A stretch of DNA of 53,262 bases from positions 1 to 53,262 of the forward strand of contig JACPSE010000170.1 of assembly GCA_016193465.1 (NCBI GenBank), given 5' to 3'. The position numbers and the translations under genes are program-made. Position 1 is the stretch's first letter. The number at the start of each line of letters is the position of its first letter. The notes under the pieces are model-generated. The model did no database searches and was not told the origin of the DNA. It saw only the letters and a list, made by a program, of their open reading frames with translations. Positions 1 to 53,262 of the stretch are shown in pieces. The DNA comes from Deltaproteobacteria bacterium (GTDB taxonomy: Bacteria; Desulfobacterota; Binatia; UBA9968).

Positions 1-76
1 AGGCGCGGAAAAATACCCCTTGCACCCTCCCTTCAATCATTAAACGGACTCGGCCGCGCTCCTCGACCTGTTCCAT
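1..76 (-). CDS. acyP: Acylphosphatase, N-terminal part (cut by window edge)
   Basis: Read on the minus strand from an ATG at 76, the frame stays open to the window edge and gives 25 codons. It contains the segment RLMIEGRVQGVFFRA. That is the acylphosphatase signature, in which the Arg of the GxVQGVxFR loop binds the phosphate of acyl phosphates. Small cytosolic acylphosphatases of about 90 residues hydrolyse carboxyl-phosphate bonds. A second in-frame ATG eleven codons further on is an alternative start. Only the first quarter of the gene is visible, so the C-terminal half of the active site, including the catalytic Asn, cannot be checked. The gene is divergent from the RNA-binding protein gene. 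Confidence 0.75.
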   Translation of the reverse strand, partial: MEQVEERGRVRLMIEGRVQGVFFRA

Positions 77-113
77 ACCATTCTCGTGAAGTAACCTCTT
101 ATTAACGAACATT

Positions 114-231
114 GAGGCAACAGGCAATAGTAAAAAGGCAATAGGCAACAGGAAAAAAATCCTTCCTCAAGCCTGCCGCCTCAAGCCTCACGCCTCCCTG
201 TTGCCTCATACCTCTTGCCTAGTGCCTTCCA
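114..231. repeat. Word-like inverted repeat, aggcaacagg family
   Basis: The 10-mer aggcaacagg occurs at 115-124 and 143-152. Its exact reverse complement, cctgttgcct, is at 197-206. The flanks are packed with near-copies (aggcaatag, tcaagcct, cctcttgcct), so the whole block could fold as a long imperfect hairpin. The 12-mer aggcaacaggca at 115-126 recurs exactly at 44094-44105, in front of rplK. Confidence 0.75.
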
Positions 232-237
232 AGCTGT

Positions 238-266
238 TTGACAAGAGGGTCAATCATGGCTAAGCT
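238..266 (+). promoter_or_regulatory. Predicted sigma70-type promoter of the RRM gene
   Basis: A perfect -35 box TTGACA (238-243) is followed by a 17-base spacer and a -10 box TAAGCT (261-266), which keeps the important first T, second A and last T. Transcription starting near 273 would give a leader of about 120 bases. Such long leaders are common in front of cold-inducible RNA-binding protein genes, but cold control here is only inferred. Confidence 0.5.
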
Positions 267-394
267 TGCGCCGTTTTGCGAGGGTCCTTTTACCGAAGAG
301 CGTGCCGAGGACTGTTTTCCTGTGAGAGTCTTTCGTGTCTTGCCCTTCTGTGTAAGTCGATCCAAAGCATCTTCAGGCAATAAGGAGGGCCAAC

Positions 395-700
395 ATGGGA
401 GCGAAGCTATACGTGGGGAATCTCCCCTACTCCGTGACGGAAGAGAAGCTCCAAGAACACTTCTCCCAGCACGGCTCGGTGGTGAGCGCCAGGGTCATCA
501 CGGACAAATTTAGCGGCCGGTCCAAGGGCTTCGGTTTTGTAGAGATGGGCTCCAACGAGGAAGCCGAGCGGGCCACCGCCGCCCTTAACGGAACCGAATT
601 TGAGGGCAGGACCATTGTGGTGAGCGAGGCTCGTCCTCAGCAGCCCCGTGAGCCGCGAGGCGGCGGGGGCGGCCGGCCGCCGCGTTCCGACCGGTGGTAG
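395..700 (+). CDS. Small RRM-type RNA-binding protein
   Basis: This 101-residue protein consists of one RNA recognition motif followed by a Gly/Arg/Pro-rich tail. RNP2 (LYVGNL) is near residues 5-10 and RNP1 (KGFGFVEM) near residues 44-51; their aromatic residues stack on single-stranded RNA. This is the layout of the bacterial Rbp family, cytosolic RNA chaperones often induced by cold. The ATG at 395 follows aaggagg at a good distance. It is transcribed alone from the promoter at 238-266 and converges on ligA. The family assignment is secure; the RNA targets are unknown. Confidence 0.93.
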   Translation: MGAKLYVGNLPYSVTEEKLQEHFSQHGSVVSARVITDKFSGRSKGFGFVEMGSNEEAERATAALNGTEFEGRTIVVSEARPQQPREPRGGGGGRPPRSDRW

Positions 701-726
701 CCTGTCTGCGTGCTCGCACGGGCAGG
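701..726. terminator. Possible shared terminator hairpin
   Basis: Between the converging stop codons, cctgtctgcgtg and cacgggcagg can pair imperfectly around a ctcg loop. There is no T-run on either side, so this is only a candidate bidirectional stem-loop. Confidence 0.3.
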
Positions 727-2813
<2,087 letters not shown>

Positions 2814-2869
2814 AGGAAAATTAGCATAAATGGACGGCGGCGAGAAGCAAGTGGTTGGGCTGTCCTTCA

Positions 2870-2898
2870 TTGACCCACCGGGGTGAGTGTGTTAACTA
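2870..2898 (+). promoter_or_regulatory. Weak candidate promoter of the TPR operon
   Basis: TTGACC (2870-2875), a 17-base spacer and TAACTA (2893-2898) lie just before the ATG at 2908. If used, the transcript would start within a few bases of the start codon. That would fit the absence of a Shine-Dalgarno sequence there. Confidence 0.3.
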
Positions 2899-2907
2899 GT
2901 TAAAATA

Positions 2908-4659
2908 ATGGCATTTCTAAGCTTTTTGGTAGCCCTTTTTCTCGCTTTCTTGTCAGCCTGCGTCGCCCCAGTGCCCGAGCCGGATCTTCCTCCAAAAGAA
3001 TTGATCTGGGAGCCCCAGCAGGCCCCCTTTCACGGCGAAAAAAAGGTCGAAATTCCAGCGGAGGCCAAGGCCCTCGGCCACTTTGCCAAAGGGCAAAGCC
3101 TGTTGGGCCAGGGCGAATTTAATCAGGCCTTGACAGAATTTGAGGCTGCCGTTCAGGCTGACCCTTCCAATCCCTTTTTACGTTTTCGCCTCGCAACACT
3201 CTATCTCCGAAAGGGTGACCTGAAAAAGGCCTTGAGGGAAGCGGAAGAGGCGACCCGGCTCGATCCTAAAGGAGTAGATAACCATCTGCTCTTGGCTGGC
3301 CTCTATTCCTCGATGGGAGAGGAGTCCAAGGCGGTGCGAGAGTACGAAGAAACGCTCCGCCTGGACGCCAACAATCAGGAAGCCCTTCTCTATCTGGGGG
3401 CGCTTCACCTTAAGTTGGGGGATTTTGAGAAGGCCACAAAGAGTCTCAATCAGCTCCTGGCCCTTAATCCCAATTCTATCCTTGGACATTACTATCTCGG
3501 ACGAGTGCGGGCCAAGTCCCAGCTCTATTTGGCGGCAGAGGAGAGTTATCGCAAGGCGCTCGAACTGAATCCCAAGTCCGAGGCGGTGCTGATGGAATTG
3601 GCGTTGGTCTACGAGCTCCAGGGAAAGATGGAGGACGCAATCCAGACCTACAAGAGACTCCTCCGGGGAAACGCGAAAAACCTATGGGCGACCAAACGGC
3701 TGGCCGAACTATACGTGGGGCAGAACAAGCTCGATGAAGCCCTCGCCCAGTTTCAAAAACTTCAGACTATCGAGGCGGACCCGCGCGAGGCCAGGACAAA
3801 GATTGGCCTGATCTATTACGAAAAGGGAGATTTTGAGCGGGCAGCCTCGGAGTTTAACATGGTCCTGGCTGCTGATCCGGAGAATGATCGCGTGCGTTAT
3901 TATCTCGGCTCGACCTATTCTGAGATGAAGGCCTATGATCGGGCTATGGAGGAGTTCTCCCGCATCCCGGAAAAGAGCGATTACTACGCGGACGCCCAGA
4001 TCCAGCTCGCCTATCTGTTTGATCGGCGCGAAGAGATTCCAAAAGCCATAGAGGCGGTCCTGGCGGCTTTGAAAAAGAAGAAGGACGAGAAGGAAATCCT
4101 CGCCTTGTTGGCCTCTTTGTACCGCAAGGCCAAGGATTATCCCAGGGCCATTGAAACTTGGCAGGGGATCGTGGTCTTGGACCCCAAGAGCGATCAGGCC
4201 TATTTTCAGCTCGGAGCGCTCTATGACGAGAGCAAGAACAAGGAGAAGAGCATCGAGCACATGAAAAAGGCCATCGAGCTCAACCCGCAAAATGCGGCTG
4301 CCTTAAACTATCTGGGCTACACTTGGGCGGAGATGGGTGTCCATCTCGACGAGGCCGAGAATCTCATTACGAGGGCGCTCAAGATCGAGCCCAACGATGG
4401 CTTCTATATAGATAGCCTGGGATGGGTCTATTACCAAAAGGGTGACTATAAAAGGGCTGTGGAGCAACTGGAGCGGGCGGTGGAGCTCACCAATGATGAC
4501 CCGACCATTATAGAGCATCTCGGCGATGCCTACGAAAAGGTCGGAAAGTTGGAAGGCGCCCTTAAACGCTATCGGGAAGCGCTGAAGAGATCGAAGGAAG
4601 AGGAGCAAGCGCAGAGAATCCGCGAAAAGATCCAGCGCTTAGACAAACAGTTCAAATAG
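2908..4659 (+). CDS. Tetratricopeptide-repeat lipoprotein
   Basis: This 583-residue protein starts with a short hydrophobic signal ending in a lipobox (LSAC, acylated Cys18), so it is probably anchored to a membrane facing the periplasm. From about residue 55 onward it is an almost unbroken series of TPR units, recognisable by repeated A-x-x-Y/F, A-L-x-x-DP and L-x-P motifs. TPR solenoids are protein-binding scaffolds; the partner is unknown. The next gene encodes another lipoprotein, which suggests joint work at the outer membrane. No Shine-Dalgarno sequence precedes the ATG. The stop codon lies inside a repeat block. Confidence 0.9.
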   Translation: MAFLSFLVALFLAFLSACVAPVPEPDLPPKELIWEPQQAPFHGEKKVEIPAEAKALGHFAKGQSLLGQGEFNQALTEFEAAVQADPSNPFLRFRLATLYLRKGDLKKALREAEEATRLDPKGVDNHLLLAGLYSSMGEESKAVREYEETLRLDANNQEALLYLGALHLKLGDFEKATKSLNQLLALNPNSILGHYYLGRVRAKSQLYLAAEESYRKALELNPKSEAVLMELALVYELQGKMEDAIQTYKRLLRGNAKNLWATKRLAELYVGQNKLDEALAQFQKLQTIEADPREARTKIGLIYYEKGDFERAASEFNMVLAADPENDRVRYYLGSTYSEMKAYDRAMEEFSRIPEKSDYYADAQIQLAYLFDRREEIPKAIEAVLAALKKKKDEKEILALLASLYRKAKDYPRAIETWQGIVVLDPKSDQAYFQLGALYDESKNKEKSIEHMKKAIELNPQNAAALNYLGYTWAEMGVHLDEAENLITRALKIEPNDGFYIDSLGWVYYQKGDYKRAVEQLERAVELTNDDPTIIEHLGDAYEKVGKLEGALKRYREALKRSKEEEQAQRIREKIQRLDKQFK

Positions 4660-4740
4660 TTCAAGACGTTCAAATGGTTCAAGACGATAAAGAAGCTGAA
4701 ACCCATTAAACGATTCAAACGGTTTAAACGACTCGAACAA
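4645..4740. repeat. Word-like repeat, ttcaaa/tttaaacg family
   Basis: Direct copies of gttcaaa/gttcaag (4650-4685) are followed by cgattcaaacgg and gtttaaacga (4711-4731) and then ctcgaac. The self-complementary 10-mer region gtttaaacga at 4722-4731 recurs at 50601-50610, between rpoB and rpoC. The block contains the stop codon of the TPR gene. It is also in frame with the following lipoprotein and would encode a basic segment rich in Lys, Arg and Phe. Confidence 0.7.
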
Positions 4741-4809
4741 TTAGGTCGGAAGGGACGCGTTTGTCTGCCGTCTATCATCGGCCTCATCCTGCTGGGGATT
4801 TCGAGCTGC

Positions 4810-5547
4810 GTGTCGGTTGCGCCCCGGGTAACCACATCGCCTGACAATCACCTCTCCCAGAGACCGGATACCGGGGAGCTGGTCAAAAGGTTAGGCAGCA
4901 GGCTCCGTCAGTTTCAATCTCTGCGCACTTTGGCTACGGTTTCTTATTGGGGGACAGACGGCAGGGGCGGTTTTCAGGAGGCCGTCCTGGTTCAACGGCC
5001 TGACCGGCTGCGCCTGGAGACCCTTTCTCCACTGGGGGCCATCTTGATCGTGACCGTTGATGCCGATGAGATCGCCGGATTCCATCCGCGCGAGGGACTC
5101 TTCTACCGCGGCAGGAGCTCTAAGGAAAATCTCTTCCGTTACACCCACATTCCTCTGGCGCTGGGCGAGTTGACTTCCCTTCTGATGGGTCTGCCGCCAG
5201 TGGAGATCCCGGCGCGATGGCAAGATGGGGAAGGCTCTGTTTATTGGGAGATCGGCGGAGGCGGAAAGGAAAGGATCGCCTTTCATCCCACGCTCGGCGT
5301 TCCGACGCAGTGGGAGCGCTCCGGCGCCGACGGGGAGATCGAGCTGAGCGCTCTGTTCTCGGATTTTTCCGAAACGCCCGCCGGTTTATTCCCGTTAAAG
5401 ATTGTTCTTGAGAACCCTGTCCAGCAAAGGCGGTTGGAGATCCGCTATCAGGAGCCAGAGTTGAACATCGTACTGTCTTTGCCGCTTTTCGTCCAGGAAA
5501 AACCCGCGACCGCGAGAGAGATTCCGCTGGAATCTTTGGGGGGATGA
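4810..5547 (+). CDS. LolA/LolB-like lipoprotein (DUF4292 type), start uncertain
   Basis: From the first standard start (GTG 4810) this gives 245 residues resembling the DUF4292 group of LolA/LolB-like proteins. Features include an early Lys/Arg helix (LVKRLGSRLRQFQSL), a strand ending VQRPDRLRLETLSPLGA, and a C-terminal half-barrel. Such proteins have a hydrophobic cavity for lipids or lipoproteins. The frame is open upstream to 4660 and there encodes a clear lipoprotein signal: a basic stretch, then IIGLILLGISSC with the lipobox Cys just before GTG 4810. No ATG, GTG or TTG precedes that signal in frame, so the real start may be CTG 4696 or another rare codon. Otherwise there is a frameshift in the repeat. 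The gene is probably co-transcribed with the TPR gene. Confidence 0.75.
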   Translation: MSVAPRVTTSPDNHLSQRPDTGELVKRLGSRLRQFQSLRTLATVSYWGTDGRGGFQEAVLVQRPDRLRLETLSPLGAILIVTVDADEIAGFHPREGLFYRGRSSKENLFRYTHIPLALGELTSLLMGLPPVEIPARWQDGEGSVYWEIGGGGKERIAFHPTLGVPTQWERSGADGEIELSALFSDFSETPAGLFPLKIVLENPVQQRRLEIRYQEPELNIVLSLPLFVQEKPATAREIPLESLGG

Positions 5548-5553
5548 GGGAAC

Positions 5554-7203
5554 GTGAGATTTTTTCTCGCTCTGTCTGCGGCGCTGACTTTATCTCTGAG
5601 CGGGTGCGGCGACGGCCGGAGGGCCGAGACAAAAAGGACTCAGCCGCAGGCCGCGAGCCAACAGCCCACCCATGGCGATACGGTGGTGGAGGGCTCCATA
5701 GGCGACGCGACCACGCTGATTCCCATGCTGGCCTCAGACAGCGCCTCCCACAGTATCTCCGGCCTGATTTTTAACGGCCTGGTTAAATACGATAAGGATG
5801 TCCGCTTGACAGGCGACCTGGCCGAGTCCTGGGAGGTGGGTCAGGGCGGGCTGCAGATCACTTTTAAGTTGCGTCGCGGCGTCAAATGGCAAGACGGTTC
5901 TCCGTTTACGGCGAGGGACGTTCTTTTCGGTTTTCAGACCATCACCGATCCTAAAACTCCCACGGCCTACGCGGAAGACTTCCGTCAGGTAAAAAAAGCG
6001 GAGGCGATCGACGACTATACATTTCGCGTCACCTATGAGAAGCCCTTTGCCCCCGCGCTCACCAGCTGGGGCAACCTGGTGGTCTTGCCGAAACATCTCC
6101 TCGAGGGAAAAGATATCGCCAAGAGCGAGCTGGGGCGCAACCCGGTCGGGACCGGTCCCTATCGATTCCGTGAGTGGATCTCCAGAGACCGGGTCATCCT
6201 CGAGGCCAATCCGGATTACTTCGAGGGGAGACCTTACCTGGACCGCTACGTCATACGGGTGATCCCGGATTTAGCCACCATGTTCCTGGAGTTGAAGGCG
6301 GGCGGCTTGGACCTCATGGGGTTGACCCCGATCCAGTACAAGCGCCAGACCGATGATCGTTTCTTCCAGGAGAGCTACCGCAAGTACCGTTACCTGGCGA
6401 ATGCTTACACCTATTTGGGCTATAACCTCTTGGAGCCGAAATTTAGGGATAAGAGGGTTCGGCAGGCGCTATCCTATGCCATCGATAAAGAGGAGATCAT
6501 CAAAGTGGTCTTGTTGGGGCTTGGCGTGCCGGCCACTGGACCCTACAAGCCTGGCCTCTGGTTCTACAACCCCGATGTGAAAAAATACCCTTTTGATCCT
6601 GCTAAGGCGATCGCCTTGCTTAAGGAGGCCGGTTGGGAGGATCGGGATGGAGACGGCATACTGGATAAGGACGGCATGCCCTTTGAGTTTACCGTGGTGA
6701 CGAACGAGGGAAATCCGGTGCGGCAGAGGACAGCGGTCGTGATTCAGGAGAGGCTTAAGAAAATCGGCATCAGGATGAAGATCCGGGTCATCGAGTGGTC
6801 CGCGTTTATCAACGAGTTTATTGATAAAAAGGACTTTGAGGCGACGATCCTGGGTTGGACGACCGGTTTCGAGCCGGATCCGTACGATATCTGGCATTCG
6901 AGCAAGACCGGAAAGAAGGAGCTGAATTTTATTTCCTTCAAGAATGGCGAGGTTGACGAGCTCCTCGAAAAAGGACGGCGCACGTTTGACCAGGAAAAGC
7001 GCAAGGAGATTTACTTCCGGCTGCAGGAGATTTTGGCGGAGGAACAGCCCTACACGTTTCTCTACGTGCCCGAGGCTCTGCCCATCGTCCATTCCAGGGT
7101 CTATGGTATTGAGCCGTCGCCTCTCGGAATCAGCTATAACTTCTACCGCTGGTATGTCCCTCAAGGGCTGCAGCGGTATGATCGGTTGGCGCTGGCACCG
7201 TAA
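5554..7203 (+). CDS. Peptide-type ABC transporter substrate-binding lipoprotein
   Basis: This 549-residue protein has a lipoprotein signal (SLSGC, Cys18) and the SBP family 5 fold used by dipeptide, oligopeptide and nickel importers. Typical segments are LAESWEVG, FKLRRGVKWQDGSPFTARDV near residues 95-125 and NPVGTGPYRFREW near 190. RVRQALSYAIDKEEI follows near 305. It would capture a peptide or peptide-like ligand outside the inner membrane and deliver it to the permeases encoded downstream. The GTG start lies six bases after the previous stop. The ligand cannot be read from sequence. Confidence 0.93.
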   Translation: MRFFLALSAALTLSLSGCGDGRRAETKRTQPQAASQQPTHGDTVVEGSIGDATTLIPMLASDSASHSISGLIFNGLVKYDKDVRLTGDLAESWEVGQGGLQITFKLRRGVKWQDGSPFTARDVLFGFQTITDPKTPTAYAEDFRQVKKAEAIDDYTFRVTYEKPFAPALTSWGNLVVLPKHLLEGKDIAKSELGRNPVGTGPYRFREWISRDRVILEANPDYFEGRPYLDRYVIRVIPDLATMFLELKAGGLDLMGLTPIQYKRQTDDRFFQESYRKYRYLANAYTYLGYNLLEPKFRDKRVRQALSYAIDKEEIIKVVLLGLGVPATGPYKPGLWFYNPDVKKYPFDPAKAIALLKEAGWEDRDGDGILDKDGMPFEFTVVTNEGNPVRQRTAVVIQERLKKIGIRMKIRVIEWSAFINEFIDKKDFEATILGWTTGFEPDPYDIWHSSKTGKKELNFISFKNGEVDELLEKGRRTFDQEKRKEIYFRLQEILAEEQPYTFLYVPEALPIVHSRVYGIEPSPLGISYNFYRWYVPQGLQRYDRLALAP

Positions 7204-7262
7204 ACAGCAGTCAGCCGTCAGCGGTCAGCAGACAGTTTTCAATCCTAAGCTGAGAGCTGAAC
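7202..7262. repeat. Word-like repeat, cagcagtcagccgtcagc family
   Basis: The 18-mer cagcagtcagccgtcagc (7205-7222) and the 14-mer aagctgagagctga (7247-7260) form imperfect inverted arms. Both recur exactly and in the same order between rplJ and rplL (45928-45945 and 45961-45974), almost 39 kb away. Confidence 0.85.
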
Positions 7263-7284
7263 GCTTTCTGGCTGGAGTTTTCTT

Positions 7285-8268
7285 ATGGCGAGCTATTTGA
7301 TCCGCAGGATCCTGACCTTGATCCCGCTTTTTTTTGGTATCACGCTGATCTCTTTTGTCGTGGTCCATCTTGCCCCTGGAAGCCCCATCGACGTGCTCGC
7401 GGACCTCAATCCCAAAATGACCGCAGAGGCCAAGCAGAGGTTGATCAGCTATTACGGCCTGGACAAGCCATTGCACGAGCGCTATTTCCAATGGCTGCGC
7501 CGTTTTGTCTCGCTGGATTTCGGCGTTTCCTTTTCTCCGGATCGCCGGCCGGTAATAGAAAAGATCAGGGAAACGCTCCCCATCACGATTATCATCAACG
7601 CCCTGTCCTTGCTGCTCATTTTGCTGGTGGCCATACCCATCGGGGCGTACTCCGCCTCGCACCCCTATTCGACTTTCGATAAATCCCTGACGCTCTTTGT
7701 TTATGTCGGCTTCGCCATACCAACTTTCTGGCTGGCGCTGCTTGCCCTGATCCTGTTTTCCGTTCAGCTCGAGTGGCTGCCCATTTCCGGCCTTAAATCG
7801 CTCGACTATGCCAGACTCTCCTTGCCCGGCAGGATGTGGGACGTCACCTCCCATCTGATTCTGCCGGTTTTGCTCTCGGCCTTTGGCGGGCTTGCGGGCC
7901 TTTCCCGTTATATGCGGGGAAGCATGCTGGAAGTGATGCGCCAGGAGTATATTACAGCCGCCCGCTCCAAGGGGCTTTCCGAGAGGGAGGTCGTCTATAA
8001 ACATGCGCTGCGGAACGCCCTCCTCCCGGTAGTCACCGTCCTGGGGCTGTCGGTTCCCGGCCTGATCGGGGGCTCAGTGATCTTCGAGCAGATCTTTGCC
8101 ATCCCTGGCATGGGCAGGCTCTTTTACTCCGGCGTCATGAGCCGGGACTATCCGCTGGTCATGGGCGTACTCGCCATCGGCGCGTTCTTGACGCTGCTGG
8201 GAAATCTGCTGGCAGATATTTCCTACGCCCTGGTGGATCCGCGCATCCGCAGAGGAGGACGGGGATGA
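7285..8268 (+). CDS. Peptide-type ABC transporter permease 1 (DppB/OppB class)
   Basis: This 327-residue inner-membrane protein has an N-terminal membrane anchor ([21 protein letters not shown]), followed by a periplasmic segment and five more membrane spans. The cytoplasmic EAA loop, where the ATPase docks, lies around residues 205-245 ([20 protein letters not shown]). The ending [25 protein letters not shown] is typical of DppB. Its stop codon overlaps the start of the second permease (ATGA). A GGAG sits 9 bases before ATG 7285. Confidence 0.95.
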
Positions 8269-9030
8269 GCCGGAATCCTTTCTGGAGGTCCGTGCGCCAA
8301 AACCCTTTGACCCTTTTTGGTGGGGCTGTGGTGCTGTTGCTTTTCGTCATCGCCCTGGCGGCGCCGATCCTTCCAATCCGCGATCCTTACAGCATCGACG
8401 CGGACGCAGTCTTGCAGGCCCCCAGTCTCAGCCATCCCTTCGGTACCGACGAGCTTGGGCGCGATGTCTTCAGCCGGGTGATCTACGGCTCGCGGATCTC
8501 GCTCTGGGTGGGCTTCGTCTCTGTGGGTATCGCCCTTTTGATTGGCACCTTGCTCGGCTCTCTGGCGGGGTATTACGGGCGCTGGGTGGACGGATTGATC
8601 ATGCGCTTTGTCGATGTCATGCTCTGTTTTCCTACCTTCTTCCTGATTCTGGCCGTGATCGCATTTTTAGAGCCGAGTATCGGCACCATCATGGCCATCA
8701 TCGGTCTTACCGGGTGGATGGGGGTATGCCGCCTGGTCCGTGCGGAGTTTCTAAGTCTGAAAGAGAGGGATTTCGTTCAGTCGGCCCGTGCCCTGGGTGT
8801 GGGGAACCCGAGGATCATCCTGCATCATATTTTGCCCAACAGCCTCACGCCTGTTATGATCGCCGCCGAGTTGGGGCAATATTTTGACCTCAGGAAAGGA
8901 CAATATCCAGATCGCCTGGTGGCTTTCGTTGTTTCCGGGCGTAGCCATCCTCGTAACAGTCCTATCCTACAACCTACTAGGCGAAGGGCTACGCGATGCC
9001 CTGGACCCCAGGCTTCGGGGCTCCCGTTAA
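8265..9030 (+). pseudogene. Peptide-type ABC permease 2 (DppC class), broken by an internal deletion
   Basis: Codons 1-202 (8265-8870) encode a normal DppC-type permease: an N-terminal span, the HPFGTDELGRDVFSR periplasmic motif and the EAA loop ending [15 protein letters not shown]. The same frame then becomes unrelated sequence and runs to a stop at 9110, overlapping the next gene. The true C-terminus continues in the frame starting at 8872: [20 protein letters not shown], then [20 protein letters not shown] and [12 protein letters not shown], with a stop at 9028-9030. Compared with E. coli DppC, about 26 codons (the SFLGLG-PPTPSWG section and its membrane helix) are missing, and the net loss is 3n+2 bases. 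It is either a pseudogene or an assembly error. Confidence 0.85.
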
Positions 9031-9087
9031 AAGAGCTTGACGTTGCTGGAAGGATCAAATATGGAGGGCTAATCCTGGGACTGAGCC

Positions 9088-10053
9088 ATGGCCGGGTTGA
9101 TTCGCATTAGAGATCTTCGCACCTCTTTTTTTACTTCTGACGGCGAGCTAAAAGCCGTGGATGGGGTAAGCCTTGAGGTCGAAGAGGGCAAGACGTTGGG
9201 TTTGGTAGGGGAGTCGGGCTGCGGTAAGAGCGTCACCGCGCTTTCGATCCTGCGTCTGGTGCCCTCGCCTCCGGGTAAGATAGTCGGAGGCGAGATCTTC
9301 TATCGCGACCGCGATCTTTTGAAGCTCAACGGAGAGGCGATGCGTAAGATTCGCGGTAACGAGATCTCGATGATTTTCCAGGAGCCGATGACCTCTCTGA
9401 ATCCTGTCTTTACCGTCGGAAACCAGATCGGCGAGGCGATCCGTCTGCACCAGGGCCTGGGCAAGAAGGAGACGAGGGAAAAAACTATTGAGATGCTCCG
9501 GCTGGTGAAGATCGCCGACCCCGAGTCTAGGATTGACGACTACCCGCACCAACTCAGCGGCGGGATGCGTCAAAGGGTGATGATCGCCATGGCCCTCTCT
9601 TGCAATCCCAGCCTGTTGATAGCGGACGAGCCAACCACAGCGTTGGATGTGACCATCCAGGCACAAATCCTGGACCTAATGAAAGAGCTGCAGGGGCGGC
9701 TCGGTATGTCCCTGTTGCTCATCACGCATGATTTGGGTGTGGTGGCCGAGCAGGCAGATGAGGTCGCGATCATGTACGCGGGCAAAGTCGTGGAGCGGGC
9801 CGAGGCCAAGGAGATCTTCAATCGTCCTCTGCATCCCTACACCGTCGGGCTATTGAATTCTCTGCCCGGGATCGGCGGCGATAAGAAAAAGAGATTGGAA
9901 GCTATACCCGGCATGGTGCCGAGTCCGCTGGAGCTGCCCGGCGGCTGCCGTTTCCGGGATCGTTGCCCCAAGGCCGCAGGGAGCTGCGCCGAGGCAGAAC
10001 CCGCATTGATAGAAAAGGAGAAGGATCACTGGGTCGCGTGTTACTTTGCATGA
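9088..10053 (+). CDS. Peptide-type ABC transporter ATPase 1 (DppD/OppD class)
   Basis: This 321-residue ATPase powers import through the two permeases. It has Walker A GESGCGKS (41-48), signature [12 protein letters not shown] and Walker [13 protein letters not shown]. The C-terminal oligopeptide/dipeptide extension carries [14 protein letters not shown], a cysteine cluster usual in this subfamily. The ATG at 9088 lies within the frameshifted tail of the broken permease but 57 bases after that gene's ancestral stop, which supports 9030 as the original end. Its coding frame is intact even though its permease partner is not. Confidence 0.96.
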
Positions 10054-10054
10054 A

Positions 10055-10171
10055 ATCGTGGCTCGTGATCGTTGCTCGTGCTCGGTGCTTTCCTCGAACT
10101 AGAGAGGTGAGCATAAACTCTCTCAGTGAGGCACGAACACGAATCACGAACACGAATCACGAGCACGAACT
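10055..10171. repeat. Word-like inverted repeat, cgtgctcgtgat / gcacgaacacga family
   Basis: The left arm repeats gctcgtgatcg, gctcgtgctcg. The right arm repeats cacgaacacgaatcacga and ends gagcacgaact just before the next ATG. The 8-mer ctcgtgat (10062-10069) is inverted exactly as atcacgag (10156-10163). The 12-mer gcacgaacacga (10131-10142) recurs at 35949-35960, at the end of der. The block fills nearly all of the 118-base spacer. Confidence 0.85.
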
Positions 10172-11149
10172 ATGAGCTTGCTCGAAGTTCGCAATCTGAA
10201 AAAGTACTTTCCCGTGGGTGGCGGACTGTTCTCCCGCCGTAGCGGAGAAGTTAAAGCCGTGGATGGGGTCAACCTGGCAGTCGAGGAGGGCGAGACCATG
10301 GGGCTGGTGGGGGAATCAGGTTGCGGAAAGTCCACTCTAGGCCGAAGTATCTTGAGGCTGATCGAGCCCACAGGGGGCGAGGTCTACTTTCAGGGTAAGA
10401 ATCTTCTTGCCATGTCGCAGCGCGAGCTCCGCGAGATGCGCCGGCAGATGCAGATTATCTTCCAGGACCCCTATGCCTCTCTCAATCCGCGCATGCGCGT
10501 AGGCGAGATCATCGGCGAAGGACTGGAGATCCACAAGCTAGCCAAAGGAAAGAAGAAGAGAGACCGGGTCATGGAGCTGCTCCACCAGGTGGGTCTGAGA
10601 GAAGAGCACTACGATCGCTATCCGCACGAGTTCAGCGGCGGCCAGAGGCAGAGGATTGGCATCGCCCGGGCGCTGGCCGTGAGTCCGACGTTCATCGTCG
10701 CCGACGAGCCGGTCTCCTCCCTGGACGTCTCCATTCAGGCCCAGATTATTAATCTTCTTCAGGAGCTCCAGGAGAAGATGCATCTCACCTATTTTTTTAT
10801 ATCTCACGATCTTCGGGTGGTGGAGCATATCAGCCACCGGGTGGCGATCATGTATCTGGGTAAGGTCGTTGAAATCGCGTCCAGCGACAAGATCTACCGC
10901 GACGCTAAACATCCTTACACCCGGGCGCTCCTTTCCGCTGTGCCCATTCCTGATCCGGAGCGCAAAAAGGAAAGAATCATCCTCGAGGGTGACGTTCCCA
11001 GCCCGGTCAACCCGCCGCCGGGTTGCGCTTTCCATCCGCGCTGTCCTTACCGCGAGGATATTTGCGACAAGGCGGAACCGAAGCTGGAATTTGGCGCCGA
11101 CAGCCACGGCGTTTCCTGCCATGTCTTCGGGCCGGGGAAACGGGTCTGA
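10172..11149 (+). CDS. Peptide-type ABC transporter ATPase 2 (DppF/OppF class)
   Basis: This 325-residue second ATPase of the importer has Walker A GESGCGKS (47-54), the typical [16 protein letters not shown]-loop region, signature [15 protein letters not shown] and Walker [13 protein letters not shown]. Its C-terminal extension includes [15 protein letters not shown]. The start codon directly abuts the repeat block, and the 20 bases before it show no Shine-Dalgarno sequence. It is the last gene of the peptide-importer set. Confidence 0.96.
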
Positions 11150-11248
11150 CCTGATAGTAAGGGGCATCCTATGCAGTCAGATTGTGCACACTGGCAGGAG
11201 CATGGTACGAATGCCAGGAGGAATGCTCGATTGATGTGGAGGTGAGCC

Positions 11249-12397
11249 GTGGCGATCAAGTACGATCTATTACTCAAGGGCGGCGAGGTCATAGACCCGA
11301 GCCAGAATCTCCGGGCGCGATGCGATGTGGCTTTCCACGCTGGCGCTGTGTCCGTGCTCGCAGAGCGCATCCCGCCGGAAGAGGCCCGGGAGAGCATTGA
11401 TATAGCGGGAAAGTTGGTCACCCCGGGCTTGATTGACATTCACGGCCATTTTTTCCACCGCTATCAGCCCCGCTGGGGTCACCCTGACGCCTTTTGTCTG
11501 CCTACGGGCGTAACCACGGCTGTAGATGCTGGCAGCGCCGGGTGGTCGGTATTTCCCGCGTTGCGAGATTATATAATACGACAGAGCGAGACCCGTCTCT
11601 TCGCTTTCGTTCATCTCTCTTCCGTTGGGCTCAACCGGGAGTCTACCAACAGGGGAGAGCTTGTGGACTTGCAGCTCGTTAATGTGGAAAAGACGGCACG
11701 TTGTATTCTAGACAACCCAGAATACGTCGTTGGCTTAAAGGTGCGGATCGATTCCAGCGCCACAGGGGTCGAGAATGCTGTCCCTGCATTGGAGCGGGCG
11801 CGGCAGGTTGCAGACGAAACTGGTTGCCGGATTATGGCGCATGTGAGCCGAACTCCCATCCCTCTGGGGCGGCTCCTGAAGTTCCTGCGCAGAGGCGATA
11901 TTGTTACCCATGTGTTCAACGGCTATGAAAACAACGCTCTGGATGCGCAGGGCAAGGTTCGTCCCGAGGTGTGGGAGGCCCGCCAAGAGGGCATACTTTT
12001 GGATGCGGGCTGTGCCCAGGTTCACTTTGACGTTAACGTATGTCGGGCAGCCGTCGAGCAAGGACTATTGCCTGATACCTTAAGCACGGACGGTAGTCGA
12101 CTGGAACATTCCTATAGTGTGCCGGACGTGATGTCCATGTTCCTGGCGCTTGGTATGTCTCTTGAAGAGGTGGTTGCCGGTGCTACCAACAGGGCGGCAT
12201 CGGCTATAGGGAAGGCAGACCTCTTGGCCAGCCTAAGGGTCGGGGCTGCGGGAGACGCCGCAGTATTGGCGCTGGAGGACGGGAATTTTGCCTTTGACGA
12301 CCGGGCAGGCAATGTGCTGCGTTGCCGGCAACGCCTTGTGTCTGTGCTGACAGTGAGACGCGGAGTACGCTGGAGGAAACCTATTATAATCCCATAG
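11249..12397 (+). CDS. Dihydroorotase-like amidohydrolase/deacetylase
   Basis: This 382-residue enzyme belongs to the amidohydrolase superfamily, in the EF_0837/AHA_3915-like amidohydrolase/deacetylase branch. Visible metal ligands are the HxH pair after strand 1 (H65, H67), a probable carboxylated Lys (K164 in GLKVRID), H198, H221 and the catalytic Asp in STDG (D281). These predict a two-metal hydrolase of a C-N bond such as an N-acyl or cyclic amide. The GTG start follows ggaggtgag. It opens the cluster with two solute-binding proteins, an MmgE/PrpD protein and an ABC importer, so the substrate may be what that importer brings in. The exact substrate is unknown. Confidence 0.88.
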   Translation: MAIKYDLLLKGGEVIDPSQNLRARCDVAFHAGAVSVLAERIPPEEARESIDIAGKLVTPGLIDIHGHFFHRYQPRWGHPDAFCLPTGVTTAVDAGSAGWSVFPALRDYIIRQSETRLFAFVHLSSVGLNRESTNRGELVDLQLVNVEKTARCILDNPEYVVGLKVRIDSSATGVENAVPALERARQVADETGCRIMAHVSRTPIPLGRLLKFLRRGDIVTHVFNGYENNALDAQGKVRPEVWEARQEGILLDAGCAQVHFDVNVCRAAVEQGLLPDTLSTDGSRLEHSYSVPDVMSMFLALGMSLEEVVAGATNRAASAIGKADLLASLRVGAAGDAAVLALEDGNFAFDDRAGNVLRCRQRLVSVLTVRRGVRWRKPIIIP

Positions 12398-12496
12398 CCG
12401 TCCGAGATTGGGGACTGGTCCTGGCAACTCAGCTACGCAGTGGCCAGCGGTGGACCACCGGACCGAGGTTGGTCCGCTTCACTAGTGAGGGCAAAG

Positions 12497-13591
12497 ATGA
12501 TGAGACGATATCTAATGATTTGGTTTGTTGTTCTGTTGGGCGCGGTCTTCAGTGTTTGGGGGGCCTCGGCGCCTAAAGGACCGCTCTCTCGTACGGAGGC
12601 AGTGCTTTCCCAGTTGATGGAATCGCAGGGCAACGAGCGTATCAAAAGACTCGTCGAGGGGGCGCGCAAGGAGGGGCTTTTGGTTTTCTACTCGCCGGAC
12701 AGGGAAGAGCTCACGAACATCAGGATTGAGTTATTCAAGGAGCTTTACCCGGGCGTGATCCAGAAGTTTGAGACTCCACGCATCCGGTCCGACGTTATGA
12801 TAGACCGATTGTTGACTGAAGAGCGGGCGGGAAAGCATCAGGCGGATCTCGTATGGCTGAGGCTTCCGCAGGTGCCGGTCATGTCACGAGAGGGCTTGTT
12901 AGCCAAGTACATCTCATTTGAGGACTCAGTTCTCCCTGCCGAGCTCAAAATAGGGGGCGTGTGGCGCTCCCTGGGGAATCGTCTCTTTCACATCATGTAC
13001 AACACGAAGCTGGTTTCCGAGAAAGATGCGCCGAAGAGTTGGGAGGATCTTCTGGATCCAAAGTGGAAGGGCAAGCTGATTCTGGATGACACTTCTTACG
13101 ACTGGTTCGTGGGGATGCTGGATTATATGGGGCAGGAGAAGGGGCTGGAGTTTATGAAGAAACTGGCCAGCAACGGTCTCCAGATTCAGCAGCGCCGGTC
13201 GAACGTGGAGAATATGGTGGCAGCCGGCGAGGTGCCTATTATGGTTGCCAATAGCGGGACGTCCGCGGCGGAAAGGATAGCTCGGGGCGAGCCGTTGGCG
13301 TTTGTGAGGGATCCGCGGCCGCCGATAGCTTATGGAGAGGGGCTCGCAATTATGCGGAATGCGCCGCACCCGCACGCTGCGGCTCTTTTTGTTGAGGCAG
13401 TGCTTTCTGAGAGATGGCAGCGGGGGGCGGCTGAAAAAATCAAAATCCGGCCAGCACGGCCCGGGCTTCCAGATCCCGTGATTGACGCTAAGATTAAACC
13501 CCATTTTATCAGTCCTATGAAATGGCCGGCCGAACGTTACGAGTGGGCGCAACGGGAGTATGTGCGGATACTCGTGCGAAAAAACTTCTAA
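12497..13591 (+). CDS. Extracellular solute-binding protein, paralogue 1
   Basis: This is a 364-residue periplasmic binding protein of the iron/thiamine/polyamine-like class. The signal peptide is MMRRYLMIWFVVLLGAVFSV and cleavage is likely near Ala-Ser-Ala. The mature part has KRLVEGARKEGLLVFYSPD, then RLLTEERAGKHQADLVWL and PKSWEDLLDPKWKGKL, all usual in this family. The frame also has an upstream GTG at 12440, but ATG 12497 gives the proper signal peptide. It lacks the paired tyrosines that bind Fe3+ in FbpA, so an organic ligand is more likely (inference). It is nearly a duplicate of the gene at 15022. Confidence 0.9.
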   Translation: MMRRYLMIWFVVLLGAVFSVWGASAPKGPLSRTEAVLSQLMESQGNERIKRLVEGARKEGLLVFYSPDREELTNIRIELFKELYPGVIQKFETPRIRSDVMIDRLLTEERAGKHQADLVWLRLPQVPVMSREGLLAKYISFEDSVLPAELKIGGVWRSLGNRLFHIMYNTKLVSEKDAPKSWEDLLDPKWKGKLILDDTSYDWFVGMLDYMGQEKGLEFMKKLASNGLQIQQRRSNVENMVAAGEVPIMVANSGTSAAERIARGEPLAFVRDPRPPIAYGEGLAIMRNAPHPHAAALFVEAVLSERWQRGAAEKIKIRPARPGLPDPVIDAKIKPHFISPMKWPAERYEWAQREYVRILVRKNF

Positions 13592-13655
13592 AGCGGTTTG
13601 CGGAGATAAACGCGCCGTAAATACACCAAACGCACATTAACGACTGAGGGGCTGA

Positions 13656-15008
13656 ATGGAAACTATATCGCGAAGGATGGCTGAGTTTGTCAGCAGGCTG
13701 TCCGTGCAGGATTTGCCTGCGGAGGTGATCTGGAAAGCCAAGGCCTGCCTGCTTTATGGCTTAAGTATAGCCATGGCAGCTTGCGACTCTCGCTCAGCCC
13801 AGATTGCCGAGGCCGCGATCCTAGAGTCAGAGGCATTATCCGGCTCCGGTAGCACCACAGTGCTAAGCGGCCAAAAAGCTACGCCCAGCGGCGCTGCGTT
13901 CGCCAACGGGGTGCTTTTTCAAGGTAGAGGTCAGAGCGACGCTTATGGCACAATGGCGCATTTTGGCCCTGCGGTAATTCCGGCGGTATTAGCCCTTGCA
14001 GAACAACAGGAAAGATCGGGTCCGGATATTTTGGCGGCTTTAGTGGCTGGCTATGAAGTGGCCGCAGCGTTGGCCAAAGACCACATCAAGCTTAGCGTTG
14101 CGCGCGGCTGGCGTGGCAGCCCAACCTATGGCGTTCTTGGGGCTGCGGCAGCGGCGGCGCGGCTCATGCAGCTTGGGGCCGAAGAGGTAATGAATGCCCT
14201 CGGGTTTGCTGCTTGCTTTACCTTTGGGAATGTTGAATGCAACATTGCTCATACTATGGAAACGCATTTTGAGCTGGGACTGGCGTCGCGTAACGGGTTA
14301 ATTTCATCATGGGTTGCTCAACACCGAGGCCGTGCCGCGCCGACGGCGATAGAAGGGAAGGCGGGGTTTCTCAATCTTTTTGCCGGCACCACTGAGTTTG
14401 CCGGGAAGGTCACTCAGGGACTCGGCAAGCGCTTTGAAATCTTAGAGGTAACCTTCAAACGTTACCCCACTAGCATGATTGCTCAATCGCCAGTTTATCT
14501 TGCTGTTAGTCTGGCGCGGCAGGAGGACCTCAACCCGGAAGATGTTAAAGAAGTTCTTGTTGAGCTGGATCCATTCGAAGCCGAATATCCCGGGAAGGGC
14601 CGCCGGCAGGATGAAGATCCGGCAGATAGGGGGGTTGGAACGGCCCAGGGCGTGGCTGCGGCCCTCGTGTATCGTCGCGCCAGCCGTGATCTCCTCCGCA
14701 GGCGGGACGACGCCCGGATCGCTCGTTTACTGGAGAGGATATCGATTAAGGGATCTGAGGGTGTAGCCCCTCTGTGCGCACGGCTGATAGTCAGGACTGG
14801 CCGGCAGGAATACTTCAAAGAGACAACCGACGGGGCGCGAAATCATTTGTTTGGCTATGAGGACACGGTGGAACTGGTGCGTGAGCTGCAGCCGGAGATG
14901 CGGGTGTCAAAAGAAACCTTGGAGAAAATGATCGAGCTCATTCGCGGACTGGAATCGGCGGATCGTATCCGCCCGTTAATCATGCTGGCAACCCAAGGCG
15001 CGACGTAA
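13656..15008 (+). CDS. MmgE/PrpD family protein
   Basis: This 450-residue protein has the all-helical N-terminal domain (LAEFVSRLSVQDLPAEV-like opening, then SGAAFANGVLFQGRGQSDAY) and the C-terminal alpha/beta domain of the MmgE/PrpD family. Characterised members include 2-methylcitrate dehydratase, cis-aconitate decarboxylase and iminodisuccinate epimerase, acting on di- and tricarboxylates. The family His-rich stretch is seen in part (HFGPAVIPAVLALAEQ). It is placed between two paralogous solute-binding protein genes, suggesting a catabolic role tied to the transported compound. A GAGGGG precedes ATG 13656. The reaction cannot be specified. Confidence 0.88.
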   Translation: METISRRMAEFVSRLSVQDLPAEVIWKAKACLLYGLSIAMAACDSRSAQIAEAAILESEALSGSGSTTVLSGQKATPSGAAFANGVLFQGRGQSDAYGTMAHFGPAVIPAVLALAEQQERSGPDILAALVAGYEVAAALAKDHIKLSVARGWRGSPTYGVLGAAAAAARLMQLGAEEVMNALGFAACFTFGNVECNIAHTMETHFELGLASRNGLISSWVAQHRGRAAPTAIEGKAGFLNLFAGTTEFAGKVTQGLGKRFEILEVTFKRYPTSMIAQSPVYLAVSLARQEDLNPEDVKEVLVELDPFEAEYPGKGRRQDEDPADRGVGTAQGVAAALVYRRASRDLLRRRDDARIARLLERISIKGSEGVAPLCARLIVRTGRQEYFKETTDGARNHLFGYEDTVELVRELQPEMRVSKETLEKMIELIRGLESADRIRPLIMLATQGAT

Positions 15009-15021
15009 GGGGGGAACAATC

Positions 15022-16119
15022 GTGGTCAGACGTAATTTTTTTTTGTTGTTTGTAGTCGTATTGGTTTTTGACCAAAGCGTATGTGGCGCTCAGGCGGTAA
15101 AACAAGCTACCTCCCGGACGGAGATAGTGCTTTCCCGGTTGATGGAATTGCAGGGCAACGAGCGTATCAAAAGACTCGTTGAGGGAGCGCGCAAAGAGGG
15201 GCTTTTGGTTTTCTACTCGCCGGACAGGGAAGCGCTCACGAACATTAGGATTGAGTTATTCAAGGAGCTCTACCCGGGTGTGATTCAGAGGTTTGAGACC
15301 CCGCGGGTCAGACCTGACATTGTGATAGACCGGCTGCTGACCGAGGAGCGGGCCGGGCGCCACCAGGCAGACGTCGTTTGGCTCCAGCTCCCACAGGTGC
15401 CCGTGTTGTTACGCGAGAAGTTGCTAGCCAGATACTTGGCCCTTGAGGACTCACACCTTCCCGACGAACTTAAAGCCCCAGGCGGGCATTGGCGCTCTTT
15501 AGGTAACCGGCTCTTTCACATCATGTACAACACAAAGCTCGTATCCGAAAGGGAGGCCCCTAAGAGCTGGGAAGAGCTTCTGGATCCTAGGTGGAAAGGG
15601 AAACTCATTCTCGACGACAGCTCCTACAATTGGTTTGTCGGCATGATCGATCACCTGGGAGAGAATAAAGGACTGGAGTACATGAAGAAGCTAGCCCGGA
15701 ATGGCCTTCAGATCCAACAAGGGCGGTCAAACGTAGAGAATCTGGTGGCGTCTGGAGAGGTTCCTGTTATGGTAGCCAACAGCGGGACCTCAGTTTCAGA
15801 TAGAGCATCGAAGGGGGAGCCGGTGACGTTTGTGAAGGATCCGCGGCCGCCGATAGCGTATGGGGAGGGTCTTTCGATCATGGGGAATGCCCCTCATCCG
15901 CATGCTGCGGCGTTATTTTTGGAGGGGGTGTTGTCGGAGAGGTGGCAGAGGAGGGCGGCTGAGAAGATAGGCATTCGCCCGGCCCGATCGGGTATTCCAG
16001 ACCCGGTGCTTGACGCCAAGATCAAGCCTCATTTTGTGAATCCTGCGAAGTGGACTCCCGAGCGTTACGAGTGGGCGCAGCGCGAGTACAAGCGGATACT
16101 CGTGCGCAAAGACTTCTGA
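15022..16119 (+). CDS. Extracellular solute-binding protein, paralogue 2
   Basis: This 365-residue periplasmic binding protein aligns along its full length with the product of 12497-13591. Whole segments are identical in protein and almost identical in DNA, for example NERIKRLVEGARKEGLLVFY and DPRPPIAYGEGL. The signal peptide differs completely (MVRRNFFLLFVVVLVFDQSV), and differences also cluster in the middle. The GTG start follows aggggggaac. It lies directly before the permease gene, so it is probably the main partner of that importer. Confidence 0.9.
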   Translation: MVRRNFFLLFVVVLVFDQSVCGAQAVKQATSRTEIVLSRLMELQGNERIKRLVEGARKEGLLVFYSPDREALTNIRIELFKELYPGVIQRFETPRVRPDIVIDRLLTEERAGRHQADVVWLQLPQVPVLLREKLLARYLALEDSHLPDELKAPGGHWRSLGNRLFHIMYNTKLVSEREAPKSWEELLDPRWKGKLILDDSSYNWFVGMIDHLGENKGLEYMKKLARNGLQIQQGRSNVENLVASGEVPVMVANSGTSVSDRASKGEPVTFVKDPRPPIAYGEGLSIMGNAPHPHAAALFLEGVLSERWQRRAAEKIGIRPARSGIPDPVLDAKIKPHFVNPAKWTPERYEWAQREYKRILVRKDF

Positions 16120-16163
16120 CGGCCACCCTCAGAGGCAGTGGTGCCGGAGCGGACAAGTTCGCA

Positions 16164-17888
16164 ATGACCATTAGGGGCCTTCCCGAACGATTCTTTAGCG
16201 GCAGAAACATCTTTCTCTTAATCGTTTCCTGCGCGCTTGTTTACCTGGTCATGGTGCCCCTGGGGGTTTTAGTCTTCGGGAGCTTCAAGACGGTGCCGCC
16301 AGGGGCCCCTGGTTACTTCAGCCTGGAATTGACTCTGGAAAACTACCGCCGGGCATTTGGGAGCACGTATCTACCACGCGCAACATTCAACACGGCGGTG
16401 TTTGCTGTGCCATCTTCGGCGCTTGCCTTCGTCGTGGGCACGTATCTCGCGTGGGTTACGGAACGCACCAATACCCCTCTCCGCTCTCTGGTATACGTTC
16501 TGGCGATCACGCGAGTTGTATTGCCGGGTGTCTTAGTCACATTTTCGTGGATTATACTTCTCAGTCCGGAGATTGGTATTATCAACCGTGTGTTGATGGG
16601 CCTGTTGGGAATTTCCCAGGCGCCTTTCAATATATACACGATGCCAGGGCTCATATGGGTAGAGGGAATTGAGTTGGCGCCGCTGGCTTTTCTCCTGATG
16701 GCCAGTGGCTTTCGATCCATGGACCCATCGTTAGAAGAGGCCGCTGCGGTAACAGGCTCAGGCCCGCTAAAGGTGCTTCGGCGTGTCACGCTGCCGATGA
16801 TGCGGCCTGCGCTGCTCTCCACGCTCGTTCTGTTGCTGATACGTGGCGTCGAGAGCTTTGAGACACCAGCCCTCATAGGTTTAAGGGGAAATATTTTCGT
16901 TTATACTACCGAGATCTGGCTCAACTCCGCCCGCGCTCCTACCGACTACGGCCTCGCCGGCGCGTACTCGATGGTCCTTGTCGTGATCACGGCCCTGCTG
17001 ATCGCGGTCTATCTCCGCCTGACCTCACACGGGGAAAAGTTTATGACCATTACCGGCAAGGGATACCGTCCAAGACTCCTAGACTTGGGAAAGTGGAGAT
17101 ATGTGACGGCTGCATCGTCGCTGCTGATTCTCTTCTTAATCTTTGGTTTCCCGATGCTGACCATCGTGTGGATGTCACTTGTGCCCACTCACCTGGCGTC
17201 TACTGTCGAGGCCTTTTCAAGGATCACCTTTGACGCCTACAGGGATGCGTTGCTTTTCCCGCTGACCGTCCAGGGCCTTAAGAACAGTATGATCCTCGGT
17301 GTGTCGAGCGCCACCGGAGTGACGCTGCTGACCGCAGTCATAGCTTACATCGTGGTGAAAACTCGGATTCCTGGGCGCGGCGTCCTCGATTTTCTCGCTT
17401 TTGTGCCCTATATTATCCCGGGCATCATTTTTGGCCTCAGTATCCTTTGGTTTTATCTCAATGTCATGCCGGCACTGTACGGTACTCTGACAATCTTACT
17501 GGCGGCCTATGTGGGGAAGTACCTTCCCGTGGCCATGAGAATTAATGTAGCCTCGCTTGCGCAGGTCCACACGGATCTGGAGGAGGCCGCGGCAGTCTGC
17601 CAGACCTCATGGACGAAAAGATTTGTCCGGATCACGTTGCCGCTTATACGGCCCGGTTTAGTGGCAGCCTGGATTTGGGTGTTCGTCCATTCCTTCCGGG
17701 AGATACCGACCGCCATGATTCTCGCTTATCCTGGTACAGAGCCAGTGGGCATTGTGATGTTCAAGTATTGGGAGGATAGCACCTATCAGCGGCTGGCAGC
17801 CTTTGGAGTCATGCTCTTTGGTGTATTAGTCGTTACGTCGCTCGTTGCCATGCGGGTAGGACAAAGGTTCGGTATTCGCGACCTTTGA
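16164..17888 (+). CDS. Two-domain ABC transporter permease (FbpB/ThiP class)
   Basis: This 574-residue inner-membrane permease is made of two tandem binding-protein-dependent transport domains. Each ends in an EAA loop: LEEAAAVTGSGPLKVLRRVT in the first half and LEEAAAVCQTSWTKRFVRIT in the second. About twelve membrane spans are expected. The frame extends upstream to 16050, but that would overlap the binding-protein gene by 70 bases. ATG 16164 gives a normal cytoplasmic N-terminus before the first span. Being fused, it needs only one ATPase, which fits the single gene at 18802. Confidence 0.93.
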   Translation: MTIRGLPERFFSGRNIFLLIVSCALVYLVMVPLGVLVFGSFKTVPPGAPGYFSLELTLENYRRAFGSTYLPRATFNTAVFAVPSSALAFVVGTYLAWVTERTNTPLRSLVYVLAITRVVLPGVLVTFSWIILLSPEIGIINRVLMGLLGISQAPFNIYTMPGLIWVEGIELAPLAFLLMASGFRSMDPSLEEAAAVTGSGPLKVLRRVTLPMMRPALLSTLVLLLIRGVESFETPALIGLRGNIFVYTTEIWLNSARAPTDYGLAGAYSMVLVVITALLIAVYLRLTSHGEKFMTITGKGYRPRLLDLGKWRYVTAASSLLILFLIFGFPMLTIVWMSLVPTHLASTVEAFSRITFDAYRDALLFPLTVQGLKNSMILGVSSATGVTLLTAVIAYIVVKTRIPGRGVLDFLAFVPYIIPGIIFGLSILWFYLNVMPALYGTLTILLAAYVGKYLPVAMRINVASLAQVHTDLEEAAAVCQTSWTKRFVRITLPLIRPGLVAAWIWVFVHSFREIPTAMILAYPGTEPVGIVMFKYWEDSTYQRLAAFGVMLFGVLVVTSLVAMRVGQRFGIRDL

Positions 17889-17934
17889 TTTGGACCGTTC
17901 GGACATTTCATCTATCGGCGCTGGTGAGGCAGAT

Positions 17935-18729
17935 ATGGACCTGGGTATAAGCGGCAGGACCGCCATTGTTACGGGAGGTAGCCAGGGTATAGGGAAGGCA
18001 GTCGCTCGCTGCCTCGCTTCGGAGGGAGTTCGAGTTGCGATCTGTGCGCGTCGTCTGGAACTTTTGAACGAGACGGCCAGTGAGATTCACGCTCAGGTAG
18101 GAAATGAGGTTCTGCCAGTGCAGGCGGATATGAGTAACACCGACGATGTGAAGCGTTTAGTGGCAGCGGCTCTGAACGCTTTCGGGCGGATTGATATTCT
18201 GGTGAACAATGCCGCCAGCTTTCGATCCGCGCCGCTCCTGGAGTTGCGCGACGAAGATTGGTTGGACCATTTTAATGTGAAGCTCTTGGGTTACGTCCGA
18301 AGCGTCCGTGAGGTCGTTCCTCACATGAAAAAGAACCGTTGGGGCCGGATCATCAACTTGGCCGGTGGAGCTGCACGCCAGGTCAGCCATACGGGCTACT
18401 CGTCAGGGGCTGTGAATTCAGCCATCGCGAATTTTACCAAGAGGCTTGCGGATGAGGTAGCCTCGTTCAATATAACGGCGAACACGATTCACCCGGGAGC
18501 CACGAGAACGGGCCGACGCGAGGGGGCTTATGCTCGGGCCATGATGGAAAAGGGAATAACTCTAGAGGAGGCAAAAAGAGAGATCTCAAAACGGGTGCCG
18601 ATAGGGCGCCTTATCGAACCCGAGGACATAGCATGCGCGGTTTTGTTTATGGCCTCTGACTGTGCCAGCGCTATCACCGGCCAAGTGCTGGCCGTGGATG
18701 GCGGTGCCACGAGAGGCATTTATTACTGA
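17935..18729 (+). CDS. SDR-family protein with altered catalytic residues
   Basis: This 264-residue short-chain dehydrogenase/reductase-like protein has a Rossmann cofactor site TGGSQGIG (13-20), the NNAA motif (91-94) and the C-terminal PxG-like HPGATRTG region. The active-site tyrosine is present (Y155), but the lysine four residues later is Ala159 (YSSGAVNSA). The usual catalytic Ser region reads INLAGGAAR. Either the active site is rearranged, as in some SDR subgroups with NxxxxxFTK after the Tyr, or the protein does not act as a classical dehydrogenase. ATG 17935 with a good GGTGAGG is preferred to TTG 17890. It sits between the permease and ATPase genes of the importer. Confidence 0.87.
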   Translation: MDLGISGRTAIVTGGSQGIGKAVARCLASEGVRVAICARRLELLNETASEIHAQVGNEVLPVQADMSNTDDVKRLVAAALNAFGRIDILVNNAASFRSAPLLELRDEDWLDHFNVKLLGYVRSVREVVPHMKKNRWGRIINLAGGAARQVSHTGYSSGAVNSAIANFTKRLADEVASFNITANTIHPGATRTGRREGAYARAMMEKGITLEEAKREISKRVPIGRLIEPEDIACAVLFMASDCASAITGQVLAVDGGATRGIYY

Positions 18730-18801
18730 CCTGACGGGCAATAGTAGAGACTCGCGCCCCTCATTGTTGTCAGCCTTATCTTGTTTTTTGGGGTGGCATA
18801 A

Positions 18802-19908
18802 GTGATTTCGCTGACTGATCTCGTGAAATCCTTTTACGGAAGGACCGGGCAGCGGGGGACCGTCCGAGCCGTGGACAACATTAGCCTGGTGGTGCCAGGC
18901 GGGAGTTTGGTTACCCTATTGGGGCCTAGCGGCTGTGGTAAGACGACAACTCTCAGGTGCATCGCCGGTCTCGAGAGGCCCGATGGCGGCGAGATATCCA
19001 TTGGCGGACAGACGGTCTTCTCTAGCCGAAGATCTATGAACGTGCCACCGCACAAGCGGCGCATAGGAATGGTTTTTCAGTCCTATGCCATATGGCCGCA
19101 TATGACCGTTTACGAGAACGTGGCCTACGCCCTTGAGGGCTCCAAGCTCTCCAGCAGGGAGAGCAAAGAGAAGGTAGGGAAGGCGCTTGCGTTGGTGGGT
19201 CTCTCCAAGTTGGAAAGTCAGCCGGCGCCGCATCTGAGCGGTGGCGAGCAGCAGCGCGTGGCGGTGGCCAGGGCATTGGTCAGCGAGCCCGATGTGTTAC
19301 TATTCGATGAGCCTTTAAGCAATCTTGATGCGAAACTCAGGGAAACCATGCGAAGAGAGCTGCGCCGGCTTCAGAAGAGCCTGGGGATAACGGCCCTTTA
19401 CGTTACGCACGACCAGACAGAGGCCCTTGCCATATCGGACCTGATAGCGGTGATGAACAACGGCAAGATCGTGGAGATTGGCGAGCCAAGCGACGTTTAT
19501 AACCGGCCCAGGAGCAAGTTTGTGGCTGAGTTTATCGGGCAGACGAACATCCTCGTAGGAAGGCCTTTAAACAGCCGCGGACCTGGCGAGTTCGCCAGTG
19601 CGGAGACAGCCCTTGGGGTGATCTTCTATAGGGTTCCTGATGATGGCAGGGTCAGCGTTCAAGAGGTCCTCCTCTGTATTCGACCAGAAGATTTAGAGAT
19701 TTCTGTGGCGCGTCCAGAGCAGGAAGAGAATGCTTGGCGAGGAAAGATTATTGCCATGTCATTCTTGGGACCTTATCAGGATTGCGAATTGGAGGCAGGA
19801 GAAACGGTGCTGAGGGCGCATATTCGTCGAGAGATGTCCATAAAAGTGGGTGATGAGGTCTGTATCAAGGTGGATCCATCGCGGTGTATCCCACTGGTTT
19901 CTGATTAA
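18802..19908 (+). CDS. ABC transporter ATPase (FbpC/PotA class)
   Basis: This 368-residue ATPase has Walker A GPSGCGKT (41-48), Q-loop MVFQSYAIWPHMTV, signature LSGGEQQRVAVARAL, Walker B VLLFDEPLSNLD and the switch His in VTHDQTEA. A C-terminal TOBE-like regulatory domain follows from about residue 260 (VLLCIRPEDLEI). It should energise the two-domain permease encoded at 16164. It starts with GTG, 72 bases after the SDR stop, and ends the cluster that began at 11249. Confidence 0.95.
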   Translation: MISLTDLVKSFYGRTGQRGTVRAVDNISLVVPGGSLVTLLGPSGCGKTTTLRCIAGLERPDGGEISIGGQTVFSSRRSMNVPPHKRRIGMVFQSYAIWPHMTVYENVAYALEGSKLSSRESKEKVGKALALVGLSKLESQPAPHLSGGEQQRVAVARALVSEPDVLLFDEPLSNLDAKLRETMRRELRRLQKSLGITALYVTHDQTEALAISDLIAVMNNGKIVEIGEPSDVYNRPRSKFVAEFIGQTNILVGRPLNSRGPGEFASAETALGVIFYRVPDDGRVSVQEVLLCIRPEDLEISVARPEQEENAWRGKIIAMSFLGPYQDCELEAGETVLRAHIRREMSIKVGDEVCIKVDPSRCIPLVSD

Positions 19909-20138
19909 GGCCGTGCTCGCGGAATCAGCGGCCGGTGTTCTCATGCGTAGGTGGGCGTCTGCTTCAGGGCTTTTAGGTCCGCGCGATGCGTGGTGTTAGG
20001 GGTTGATTTATCCGGTGGGGATGGTAAACTCCGTCACTGCGCTTCGTCGCAGGCAGAGAAACAGGATTCAATAGGATTTTAAGGGCCTCTCGGGAGTATT
20101 TCCTCGGGGGGTTTTTATTTTGATTGAGGAGTAAGGTT
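19909..20138. other. Intergenic region before greA
   Basis: These 230 bases contain no recognisable gene. ggccg (19909-19913) and cggcc (19929-19933) could pair right after the transporter stop codon, but no T-run follows. The predicted greA promoter is at 20003-20030. The rest would be greA leader, ending in a T-rich stretch after six G residues near 20105-20120. Confidence 0.5.
20003..20030 (+). promoter_or_regulatory. Predicted promoter of greA
   Basis: TTGATT (20003-20008) and TAAACT (20025-20030) are separated by 16 bases. The transcript would start near 20037 and carry a leader of about 100 bases. Confidence 0.4.
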
Positions 20139-20627
20139 ATGGTAACTCAGGATTCCCGTGTTCCGATGACCTATCAGGGATATCAGCGGCTGTTGGAGGA
20201 GCTTAAGCGTCTCAAGGGCGTAGAGCGGCCAAAGCTCGTCCAAGAGATTGAAGAGGCCCGCGGCCACGGAGATCTTTCCGAGAATGCTGAGTTCCACGCG
20301 GCCAAGGAGAGGCAATCCCTTCTCGATGTCCAGATAAGGGAGATCGAGGATAAGCTGGCCCGTGCTCAGGTAATCGAAGTCTCCAAGCTGTCAGGAGACA
20401 AAGTGGTTTTTGGCGCGACGGTCACTCTGGCCGATGGCAATACCGGCGACAAGATGGTTTACCAGATTGTCGGGGACCACGAGGCGGAGCCCAAGAATGG
20501 AAAAATCTCTATTAGCTCCCCTATCGCCCGTGCCCTCATCGGCAGGTCAGAGGGCGACGAGGTCGAGGTCCGCACCCCTACCGGCATCCGCACCTTGGGG
20601 ATCCTGCGCTTGGACTTTATAGATTGA
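20139..20627 (+). CDS. greA: Transcription elongation factor GreA
   Basis: GreA rescues stalled RNA polymerase by stimulating cleavage of the backtracked transcript. The 162-residue length is normal. The N-terminal coiled coil carries the acidic tip in EEARGHGDLSENAEFHAAKE, where the Asp and Glu coordinate the catalytic magnesium. The C-terminal FKBP-like domain is recognised by NGKISISSPIARALIGRSEG and GDEVEV. ATG 20139 follows gaggagtaagg; an in-frame TTG at 20124 overlaps that ribosome-binding site and is rejected. It stands upstream of the Bat-like operon. Confidence 0.97.
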   Translation: MVTQDSRVPMTYQGYQRLLEELKRLKGVERPKLVQEIEEARGHGDLSENAEFHAAKERQSLLDVQIREIEDKLARAQVIEVSKLSGDKVVFGATVTLADGNTGDKMVYQIVGDHEAEPKNGKISISSPIARALIGRSEGDEVEVRTPTGIRTLGILRLDFID

Positions 20628-20666
20628 ATCTCCCTCTTTTGCCGGACAGGCCTTTTTCTGAGGATC

Positions 20667-22604
20667 ATGTCTTCTATCAGAAAGGCTGCTGTTAGTTCTT
20701 GCCTGCACCTCTGTTTTGCTCTCCTTATAACTCTACCCCTTTATGCCGCAGATCTTTTTTTAGAGCCCGAGGTGGGCTTTCGCGGCCTTTTCCAGCTAGG
20801 CTATCCCTTCCCCTTGACGGTGGAGCTCACCAACCGGGGTCGACCCGTGGAGGGGACTCTGCGAGTCAAGGTCTTCAAAGGGGGAGGCGCGAAAGGAACC
20901 GAATCTTACGCGCTCCATTATCGCAGAGAGCTTTCCCTCCCCGCGCAATCGAGAAGAAGCGTGCAGTTTACAGTCGATCCCGATTCTATCAGTCGGCCGG
21001 TCATCGTGAATTTTTCCGGCCCGGGAGTCCAGGTCGCCAAGGAGATCGATCTGCGACGCCATTTTTCCCCTGCTCCCCTGCTCCTTTTGCTCACGGAAAA
21101 TAACGTTTCTCCTCCTCTTTCTTTGCCCTCCGGCGCACCAGGTCCTCTTGTTTCCATCTCCTTAAGCCATTTACCGTCCGATGTCAGGGCATATCACGGT
21201 GTTTCCACCATTATATTCTACGAGCAATCTCTGCGGGATCTTTCGAGAGCCCAGGGGACGGCCCTGGAGGCTTGGCTTTCTTTGGGCGGCCGCATGCTTG
21301 TTCTCGGGAGTATCTACTACGCCCTGTATCAAGAACCCTCTATAAACCGTTTTCTGCCGGTGCGCGTCACAGGGATCAAAAAACTCTCTGCGGTTCCTGG
21401 TTTGGACAGAATTTACGGGAAAGGCGCCTCACTTGTGAAAAATCTCCTGGCCCAGGATTCTAAATCTGTGGGAGGCAACGTTCTCATAGAGGAGAGGGGT
21501 CTTCCTATCTTGGTGGAGCGGAGCAGGGGAAGAGGAAAGATCCTGTATCTATCTTTGGATGTGGGACGGCCACCCTTATCTCGGTGGGAGGGGCTCCCGC
21601 TTCTTTTCAGAGATCTCTTGGGACCTCCCGGAGAAAGAAGATGGACTCTACAGGCGAGCTGGGACGACTCTATTTTTTCCCAACTGCTCTCGAATCCCGC
21701 CGTGATTTCCGCCTATGTGCCCGTCCGCGCTTTTTTCTTCTTGCTCCTCATCTATGTTAGCGGGCTCGGACTCTTAGTGTGGCTGTGGCAGCATCCGCTT
21801 GTGCCGCGACGGGTCGTAGCCTTTTGTTTTCCACTCTTGGTTTTCTTCTCCTCCCTCGGAGGCTACCTCCATTTTAATCGAGGGGACCATATTCCGGATG
21901 GGGTGCTCCTCTCCTCGACCCTGTGGGAGAGTCTTCAAGACGGATACGTTGAGGCTCAATCCAATGTGGCGCTTTTCTCTACGCAGAGACGTCGTTACAG
22001 CCTTCAGGTTGAAAGGGGGTGGAGCGATCTAGAGCCGATTTCTTCCCATCGAGGGACGCCGAAAGATAACGGCCTGGTGATCGAGGAAGAGGGAAGATCT
22101 ACCCGATTCAGCTTTCCTTTAAGAGAGTGGAGTTACAGGCTTTTTAGGGTTCGATCTTTGGGTTATTTCCCGTTTCGCGCCGGGATCGAGACTAAAGACG
22201 GCAGGATTTTGTTAAAACTTGCCAATCTTACCTCGACGGATCTTACGGACTGTTGGCTAGTGGTTTCCGGGCAGCGTTTCTCTCTGGGCAATATTCCGCG
22301 GGGGTCCAGTCAGATTCGGGAATTTTCTCTCCCTTCGGAGGGGACCTCCTCGCCAGGTGGTTGGCCAAAGAAGATGGATCTCAGAGAAATTCCATTTGAC
22401 GATAAAATCAAGGAGATGCTCCTTCGCTATTCCTTTTTTCCTGAGGATCAAGGGATGGCCCGGTGGGGCGGCGGTGGCGTCCTTTTTTTTGGTTGGGTCA
22501 AGGGTGGCCCCAGACAGGTTTGGGTTGATGACGCGCAGATTCAGGCCTATAACTATACCCTCTTCCGTGTCATCCTGCCCCTGGAAGAGGAAGGGGAACT
22601 ATGA
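20667..22604 (+). CDS. Membrane protein with exported GATase-like domain, unnamed
   Basis: This 645-residue protein of unknown function has a signal sequence at residues 1-28, then a beta-rich domain (30-130) of the kind found in exported adhesion-like modules. A region follows (about 135-300) that resembles glutamine-amidotransferase-like folds seen in Bat-associated proteins, with ALEAWLSLGGRMLVLG. Two membrane spans lie near 351-372 and 383-402, and a further exported C-terminal part follows. It starts the operon of MoxR, DUF58 and VWA genes, and its stop overlaps the next start by four bases. It is probably an envelope component of that system; no enzyme activity is claimed. Confidence 0.72.
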   Translation: MSSIRKAAVSSCLHLCFALLITLPLYAADLFLEPEVGFRGLFQLGYPFPLTVELTNRGRPVEGTLRVKVFKGGGAKGTESYALHYRRELSLPAQSRRSVQFTVDPDSISRPVIVNFSGPGVQVAKEIDLRRHFSPAPLLLLLTENNVSPPLSLPSGAPGPLVSISLSHLPSDVRAYHGVSTIIFYEQSLRDLSRAQGTALEAWLSLGGRMLVLGSIYYALYQEPSINRFLPVRVTGIKKLSAVPGLDRIYGKGASLVKNLLAQDSKSVGGNVLIEERGLPILVERSRGRGKILYLSLDVGRPPLSRWEGLPLLFRDLLGPPGERRWTLQASWDDSIFSQLLSNPAVISAYVPVRAFFFLLLIYVSGLGLLVWLWQHPLVPRRVVAFCFPLLVFFSSLGGYLHFNRGDHIPDGVLLSSTLWESLQDGYVEAQSNVALFSTQRRRYSLQVERGWSDLEPISSHRGTPKDNGLVIEEEGRSTRFSFPLREWSYRLFRVRSLGYFPFRAGIETKDGRILLKLANLTSTDLTDCWLVVSGQRFSLGNIPRGSSQIREFSLPSEGTSSPGGWPKKMDLREIPFDDKIKEMLLRYSFFPEDQGMARWGGGGVLFFGWVKGGPRQVWVDDAQIQAYNYTLFRVILPLEEEGEL

Positions 22605-23347
22605 GCAGGAACCCGGTCTTTCGCGAGGGGATTCAGATCTATCTCATAGAGGGGCATGGCTTTCCTGCCTATTGTTATACCCTGTTGCTCCTCGCCCCGC
22701 TTGAGTTCTTAACCCTTTTCCTTCCCTCCTTGGATCCACAAACTTGGATAGGACCCGCCAATCTTTTCAAGCTCACGTCCGTGGTCACGCTGGTATTGGT
22801 GGTCTATTTTTGTCTGAGGATCACCAATCAGGAGTTTGCGCCTTGGAGATTTCTTCCTTCAAAGCGTTGGCTCCAACAGGAGGGTGTCACCATTCCCAGG
22901 ATGGTCTTGGCTCAGTTTGCCCTCCTCGGCCTTCATGGTCTCCTGTTTATCCTCATCGCATCTCCTCTTCTCATTTGGGCCGGAGCCATTGCCCGGGCCT
23001 CCGCAGCATCCATGCTGTTTACTCTATTCTTCATTCTCTTTTACGCGGTGACCTGTGGTGCTTGGGGTCTGGCTGCAGTCACCCTATGGGAGCGCCGGAT
23101 GGAAAATCGGGAGGTCTTTGTTCGATCCTTCTTCTTCTCCGTAGTTTTTCTCTCAGCCCTCCTTTATCTTCCGCTGAACCCCATTGCTTTCCTCTTATCC
23201 CGGCTGGGGGAAACGGAGATGGCCCCGCTGCTTCTTTGGAGATGGCAATGGTCAGCTCCATTAGTCCATTTCCTTTTTGATTTTTTCCTTTTGGGATCGG
23301 GCCTGGCCCTCTATAGGTGGGCGCTTGGAAGGGAGGTCACCGTTTGA
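22601..23347 (+). CDS. Polytopic membrane protein, unnamed
   Basis: These 248 residues are almost entirely hydrophobic, with about six predicted membrane spans (for example LFKLTSVVTLVLVVYFCLRI and AASMLFTLFFILFYAVTCGA). The overall look is that of an ABC-2-type permease, but no ATPase gene is next to it and no motif proves it. ATG 22601 overlaps the previous stop (ATGA), and the stop overlaps the next start (TTGA). This implies tight translational coupling with the genes around it. Confidence 0.72.
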   Translation: MSRNPVFREGIQIYLIEGHGFPAYCYTLLLLAPLEFLTLFLPSLDPQTWIGPANLFKLTSVVTLVLVVYFCLRITNQEFAPWRFLPSKRWLQQEGVTIPRMVLAQFALLGLHGLLFILIASPLLIWAGAIARASAASMLFTLFFILFYAVTCGAWGLAAVTLWERRMENREVFVRSFFFSVVFLSALLYLPLNPIAFLLSRLGETEMAPLLLWRWQWSAPLVHFLFDFFLLGSGLALYRWALGREVTV

Positions 23348-24780
23348 TCGACGAGGAGCCACTGCTGCGAGAGAAATTTTCCGCTCTTCTCAGATGGGAG
23401 AGAACGAAAAGGAGGGGGAGAATCCTTGGCGAGGTTTTTTTCTATGCCGTCCTGGCCTCCCTGGCAGCCCTTCCTGCGGGGGAGCTCGTGTCTCCTTGGA
23501 TGAGTTCCCTGGCCTGGCCGCCGCTGCTATTTTTGATACTCACGCCGGTTTTTTTCCTGCGGCGTCCATGGGGTAGCCAGGAGTGGCTGCGTTCTCTTTT
23601 TGTCCTGGATAAAACCCTCCGTTTGGAGGCAAGGGGCATCACGGCATGGGAGATTCTAAACCGCAGAGAAAGGAGACCGGGCGAGCTGTTGGTCCTTAAA
23701 GAGACCTGGGAAAGACTCAGGGGCACGGATCTTAAGACCCTCTTTCAGAGGCAGCGCTCCTGGCGCGAAATTTGCGCTCTGCCGCTGCTTCTTATTTGGC
23801 TCCTGTTTGCCTGGCTTGGCGCCGGTCTCGACCGTGGGGGGTTCGTTAACGGGTCCGGTCGCTATCCCTTGGCCCGGCAACTCAAAGAGTTCTCCCGCGA
23901 CCTCCAGGAGAGAGCAAAAGCTCAAGGGCTGAGCGAAAGTCTCAAGGTAGCCCTCGCTTTAGAGGAGGCCTCGGAAAGGAGCCTCAGGGGCGAGCTGAGC
24001 GAAAAGAAGCTGAGCGAAGATCTTGCAGGGATGGCTGGCAAGGTCGGCGATATCTCCCCGGGGCCGGAGGAAACCGATCTCCAATTCTCGGGCACTACCA
24101 GAGAGGGGCTGCTGGACTTGAAAGCAGAGCTTGAGGCTTTTAAATCTACCTTCTCTCTGCGTGACTCCGATAGGCGGGAGGAAAGCCTGGCAACGGAAAT
24201 CCTGAGGAAGATGGGCACTCTTCCCCGCCTCAGCGAGGAGATTGGCAAGCGTCTGCCGTCGCTTCAGGAGATGGGAGAGCTAGAGCTCAACAGCCTTCTT
24301 GAGAAGGTCGAGAAGAGTGTTACGGCAGAGCTAGATCGCCGAATGCTCCGGGAAATAGAGGAGTCTCTCAACCTGCTGCTCCAGGGAGGCGAGGGTCGAG
24401 AGCAGGGAGAGGCCTTGCGCTTGGCCGGGCGGGCATCTCAGGGAGAGTTGTCCGAAGCTGAAAAGATTAGAGGAAAGGGGAATTCTCCCGGGAGTCAGCC
24501 AGGGATGAAGGACCAGGCACTCCAACCGGCCCCTCCCGTAACAGCAGGCGCCGCGTCTCAACTTAAGGGTTTTTTGAGGGAAGGAAAGAGCGGCAGCATC
24601 CCATTGAGAGGAGAGTTTTCGGGCAAAGGAAGCATCGTGTCGCGCCAGGAGTTGCTGACCTCTTACCGGCGACAAATGGAGGAAGAGCTCGCCTCGGAGC
24701 AGATTCCGGAGGGGCTTAAGGAGATGGTCAAGAGATATTTTCTCTCTTTGGGCTTCTCCGAAAGCAAAAAAGGGGAGTGA
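23344..24780 (+). CDS. Membrane protein with long coiled-coil domain, unnamed
   Basis: From TTG 23344 this encodes 478 residues. It has two membrane spans near the N-terminus, a third around LPLLLIWLLFAWLGAGL, and then a long charged helical region (roughly residues 175-480) rich in Glu, Leu, Arg and Ser. It resembles the membrane/coiled-coil proteins found beside MoxR-Bat genes, such as DUF4175-like proteins, but the match is weak. TTG 23344 overlaps the previous stop by four bases and has a good GGAGGT ahead of it, so it is preferred to GTG 23317. Confidence 0.68.
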   Translation: MIDEEPLLREKFSALLRWERTKRRGRILGEVFFYAVLASLAALPAGELVSPWMSSLAWPPLLFLILTPVFFLRRPWGSQEWLRSLFVLDKTLRLEARGITAWEILNRRERRPGELLVLKETWERLRGTDLKTLFQRQRSWREICALPLLLIWLLFAWLGAGLDRGGFVNGSGRYPLARQLKEFSRDLQERAKAQGLSESLKVALALEEASERSLRGELSEKKLSEDLAGMAGKVGDISPGPEETDLQFSGTTREGLLDLKAELEAFKSTFSLRDSDRREESLATEILRKMGTLPRLSEEIGKRLPSLQEMGELELNSLLEKVEKSVTAELDRRMLREIEESLNLLLQGGEGREQGEALRLAGRASQGELSEAEKIRGKGNSPGSQPGMKDQALQPAPPVTAGAASQLKGFLREGKSGSIPLRGEFSGKGSIVSRQELLTSYRRQMEEELASEQIPEGLKEMVKRYFLSLGFSESKKGE

Positions 24781-24782
24781 AG

Positions 24783-25781
24783 ATGGATGCCGTAGCAGAG
24801 ATCCGAGAGAGAATGGAGCTTTCCCGCCGCGCCTTTGAAGAGGTAAAGGCGGAGATGAGCCGCCTGGTCGTGGGCCATCATGAGCTGATAGAGGAGATCT
24901 TTATTGCCCTCGTGTGCGGGGGGCACTGTCTTCTGGAGGGGGTGCCCGGCTTGGGCAAGACCCTGATGGTGCGCAGCCTGGGCGAGATATTAGACCTCTC
25001 CTTCTCCCGCATTCAATTCACTCCGGATCTTATGCCTGCTGACATCACAGGGACCAATGTCCTCACGGATGACCCATCGGGAAAAAAGCTCTTTGAGTTT
25101 CAGCCTGGTCCCATCTTTGCCCATATCGTGCTCGCCGATGAGATCAACCGGGCTACCCCCAAGACCCAGTCGGCTCTTTTGGAGGCCATGCAGGAGCAGA
25201 GCGTGACTGTCGCGGGCAGGATGCATCGCCTGCAGAGCCCTTTTATAGTTCTGGCGACACAGAATCCGATCGAGATGGAAGGGACCTACCCGTTGCCCGA
25301 GGCCCAGATCGACCGATTCTTTTTTAAACTCTTGGTCCAATATCCGAGCCGCGAAGAGCTTGGACGAATCGCTGATCTCACCACGGCCTCGCCGCCGCCC
25401 CCGCTCCACAGGGTTTTGGATGGAGATGACGTGCTGAGGATCCGGGAGTGGGTCAGGGAAGTCCCCATAGCTGAGGCAGTCAAGGACTATGCGGTGCGGC
25501 TGGTGCTTGCCACTCATCCCCACGGGGACGGCGCTGGTTCCAGCGCGCAGAGATTTGTCCTCTACGGCTCAAGCCCCAGGGGGCTGCAGAGCTTGATTCT
25601 GGCCGCCAAGGCCCGTTCTTTCCTCTCGGGACGGCCCAATGTCTCCTTTGATGACATCCGGGCAGTGACGCTTCCCAGTCTCAGCCATCGCATCATTCTC
25701 AACCTTGAGGGTGAGGCAGAGGGGATCACCGCGGAGGGGATCTTGAAGGAAATGATGGAGCGGGTGCCTGAGGTTCTGTAG
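24783..25781 (+). CDS. MoxR-family AAA+ ATPase
   Basis: This 332-residue AAA+ chaperone-like ATPase has Walker A GVPGLGKT (53-60), Walker B VLADEINRATPKTQSALLEA, sensor 1 in LATQNPIEMEGTYPLPEAQ and the arginine-finger segment DRFFFKL. MoxR proteins act with von Willebrand factor A proteins to mature or remodel envelope or metal-dependent enzymes. Here the DUF58 and VWA partners follow directly. ATG 24783 is spaced 5 bases from ggggag; the GTG at 24777 lies on that site and is rejected. Confidence 0.95.
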   Translation: MDAVAEIRERMELSRRAFEEVKAEMSRLVVGHHELIEEIFIALVCGGHCLLEGVPGLGKTLMVRSLGEILDLSFSRIQFTPDLMPADITGTNVLTDDPSGKKLFEFQPGPIFAHIVLADEINRATPKTQSALLEAMQEQSVTVAGRMHRLQSPFIVLATQNPIEMEGTYPLPEAQIDRFFFKLLVQYPSREELGRIADLTTASPPPPLHRVLDGDDVLRIREWVREVPIAEAVKDYAVRLVLATHPHGDGAGSSAQRFVLYGSSPRGLQSLILAAKARSFLSGRPNVSFDDIRAVTLPSLSHRIILNLEGEAEGITAEGILKEMMERVPEVL

Positions 25782-25783
25782 AG

Positions 25784-26677
25784 ATGCCGGCACAGGGCCG
25801 ACCCCGTTTTTTGCAGCCGGAGTTTCTTAAGAAGCTCGAGCGCCTCCGTTTGATTGCCAAGCGGCTCTCGTGGTCTGGCGCGAAAGGGGAGCACCCATCC
25901 CAGAGAAAGGGTTTTAGTCTCGAATTCTCCGACTATAGGAAATACCAGAGGGGCGACGATCTGCGTTATGTCGATTGGAACGTTTACCGCCGTTTGGAGC
26001 GGCTCTTCTTGAAGCTCTTTACAGCGGAGGAAGAGATGAACGTCTATCTCCTCCTCGATACTAGCGGCTCCATGGCCGAAGGAGACCCTCCAAAGATCGA
26101 GTATGCGAAGAGCGTTGCCGCAGCCCTGGGATACATCGGGCTTAAAAACCTCGATAAGGTGGGAGGGGCGAGCTTCTCATCCGATCTCCTCTTGCCCTTG
26201 GAGCTGGGAAGGGGCAAAAAACAAATCCTTACGCTTTTCAATTTTTTAGGCAACCTCTCCTGCGAGGGGGAGACGGACTTGCGGGCCTCTCTCCAATCCT
26301 TCTCCTCCCTCTTTCCGCGAACAGGACTGGTGGTGCTTGTGAGCGACCTCTTCGATCCCCGAGGGGTCCGTGCCGGGCTGGACGATCTGCTGAAAAAAAA
26401 ATACCAGCCTTTGGTTATCCATATCCTGGATGAGAAGGAGCTTTTTCCTGATTCGTGGGGAGACGCCTCGCTCTTCGACGTGGAGAGCAAGCGGGAGAAA
26501 AGGCTTTTTTTGGATGGCGATTTAGTTCGCCGCTTCCGGGAGGAGCTTCAGAACTATCTTGATGGGGTGGAATCGTTCTGTCACAGTCGCCAGATCGATT
26601 ATCTTCTGACCACTACGGCGACCCCCTTCGAGGACTTCGTCCTTCTCACCCTGCGTCAAGTTAAGAGCGTGAGATAA
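25784..26677 (+). CDS. DUF58 protein with VWA-like fold
   Basis: This 297-residue cytosolic protein carries the DUF58 core motif (SDYRKYQRGDDLRYVDWNVY) followed by a von Willebrand A-like domain with an intact metal-ion site, DTSGSM. DUF58 proteins regularly form an operon with MoxR ATPases and are thought to be their adaptors. It starts two bases after the moxR stop. The function is known only at family level. Confidence 0.92.
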   Translation: MPAQGRPRFLQPEFLKKLERLRLIAKRLSWSGAKGEHPSQRKGFSLEFSDYRKYQRGDDLRYVDWNVYRRLERLFLKLFTAEEEMNVYLLLDTSGSMAEGDPPKIEYAKSVAAALGYIGLKNLDKVGGASFSSDLLLPLELGRGKKQILTLFNFLGNLSCEGETDLRASLQSFSSLFPRTGLVVLVSDLFDPRGVRAGLDDLLKKKYQPLVIHILDEKELFPDSWGDASLFDVESKREKRLFLDGDLVRRFREELQNYLDGVESFCHSRQIDYLLTTTATPFEDFVLLTLRQVKSVR

Positions 26678-26741
26678 CAATTATGAATTTTTAATTGTGA
26701 ATTACTGACTCAAGACTCAGCACTAGGAACTCAAAACTTTT
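26678..26741. repeat. Word-like repeat, caatta/taattg and actca family
   Basis: caatta (26678-26683) is inverted as taattg (26692-26697). A run of direct words follows: actgactcaa, gactcagcac and aactcaaaac. It fills the spacer between the DUF58 and VWA genes, just before the GAGG ribosome-binding site. Confidence 0.6.
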
Positions 26742-26754
26742 TGAGGTTGTGTCA

Positions 26755-29700
26755 ATGCAGTGGGGCTCTCCTCTATCCTTTCTTCTCCTCTTAGCTGCTG
26801 TCCCTTTCATTCTCTTTCTTCACAGCCTCAAGCCGAAGGGGACCAAAATCAGGACCACGGCGCTCTTTCTCTGGGAGCGGGTCTTGAGGGAGCGGCCTGT
26901 AGGGAAGAGAATCGGGTGGTTGTTAAGGAAGAACCTCCTTCTGATTCTGCAGATCCTCATTGCCGCGATCCTGATCATGGCCCTGGCCGATCCCTCGCTC
27001 CGGCGCTTCGGAGTTGCTACCGGTGATGCCGTCGTCGTGATGGATATGAGCGCGAGCATGAAGGCCGCGGGCCGCGCGGGGACTCGCTTTGATGAAGCCC
27101 GCAAGGAGCTTCTCTCTCTCATCGATGCCATGCCCTCTGATCAGAAAATGATGGTGATCGGCGCCGGCCCCATTCCGAGGATTTTATCCCCTTTTACGGC
27201 GGACGAGAAAAGGCTCAAGGATCTTGCGAGGAGTCTTCAGCCTACCGACGCCCCCGGACAGGTCAAAGAGGCGATCCTCCTTGCCCATTCGTTTTTAAAA
27301 CAGGAAAGCCGCGATCGAGTGGTTGCGCTCAGCGATGGCGCTTTTGACGGGGCCGAAGAGCTCCCCTGGCATTCATCTCATCTCCGTTTGGTGCGAGCGC
27401 AGGGAAAAAGCGAGAACGTCGGTATCACGGGTTTTGAGTTCCGCCGCGTTCCAAACAGCGCAAGGGATTATGAGATCATGGTCCGCGCCAAAAATTTCAC
27501 TCTCCGTCCGCTCCGCGCCCCGCTTACCTTGACGATAGGAGAAAAGAAATGGATAGAGGAGAGGATCGAGCTAGCCCCCCAGGAAAGCCGCGTCTTGATC
27601 TATCCCTATCGAGGGGCTTTGGGGAAAAGGGCCACGGTCTCTCTGGGAATTGAAGACGATTTTCCAACCGATAATCGGGCTTTTCTAACGCTCGCCGAAT
27701 CCCTTCCTATCCGTCTCCTCTATGTAGGCAAAGGCAATTCCTACTTGGAGCCTCTGTTTCGTTCCTTCTCTGATGTTCAGGTTACCCGTGTAGATCGAGT
27801 AGCCACTGACTTTTCTTCGTCTCGGCACAGTGATTTCGATGTCATTCTCCTCGATGGAGTCCCTTCACCGCCCCTGGCGCGGGGTAACTTCATCCTCATC
27901 AATACGATTGGAGAAGGGCTGCCGGTGCATGCGGCGGGCAAGATGCGAGATCCCCGGCCCGTTCCTTCCGTTGCCCATCATCCTCTAACCGAGGGGGTTC
28001 GTCTCGACGATCTCCGTATTAGAGAGGCCTCGCATCTTATTCCCACGGGGGGAGGGGTCGTCCTGGCCCGTTCCCAGGAGGGACCCCTGATCTTCGCATA
28101 CGAGAAGGGGAGGCTTAGAGTTTTGCTTTTCGGGTTTGATCTGCTGGCATCGGACTTGCCTTTGCGGGTCGCTTTTCCTGTGCTTCTCCATAATGCCTTT
28201 GACTGGTTCCAGCCGAAAAGAGTTGAATTCCCAGCGACGAAGATTCAGGCAGGGAAGCCCTATCTCCTCCATCTCCATGAAACAGAGGATCAGGTCGAGG
28301 TGCTGAGCCCTTCAGGCAGGAGAGAGATTCTCAAGGCGGCCTCAAATCCGCTACCCTTTACCGACACCTCGGAAGCCGGATTTTACACCTTCAAGACTGG
28401 CAGCAGGGAGGGAGAGTTTGCGGTCAATTTGCTGAGCGAAAGCGAGTCCCAAATCAGCCCGCGCGTTCATGCGCAAGAGGCCGCCGGTGAAAAAGGGGAA
28501 ACGGGGGAGAGGGCGGAAGCGCGACTTTCACTCTGGCCTTTCTTTCTCGTCGCAGTTTTTGCGCTGTTGTTGCTCGAAGGATTTTTAGCTCTGCGGAGTG
28601 GAGGATTTTTTTATCCTCTGCTCTTTCGTCTGCTGTCTCTCTTGGCGCTTGGTTTCGCCCTCTTCAACCCGAGAATTTTCAGGGACACGGACGCCTTGGA
28701 TGTGGTCTTAGGCGTCGATTTTTCCCGCAGCGTAGGACAGGAAGGGAAAGAAAAGGCCCTGGATATCCTTGAGGAGGCTCGTCGGAATAACCGGCCTGAC
28801 ACGAGGGTGGGACTGCTCTTTTTCGGCCGCCAGCCAGCGTGGGAGTTCTTCCCGCGTAGTCAGCCGGACCTTGCGGATCTTTCCCCGCAAGTGGCCAGGG
28901 AAGAGACCGATATCGAGACCGCGCTTCAGGCCGCCCTGGCCCAGGTAGGCGAAGGACGTCAGGGAAAAGTCCTCCTAATTTCCGACGGCAATGAAAACCG
29001 CGGCGAGGCATCGCGGGCGATTCCCCTGCTTCGTTCCCACGGTGTTCCGGTTTGGGTTCTTCCGATCAGCCTCTCTCGCGGCCGGAACGAAGTCTATCTC
29101 AGCGATCTGCTCTTGCCGCATCAGGTGGACAGCGCCGAGGGCTTTGAGGTGAAGGGAGCCATTGAAAGCCTCCGCGATGCTCCTGTCCGGGTAAGGCTGC
29201 TGCGCAACGGGACTATCCAAAGGGAAGAGGCATTAACCTTGAAGAGAGGCACCAACTGGGTGGGCTTCAAGCAGAGCTTAAAAGATCAAGGGAGTCATAC
29301 CTTTGAGCTTCTGATCGAGTCTCCAGAGGATACCCTGCCGGAAAACAATCGCCTTCAAGGAGTGGTCGAGGTCCGGGGCCCGCCAAGAGTGCTTTATCTT
29401 TATTCCCGGGGCGATAGTCAGCGCTTTATGGCTCGCGTCATCAGAGTTCAGGGATACTCGGTGGCTGAGTCTCTGGCACAGGAGGCTTCTCTTTCCCTGC
29501 CCGAAATTTCAACTTTTGATCTCTTAGTTCTCGATAATGTTCCCGCCTATCAACTCTCTCAGGCGAAGATGGAGACCATAGAGCGATACGTCAGGGACCT
29601 TGGGGGCGGCCTGGTTGTCATTGGCGGCCCGCAGAGCTACGGGGCAGGGGGATACTACAGCACCCCGCTGGAACGCATCCTTCCGGTTGAGATGAGGCCG

Positions 29701-31083
29701 CCTTCCCGTCTCGACCTTCCCCATGTGGCGCTCCTTTTTGTCCTGGATAAGTCAGGAAGCATGGGGGCGGGACCACCGGGAGCAACCAAGCTGGACTTAG
29801 CCAAAGGAGCGGCCCTGGCCGCGGCGGATCTGCTGAATCCCTCCGACCAAGTTGGCATCCTTGCCTTTGACGCGGGCTGGGACTGGGTTCTTCCCTTTCG
29901 CCAGGTGGGAAAGGGGGAGTGGATCTCCGAAGGGCTGGCTTCCGTTCAATCCGACGGCGGCACGGACCTCTATAAGGCCATGGTCGAAGCCCATCGCGTC
30001 TTCTCTGCGAAGGCGGCAGCGATCAAACATCTCTTGGTTCTTTCGGATGGGCTGACGGATAAGGCAGATTTTGAGTCGCTGGCAAAGAAGATGGTGCGTG
30101 AAGGGATCACGGTATCGACAGTCGCTCTCGGTCAGGATGCCGATGTTGCCCTGATGTACGAGATTGCCAAGACCGGCAAAGGAAGGACTTATGTGACTGT
30201 CGATCCAAAGACCATTCCGCAAATATTTACCACGGAGACCCTTCTGATCTCCCGGGATCTCCTGGTCGAGAAGCCGGTTAATCCTCAAGTCGTAAGCTCT
30301 GCGGGGCCGCTTAAAGGCTTCGCGCGAAAAAAGTTCCCCTTGCTCCGGGGCTATGTCCTCACTCATCCGAAGCCTCGCGCCGACCTCTTGATGAAGGCAG
30401 AGGAAGATCCCCTCTTGGTCTCCTGGCGCTACGGCCTGGGGACGGTTTCAGCCTTTACTTCGGACCTGAGCGGGCGCTGGGGAAAGGAATGGGCGTCGTG
30501 GGAGGATTTTCCGCAGTGGGCCGGTCAGCTTACGCGAAGCTCTATGAGAAAAATGCCGGATCATAGGATACGCACCGAGCTTAAACAGGAAGGAGAGGAG
30601 GTCAAGGCTATTGTCGATTTCGTGTCGAAGGAAGGAGGCTTTGTCAATCACCTCAAACTTAGGGGCAATCTGGCGGGCCCTCACCAGACCACTCACGTAA
30701 GTTCCTTTCAGCAGATCGCACCGGGACGCTATGAAACCAGCTTTTCCGCTTCACAAAGAGGAGTTTATTTTCTTACGATCCATGATGAGGGGGAAAAGGG
30801 CGAGACCCCCGCAGCCGTCACCGTGCCCTTTATTGCTCCCTATCCTAAAGAGTACCGTGAGTTAAAGCCCAATACGGCTTTGCTCAGCCGCCTGGCCGAA
30901 GAGACCGGCGGCGAGACCTTGGACCCTGACAAAATGGAGGAAGGATTAAAGCGTCTCTTCACCCCTGACCCCAAGAAGGGCCGATCGGTTCAAGAAACCT
31001 GGTGGCCTCTATCCGGCCTAGGCCTTTTTCTGTTCCTGGCGGATTTGGCGCTTCGAAGATGGCCGGGGATACAGAGGCCTTGA
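26755..31083 (+). CDS. Giant triple-VWA membrane protein (BatA-like fusion)
   Basis: This is a 1442-residue protein. It begins like BatA-type proteins: a membrane span near residues 5-25, another near 62-78, then a VWA domain with metal site DMSAS (about 97-101). A long beta-rich part follows, with a membrane segment near 592-615. A second module starts with another span (621-640) and a second VWA domain with site DFSRS (about 655-659). It continues with a GATase-like section (about 875-985, RYVRDLGGGLVVIGGPQSYG) and a third VWA domain with site DKSGS. A last span lies near the C-terminus. ATG 26755 is eight bases from GAGG. It looks like a fusion of two neighbouring Bat-operon genes, and all three metal sites are intact. 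Confidence 0.88.
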   Translation: MQWGSPLSFLLLLAAVPFILFLHSLKPKGTKIRTTALFLWERVLRERPVGKRIGWLLRKNLLLILQILIAAILIMALADPSLRRFGVATGDAVVVMDMSASMKAAGRAGTRFDEARKELLSLIDAMPSDQKMMVIGAGPIPRILSPFTADEKRLKDLARSLQPTDAPGQVKEAILLAHSFLKQESRDRVVALSDGAFDGAEELPWHSSHLRLVRAQGKSENVGITGFEFRRVPNSARDYEIMVRAKNFTLRPLRAPLTLTIGEKKWIEERIELAPQESRVLIYPYRGALGKRATVSLGIEDDFPTDNRAFLTLAESLPIRLLYVGKGNSYLEPLFRSFSDVQVTRVDRVATDFSSSRHSDFDVILLDGVPSPPLARGNFILINTIGEGLPVHAAGKMRDPRPVPSVAHHPLTEGVRLDDLRIREASHLIPTGGGVVLARSQEGPLIFAYEKGRLRVLLFGFDLLASDLPLRVAFPVLLHNAFDWFQPKRVEFPATKIQAGKPYLLHLHETEDQVEVLSPSGRREILKAASNPLPFTDTSEAGFYTFKTGSREGEFAVNLLSESESQISPRVHAQEAAGEKGETGERAEARLSLWPFFLVAVFALLLLEGFLALRSGGFFYPLLFRLLSLLALGFALFNPRIFRDTDALDVVLGVDFSRSVGQEGKEKALDILEEARRNNRPDTRVGLLFFGRQPAWEFFPRSQPDLADLSPQVAREETDIETALQAALAQVGEGRQGKVLLISDGNENRGEASRAIPLLRSHGVPVWVLPISLSRGRNEVYLSDLLLPHQVDSAEGFEVKGAIESLRDAPVRVRLLRNGTIQREEALTLKRGTNWVGFKQSLKDQGSHTFELLIESPEDTLPENNRLQGVVEVRGPPRVLYLYSRGDSQRFMARVIRVQGYSVAESLAQEASLSLPEISTFDLLVLDNVPAYQLSQAKMETIERYVRDLGGGLVVIGGPQSYGAGGYYSTPLERILPVEMRPPSRLDLPHVALLFVLDKSGSMGAGPPGATKLDLAKGAALAAADLLNPSDQVGILAFDAGWDWVLPFRQVGKGEWISEGLASVQSDGGTDLYKAMVEAHRVFSAKAAAIKHLLVLSDGLTDKADFESLAKKMVREGITVSTVALGQDADVALMYEIAKTGKGRTYVTVDPKTIPQIFTTETLLISRDLLVEKPVNPQVVSSAGPLKGFARKKFPLLRGYVLTHPKPRADLLMKAEEDPLLVSWRYGLGTVSAFTSDLSGRWGKEWASWEDFPQWAGQLTRSSMRKMPDHRIRTELKQEGEEVKAIVDFVSKEGGFVNHLKLRGNLAGPHQTTHVSSFQQIAPGRYETSFSASQRGVYFLTIHDEGEKGETPAAVTVPFIAPYPKEYRELKPNTALLSRLAEETGGETLDPDKMEEGLKRLFTPDPKKGRSVQETWWPLSGLGLFLFLADLALRRWPGIQRP

Positions 31084-31095
31084 CCCACCTAACCC

Positions 31096-31127
31096 GACCA
31101 GTTAGAATTGGTCATAATTTAGACCAA
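31096..31127. promoter_or_regulatory. Operator/promoter of the toxin-antitoxin pair
   Basis: Three half-sites alternate in direction with exactly eight bases between them: gacca (31096-31100), tggtc (31109-31113) and gacca (31122-31126). The second and third form the perfect inverted repeat ttggtc-N8-gaccaa. A -10-like CATAAT (31113-31118) lies between them. The layout fits autorepression by the antitoxin encoded just downstream. Confidence 0.65.
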
Positions 31128-31147
31128 AGTCAAAAAGGGGGGAATCC

Positions 31148-31408
31148 GTGAAAGTTCTACCTCTGTCAGAGGTGAAGACTAAGCTCAGCGAGCTTGTTGA
31201 TGTGGTGGAGCGCCGCGACGAGACGGTTACTGTTACCCGCAATGGTAAGCCTGTTGCCGTTATTGTCAGTAAGGATGAGTATGATGGCTGGCGGGAGACC
31301 ATCGAGATCATGAAAGATGCTGACTTTATGAAGGAGATTCGCGCGGGGATACGGGCCCTCAAGCGTACAAAGAAACGCTACACTCTTGACGAGCTGTTCG
31401 CTGATTAG
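31148..31408 (+). CDS. Phd/YefM-type antitoxin
   Basis: This 86-residue protein opens with LPLSEVKTKLSELVDVVERR and continues with VTVTRNGKPVAVIVSKDEYD, the standard DNA-binding N-terminal fold of Phd/YefM antitoxins. Its charged C-terminus would wrap the toxin. The GTG start follows a run of six Gs. The toxin gene starts ten bases after its stop, and the symmetric operator upstream matches the usual autoregulation of such pairs. Confidence 0.93.
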   Translation: MKVLPLSEVKTKLSELVDVVERRDETVTVTRNGKPVAVIVSKDEYDGWRETIEIMKDADFMKEIRAGIRALKRTKKRYTLDELFAD

Positions 31409-31417
31409 CCTCTTATC

Positions 31418-31708
31418 ATGCCGGCTCCCACCCTTAAGGTCCCGGACCAGGTTCGGGATCTCATCCGGCAGTTGCATCCAGATCTAAAACGTAAAGTGCG
31501 GGCGGCTCTCTCGGATATCCTCGAAGATCCAGCCTGTGGCAAGCCACTGGAAAGGGAGCTTAAAGGCTATTGGAGTTTACAAATAGGAAGACACCGCGTC
31601 ATTTACCGTCCTGACGAGAAGGGTACCGAGATTGTTGCAATAGGTCCCCGTAAGACAATTTACGAAGATGCGGCACGACAGGTCCTTCACGGGGAGGCGA
31701 AGACCTGA
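31418..31708 (+). CDS. RelE/ParE-superfamily toxin
   Basis: This 96-residue basic protein contains VRDLIRQLHPDLKRKVRAAL, then CGKPLERELKGYWSLQIGRHRVIYRPDEKG, the core of RelE/ParE-type toxins. The residues RHRVIYR match the RelE strand that usually carries catalytic arginines, so a ribosome-dependent mRNA nuclease is more likely than a gyrase poison. That choice is an inference. It forms an operon with the antitoxin. Confidence 0.92.
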   Translation: MPAPTLKVPDQVRDLIRQLHPDLKRKVRAALSDILEDPACGKPLERELKGYWSLQIGRHRVIYRPDEKGTEIVAIGPRKTIYEDAARQVLHGEAKT

Positions 31709-31848
31709 AGTTACATAACGATACCGAGAGATCGCGTTCATGCAGAGGTTCAGATGGCAACTGACCCTGCGGAGATCGCCTTGGCCACACTGACGTCAGT
31801 TGACAGCGTCACCGGAAAGAAACCGGCAGGATTGGATCTGCACGTGCG
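31709..31848 (+). other. Spacer with a possible gene-end remnant
   Basis: A short frame reading ...DRVHAEVQMATDPAEIALATL... is open from about 31726 and ends in TGA overlapping the ATG of the next gene (31849). I do not recognise it. It could be the 3' end of a gene removed by recombination, or chance. No promoter stands out. Confidence 0.3.
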
Positions 31849-32793
31849 ATGATAGAAGGCAAGCCAAATCGGCCTGACGGCTCCCGCAATATGATCCTTG
31901 CGGCTGCTTTCGCAGGGGTACTTTTGGTGCTCGCTTGGACATTATTCCTGGAGCACGCTGCGGTCGACGATCCTGTCCGCTCACACGAAAGTATCGTCCA
32001 GGTCTTTCGAGATGGCCGTTTTTTCATCGCATTTGCGATCATGCTTGTCCAAGTAGTCTTGTCTTCTGTCATAGGCGCTGCGATAGGAGTGACTGTCGGC
32101 TCTATTATTCGTCGTAGCTCTTCATGGTTGTCTCAAGGGGCACTTCGGTTTGTTTCCTTCGGACTTTGGTTTTCATTTTGTTTCTTTTGGGTCCTTCCGA
32201 TTTGGAATCCCGGAAAAGTGGATCAGGTTGACGCGGCTTTTTTAATAGCAGGTTTCGTCGTAGGTGTGCTCGCAATCCTGCCGACAACAGCTTTGTCAGC
32301 CTGTTATTATTTTCTCTCCGTCTGCGAGCTGTCCGACAGCCTAGAACGAGGCGGAACCTGGAAGTACACGCTGAGAGAAACTATCCTGTTGGCTCTATTG
32401 GCCTCTCTTATTTTCCAAGTGTGGATTCATCCTTACGGATGGAATTGGTTTGATTTCATTGTCTCAAAAAGTTCGGCGGCAGGTTATCTGGTGGTTATCC
32501 TTCTTGTGGGGTTTCTCTTCTTGGTGGAATTGATTTTTAAGTCGGGATTCAAGAACGCGGCTACAAGGCGGGGGGCGATCATTATCAAAGAGGTACAAAA
32601 TAGGAATTGGAACTCGCTCTTGGAATCTGTCCTGTTTGTAGGGAGTTGCATGGTCTTGTGGCAATTAGCGAGCGTGCCCCTTGCGAAATATTTTCTCATT
32701 AGTTCTCCAGCGAACACGCTCACGGCTGCCTATCGCATCCTGACCGATAAATTAAACATTGCGGGAATAGAGTTTATTCGCTGGGAGGATTAG
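31849..32793 (+). CDS. Permease-like membrane protein, probably truncated or chimeric
   Basis: This 314-residue polytopic protein has a first half like a binding-protein-dependent permease of the nitrate/sulfonate type. ESIVQVFRDGRFFIAFAIML is followed by several spans and a degraded EAA-like loop (SDSLERGGTWKYTLRETILL). Near residue 265 a second copy seems to begin (VLWQLASVPLAKYFLISSPA, like the N-terminus of SsuC-type permeases) but stops after about 45 residues. The last residues, KLNIAGIEFIR, match the start of a DUF2007 domain whose remainder lies in another frame just downstream. The DNA is visibly A+T-richer than its surroundings (two 60-base lines at 32101-32220 are about 42-45% G+C by hand count). 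It is probably acquired and decaying. Confidence 0.55.
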   Translation: MIEGKPNRPDGSRNMILAAAFAGVLLVLAWTLFLEHAAVDDPVRSHESIVQVFRDGRFFIAFAIMLVQVVLSSVIGAAIGVTVGSIIRRSSSWLSQGALRFVSFGLWFSFCFFWVLPIWNPGKVDQVDAAFLIAGFVVGVLAILPTTALSACYYFLSVCELSDSLERGGTWKYTLRETILLALLASLIFQVWIHPYGWNWFDFIVSKSSAAGYLVVILLVGFLFLVELIFKSGFKNAATRRGAIIIKEVQNRNWNSLLESVLFVGSCMVLWQLASVPLAKYFLISSPANTLTAAYRILTDKLNIAGIEFIRWED

Positions 32794-32794
32794 G

Positions 32795-33016
32795 AATACG
32801 TACCTTGCTAGCGCGGTAGGCGAGATTCCGCCAATCGAGTGCTGGTCGGAACTCTGGGTTGTAGATGACGCCAAATACCCCGCGGCTGCGGAGACTCTGG
32901 AGAAGGCCCTGGCTCCGCTCGGGCCTGTTAAGAGGCCTTGGCGATGCGAAAAGTGCGGTGAGGAGGTAGAAGGTCAATTTACCGAACGCTGGAACTGCGG
33001 GAATAGTAGGCGTTAG
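32795..33016 (+). pseudogene. DUF2007 zinc-ribbon protein remnant
   Basis: A 73-codon frame without a start reads NTYLASAVGEIPPIECW, then SELWVVDDAKYPAAAETLEKALAP and finally CEKCGEEVEGQFTERWNCG. This matches the DUF2007 (putative signal-transducing protein) domain plus its C-terminal zinc ribbon. The N-terminal strand-helix (…AGIEFIR) is present but in the frame of the upstream permease-like gene, so a frameshift at about 32781-32792 separates the two parts. In the ribbon the cysteine normally before WxCG is Arg, a further sign of decay. Confidence 0.7.
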
Positions 33017-33235
33017 CGGGGGATCGTCTAAAGCGCCAACGGAGATGGAGTCGCGTTTGTTCTTGGATCTTTGGCGAGGGCGCGACATGTGATAGAAATA
33101 GAATGCGATGTCGTCCCGTAGCGCAAACTTCACGACGCCTCGCAGGGACTTCGAGCTGGCGCTGGTCCTGCGTGAATAGAGGGCGGCGATGGAGGGGGCG
33201 GGGCTCGACTGAAGTCCAATCGGGAAGCAAAGGCG
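33017..33235. other. Spacer before the DOPA-dioxygenase-family gene
   Basis: No convincing gene or repeat was found in these 219 bases. Long frames on the minus strand run across this spacer and the coding genes on both sides and match no family I know. A weak aaagg lies before ATG 33236. Confidence 0.4.
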
Positions 33236-33589
33236 ATGGCGAAAGAGAGTCCCAAGATCAGAGGTTATCATGCCCACATCTATTATGACCCCGCCACGCG
33301 GGATGCCGCTGGACGCGTGCGTGAAGGGCTGGCCCGGTTTGATGTCCGGCTTGGGAGCTGGCACGACGAGCCGGTGGGGCCGCATCCGAAATCGATGTAT
33401 CAGGCGGTTTTTTCGCCGGACCAGTTCGCTGAGATCGTCCCGTGGCTCATGCTCCATCGTGAAGGACTCGATGTCCTGGTCCATCCGGAGACCGGGGACA
33501 CCGTCAAGGACCACCTGGAGCACTCCCTGTGGCTGGGGAAAAAGCTCGATCTCGATATTAAGCCCCTGCGAAAATCTAGTAGCCGCTGA
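33236..33589 (+). CDS. DOPA 4,5-dioxygenase family protein
   Basis: This 117-residue protein has the compact fold of the DOPA 4,5-dioxygenase/aromatic ring-opening family. GYHAHIYYDP lies near the start, PHPKSMYQAVF in the middle, and LMLHREGLDVLVHPETGD with DHLEHSLWLG near the end. The conserved histidines (HAHIY, HR, HP) are the likely metal or substrate ligands. Fungal and plant-like members cleave catechols; bacterial members are mostly uncharacterised. It sits alone between the decayed patch and era. Confidence 0.88.
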   Translation: MAKESPKIRGYHAHIYYDPATRDAAGRVREGLARFDVRLGSWHDEPVGPHPKSMYQAVFSPDQFAEIVPWLMLHREGLDVLVHPETGDTVKDHLEHSLWLGKKLDLDIKPLRKSSSR

Positions 33590-33603
33590 CGAGGAGATAG
33601 ATC

Positions 33604-34527
33604 GTGTCCGCAGAACAGACCCATAGCGCCGGGCAAGCGGCTGAGCCCCACCGCTCCGGAGTGGTCGCCATTGTAGGCCGGCCCAACGTGGGGAAATCGA
33701 CGCTCCTTAATCAACTCTTGGGAGAGAAAATCGCCATCGTCACTCCCAAACCCCAGACCACGCGCAATCGCATCACCGGAATCAGAACGACACCGAACTC
33801 TCAGATTATTTTTCTCGATACTCCCGGAATCCATCGAGCGCATTCACTCATGAACCGGCGCATGGTCGATGTTGCCCTGAAGACCCTACAAGAGGTTGAG
33901 GGAGTCCTCTGGCTGATCGATGCCCGCGAGGGACTGCGGAGAGAAGACGAAGACATTGCAGGCACGTTGAAGGAGTCCAAGGCCGTGACGCTTATCCTGC
34001 TTAACAAAATGGATCTCATCTCTAAAGGGAGACTCCTCCCGCTGATGGAGCGTTGCTCCGCTCTGTTGCCCGGCAGGGAGATTATCCCGGTCAGCGCTCT
34101 TAAAGGGGAGAATGTTTCCCTGGTTCTGGGACAAATCGAGAAATTCCTGCCCGAAGGTCCCAGTTATTATCCCGAGGGCGAGGCCACCGATCAGACCGAG
34201 CGCTTCGTCGCCTCGGAGTTCATAAGGGAGAAGATTTTTCTTCTGACGCGAGCGGAGATTCCCTATGGGACAGCGGTGACCATCGACGAGTTCGTGGAGA
34301 AAAAAGAGAAAAGCTTGATTGTCATCAAGGCCACCATCCATGTGGAGCGGGAAGCTCACAGGCCGATTCTCATCGGCAAAAAGGGGGCCATGCTGAGAGA
34401 GATTGGCAGAGAGGCCAGGGAGGAACTAGAGTCGCTGCTCGGTTGCAAGCTCTTCTTAGAGCTTTTTGTTAAAGTTAACAGAGGGTGGACCCGGGATCCC
34501 CACGCGTTGACGGAAATGGGCTTATAG
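33604..34527 (+). CDS. era: GTPase Era
   Basis: Era binds the 3' end of 16S rRNA and is needed for 30S ribosome maturation. The 307-residue protein has G1 GRPNVGKS (25-32), G3 DTPG, G4 NKMD and the switch segment QTTRNRITGI. A C-terminal KH domain follows with GKKGAMLREIGREAREEL. The GTG start follows GAGGAG. The stop is directly followed by the der start codon, which implies coupled translation of the two ribosome-assembly GTPases. Confidence 0.98.
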   Translation: MSAEQTHSAGQAAEPHRSGVVAIVGRPNVGKSTLLNQLLGEKIAIVTPKPQTTRNRITGIRTTPNSQIIFLDTPGIHRAHSLMNRRMVDVALKTLQEVEGVLWLIDAREGLRREDEDIAGTLKESKAVTLILLNKMDLISKGRLLPLMERCSALLPGREIIPVSALKGENVSLVLGQIEKFLPEGPSYYPEGEATDQTERFVASEFIREKIFLLTRAEIPYGTAVTIDEFVEKKEKSLIVIKATIHVEREAHRPILIGKKGAMLREIGREAREELESLLGCKLFLELFVKVNRGWTRDPHALTEMGL

Positions 34528-35979
34528 ATGGCCGACACGGTTCAGTTGGAAACCCCTTATCCTCGTCGCCTGCCTATTCTCGCTATTGTCGGCCGGCCTA
34601 ATGCGGGAAAATCGACTCTGTTCAATCGCCTGACACGAGAAAGAAAGGCCATCGTGGATGACCTGCCCGGGGTCACCCGGGATCGCAATTATGGTGAGGC
34701 GGAATGGTACGGCAATCGGTTTCTCCTGGTGGACACGGGCGGTTTTGAGCCTGATCCCAGGACAGAGCTCAAGAGGCATATTCAGGAGCAGAGCCGTCTC
34801 GCCATAGAAGAGGCGGATGTCGTCCTTTATCTCTTCGATGGCAAGGTGGGACTGAATCCGGCGGATCGGGGCGCGGTGGAACTTTTGCGGCGCGTAGAAA
34901 AGCCGGTCTTCTTCGCCGTCAACAAAATTGACACCCAGTCTAAAGAGACCGGGTTATACGAATTCTATGCCTTGGGGTTGGATGAGATCTTTCCCCTTTC
35001 GGCGGAGCATGGACTTGGGCTTTCAGAGTTAATGGATCGGGTTGTTGGCGCCTTCCCGGTCGGGCTGGAGGCAACCGCGGCTGAAGATAAAGGGCCGCGG
35101 ATAAGTCCCATGTCTCTTGCTATCGTAGGACGGACCAACGTCGGAAAATCTACTTTGGTGAACCGCCTTCTGGGTTATGAGCGCTCGGTGGTTGATTCTC
35201 TCCCTGGCACGACGCGGGATGCTGTGGACAGCCCTTTCGTTTGGCGGGGAGAGCAGTATGCGTTGGTTGACACCGCCGGAATCCGCCGTAAGGCGAGGAT
35301 TGTAGATCGGATTGAGCGTTACAGCGTTATCCGCTCCCTCGGTTCCGTGGAGCGAGGGGATATGATCATTCACCTTCTCGACGGCACCGAGGGAGTGACC
35401 GACCAAGATGCCCAGATCTTGGCCTATGCCTGTCAGCGCGGGAAAGGTGTGATTCTGGCAGCGAACAAGTGGGATATCGTATGCCAGGAGCACAAGGGGG
35501 TGAGATCGTACAGCGAGCAGGTTTACCGCAAGCTCTCTTTCCTCGATTTTGCCCCGCTGGTTTTCATCTCAGCGCTAAGCGGACATGGCGTCCGCAGGAT
35601 GATGGAGGCCGTGCAGCGCGTTGGCCGCTCTTACCAGTCCCGGATCCAAACCTCGAAATTGAACCAGGCCCTGCGCGATCTGTTCAAGAGGCACTCGCCT
35701 CCCCTCTGTCAGGGCCGGCAAGTTAAATTCTTTTATGGCACGCAGACCGGGATGCGACCACCAACGTTCACGCTTTTCGTTAATTTCCCCAAGGGCATTA
35801 CCCGCGATTACCAACGTTATCTCATCCATCATTTGCGTGAGGCATTGGACCTGGAGGGTTCGCCCATTCGACTACTCTTGCGCGACAGGAGGGTGAAAGG
35901 GATAAAGGGGTTAAGGGTTGAAAGGAAAAAAATGGGCACGAGCCACAAGCACGAACACGATGAAGGGTTAAAGGGATGA
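34528..35979 (+). CDS. der: Double-domain GTPase Der (EngA)
   Basis: Der is needed for 50S subunit maturation. The 483-residue protein has two GTPase domains in tandem: GRPNAGKS near residue 22 with DTGG and NKID, and GRTNVGKS near 201 with DTAG and NKWD. A C-terminal KH-like domain follows (PTFTLFVNFP, YQRYLIHHLREALDLEGSPI). The last 20 or so residues (after RVKGIKGL), ending SHKHEHDEGLKG, are low-complexity. They are encoded by a word-like repeat, so the original end was probably earlier. The start directly follows the era stop. Confidence 0.97.
   Translation: MADTVQLETPYPRRLPILAIVGRPNAGKSTLFNRLTRERKAIVDDLPGVTRDRNYGEAEWYGNRFLLVDTGGFEPDPRTELKRHIQEQSRLAIEEADVVLYLFDGKVGLNPADRGAVELLRRVEKPVFFAVNKIDTQSKETGLYEFYALGLDEIFPLSAEHGLGLSELMDRVVGAFPVGLEATAAEDKGPRISPMSLAIVGRTNVGKSTLVNRLLGYERSVVDSLPGTTRDAVDSPFVWRGEQYALVDTAGIRRKARIVDRIERYSVIRSLGSVERGDMIIHLLDGTEGVTDQDAQILAYACQRGKGVILAANKWDIVCQEHKGVRSYSEQVYRKLSFLDFAPLVFISALSGHGVRRMMEAVQRVGRSYQSRIQTSKLNQALRDLFKRHSPPLCQGRQVKFFYGTQTGMRPPTFTLFVNFPKGITRDYQRYLIHHLREALDLEGSPIRLLLRDRRVKGIKGLRVERKKMGTSHKHEHDEGLKG
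35896..35975. repeat. Word-like repeat forming the der tail and ogt start
   Basis: The words aaagggataaaggggttaag, gggttgaaagg and gaagggttaaagggatgaag surround acaagcacgaacacgatg. The 12-mer gcacgaacacga (35949-35960) recurs at 10131-10142 in front of the dppF-like gene. The block lies inside the end of der, and its last word supplies the ATG of ogt. Confidence 0.65.
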
Positions 35980-36479
35980 AGAGAAAAATAAAACCCAGAT
36001 TGTTCGTGGATGCCTCAGACAAGGGGGTCACAGAGATAGGGCTTGGGAGGAAAAGAAAGAAAGAAACCCGTCGCTCTCTGCAAACAAACGGTGGAGCCCT
36101 GGCGCAGCGCTGGCAGGTGATTGCCATGAGGGAACTGGGCGCTTATTTTGCTGGACAGTTGCGCTCGTTTTCCGTTCCCTGTGATCTTGGCGATCTCCCT
36201 GCTTTTACCCGGGCTGTTTTAAGAATGACCGCACAAATTCCCTATGGAGAGGTCAGAAGCTATCGCTGGGTGGCGCAGCGGTTGGGAAAACCAAAGGCCA
36301 TGAGGGCGGTAGGTAATGCCCTGGCGAGAAATCCGATCCCGATTATTATTCCCTGCCACCGCGTGGTGCGCGGCGATGGCACGCTGGGAGGTTATGCCCT
36401 CGGCCTGAATTGGAAAAGAAGATTGCTGGATCTGGAAAAATCTCATCCGGGGGCCCGGCGGCGAGAGCGTCGGATTTGA
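35976..36479 (+). CDS. ogt: Methylated-DNA-protein-cysteine methyltransferase (Ogt type)
   Basis: This 167-residue suicide repair enzyme moves alkyl groups from O6-alkylguanine to its own cysteine. The active site PCHRV places the acceptor at C127, with the upstream RAVGNALARNPIPIIIPC and downstream GDGTLGGYALGLNWKRRLL typical of the family. The DNA-binding helix segment PYGEVRSYRWVAQRLG is also present. Residues 1-40 are basic and low-complexity and are not part of the usual fold. The ATG overlaps the der stop (ATGA) and lies in a repeat; an internal start such as ATG 36126 is possible. Confidence 0.93.
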   Translation: MKRKIKPRLFVDASDKGVTEIGLGRKRKKETRRSLQTNGGALAQRWQVIAMRELGAYFAGQLRSFSVPCDLGDLPAFTRAVLRMTAQIPYGEVRSYRWVAQRLGKPKAMRAVGNALARNPIPIIIPCHRVVRGDGTLGGYALGLNWKRRLLDLEKSHPGARRRERRI

Positions 36480-36504
36480 CGCGGGTGGTGGTTTACAATA
36501 TAAG
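36476..36504 (+). promoter_or_regulatory. Predicted promoter of dprA
   Basis: TTGACG (36476-36481), overlapping the ogt stop codon, and TATAAG (36499-36504) are separated by exactly 17 bases. The transcript would start near 36511. Further down, ctgctt (36602-36607) and aagcag (36617-36622) can pair right before ATG 36626. Confidence 0.55.
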
Positions 36505-36625
36505 GGGCGCCGAAGAGGGACGGTAGGCTCTGGAGTTTAGATCGATTTTGGCATATCATAACAAAATTATCCTTTGAGCGCAGACCTCAGGGTTGAGACC
36601 CCTGCTTGACAAGCGATAAGCAGTT

Positions 36626-37783
36626 ATGGTTGAGGCATTGGTGATTTCGGGTGAGGGATATCCTTTGCCTGCGTTGGACGAAAGGGAATACGTTGCTTGG
36701 CTTGCGCTGGCCCGGGTCAGGGGGCTAGGGTGCGTGGGCTTTAAAAAGTTGGCCGAATATTTTGGCGCTCCCACACGCGCCTTTTCTGCTTCCGAAAGAG
36801 AACTGGCGCAAGTCCCGGGATTGGATCGAGGCGCGATCGAAGGACTCTTGACTTTCTCAGCGTGGGACGAGGTAAGGAACGAGCTAGACCGCGTCTCGGA
36901 GGCGGGAGCGAGAGTTATTCCTTTCAGCGCATCCAACTACCCCCCCAGGTTGCGGCTGATTGCTGATCCGCCTCCCTTTTTCTATGCCAAAGGGGAGATG
37001 CAGGAGGAAGACGCGAAGGCTGTGGCCGTGGTGGGGTCGCGCAGCGCCAGCGATTACGGGATCAGGATTACTTGTGATCTCTGCCGGGGCCTGGCCTCTT
37101 TAGGGTTTACCGTGGTAAGCGGCATGGCGCGGGGAATAGACGGGGCAGCCCATGAAGCCGCTCTGGCGACTGGCGGGAGGACCGTAGCCGTTTTAGGCTC
37201 TGGCGTGGATGTGATTTATCCGACCGAGCATGAGGGGCTTTACAAGAGAATTTGTCAGAGTGGCGCGATCCTTTCCGAACTGCCTATGAGCACTCCTCCA
37301 TTTTCCTACAATTTTCCTGCCCGCAATCGTCTGATCAGCGGTCTCTCTCTTGGGGTTGTGGTGGTGGAGGCGACCGAGAGGAGCGGCTCTTTGATAACTG
37401 CCGGATTCGCCTTAGAGCAGGGCAGGGAGGTCTTTGCCGTGCCGGGCGAAGCTGGAGCGAGCCGCAGCCGGGGTACCCATCGGTTGATCCGCCAGGGGGC
37501 CAAGTTGGTCGAGACCGTTGAGGACGTTATCGAAGAGATTGCCCCTCAGCTTCTTGCACGGGCCGGTCTTCCCCAGAGAGGGGCCTCGGTCACTCTTCCC
37601 TCGGACGCGGGCATGGACGCGAGGAAGATATTCGCGTTGGTTATGGAACGGCCGCGGCAAATCGACGAGGTCATTGAAGCCAGCGGACTATCTCCAGCCA
37701 GGGTCTCCGAGATCCTTTTGGATCTGGAGATCAAGGGGTTTTTGAAACAGCTTCCGGGAAAGAGGTTTACAGCAGGGAGGTAG
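36626..37783 (+). CDS. dprA: DNA-processing protein DprA
   Basis: DprA binds incoming single-stranded DNA during natural transformation and loads RecA. The 385-residue protein has an N-terminal SAM-like domain (LALARVRGLGCVGFKKLAEY) and then the Rossmann-like core with VVGSRSASDYG, SGMARGIDGAAHEAAL and RNRLISGLS. A C-terminal winged helix follows (about 315-385, MERPRQIDEVIEASGLSPARVSEILLDLEIKG). The start is uncertain: ATG 36626 has no Shine-Dalgarno sequence, while TTG 36665 has GAGGG seven bases ahead. It is followed by topA, a common pairing. Confidence 0.95.
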   Translation: MVEALVISGEGYPLPALDEREYVAWLALARVRGLGCVGFKKLAEYFGAPTRAFSASERELAQVPGLDRGAIEGLLTFSAWDEVRNELDRVSEAGARVIPFSASNYPPRLRLIADPPPFFYAKGEMQEEDAKAVAVVGSRSASDYGIRITCDLCRGLASLGFTVVSGMARGIDGAAHEAALATGGRTVAVLGSGVDVIYPTEHEGLYKRICQSGAILSELPMSTPPFSYNFPARNRLISGLSLGVVVVEATERSGSLITAGFALEQGREVFAVPGEAGASRSRGTHRLIRQGAKLVETVEDVIEEIAPQLLARAGLPQRGASVTLPSDAGMDARKIFALVMERPRQIDEVIEASGLSPARVSEILLDLEIKGFLKQLPGKRFTAGR

Positions 37784-37841
37784 ATTTCAGATCTCAAAAT
37801 GCAAGTATGAGATCCGGAATCTACGATCTGAAATTGAAACT
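37783..37841. repeat. Word-like inverted repeat, atttcagatc family
   Basis: atttcagatc (37784-37793) is inverted exactly as gatctgaaat (37825-37834), with the related words caaaatgcaagtatgagatc and cggaatctac between. It fills the dprA-topA spacer and ends five bases before the topA ATG. No Shine-Dalgarno sequence is visible there. Confidence 0.8.
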
Positions 37842-40115
37842 ATGGCGGCAAGAAATTTAGTCATTGTTGAATCTCCAGCCAAAGCAAAGACGCTGGAAAA
37901 ATACCTGGGCCGTGACTTTCAAGTGAGGGCCTCGGTGGGCCACATCGTCGATTTGCCCAAGAGCAAGCTGGGTGTGGACATTAAAAAAGGATTCGCCCCT
38001 GACTTTCATGTCATCCAGGGTAAGAAGAAAGTGATCGAAGAGCTTCGGCGCGCGGCCAAGGGCAAGGAAAATATTTACCTGGCCTCGGATCCGGATCGCG
38101 AAGGAGAGGCAATTGCCTGGCATATCGCGGACCGGATTGGCAAAGATCACAAAAAATTTCACCGTGTGCTCATCAATGAGATTACCCGCAAGGCGGTTCA
38201 GGAGGCGATTGCTCATCCGCAGGAGTTGGATCGGAATAGATTTGAAGCGCAGATGGCCCGCAGGATTCTGGATCGCCTGGTGGGCTATCAGATCAGCCCC
38301 ATCCTGTGGAAAAAGGTGCGCCGGGGACTGAGCGCGGGCAGGGTGCAATCGGTGGCCGTCCGTTTGGTGTGCGAGCGCGAGAAGGAGATCCGCGCCTTCG
38401 TGCCCCAGGAGTACTGGTCCCTCGCGGCCTTGTTGGAGGGCCGGGTTGCCCCCGCCTTTGAGGCGCGCTTGGCGCAGTGGCAGGGAGAGAAGATTGATAA
38501 TAAGAAGTTTCGCATAGAGAGCGAGTCCTCTATTCAAGAGATCATGAGATCCTTGGAGGGGTTGCCCTGGGCCATTAGCCAGGTAGAAAAGAAAGATCGG
38601 CGTCGCTTCCCTACCCCGCCTTTCGTCACCAGCAAACTCCAGCAGGAAGCGGCGAGAAGGTTGGGTTTCCAGCCGCAGCGAACCATGCAGATCGCCCAGA
38701 GGCTCTACGAGGGGGTGGAGTTGGGTTCCGAGGGCTCCGTTGGGCTCATCACTTACATGCGCACCGATTCAACCCGCATCTCGGCAGAGGCCCTTCACGA
38801 GGTCCGCCAATATATCCAACAACAATACGGTAAAAACTATCTCCCTGATAAACCGGCCACCTACCGTTCGAAAAAGGGGGTTCAGGATGCCCATGAGGCG
38901 ATCCGGCCGACCTCGGTGGAATACACCCCAGAGCGCATACGGCGCTATCTGCGGCGTGATGCCTTTGCCCTCTATTCTCTGATTTGGGACCGGTTTGTCG
39001 CGAGTCAGATGATGCCTGCCCTGTACGATCAGACCGCCTTTGACATTCCAGTTGGGAAGGCGCTCTTCCGGGCGACCGGCCAGCAGCTCAAGTTCGACGG
39101 CTTCATGCGACTTTACATCGAAGGGAGAGATGAAGAGGACGAGGAAAAAGAGGCTATGCTCCCAGAGCTTGAGGCGGGCGAAGCCCTGAAGCTTCTCTCC
39201 CTCGACCCGCATCAGCATTTCACCCAACCGCTGCCGCGTTTCACCCAGGCGACCCTAATCAAAGAGCTCGACGAAAAGGGGATTGGTCGCCCCTCCACTT
39301 ATGCGGTTATTCTCTCCAACATCTTGGATAGAGAGTACGTGACAGTGGACGAAAGAAAGTGTCTGCTGCCTACGGAGCTCGGCTCTCTGGTCACCGATCT
39401 TCTGGTGGATTCCTTTCCGGACATTCTGAATGTGGAATTTACGGCTGGCATGGAGAATATTTTGGACAAGGTCGAGGAAGGAAAAGAGAACTGGACCAAG
39501 GCCATGAAACGTTTTTACGCCTCCTTCTCGCGCGACTTGAAGAAAGCGGAGACAGAGATGAGGGACGTGAGGCGCGAGGAAGTTCCGACCGATATTCCGT
39601 GCGAGAAGTGCGGGGCAATGATGGTAGTGAAGTGGGGGAGAAACGGGCAGTTCCTCGCCTGCCCGCGCTACCCCGAGTGCAAGAATACCAGGAACTTTAC
39701 GCGCGCCGCGAATGGTGACGTGCAGGTGGTTGAGGAGGTCGAGATTCACGAGAGCTGTGAGGAGTGCGGTCGGCCGATGCAGCTTCGATGGGGGAAATAT
39801 GGCCGCTTTTTAGGCTGCAGCGGCTATCCGGAATGTAAAAACATTCGCCCTGTTGAAAAGCCGGTGGATCTAGACATCCGCTGTCCTCAATGCAAAGAAG
39901 GCAATCTCCAAGAAAAAAAATCCCGCCGCGGCAAACTCTTCTATGGTTGCGACCGCTATCCGGGCTGTCACTTTGCCAGTTGGGACCGTCCAGTAGCCGA
40001 GAGCTGCTCCAAATGCGGGGAGCCCATCCTCCTTGAGAAAGTGACCAAACGGGACGGGACGATCCGGCGTTGTCACAAGAAGGAATGTGGTTATAAAGTC
40101 CACGTTGCACCATAA
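37842..40115 (+). CDS. topA: DNA topoisomerase I
   Basis: TopA relaxes negatively supercoiled DNA by passing one strand through a transient 5'-phosphotyrosine break. The 757-residue protein has the TOPRIM domain (VIVESPAKAKTLEKYLG; DPDREGEAIAWH near 83-94) and the catalytic Tyr305 in LITYMRTDSTRIS. Four C-terminal Zn-ribbon modules follow, from about residue 585, each with CxxC pairs (CEKCGAMM, CEECGRPM, CPQCKEGN, CSKCGEPI). The start codon abuts a repeat. The end overlaps the next gene by 29 bases. Confidence 0.98.
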   Translation: MAARNLVIVESPAKAKTLEKYLGRDFQVRASVGHIVDLPKSKLGVDIKKGFAPDFHVIQGKKKVIEELRRAAKGKENIYLASDPDREGEAIAWHIADRIGKDHKKFHRVLINEITRKAVQEAIAHPQELDRNRFEAQMARRILDRLVGYQISPILWKKVRRGLSAGRVQSVAVRLVCEREKEIRAFVPQEYWSLAALLEGRVAPAFEARLAQWQGEKIDNKKFRIESESSIQEIMRSLEGLPWAISQVEKKDRRRFPTPPFVTSKLQQEAARRLGFQPQRTMQIAQRLYEGVELGSEGSVGLITYMRTDSTRISAEALHEVRQYIQQQYGKNYLPDKPATYRSKKGVQDAHEAIRPTSVEYTPERIRRYLRRDAFALYSLIWDRFVASQMMPALYDQTAFDIPVGKALFRATGQQLKFDGFMRLYIEGRDEEDEEKEAMLPELEAGEALKLLSLDPHQHFTQPLPRFTQATLIKELDEKGIGRPSTYAVILSNILDREYVTVDERKCLLPTELGSLVTDLLVDSFPDILNVEFTAGMENILDKVEEGKENWTKAMKRFYASFSRDLKKAETEMRDVRREEVPTDIPCEKCGAMMVVKWGRNGQFLACPRYPECKNTRNFTRAANGDVQVVEEVEIHESCEECGRPMQLRWGKYGRFLGCSGYPECKNIRPVEKPVDLDIRCPQCKEGNLQEKKSRRGKLFYGCDRYPGCHFASWDRPVAESCSKCGEPILLEKVTKRDGTIRRCHKKECGYKVHVAP

Positions 40116-41076
40116 GGCATCGCGCGCTGTTCACGAGGCTTCCACGAAGCGGTTCGCCGCCATTGATATCGGGACCAATACCATCCTCATGCTCATAGCA
40201 GAGCTGGAGGGAAACGGGGCTTTCCGGGTCCTCGATGACCAGGCAGAGATAGCCCGACTCGGAGAGGGAGTTGATCGCACGCGGCGCATAGGGTCGGGTG
40301 GTGAGGAGCGCAGCGTCGGGGTGCTAAAGTCCTATCTCAAGAGGTGTAGGGGTCTCGGCGTGGATGAAATAGTGGCCGTGGGGACTAGCGCACTTAGAGA
40401 CGCCGACAATGCCGGGGATTTTAAAGCCCGTCTCAGACAGGAGCTGGGGTTGGATCTTCGGGTTCTATCGGGGGAAGAGGAGGCCGCCTATTCCTATCTG
40501 GCAGTCCAGAGAGGGCTCCCTTTAGAAGGTAAAGAGGTGTTAGTAGTTGATGTAGGGGGTGGAAGCACGGAGTTGGTATGGGGTGAGGGGGGTGTTGTGC
40601 GCCGTACGGTCAGCCTGGATTTAGGCTCTGTTAGGCTTACCGAGCGGTTCCTCATTTCCGATCCAGTGCGTGAAGAGGAATGCGCTGAACTCAGTAAGAC
40701 TATCGATCGGGAGATAGAGCAACTACGTGTTCATTGGCAGATCGGGCATAGCCTTTACACCATGGTGGGCATCGCGGGAACGTTTACGACCTTGACTGCA
40801 ATAGAGAAAGGGCTAAGGCAATATTCTCATAGTGAGGTTCATGGAAGCCGTCTCAGTCGAGACGAGGTGCAGCGACAGCTCCGACTCTTCAAAGGAAAGA
40901 CTCTCTCACAACGGAAAGAGATTGCCGGGTTGGAGCCGAAGAGGGCCGACGTGATACTGGCAGGGGCTTTACTTATTGATAGGATTATGGCTTTTTTCCT
41001 GGTGGACCAGGCCACGGTGAGCGATCAAGGAATTCGCTATGGTCTTCTCCACGAGAGATTGAGCGCTTTTGGCTAG
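40087..41076 (+). CDS. ppx: Exopolyphosphatase / GppA-type phosphatase
   Basis: This 329-residue member of the ASKHA superfamily hydrolyses terminal phosphates of polyphosphate or pppGpp. The phosphate 1 motif AIDIGTNTILMLIAEL, connect motif GTSALRDADNAGDF, catalytic Glu region LSGEEEAAYSYLA, phosphate 2 motif VVDVGGGSTELVW and adenosine-like motif IAGTFTTLTA are all present. It is of the short form, without the C-terminal HD domain. The GTG 40087 start lies within topA; TTG 40105 is an alternative, and neither has a clear Shine-Dalgarno sequence. Substrate choice between polyphosphate and pppGpp is open. Confidence 0.92.
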   Translation: MVIKSTLHHKASRAVHEASTKRFAAIDIGTNTILMLIAELEGNGAFRVLDDQAEIARLGEGVDRTRRIGSGGEERSVGVLKSYLKRCRGLGVDEIVAVGTSALRDADNAGDFKARLRQELGLDLRVLSGEEEAAYSYLAVQRGLPLEGKEVLVVDVGGGSTELVWGEGGVVRRTVSLDLGSVRLTERFLISDPVREEECAELSKTIDREIEQLRVHWQIGHSLYTMVGIAGTFTTLTAIEKGLRQYSHSEVHGSRLSRDEVQRQLRLFKGKTLSQRKEIAGLEPKRADVILAGALLIDRIMAFFLVDQATVSDQGIRYGLLHERLSAFG

Positions 41077-41307
41077 CAACGGTTGCTGGGTCCCGCCTAA
41101 GGGAAAAAGCCCGGGGGCTGTTGACAAGTGCAAGCAAAGGTGCTCTATATAACAGTTTACAATATATAGCTGGTCCGAAACTATCATTTGCCTTAGGGGT
41201 TAGGGGTCCCTATTGTCTTTTCAGCGGGCTTTTCCGTCGCCAATTTTTCAGGGCAAGCAAGGGAGATTTTTGCATTGGCACGTGAAGTTATTTTTTTCAC
41301 CGTCAAA
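41077..41307. other. Intergenic region before the tRNA-tuf operon
   Basis: These 231 bases hold no gene. A short agcc-cggg-ggct stem (about 41109-41120) directly precedes the promoter candidate at 41121. taggg (41194-41198) and cccta (41208-41212) could also pair, followed by tattgtctttt, a weak terminator-like arrangement. The last 40 bases before the first tRNA are A/T-rich, with a run of seven Ts. Confidence 0.45.
41121..41151 (+). promoter_or_regulatory. Predicted promoter of the tRNA-tuf operon
   Basis: A perfect TTGACA (41121-41126) is followed, 19 bases later, by TATATA (41146-41151). An alternative TCTATA at 17 bases overlaps it. No other strong candidate lies before the tRNA genes. 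Confidence 0.45.
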
Positions 41308-41382
41308 GCTGGCGTAGCTCAACGGCAGAGCAGCTGATTTGTAATCAGCAGGTTGTAGGTTCAACTCCTATCGCCAGCTCCA
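41308..41382 (+). tRNA. tRNA-Thr (TGT anticodon)
   Basis: The acceptor GCTGGCG pairs with CGCCAGC. The anticodon stem GCTGA/TCAGC encloses the loop TTTGTAA with anticodon TGT. The T-loop is GTTCAAC. The 3' CCA is encoded. It is first in the Thr-Tyr-Gly-Thr-tuf order, the same as in E. coli upstream of tufB. Confidence 0.97.
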
Positions 41383-41470
41383 GACCAAGAGTCATGAGCT
41401 GCTGATAGGGGTGAGTGGAGTTTTGCCCTAAGGCTTGGGTTATTGATGGATTTGTTGTCGGGGTAGAGGA

Positions 41471-41556
<86 letters not shown>

Positions 41557-41560
41557 CCAT

Positions 41561-41636
41561 GCGGGAATAGCTCAGTTGGTAGAGCGCGAGCCTTCCAAGC
41601 TCGGGGTCGCGGGTTCGAGTCCCGTTTCCCGCTCCA
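41561..41636 (+). tRNA. tRNA-Gly (TCC anticodon)
   Basis: Acceptor GCGGGAA/TTCCCGC, anticodon stem CGAGC/GCTCG with loop CTTCCAA (anticodon TCC), T-loop GGTTCGAGTCC and encoded CCA. It begins only four bases after the tRNA-Tyr CCA. Confidence 0.97.
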
Positions 41637-41662
41637 TTTTGCGTGTGGCTTACGACTGAAAT

Positions 41663-41735
41663 GCCCAGGTAGCTCAGTCGGTAGAGCACGTCCTTGGTAA
41701 GGACGAGGTCAGCGGTTCGATCCCGCTCCTGGGCT
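41663..41735 (+). tRNA. tRNA-Thr (GGT anticodon)
   Basis: Acceptor GCCCAGG/CCTGGGC, anticodon stem CGTCC/GGACG with loop TTGGTAA (anticodon GGT) and T-loop GGTTCGATCCC. Unlike the other tRNAs here, the 3' CCA is not encoded (the discriminator T is followed by TTT), so it must be added by the CCA-adding enzyme. Confidence 0.97.
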
Positions 41736-41830
41736 TTTGCCCGGAAACATGGAATACCGATCCGCTGTTTGGGATTAATAAGAGGGCTCATGGGGAAGTG
41801 AGTGAACGGTAAACTAACTAGGAGGGAGAG

Positions 41831-43030
41831 ATGAGCAAGCAGAAATTTGAGCGGAAGAAGCCACATCTGAACATTGGGACGATTGGCCATGTCGATCATG
41901 GAAAAACCACCTTGACAGCCTCCATAACCAAGGTGCTGGAGAAGAAAGGAATGGCGAAATTCATGGCTTACGACCAGATTGATAAGGCCCCGGAGGAAAG
42001 AGAGCGGGGTCTAACAATCAACATTGCTCACGTGGAGTATGAGACGCAGAATAGGCACTATGCCCACGTGGATTGCCCGGGCCACGCAGACTACGTAAAA
42101 AACATGATCACTGGGGCAGCCCAGATGGATGGGGCTATTCTCGTCGTCTCTGCCGCCGATGGTCCGATGCCTCAGACTCGGGAGCATATCCTGCTGGCGC
42201 GGCAGGTAGGAGTCCCGGCTATCGTGGTATTTCTCAACAAGGCAGACATGGTGGACGATAAGGAGCTCCTGGACCTGGTAGAGTTGGAGGTCAGGGAGCT
42301 GCTTTCCAAATATAAGTTTCCTGGGGACGAGACGCCGATCGTGGTTGGTAGCGCGTTAAAAGCCTTAGAGTGTGGCTGCGGCAAGGACGACTGCCCCAAC
42401 TGCAGTGGGGTACTTAAATTAATGGCTAACGTGGATAGCTACATTAAAGAGCCGGTGCGGGATGTCGACAAGCCTTTCATTATGCCAGTCGAAGACGTTT
42501 TTACCATCAGTGGTCGCGGTACGGTGGTGACCGGCCGGGTGGAGAGGGGCATCGTCCGCGTGGGTGATGAGGTGGAGATTGTGGGTTTTAAAGATACCCA
42601 AAAGACCGTCGCTACGGGAGTCGAAATGTTCCGTAAGCTTTTGGACGAAGGGCGGGCTGGAGACAATATCGGAGTGCTGCTTAGGGGAACTAAACGGGAA
42701 GAGGTCGAGAGGGGTCAAGTATTGGCGAAGCCGGGGAGCATCACCCCGCATACTCAATTCAATGCCGAGGCCTATGTCCTGACAAAGGAAGAGGGGGGAA
42801 GGCATACCCCATTTTTCAATGGCTACCGGCCCCAGTTCTATTTTCGCACCACCGACGTGACTGGAGTAGTTAAATTGCCTGAGGGAACCGAGATGGTCAT
42901 GCCGGGAGACAACGTCACTACGGAGGTCTCTCTGATTACCCCGATTGCCATGGAAGAGGGTTTGAGGTTCGCAATCCGGGAGGGAGGCAGGACGGTGGGG
43001 GCAGGGGTAGTGACCAAGATCATCCAGTAG
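41831..43030 (+). CDS. tuf: Elongation factor Tu
   Basis: EF-Tu brings aminoacyl-tRNA to the ribosome as a GTP complex. The 399-residue protein has G1 GHVDHGKTT, the switch I region [17 protein letters not shown]3 [21 protein letters not shown]4 NKAD, and domains 2 and 3 ([34 protein letters not shown]). An unusual insert [13 protein letters not shown] near residues 180-192 in domain 1 carries four cysteines. The start follows aggaggg. It is transcribed with four tRNAs upstream and rpmG, tRNA-Trp, secE and nusG downstream. Confidence 0.99.
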
Positions 43031-43051
43031 TGGTCGGAAGAAGGGGAGGCC

Positions 43052-43204
43052 ATGCGCGAGCTAATTGGCTTTGCTTGTGATCGATGTAAGCGGAAAAACT
43101 ATACGACCACAAAAAACAGAAAAACAACTACAGACAAGTTAGCCTTTAAAAAATTCTGTCCTTTCTGCCGGACCCACACCCAGCATCGAGAGGTCAAACT
43201 ATAA
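43052..43204 (+). CDS. rpmG: 50S ribosomal protein L33
   Basis: This short gene of 50 codons begins with ATG 43052 after aggggagg. It encodes MRELIGFACDRCKRKNYTTT and continues to FCPFCRTHTQHREVKL. The two CxxC pairs (CDRC, CPFC) make it the zinc-binding form of L33. It lies between tuf and tRNA-Trp, as in many bacteria. Confidence 0.97.
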   Translation: MRELIGFACDRCKRKNYTTTKNRKTTTDKLAFKKFCPFCRTHTQHREVKL

Positions 43205-43214
43205 AGGAGAACCG

Positions 43215-43292
43215 GGGTCAGTAGCTCCAACTGGATAGAGCGCCGGACTCCAAATCCGGTTGTTGCAGGTTCGAGTCCTGCCTGACCCGCCA
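43215..43292 (+). tRNA. tRNA-Trp (CCA anticodon)
   Basis: Acceptor GGGTCAG/CTGACCC, D-stem GCTC/GAGC, anticodon stem CCGGA/TCCGG with loop CTCCAAA (anticodon CCA), T-stem GCAGG/CCTGC, discriminator G and encoded CCA. It lies between rpmG and secE. Confidence 0.97.
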
Positions 43293-43314
43293 TCTCATCG
43301 CGTTCGGCACCCTC

Positions 43315-43530
43315 ATGGGAGAATGGATACAGAAGGTTCGAGATACCCCGTGGCGCTCAGCGGAGTTCTTTGAAGAGGCCTGGCAGGAGCTGAAGAAAGT
43401 CCACTGGCCCTCCCGGAAGGAGACCTATGCGGCGACTTTAGTCGTGCTGATTCTTGTTTTAATCATTGGGCTCTTCCTGGCATTAGTAGATTTTGGCCTG
43501 ACGCGAGCCATCCAGGCCATCGTCAGTTGA
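43315..43530 (+). CDS. secE: Preprotein translocase subunit SecE
   Basis: This 71-residue short-form SecE clamps SecY in the translocon. It has an amphipathic helix ending in ELKKVHWPSRKETYAAT, the hallmark of the family, followed by one membrane span (LVVLILVLIIGLFLALVDFG). It is encoded directly upstream of nusG, the usual arrangement. Confidence 0.97.
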   Translation: MGEWIQKVRDTPWRSAEFFEEAWQELKKVHWPSRKETYAATLVVLILVLIIGLFLALVDFGLTRAIQAIVS

Positions 43531-43551
43531 ATTTCCGGTAGGTTCTCCGAT

Positions 43552-44082
43552 ATGGCGAAGAAATGGTACGTGGTACATACGTTCTCGGGTTACGAACAGA
43601 AAGCCAAGGCAGGCTTGGAGGAAAGGATCAAGACGCTTGGCAAACAGGAGCACTTCGGCGAGATCTTAGTGCCAATGGAAAAGGTGGTGGAATTAGTGAA
43701 GGGGAAAAAGAAAACTTCTTCAAGGAAGTTTTTTCCCGGATATATCTTAGTGCAAATGGAGCTCAGTGACGAGACATGGCATGTCGTGAAAGAGACTCCG
43801 AAGGTGACAGGATTCGTGGGCGGTAGCGCGAACCCCCATCCGGTGAGCGACGAAGAAGTCAAGGCTATCACGCAGCAGATGGAAGAGGGAGCCATTAAGC
43901 CTAAACCTCGGGTGCTTTTCTCCGTGGGGGAGAGCGTGAAGGTTGTTGATGGCCCTTTTGCCGACTTTAATGGGGTGGTGGAAGAGGTGCGGCCGGACAA
44001 GGGGAGGCTCAGGGTCCTGATCAGTATCTTCGGTCGTGCCACGCCAGTAGAGTTGGAATTTGTTCAGGTAGAGCGAAACTGA
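43552..44082 (+). CDS. nusG: Transcription termination/antitermination factor NusG
   Basis: This 176-residue protein has the NGN domain (KWYVVHTFSGYEQKAKAGLE; FFPGYILVQMELSDETWHVV; VTGFVGG) and a C-terminal KOW domain (VKVVDGPFADFNGVVEEVRP, ending ELEFVQVE). It binds RNA polymerase and links it to Rho or the ribosome. It is followed after 36 bases of repeat by rplK. Confidence 0.98.
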   Translation: MAKKWYVVHTFSGYEQKAKAGLEERIKTLGKQEHFGEILVPMEKVVELVKGKKKTSSRKFFPGYILVQMELSDETWHVVKETPKVTGFVGGSANPHPVSDEEVKAITQQMEEGAIKPKPRVLFSVGESVKVVDGPFADFNGVVEEVRPDKGRLRVLISIFGRATPVELEFVQVERN

Positions 44083-44118
44083 GAGAAGGCAGAAGGCAAC
44101 AGGCACTAGGCATTAGAT
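44083..44118. repeat. Word-like repeat, aggcaacagg family
   Basis: The whole 36-base nusG-rplK spacer consists of near-copies of aaggcaacagg: agaaggc, agaaggcaacaggc, actaggc and attagat. The 12-mer aggcaacaggca (44094-44105) also occurs at 115-126. It ends on the rplK start codon and leaves no normally spaced Shine-Dalgarno sequence. Confidence 0.75.
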
Positions 44119-44544
44119 ATGGCAAAGAAAGTTATCGGCGAGATAAAACTTCAGATTCCGGCAGGTCAGGCGAACCCTAGTCCTCCGGTTGGGCCGGCAT
44201 TGGGGCAGCGCGGGGTCAATATTATGGAGTTTTGCAAAGCCTTCAATGCTGCAACCCAGTCTCAGCCGGGAATGATCATCCCGGTTATCGTCACGGTCTA
44301 TGCGGACCGTTCTTTTACTTTTGTCACCAAGACCCCTCCGGCCTCCGTTTTGCTGAAAAAGGCGGCCGGCATTGAGAAAGGGTCAGGTGAGCCCGGCAAA
44401 GTGAAGGTAGGAAAGGTAACCAGGGCCCAGGTGCAAGAAATTGCTCGGATCAAACTCCGTGATCTTACGGCCAAGGATTTGGAGGCTGCGCAGAGGACGG
44501 TCGAGGGCACGGCGAGAAGCTTGGGTCTGGAAATCGAAGGCTAG
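44119..44544 (+). CDS. rplK: 50S ribosomal protein L11
   Basis: This 141-residue protein has the L11 N-terminal motif ([30 protein letters not shown]) and the C-terminal rRNA-binding domain ending [13 protein letters not shown]. It binds the GTPase-associated centre of 23S rRNA. The start codon directly follows a repeat block. In E. coli the L1 translational operator lies at this site, and nothing like it is visible here. Confidence 0.98.
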
Positions 44545-44549
44545 GATAG

Positions 44550-44636
44550 AATTCAGAATCCAGGAGTCAGAATATAAATTGCGAAATTCGAATTTCGAAA
44601 TGAGAGACCGGCATACTGACTGCTGGCTACTGGATT
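44550..44636. repeat. Word-like repeat with perfect 16-base palindrome
   Basis: The self-complementary 16-mer cgaaattcgaatttcg (44582-44597) is flanked by gaattcagaatccaggagtcagaat on the left and by gactgctggctactggattc on the right, where aatcca and tggatt are inverted copies. It fills most of the rplK-rplA spacer but leaves the rplA Shine-Dalgarno sequence (ttgaggag) intact. Confidence 0.75.
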
Positions 44637-44651
44637 CGATTTGAGGAGACC

Positions 44652-45356
44652 ATGAAACGCAGGGGAAAAAACTATCGTGTTGCGCTTTCTAAAGTGGATC
44701 GCGCCCAGAGATACCAGCTAGAAGAAGGGTTTCGACTGGTGCACGAGACCGCCCGGGCGAAGTTTAATGAGACGGTAGAGATGGCGGTTCGATTGGGCGT
44801 GGACCCGAGGCAGGCAGACCAAAATGTTCGTGGAACCGTGGTGCTTCCTCACGGAATGGGGAAAACCGTGCGGGTTCTCGCCTTTGCTAAGGGGGAGAAA
44901 GAGAGAGAGGCTCAGGAGGCCGGAGCCGATTTCGTCGGAGCGGAGGATCTCGTAAAAAAAATCAGCGAGGGATGGCTTGATTTCGACAAGGCCGTTGCGA
45001 CGCCGGACATGATGGGGGCGGTTGGTAAGATCGGCAAAATTTTAGGTCCCCGAGGTCTGATGCCGAATCCTAAAACCGGGAGCGTGACCCCGGACATTGC
45101 CAAGGCGGTAAAAGAGATCAAGGCTGGTAAGCTTGAATTTAGGGTCGACAAGGCAGGAATTATCCATGTACCCATCGGCAAGGTTGCCTTTGGCGCTGAT
45201 AAGCTGCTGGACAATGCCAGGGCTGTACTAACTTCTATCTTGAAGGCGAAGCCGGCCTCAGCCAAAGGCAACTACGTTTTGGGAGTGACTCTTTCCACGA
45301 CTATGGGACCGGGGGTCAAGATCGATCTATCTCAGGTCAGGTCGCTGGCAGCGTAG
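44652..45356 (+). CDS. rplA: 50S ribosomal protein L1
   Basis: This 234-residue protein has the L1 motifs [49 protein letters not shown] and the C-terminal [12 protein letters not shown]. It forms the mobile stalk near the ribosomal E site and often represses its own operon. ATG 44652 follows gaggag. rplJ begins 17 bases after its stop. Confidence 0.98.
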
Positions 45357-45373
45357 GGCAAGGAGAGAGCGAC

Positions 45374-45919
45374 ATGGCAGAATTAGCAATGAAGGCTTCG
45401 AATCTTGAGGAAAAAGCCCAGACCGTTGCGGCGGTTCAGGAAAAGTTTAAAGTGGCCAAGATGGCCATCGTCACGGAATATCGAGGTTTGACGGTGGCGC
45501 AGATGACTCGGCTGCGCCGGGAGATCCGCCAGGCATCCGGGGAATATCAAGTGATTAAGAACACGTTGGTGCGTCGCGCCTTGAAAGATACCGCGTACGG
45601 TTCTTTGGATCGTCTCCTTGAGGGTCCGACGGGTTGGGTGTTTGGCTATGATGATCCCGTGATGCTCTCGAAGACCTTGGTCAAGTTTATCGAGGAGAAT
45701 GAGAAGTTAACTATAAAAGGTGGGGTCTTCGAGGGGGAATTCATGGATCGGGCCAAGGTTAAGGCCTTGGCGCAGATGCCGAGTCGGCCGGAACTTCAGG
45801 CTCAACTGCTTGCTCTCATGCAGGCCCCTGCGGTTCAGCTCCTGCGTCTCATCCAAGAGCCAGGCGCAAGAGTAGTCAGGCTTCTCGAGACACTACGGAA
45901 GGGAAAGTCGGAATCTTAG
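45374..45919 (+). CDS. rplJ: 50S ribosomal protein L10
   Basis: This 181-residue protein has the N-terminal KFKVAKMAIVTEYRGLTVAQMTRLRR and EYQVIKNTLVRRAL of L10. Its C-terminal helix would carry L7/L12 dimers. The usual long L10-binding leader does not fit in the 17-base gap to rplA. GGAGAG precedes ATG 45374. Confidence 0.98.
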   Translation: MAELAMKASNLEEKAQTVAAVQEKFKVAKMAIVTEYRGLTVAQMTRLRREIRQASGEYQVIKNTLVRRALKDTAYGSLDRLLEGPTGWVFGYDDPVMLSKTLVKFIEENEKLTIKGGVFEGEFMDRAKVKALAQMPSRPELQAQLLALMQAPAVQLLRLIQEPGARVVRLLETLRKGKSES

Positions 45920-45989
45920 GGGCTGCTCAGCAGTCAGCCGTCAGCTCCGAACCGAATCTGAAGCTGAGAGCTGATGGCTGAAGGCTAAT
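45920..45989. repeat. Word-like inverted repeat, cagtcagccgtcagct / agctgatggctg family
   Basis: cagccgtcagct (45935-45946) faces agctgatggctg (45969-45980), complementary except for one G-T pair. The 18-mer cagcagtcagccgtcagc and the 14-mer aagctgagagctga are shared with 7205-7260. The 18-mer agctgatggctgaaggct is shared with 2793-2810. It lies between rplJ and rplL. Confidence 0.88.
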
Positions 45990-46016
45990 TCAATTTACTG
46001 GAAGGGAGCAAATTTT

Positions 46017-46394
46017 ATGGCAGAAGTAACACGAGAGCAGGTGAAGGAATTTATTAAAAGCATGACGCTGATGGACGCAGCAGCGTTGGTTAAAGAGCTG
46101 GAAGGTGAATTGGGTGTAAGCGCGGCTGCGCCAGTCGCGATTGCGGCAGCTCAGGCAGGGCCTGCCGCTGCCCAAGAGGAGAAGACGGAATTCAACGTAA
46201 TCTTGGCCGACGTTGGGGAAAAGAAGATCCAGGTCATCAAGGTGGTGCGTGAGCTCACTGGTTTAGGTTTAAAAGAGGCGAAGGATCTGGTTGACGGGGC
46301 GCCCAAGCCGATCAAGGAGGGCGTGGCCAAGGCTGAGGCCGAGACAATTAAAAAGAAGATCGAAGAGGTGGGGGGCAAAGTCGAGGTTAAGTAA
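46017..46394 (+). CDS. rplL: 50S ribosomal protein L7/L12
   Basis: This 125-residue protein has an N-terminal dimerisation helix ([20 protein letters not shown]), an Ala-rich hinge and the factor-binding C-terminal domain ([38 protein letters not shown]). It recruits translation factors to the ribosome. ATG 46017 follows ggaaggga. Repeat blocks lie on both sides of the gene. Confidence 0.98.
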
Positions 46395-46440
46395 GCCGTC
46401 AGCAATCGGCAGCTTAAAAGCTGAAGGCTGATACCTGAAG
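46395..46440. repeat. Word-like repeat, agctgaaggctga family
   Basis: gccgtcagcaatcggcagct is followed by aaaagctgaaggctgatacc and tgaaggct. cagctt (46410-46415) and aagctg (46418-46423) are inverted with two bases between them. The words match those at 2740-2813 and 45920-45989. The rpoB Shine-Dalgarno sequence (aaggag) lies beyond it and is intact. Confidence 0.7.
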
Positions 46441-46477
46441 GCTTGTGAGTTTAATGTTAGCTTAATAAGGAGCAGTC

Positions 46478-49400
46478 ATGGCATTTCAAGTCGCCCACAA
46501 TCTAAGATTTCGCCGCAGTTTTGGCAGGATTAAGAAAATTATCGACCTGCCCTACCTGATTGAAATCCAGAAAAACTCCTACGACCTCTTCCTGCAGAAA
46601 GATGTCGCGCTGAACCAGCGGCGGAACGTAGGTCTCCAAGAGGTTTTCAAATCGGTTTTTCCTATCAAGGACTTTAATGAGACTGCATCTCTGGAGTTTG
46701 TCAATTACAGTCTCGGGGAGCCCAAGTACGATGTGGAAGAATGTCACCAGCGCGGTATGACCTATGCGGCTCCCCTGAAGGTCACGGTCCAGTTGGTTTT
46801 GTGGGACGTAGATTCTCAGACCGGCAGCCGGAGCATCAAAAACGTCAAGGAGCAAGAAGTCTACTTTGGCGAGATTCCGTTAATGACCAAGAACGGGACC
46901 TTCATGGTCAACGGAACCGAGCGCGTCATCGTGAGCCAGTTGCACCGCTCGCCGGGAGTATTCTTCGAACACGATAAAGGGAAAACCCATGCTAGCGGCA
47001 AGCTTCTCTACTCTGCCCGGGTGATCCCTTACCGGGGCTCCTGGCTCGATTTTGAGTTTGATCCGAGAGATATTCTTTATGTCCGCATTGACCGCCGGCG
47101 CAAGTTCCACGCCACCGTCCTGCTAAGGGCGCTGGGGATGACCACGGAAGACCTCCTGAGCTATTATTACAAGAGCGACACGATCGTGTTTGAGGGACGA
47201 AAGGCCATGCTGGTTTTCAAACCCGATCAGTTGGTGGGGATCAAGGCGGGCTCCGATGTGCGTGATCCGAAGAGCAACGAGCTCATCGTGAAGGAGGGGA
47301 AAAAATTTACTCGACCTTTGATCCGCCAGATGGAACTCGCTCGCATCAAGCATGTCGCGATTTCCTGGGAAGACGTCGTCGGACGGGTTGCCGCCCACGA
47401 CGTCGTGGATCCTGAAAACCACAAGGTCCTGGTAGAGTGTAACCAGGAGATCACCCGGGAGAGACTTGATCTCATAAGAGAAAAGGGTATCCGTGAAATC
47501 GAGGTTCTCTTTATCGACGATTCCCGTGTCGGGTCCTATCTGCGTAGCACCCTGCTTCAGGATCGGATTCATGCCCCTCAGGAAGCGGTTCTGGAGATTT
47601 ATCGCAGGCTGCGCCCGGGAGACCCTCCCACCATCGAATCCGCCACAAATTTCTTCAACAATCTATTTTTCAATCCCGATCGGTACGATCTTTCCAAGGT
47701 AGGCAGACTCAAACTGAACCACCGGCTCAAACTCAACGTGCCCCTGGAGCAGGGGACGCTGCGCAAAGAAGATATCCTAGAGGTAGTCCGATACTTGATG
47801 GAGCTCAAAAACGGGGAGGGCTCGGTCGACGATATTGACCATCTTGGGAATCGTCGTGTGCGAGCGGTGGGGGAGCTTGTAGAGAACCACTTCCGCGTGG
47901 GGCTGGTCAGGATGGAAAGGGCCATCAAAGAGAAGATGAGCCTCCAGGATATTGAAACCCTGATGCCTCAGGAGCTGATCAACTATAAGCCGGTCTCCGC
48001 CGCGCTAAAAGAGTTTTTTGGCTCCAGCCAGCTCTCTCAGTTCATGGATCAGACCAACCCGCTTTCCGAGATTACCCACAAGCGCCGCCTGTCAGCCCTG
48101 GGGCCTGGTGGCCTGACGCGAGAGAGAGCCGGATTCGAAGTGCGCGACGTCCATCCGACCCACTATGGCCGGGTATGTCCGATTGAAACCCCGGAAGGTC
48201 CGAATATCGGTCTCATCGCCTCTCTTACCACCTATGCGAGGGTGAATGAGTTTGGTTTCATTGAGACACCGTACCGCGAGGTGGAAAACGGTCGAGTCAC
48301 TGATCGCATCCGCTATCTCTCCGCGCTGGAAGAGGAAGATCATGTGATCGCTCAGGCCAATGCCCCGATCGACAGCCGGGGCACCTTTACGGCTGATCTT
48401 GTTTCTGCGCGCAAGGGTGGAGAGTTTGTGATGGCCCGACCGGAAGAAGTGGACTTCATGGATGTCTCGCCGAACCAATTGGTGAGTGTGGCAGCCTCCC
48501 TCATTCCCTTCCTGGAAAATGACGACGCCAACCGTGCGCTCATGGGTTCCAACATGCAGCGCCAGGCAGTTCCCCTGCTCCGTACGGAAGCCCCTTTAGT
48601 CGGGACAGGGATGGAAAAGGTGGTGGCGCGCGATTCTGGCGTGACCGTGGTGGCCAAGCGCGATGGCGTGGTGGAGAGCGTCGATTCCACCCGGATTGTC
48701 GTCAAGGCCGATCGACCTTCCGGGGCACACCGGGATACGGGAGTAGATATCTACAACCTGGTGAAGTACCAACGGTCCAATCAAAATACCTGCGTCAACC
48801 AGAGACCGATCGTGGTGGTGGGAGACCATGTCAAGGCCGGGGATATTATTGCAGACGGACCTTCGACCGAAATGGGCGAGTTGGCCCTGGGCCGCAATGT
48901 CTTGGTCGCGTTGATGCCCTGGGGAGGATATAATTTTGAGGATTCGATTCTGATCAGCGAGCGGGTGGTCAAAGAGGATATTTTTACCTCCATTCATATC
49001 GAAGAGTTCGAATGCGTCTCCCGGGATACCAAGCTCGGTCCTGAGGAGATCACGCGTGATATCCCCAACGTCGGCGATGAGGCGTTAACGGACCTGGATG
49101 ATAGCGGCATCATCCGTATCGGGGCAGAGGTGAAGCCAGGAGATATCCTGGTGGGTAAGATCACGCCCAAAGGGGAGACTCAGTTATCTCCCGAAGAGAA
49201 ACTCCTGCGCGCCATCTTCGGGGAGAAAGCCGGCGAGGTGCGGGACACCTCTCTCAGGGTTCCGCCTGGAGTGGAAGGAACGGTCATCAACGTGCGGATC
49301 TTCTCCCGCAAAGGAATGGATAAGGATGAAAGGAGCCGGTTCATAGAGGACGAGGAGATCGGCCGCCTCAGGAAAGATCAGCAGGATGAGGTTCGCATCA

Positions 49401-50587
49401 TCCAGGAGGGCGCTCTAAAACGCTTGAAAAAACTCCTCGTTGGCCGCCGCACCGCTGCGCGTGTCGCTGATGACAACCGGAAGGTCCTTTTGAACAAAGG
49501 GAAGGAGATCACTGACGAGGATTTGGACCAGATCCCGATGGCTTATTGGGGAGAGATCCGCGTGGACAACGAGTCGGTGGAAGCGGAGCTGAAGCGCATC
49601 GTAGAAAGCGCCACGGAACAGGTTGAGCTGCTGAAGATGGTCTTTCAAGACAAAATCAACAAACTCAAGAGCGGGGATGAGCTTCCTCCGGGCGTCATCA
49701 GAATGGTGAAGGTGTTTGTTGCCATAAAGCGCAAGCTTCAGGTGGGGGACAAGATGGCCGGGCGCCACGGTAACAAAGGGGTCATCTCGCGCATCCTGCC
49801 AGAGGAGGACATGCCTTTCTTAGAGGACGGCACACCCGTGGATGTGGTGCTCAACCCGCTGGGAGTTCCTTCCAGGATGAACGTAGGGCAGATTCTAGAG
49901 GCCCATTTGGGGTGGGCGGCGCGCAGCCTGGGGCAACAGATCGACGAGCTGTTAAGCAATGGCCGTCCGGATGTGGACAGCCTACGGCGCCGACTTAAAG
50001 AGTTCCTGGCCTCTCGCGAGGTTAACGAATTTATCGAGGAACTCAAGGACCAGGATGTCGTGCGGCTCGCGCAAAAATACCGGGAGGGAGTCTGCTTGGC
50101 CTCTCCCGTCTTCGATGGAGCTGCTGAGGAAGAGATCTTCAATCTCCTGCGGAAGGCCGGACTTCCAGCCACCGGGCAGGTCACCCTCTACGATGGCCGG
50201 ACCGGGGAGCCCTTTGACGAAAAGGTAACGGTGGGGGTTATGTATGTAATGAAGCTGCACCACCTAGTGGACGACAAGATCCACGCGCGTTCCACCGGCC
50301 CCTATTCGCTGGTAACGCAGCAGCCTCTAGGCGGAAAGGCGCAGTTCGGCGGGCAGCGGCTTGGAGAGATGGAAGTTTGGGCCCTGGAGGCCTACGGGGC
50401 TGCCTACACGCTCCAGGAGATGCTCACCGTCAAGTCGGACGACGTCGTGGGTCGAACACGGATGTACGAAGCCATCGTCAAAGGGGATAATCTCCTCGAG
50501 CCCGGTTTGCCGGAGTCCTTCAATGTCATGGTCAAAGAATTGCAGAGCCTCGGTCTGGACGTGAATCTGGTGGAGGAGAAAAGTTGA
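46478..50587 (+). CDS. rpoB: DNA-directed RNA polymerase subunit beta
   Basis: The 1369-residue beta subunit forms one half of the polymerase active cleft and is the rifampicin target. Recognisable parts include the rifampicin region [20 protein letters not shown] (about residue 513), [20 protein letters not shown], and the active-centre segments [11 protein letters not shown]-like [20 protein letters not shown] and [20 protein letters not shown] (about 1090). The C-terminal clamp segment is [20 protein letters not shown]. Length is normal for proteobacteria-like lineages. aaggag precedes ATG 46478. Confidence 0.99.
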
Positions 50588-50646
50588 AGCCGTTCAAGTC
50601 GTTTAAACGATTTGAACGATTGGTTTGAACGTTTTGAACGATTTGC
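50584..50646. repeat. Word-like repeat, tttaaacgatttgaacg family
   Basis: Words such as ccgttcaag, tcgtttaaacg, atttgaacgattgg, tttgaacg and ttttgaacg are chained directly and in inverted form. gtttaaacga (50601-50610) recurs at 4722-4731. It includes the rpoB stop codon and ends just before the rpoC Shine-Dalgarno sequence (gaggtga). Confidence 0.72.
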
Positions 50647-50660
50647 AATGAGGTGACGTT

Positions 50661-53262
50661 ATGGAAGATCTGTTCAATCTTTTCGAAAAGCCCAAGAATC
50701 CTCTGAGCTTCAACGCCATAAAAATCTGTCTTGCCTCGCCGGAAAAGATCCGCTCTTGGTCTCACGGTGAGGTCAGGAAGCCGGAGACAATCAACTATCG
50801 AACCTTCAAGCCGGAACGCGACGGTCTTTTCTGCGCGAAGATCTTTGGCCCGACCAAAGATTACGAGTGCAACTGCGGCAAGTACAAAAGGATGCGCCAT
50901 CGGGGAGTGGTCTGCGAGAAGTGCGGTGTTGAGGTAATCCAATCAAAGGTCCGCCGCGAGCGTATGGGGCATATTGAGTTGGCCACACCGGTGGTCCACA
51001 TCTGGTTTTTAAAGAGCCTTCCCAGCCGTATTGGCGCGCTTCTCGATATGTCGCTCAAAGATATCGAGAAAGTCCTGTACTTTGAATCGTACGTGGTGGT
51101 GGATCCCGGAACAACTCCCTTGCAGTCCAAAGAGCTCCTTTCCGAAGCCCGTTACCGTAAGGCTCTTGAGGAGTACGGAGCGAACTTTGTGGCAGAGATG
51201 GGCGCCGAAGCGATTCGTAAGCTGCTTAAGACCGTTGACGTCGAGAAGCTTTCCGAAGATCTGCGCCAGGAGATGAGGGATGCCAACTCCGAGGTCAGGC
51301 GGAAGAAGGTGGCAAAGCGACTGAAAGTGGTGAACGCCTTTAAGAGTTCGGGAAACCGGCCAGAATGGATGGTCCTCGAGGTGATCCCCGTGATCCCGCC
51401 GGATCTCCGTCCGCTCGTGCCGCTGGATGGGGGTCGATTTGCCACTTCCGACCTCAATGATCTCTACCGCCGGGTTATCAACCGCAACAATCGGCTCAAG
51501 CGGCTTATAGAGCTTACCGCCCCGGATATGATCATCCGCAACGAAAAGCGTATGCTGCAGGAGGCCGTGGATGCCCTTTTCGACAACGGGCGAAGGGGAA
51601 GGGCGATCACCGGCCAAAACCGTCGGCCGCTTAAGTCTCTGAGCGACATGCTCAAGGGGAAAACCGGGCGCTTCCGCCAGAACCTGCTGGGGAAGAGGGT
51701 CGATTACTCAGGGCGCTCGGTGATCGTGGTGGGACCGGAGCTTCGGCTGCATCAGTGCGGGCTGCCCAAGAAGATGGCCCTGGAGCTATTCAAACCTTTT
51801 ATCTACAACAAACTAGAGGAGAGAGGATACGTCACCACGATCAAGAGCGCAAAGAAGATGGTGGAAAAGGAGCGGCCGGAGGTCTGGGATATCCTGGATG
51901 AGGTGATTCGAGAACATCCTGTTCTGCTCAACCGGGCTCCGACCCTACATCGGCTCGGCATCCAGGCGTTTGAGCCGATTCTCATAGAAGGAAAGGCGAT
52001 CCAGCTGCACCCCTTGGTGTGCGCAGCTTACAACGCTGATTTCGACGGGGATCAGATGGCGGTCCATGTTCCCCTCTCCGTCGAGGCTCAGGTCGAGGCG
52101 CGGGCCCTGATGATGTCGACCAACAATATTCTCTCGCCCGCCAATGGCAAACCGATCATCGTTCCCACGCAGGATATCGTCCTGGGTCTTTATTACATGA
52201 CCAGAGAGCGGCCGAATGCCAGAGGTATCGGTTGGCCCTTTGCCAATGTGCAGGAAGTGCGCATCGCCTACGATCAGGGCGAGGTGGACCTCCAGGCCAG
52301 GATTACAGTTCGCATCAACAAGGAGCGAATCGAAACGACGGTCGGCCGAATCCTTCTTTATGAAGTGGTTCCCCCCGAGATCCCTTTTCAGGAAGTCAAT
52401 CGGGTGATGAAGAAGAAGGAGCTTGCCAACCTGATCGACTTAAGCTATCGGCTCGCGGGGAATAAGGCCACCGTCATCTTCGCCGATAAGCTTAAGGATA
52501 TCGGATTTCATTATGCGACCAGGGCGGGGATATCGATTGCGATCAAGGATATGGTGATCCCTGCCGGCAAAGGGGAGTTGCTCAAGAAGGCGTACGAGGA
52601 TGTGCGCGAGATTGAGGAGCAGTACAAAAATGGGCTGATCACGGACGGCGAGCGTTACAACAAGGTGGTCGATATCTGGGCCGAAGTAACGGACCGGATC
52701 GCTGATGAAATGCTGCGTGATCTCGGGACCGAGAGCCTCACGGACGAAAAGGGACATAAGGTTACCGTCCCCAGCTTCAACCCGATTTTTATGATGGCGG
52801 ATTCGGGCGCCCGAGGCAGTGCCCAACAAATTCGCCAGCTCGCAGGGATGCGCGGACTCATGGCCAAGCCTTCCGGAGAGATCATTGAAACTCCCATCAC
52901 GGCCAATTTCAGGGAAGGGCTGACGGTGCTGCAGTACTTTATCTCCACCCACGGGGCGCGCAAAGGGTTAGCGGACACGGCTCTCAAGACCGCGAACTCG
53001 GGATACCTCACGCGTCGTCTTGTTGACGTCGCCCAGGACTCGGTTATTTCGGAAGATAACTGCGGGACGCTAGATGGAATCGAAATGACGCCATTGATGG
53101 AGGGAGGCGAGATCATCGAACCCCTTGGGGACCGCGTGCTGGGTAGGGTCGCGTTGGAAGATGTCAAGGATCCGTTCACCGGCGAAGTAATCGTCAAATC
53201 CAATCAGGAGATTGACGAAGATCTTGTCCAACGCATTGAGGATGCCGGTCTGGAGCGTATTA
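50661..53262 (+). CDS. rpoC: DNA-directed RNA polymerase subunit beta', N-terminal part
   Basis: The first 867 codons of rpoC are present and the frame is open to the window end. It begins [20 protein letters not shown], with the N-terminal zinc finger [20 protein letters not shown] near residues 70-90, the clamp and lid regions, and the catalytic [12 protein letters not shown] at 458-469, whose three Asp residues hold the active-site magnesium. The bridge-helix region is at the very end. About a third of the usual gene is missing beyond the edge. gaggtga precedes ATG 50661. Confidence 0.99.

Follow-up and report, generated by a model that had tools for sequence, protein, structure and literature searches.

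The question raised by this locus is whether a single reading frame combining three VWA domains, located beside genes for a MoxR ATPase and a DUF58 protein, represents a genuine protein and, if so, how it is built and might work. The window, i.e., the whole stretch of DNA analyzed, comprises 53,262 nucleotides from a member of the class Binatia (order UBA9968). The frame from position 26749 to 31083 (+) is open over 1444 codons, counted from a GTG at 26749; residue numbers of the fused protein follow this count. Translation likely starts at the ATG at 26755, since methionine occupies the third position in six of the eight aligned N parts (window included), giving a predicted product of approximately 1442 residues (26755–31083). 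Pfam assigned three VWA_2 stretches (E 1.8e-40 for the protein), the BatA N-terminal domain PF07584 (32.2 bits, cut-off 25.9) and GATase1_like to this product. For the family as such, Pfam and NCBIfam provided generic domain names only.

An earlier note on this DNA had described one protein with three VWA domains and intact metal sites, and had pointed to a stop codon possibly missed near position 28600. Matches to the fused protein with E 1e-150 or better were obtained in 34 of the 35 genomes of the order, and in all 34 at least one row crosses residues 592–640 in one frame; the 35th genome (G005) shows a fragment of 59 residues where a contig ends, plus matches of the unfused kind elsewhere. 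In total, 27 fused ORFs of at least 1400 codons, window included, were read, at least one of them (L014) being cut by its contig end. An artefact merging two genes could draw on the frame common to both genes in 10 of 60 unfused pairs, where stop loss could join them, but read-through in all matched genomes rules out an assembly error or missed stop. Moreover, the fused ORFs are one joint membrane segment short of what plain stop loss would leave (hydropathy 1.5). The probability of such an artefact is negligible, and the single protein stands. Same-frame unfused pairs were also dismissed as a hint of programmed read-through, the shared frame (10/60) being rarer than the third expected at random.

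The halves of the fused protein are homologous over most of their length to the products of two separate genes, here termed VWA-N and VWA-C. All features described below lie on the plus strand. The chain opens with TM1 (residues 8–24 by hydropathy, helix 8–26 in the model; 26770–26820) and TM2 (63–79 by hydropathy and model; 26935–26985), which enclose a predicted cytosolic loop (27–62; 26827–26934) with net positive charge in 49/49 aligned N parts. VWA1 (95–197, Pfam VWA_2; 27031–27339), containing the MIDAS motif DMSAS (99–103; 27043–27057), is followed by a beta domain (about 224–300; 27418–27648) in the AlphaFold model, an uninterrupted GATase1-like fold (321–489; 27709–28215) resembling 3soz (Z 16.7, rmsd 2.5, 167 aligned) and 2gk3, and a second modelled beta domain (about 496–560; 28234–28428). 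The earlier note had placed the joint at membrane segments near residues 592–640, in agreement with hydrophobic stretches at 599–615 and 623–639. The model shows both as helices: TM3 (595–617; 28531–28599) resembles the C-terminal segment of unfused VWA-N, and TM4 (622–639; 28612–28665) corresponds to the second segment of VWA-C. The second half continues with VWA2 (about 650–760, Pfam; 28696–29028), its motif DFSRS (657–661; 28717–28731) and a modelled beta domain (about 782–857; 29092–29319). A GATase1-like fold follows in two pieces (about 879–967; 29383–29649, and about 1172–1267; 30262–30549, named GATase1_like by Pfam at 1170–1255), between which VWA3 (995–1160, Pfam; 29731–30228) with the motif DKSGS (1000–1004; 29746–29760) is nested. 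A second beta domain (about 1273–1363 in the model; 30565–30837), TM5 (1419–1435 by hydropathy and model; 31003–31053) and a basic tail complete the chain.

The D/S/S/T/D residues of the metal site are present in all three VWA domains, with the downstream T and D at aligned positions T166/D196 (VWA1, T166 being assigned via alignment only), T720/D746 (VWA2) and T1072/D1100 (VWA3). Conservation was evaluated in alignments of 48 of 49 N stretches and 65 of 72 C stretches, each plus the window, omitting short, weak or near-copy sequences. The VWA1 motif is loosely kept among the 49 aligned N parts (D in 49, S in 46, S in 43, last D in 45), the T column showing T or S in 26/49. The VWA3 motif is kept in 65/66 aligned C parts, partly by construction, as loci L072–L151 were fetched with this motif as search pattern. 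A 20-row alignment collected by protein search, with no motif filter applied, shows no variation in 20/20 rows at the D, S, S, T and D positions of VWA3 or at the D, S, S and D positions of VWA2; the T of VWA2 is nearly invariant.

Profile and structure comparisons show that each half is a diverged copy of the same inner-membrane module, ordered TM-TM-VWA-beta-GATase-like-beta-TM with beta-sandwiches as the beta domains, and that VWA3 is an extra VWA domain inserted into the GATase-like fold of the second copy. With VWA3 excised, VWA-N and VWA-C align from TM to TM (prob 99.9, E 5.4e-36, 561 columns), removal of VWA3 raising the profile score from 240 to 305. The non-VWA parts alone yield E 7e-20; nine reversed or permuted controls range from E 0.0018 to 0.87. 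N and C models were folded separately. Residues 292–680 of the C model match 3soz with Z 29.5, rmsd 1.5 and 202 aligned residues, VWA3 (about 404–584 of the model) lying inside. Foldseek aligned the C model to 2gk3 with TMt 0.73 over 433 columns, the 2gk3 chain comprising 248 residues, and the second-copy profile matches two separate stretches each in 3soz and 2gk3. The GATase-like section reported earlier for the second half is thus present, but the description was incomplete: each half carries such a domain. The architecture as a whole is well supported.

The fold is shared with the GATase1_like proteins STM1381/STM3548 (PDB 3soz, 2gk3) and 3rht. Unlike these, the fused protein contains no cysteine in 1444 residues and has one copy split by a VWA domain, and an active class I, cysteine-based glutaminase was rejected for lack of the catalytic residue. 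Cysteine counts are 0–2 among the 27 ORFs of the order, and no column with at least 25% cysteine was found in the N-part or C-part alignments.

In its unfused form, the system consists of adjacent VWA-N and VWA-C genes, usually behind a DUF58 gene and often with MoxR, and occurs in many phyla, e.g., Planctomycetota, Chloroflexota, Bacillota, Myxococcota, Calditrichota and, within Binatia, on a second contig of the source genome itself. Domains, order and neighbours match those of the fused protein; the pair comprises two genes and, as a rule, six TM segments, whereas the fused protein has one gene and five. Neither a description of these pair systems nor an experiment on any family member was found in the open-licence PMC literature searched. 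Relatives were collected by a pattern scan (at least 591 stretches, at least 115 relatives, 80 kept). As the earlier note had assumed, the parts are separate in relatives, but as this specific pair and not as a Bat set. The survey of one versus two genes that it had proposed yielded fusion in 34/34 matched genomes of the order and two adjacent genes as the usual state elsewhere. Within the class, genomes with open-frame values of 1463–1505 (G010 among them) were considered as further fusions and discarded, the fetched ones consisting of two ORFs, mostly with one stop between. G111 is a true fusion among the matches listed, at most three candidates per genome having been scored.

Fusion of VWA-N and VWA-C genes seems to have happened independently on several occasions. 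In a 99-row tree, for which 12 loci were omitted as repeats or truncated and others filtered by length and score, four switches between the fused and split state occur, all of them forced by starred branches. A smaller tree of 40 chosen rows forces three changes, and the AU test run on it under LG+G4, with no mixture model, rejects the grouping of every fused row into a single clade (p-AU 1.3e-51). The tree alone cannot separate gain from loss of fusion, and one fused locus (L139) is a long branch. Repeated joining of this kind suggests that the two proteins normally act as a pair outside the membrane. The earlier proposal that fusion fixes the stoichiometry fits well: a 1:1 ratio follows from one chain, and the recurrence of fusion speaks for a genuine complex of both parts, arguing strongly for 1:1 pairing of VWA-N with VWA-C. 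Pairing is not universal, since 13 of 52 named loci with at least 5000 bases of flank have VWA-C but no recognisable VWA-N.

Two membrane helices are found at the joint of the fused protein versus three expected from the unfused pair, and this number keeps all VWA domains on one side of the membrane. These TM counts rest on hydropathy. At a threshold of 1.5, two joint segments occur in 27/27 ORFs of the order (at 1.4, three occur in 2/27), and, with five repeated loci omitted, a terminal segment is present in 58/67 unfused VWA-N and two leading segments in 84/89 VWA-C proteins; with near-copies included and at 1.4, the values are 64/72 and 89/94. The fusions L095, L139 and G111 also carry two strong joint segments, and further segments of 1.56–1.91 elsewhere in the chain. 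All three VWA domains very probably reside in the periplasm, because of the positive loop 27–62, the cysteine-free chain and the Borrelia relative BB0173, a protein with a Bat-type domain whose VWA likewise faces the periplasm by experiment (PMC5700661). The earlier note's envelope assignment is supported in that the chain is predicted to be membrane-bound with most of its length outside.

Upstream of the fused gene, the window encodes GreA (20124–20627, +), a neighbour kept in the order, followed by three membrane proteins. X645 (20667–22604, +) carries a third GATase-like domain (hhalign: cluster homologues E 5.9e-90, C-half GATase E 3e-9). X248 (22601–23347, +) is polytopic, occupies the ABC-2 permease position and matches permeases only weakly (hhalign prob 62.9, E 7.1e-5; no control better than E 0.09). 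X487 (23317–24780, +) is homologous to the gene preceding MoxR in the eight-gene clusters (hhalign E 3.2e-41). The MoxR AAA+ ATPase (24777–25781, +; 334 aa, Pfam AAA_3 E 1.8e-62) and the DUF58 protein with a VWA domain (25784–26677, +; 297 aa, Pfam DUF58 E 4.2e-31, no TM segment) follow, and no export segment was found in either. The order MoxR-DUF58-fused gene recurs in 13 of 14 re-read stretches of the order, the 14th (L068) ending at a contig edge. Among unfused loci with at least 5000 bases upstream, DUF58 precedes the pair in 18/18 class and 39/52 named loci, and MoxR lies near 10/18 and 35/52, respectively. A MoxR gene next to the pair is not obligatory, since none was found near 8 of these 18 class pairs; the source genome's own second pair has none on its whole 17-kb contig. 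The cluster X645L-ABC ATPase-ABC permease-X487L-MoxR-DUF58-VWA-N-VWA-C is complete in six loci (L084, L086, L092, L096, L097, L113); among the 73 loci L076–L148, many of which are truncated, 10 have an ATPase and a permease ahead of the MoxR genes. In L084, L092 and L113, the source of the search models, Pfam named ABC_tran throughout, and ABC2_membrane_2 scored above cut-off in L084 and L092 and narrowly below it in L113. No ABC ATPase was found between X645 and X248 in 15 fused-order stretches with both genes (14 genomes). The earlier note had overlooked these exporter-like neighbours, as well as the internal duplication, the nested VWA3 and the unfused paralogous pair in the genome.

Taken as a whole, the working scheme in which the fused gene encodes, as one chain, a complex that is widespread in two-protein form is given an even chance. 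The halves would pair 1:1 into a pseudo-dimeric head in the periplasm that bears three metal sites and is anchored by five TM helices. Acidic residues on envelope partners, of which the operon's X645 may be one, would be the most likely ligands of the MIDAS sites. By analogy with MoxR/VWA precedents, from which the coupling through DUF58 and the remodelling task are inferred, a cytosolic MoxR ring would dock on the VWA of the DUF58 protein and remodel the complex from inside via the short basic loop 27–62 and the TM bundle. The suggestion that MoxR serves the protein by direct contact is unlikely: the VWA domains are predicted outside, and MoxR and DUF58 lack an export segment, so MoxR probably cannot touch them; the cytosolic VWA of DUF58 may be its point of action. 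NorQD and RavA-ViaA also unite a MoxR ATPase and a VWA partner in one operon, and in NorQD the VWA touches the ring directly, whereas in this locus DUF58 alone is predicted to share MoxR's side of the membrane. Studied partners bind by placing a finger of the VWA in the pore of the ring (PMC9976466, PMC13036017), a mode that does not directly fit VWA domains across the membrane.

It is possible, though rather doubtful, that the locus encodes an ABC-2-derived export or envelope-remodelling machine, with X645 (GATase-like, flavodoxin-type fold), permease-like X248 and X487 as channel or scaffold and the three-VWA protein as MoxR-gated periplasmic receptor. The complete eight-gene clusters and the ABC pair ahead of MoxR genes argue for it, as does a comparable archaeal set around arCOG01314 (extracellular flavodoxin-like protein, vWA protein, MoxR-type ATPase), predicted to be a secretion system (PMC5898192); that set consists of separate archaeal genes and resembles the fused locus in its domain types. 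Against it stand the missing ABC ATPase in the fused order, the weak permease match of X248 and the absence of the ABC pair from the remaining surveyed loci. Quite unlikely is a trans-membrane machine in which the cytosolic AAA+ ring and DUF58 VWA would power a metal-dependent clamp in the periplasm, with three sites and derived from gene duplication and domain insertion, MoxR being, in the order, the only ATPase left and the motor of an ABC-2-derived complex after ATPase loss. A role as maturation chaperone dedicated to one membrane-bound or periplasmic metalloenzyme, as MoxR and its VWA partner play in NorQD for nitric oxide reductase (PMC9976466, PMC13036017), is improbable, with none of the six genes from GreA to DUF58 resembling such an enzyme and three VWA domains predicted on the far side of the membrane from MoxR. 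The earlier note's frame, a Bat-type aerotolerance system in fused form, is very improbable. The BatA N-terminal domain, the adjoining MoxR and DUF58 genes shared with Bat operons (BatA/BatB) and BatB (3ibs) as best solved match of the VWA-N profile favour it, but BatD (PF13584) had 0 matches in the genome (100% complete by tool; controls positive in Bacteroides and Methanosarcina), and the second half repeats the first module, with a nested VWA and its own unfused family. A BatA+BatB fusion was discarded on the same grounds. Bat VWA proteins contain a single VWA domain and are not known to have GATase-like or beta domains.

Operons that combine MoxR with VWA proteins are common, and most of them are still poorly characterised. 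For species with split genes, the repeated fusion predicts that both VWA membrane proteins form a 1:1 complex at the outer face of the inner membrane. The VWA domain nested in a cysteine-free GATase-like fold provides a definite architecture for a generically named family. Furthermore, the predicted topology, in which the membrane separates MoxR from the VWA domains, sharpens the question of how, or whether, MoxR acts on them.

The gene encoding the fused VWA-N/VWA-C protein, whose halves match two separately encoded proteins of relatives, is located at 26749-31083 (+) as a single ORF of 1444 codons (residues are counted from the GTG at 26749), and a methionine at the third position (26755) occurs in six of eight aligned rows. 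It is the final gene of a compact run comprising greA, the membrane-protein genes X645, X248 and X487, MoxR and DUF58, and this order was kept around relatives in all 14 re-read stretches, as far as each extends. The demonstrated anatomy of the fused protein comprises a BatA N-terminal domain, three VWA_2 stretches and a GATase1_like match at 1170-1255, which begins only at profile position 145 of 247 (Pfam). All three MIDAS motifs are present in this one ORF, confirming the earlier note, which had described a single protein with three VWA domains and intact metal sites. Moreover, the fusion is real and does not represent a split gene: of the 35 genomes analysed from the window's order, 34 gave matches of E 1e-150 or better, each with a one-frame row that spans residues 592-640, while the match in the remaining genome is a 59-residue piece at the edge of a contig.

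Comparison of the two halves revealed that they are two copies of one module, the second with a VWA domain nested in its GATase-like fold. The VWA-N profile matched VWA-C at E 1.7e-27 over 336 columns, and removal of the VWA3 columns improved this to E 5.4e-36 over 561 columns, TM to TM. Restricted to the VWA-free parts, the match was E 7e-20, and restricted to the GATase parts it was E 8.1e-9; nine reversed and permuted controls gave E 0.0018 to 0.87. By alignment, the insertion site in the second copy lies between residues 968 and 1172. Structure models were confident (pLDDT 85.2 for the N half, 89.4 for the C half). The C model matched the solved GATase1_like structure 3soz over model residues 292-680 (Z 29.5, rmsd 1.5, 202 aligned), a range within which the VWA matches occupy about 401-585; the N model matched it over residues 321-489 (Z 16.7, rmsd 2.5, 167 aligned). 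A role of the GATase-like folds as Cys-dependent enzymes was ruled out because the protein contains no cysteine.

Unfused counterparts were found in the same genome, where contig C108 (locus L038) encodes DUF58, VWA-N (593 residues) and VWA-C (847 residues); no MoxR was found on this contig. A second MoxR of this genome (340 aa), flanked by two small VWA proteins (382 and 331 aa) on contig C13 (L165:1692-6732), belongs to another MoxR/VWA system, not of the VWA-N/VWA-C pair type. Among class genomes, 130 of 148 matched at E 1e-15 or better, and the named scan yielded at least 115 relatives, of which 80 loci were retained; the matches listed include Planctomycetota, Chloroflexota, Bacillota, Poribacteria, Myxococcota, Verrucomicrobiota, Calditrichota and others. 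Neighbours were counted at unfused loci where 5000 bases or more precede VWA-C, namely 18 class loci and 52 named loci among the matches listed. VWA-N and DUF58 were each near VWA-C in 18/18 class and 39/52 named loci, MoxR in 10/18 and 35/52, and all three together in 10/18 and 34/52. By these counts, VWA-C lacking VWA-N and the pair lacking MoxR form real minorities. The pairing itself is strongly inferred. Unfused DUF58-VWA-N-VWA-C without MoxR nearby was observed at L038, L040, L041, L044, L048, L050, L051 and L052. At five class loci (L153, L154, L155, L156, L158), VWA-N and VWA-C share one frame, a single stop separating the open frames. The unfused operon of genome G012 has a glucose/sorbosone dehydrogenase gene (L039:4003-5118; GSDH, E 2.2e-84) between its MoxR and DUF58.

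At a hydropathy of 1.5, a terminal TM segment was present in 58 of 67 unfused VWA-N proteins and two leading segments in 84 of 89 unfused VWA-C proteins. Plain joining would leave three TM segments at the joint and reverse the orientation of the second half across the membrane. Among the fused ORFs of the order, two joint segments were seen in 27/27 cases at 1.5 and in 25/27 at 1.4, and the fused genes beyond the order, namely G111 (same class), L095 (alphaproteobacterial MAG) and L139 (Pelagibacterium lacus), each have two strong joint segments and weaker ones elsewhere in the chain. The first of the two joint helices looks like the end of unfused VWA-N (consensus LWPYLLLAALLLLALEWW; window LWPFFLVAVFALLLLEGF), a similarity suggesting that VWA-C lost its first helix in the order, L095 and L139. 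The G111 joint matched the VWA-C start only, the two end models holding different flanks, so that their scores are not strictly comparable.

The fusion happened repeatedly. The C-half tree of 99 rows (15 fused, 84 split) shows four label changes, each of them forced by starred branches, and a 40-row tree also shows four, three of them forced; counts of this kind do not distinguish gains from losses, and the L139 branch is long. A single clade of all fused rows was rejected (40-row tree, p-AU 1.3e-51), and the order's fused genes form one clade (100*). Because split rows separate the fused ones from each other, we read the label changes as probably three or four fusions. The fused gene of L075, a record labelled Betaproteobacteria, falls within the order's clade, and the label may be wrong. 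In L139:6862-11142, VWA1 and VWA2 appeared by eye in translation to be without DxSxS and VWA3 to keep DRSGS, a reading in which VWA3 was the search pattern and the VWA2 start is absent from the C-half alignment.

The TM1-TM2 loop is net positive in 49/49 rows (median +6), placing the loop inside and the VWA domains outside. We strongly infer that the three VWAs of the fused protein lie on the outer side of the membrane; the near lack of cysteine (none here, 0-2 in the order's 27 fused ORFs) fits this, and the VWA domain of Borrelia BB0173 is described as periplasmic by experiment (PMC5700661). The DUF58 protein has no TM segment, and MoxR has one stretch above the TM threshold (41-59), adjoining the nucleotide-binding loop.

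The full order X645L-ABC ATPase-ABC-2 permease-X487L-MoxR-DUF58-VWA-N-VWA-C was found at six loci (Bacillota, Chloroflexota, Calditrichota). X645 and X487 are homologous to their cluster counterparts (E 5.9e-90 and 3.2e-41), a GATase-like domain is part of X645 (E 3e-9 against the C half), and X248 weakly resembles the clusters' ABC-2 permeases. No ABC ATPase occurs between X645 and X248 (window 20628-23344) in 15 order stretches with both genes (14 genomes), and MoxR is the only ATPase recognised from greA to the fused gene.

For NorQD, MoxR-driven ATP hydrolysis is described as coupled to remodelling via a VWA finger in the ring, with the MIDAS thought to grip the target (PMC9976466, PMC13036017). 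Here, DUF58 is the sole VWA predicted to share MoxR's side of the membrane; therefore MoxR-DUF58 is proposed, by analogy, to act on the cytosolic loop and TM bundle of the fused protein, while the three outer MIDAS sites would hold envelope partners. At unfused loci lacking it, MoxR would have to be supplied from elsewhere or be dispensable. The observation of the earlier note stands and its interpretation is partly supported; direct service of these VWAs by MoxR is unlikely, the predicted topology keeping MoxR apart from all three. The repeated fusion is evidence for a VWA-N/VWA-C complex in many phyla.
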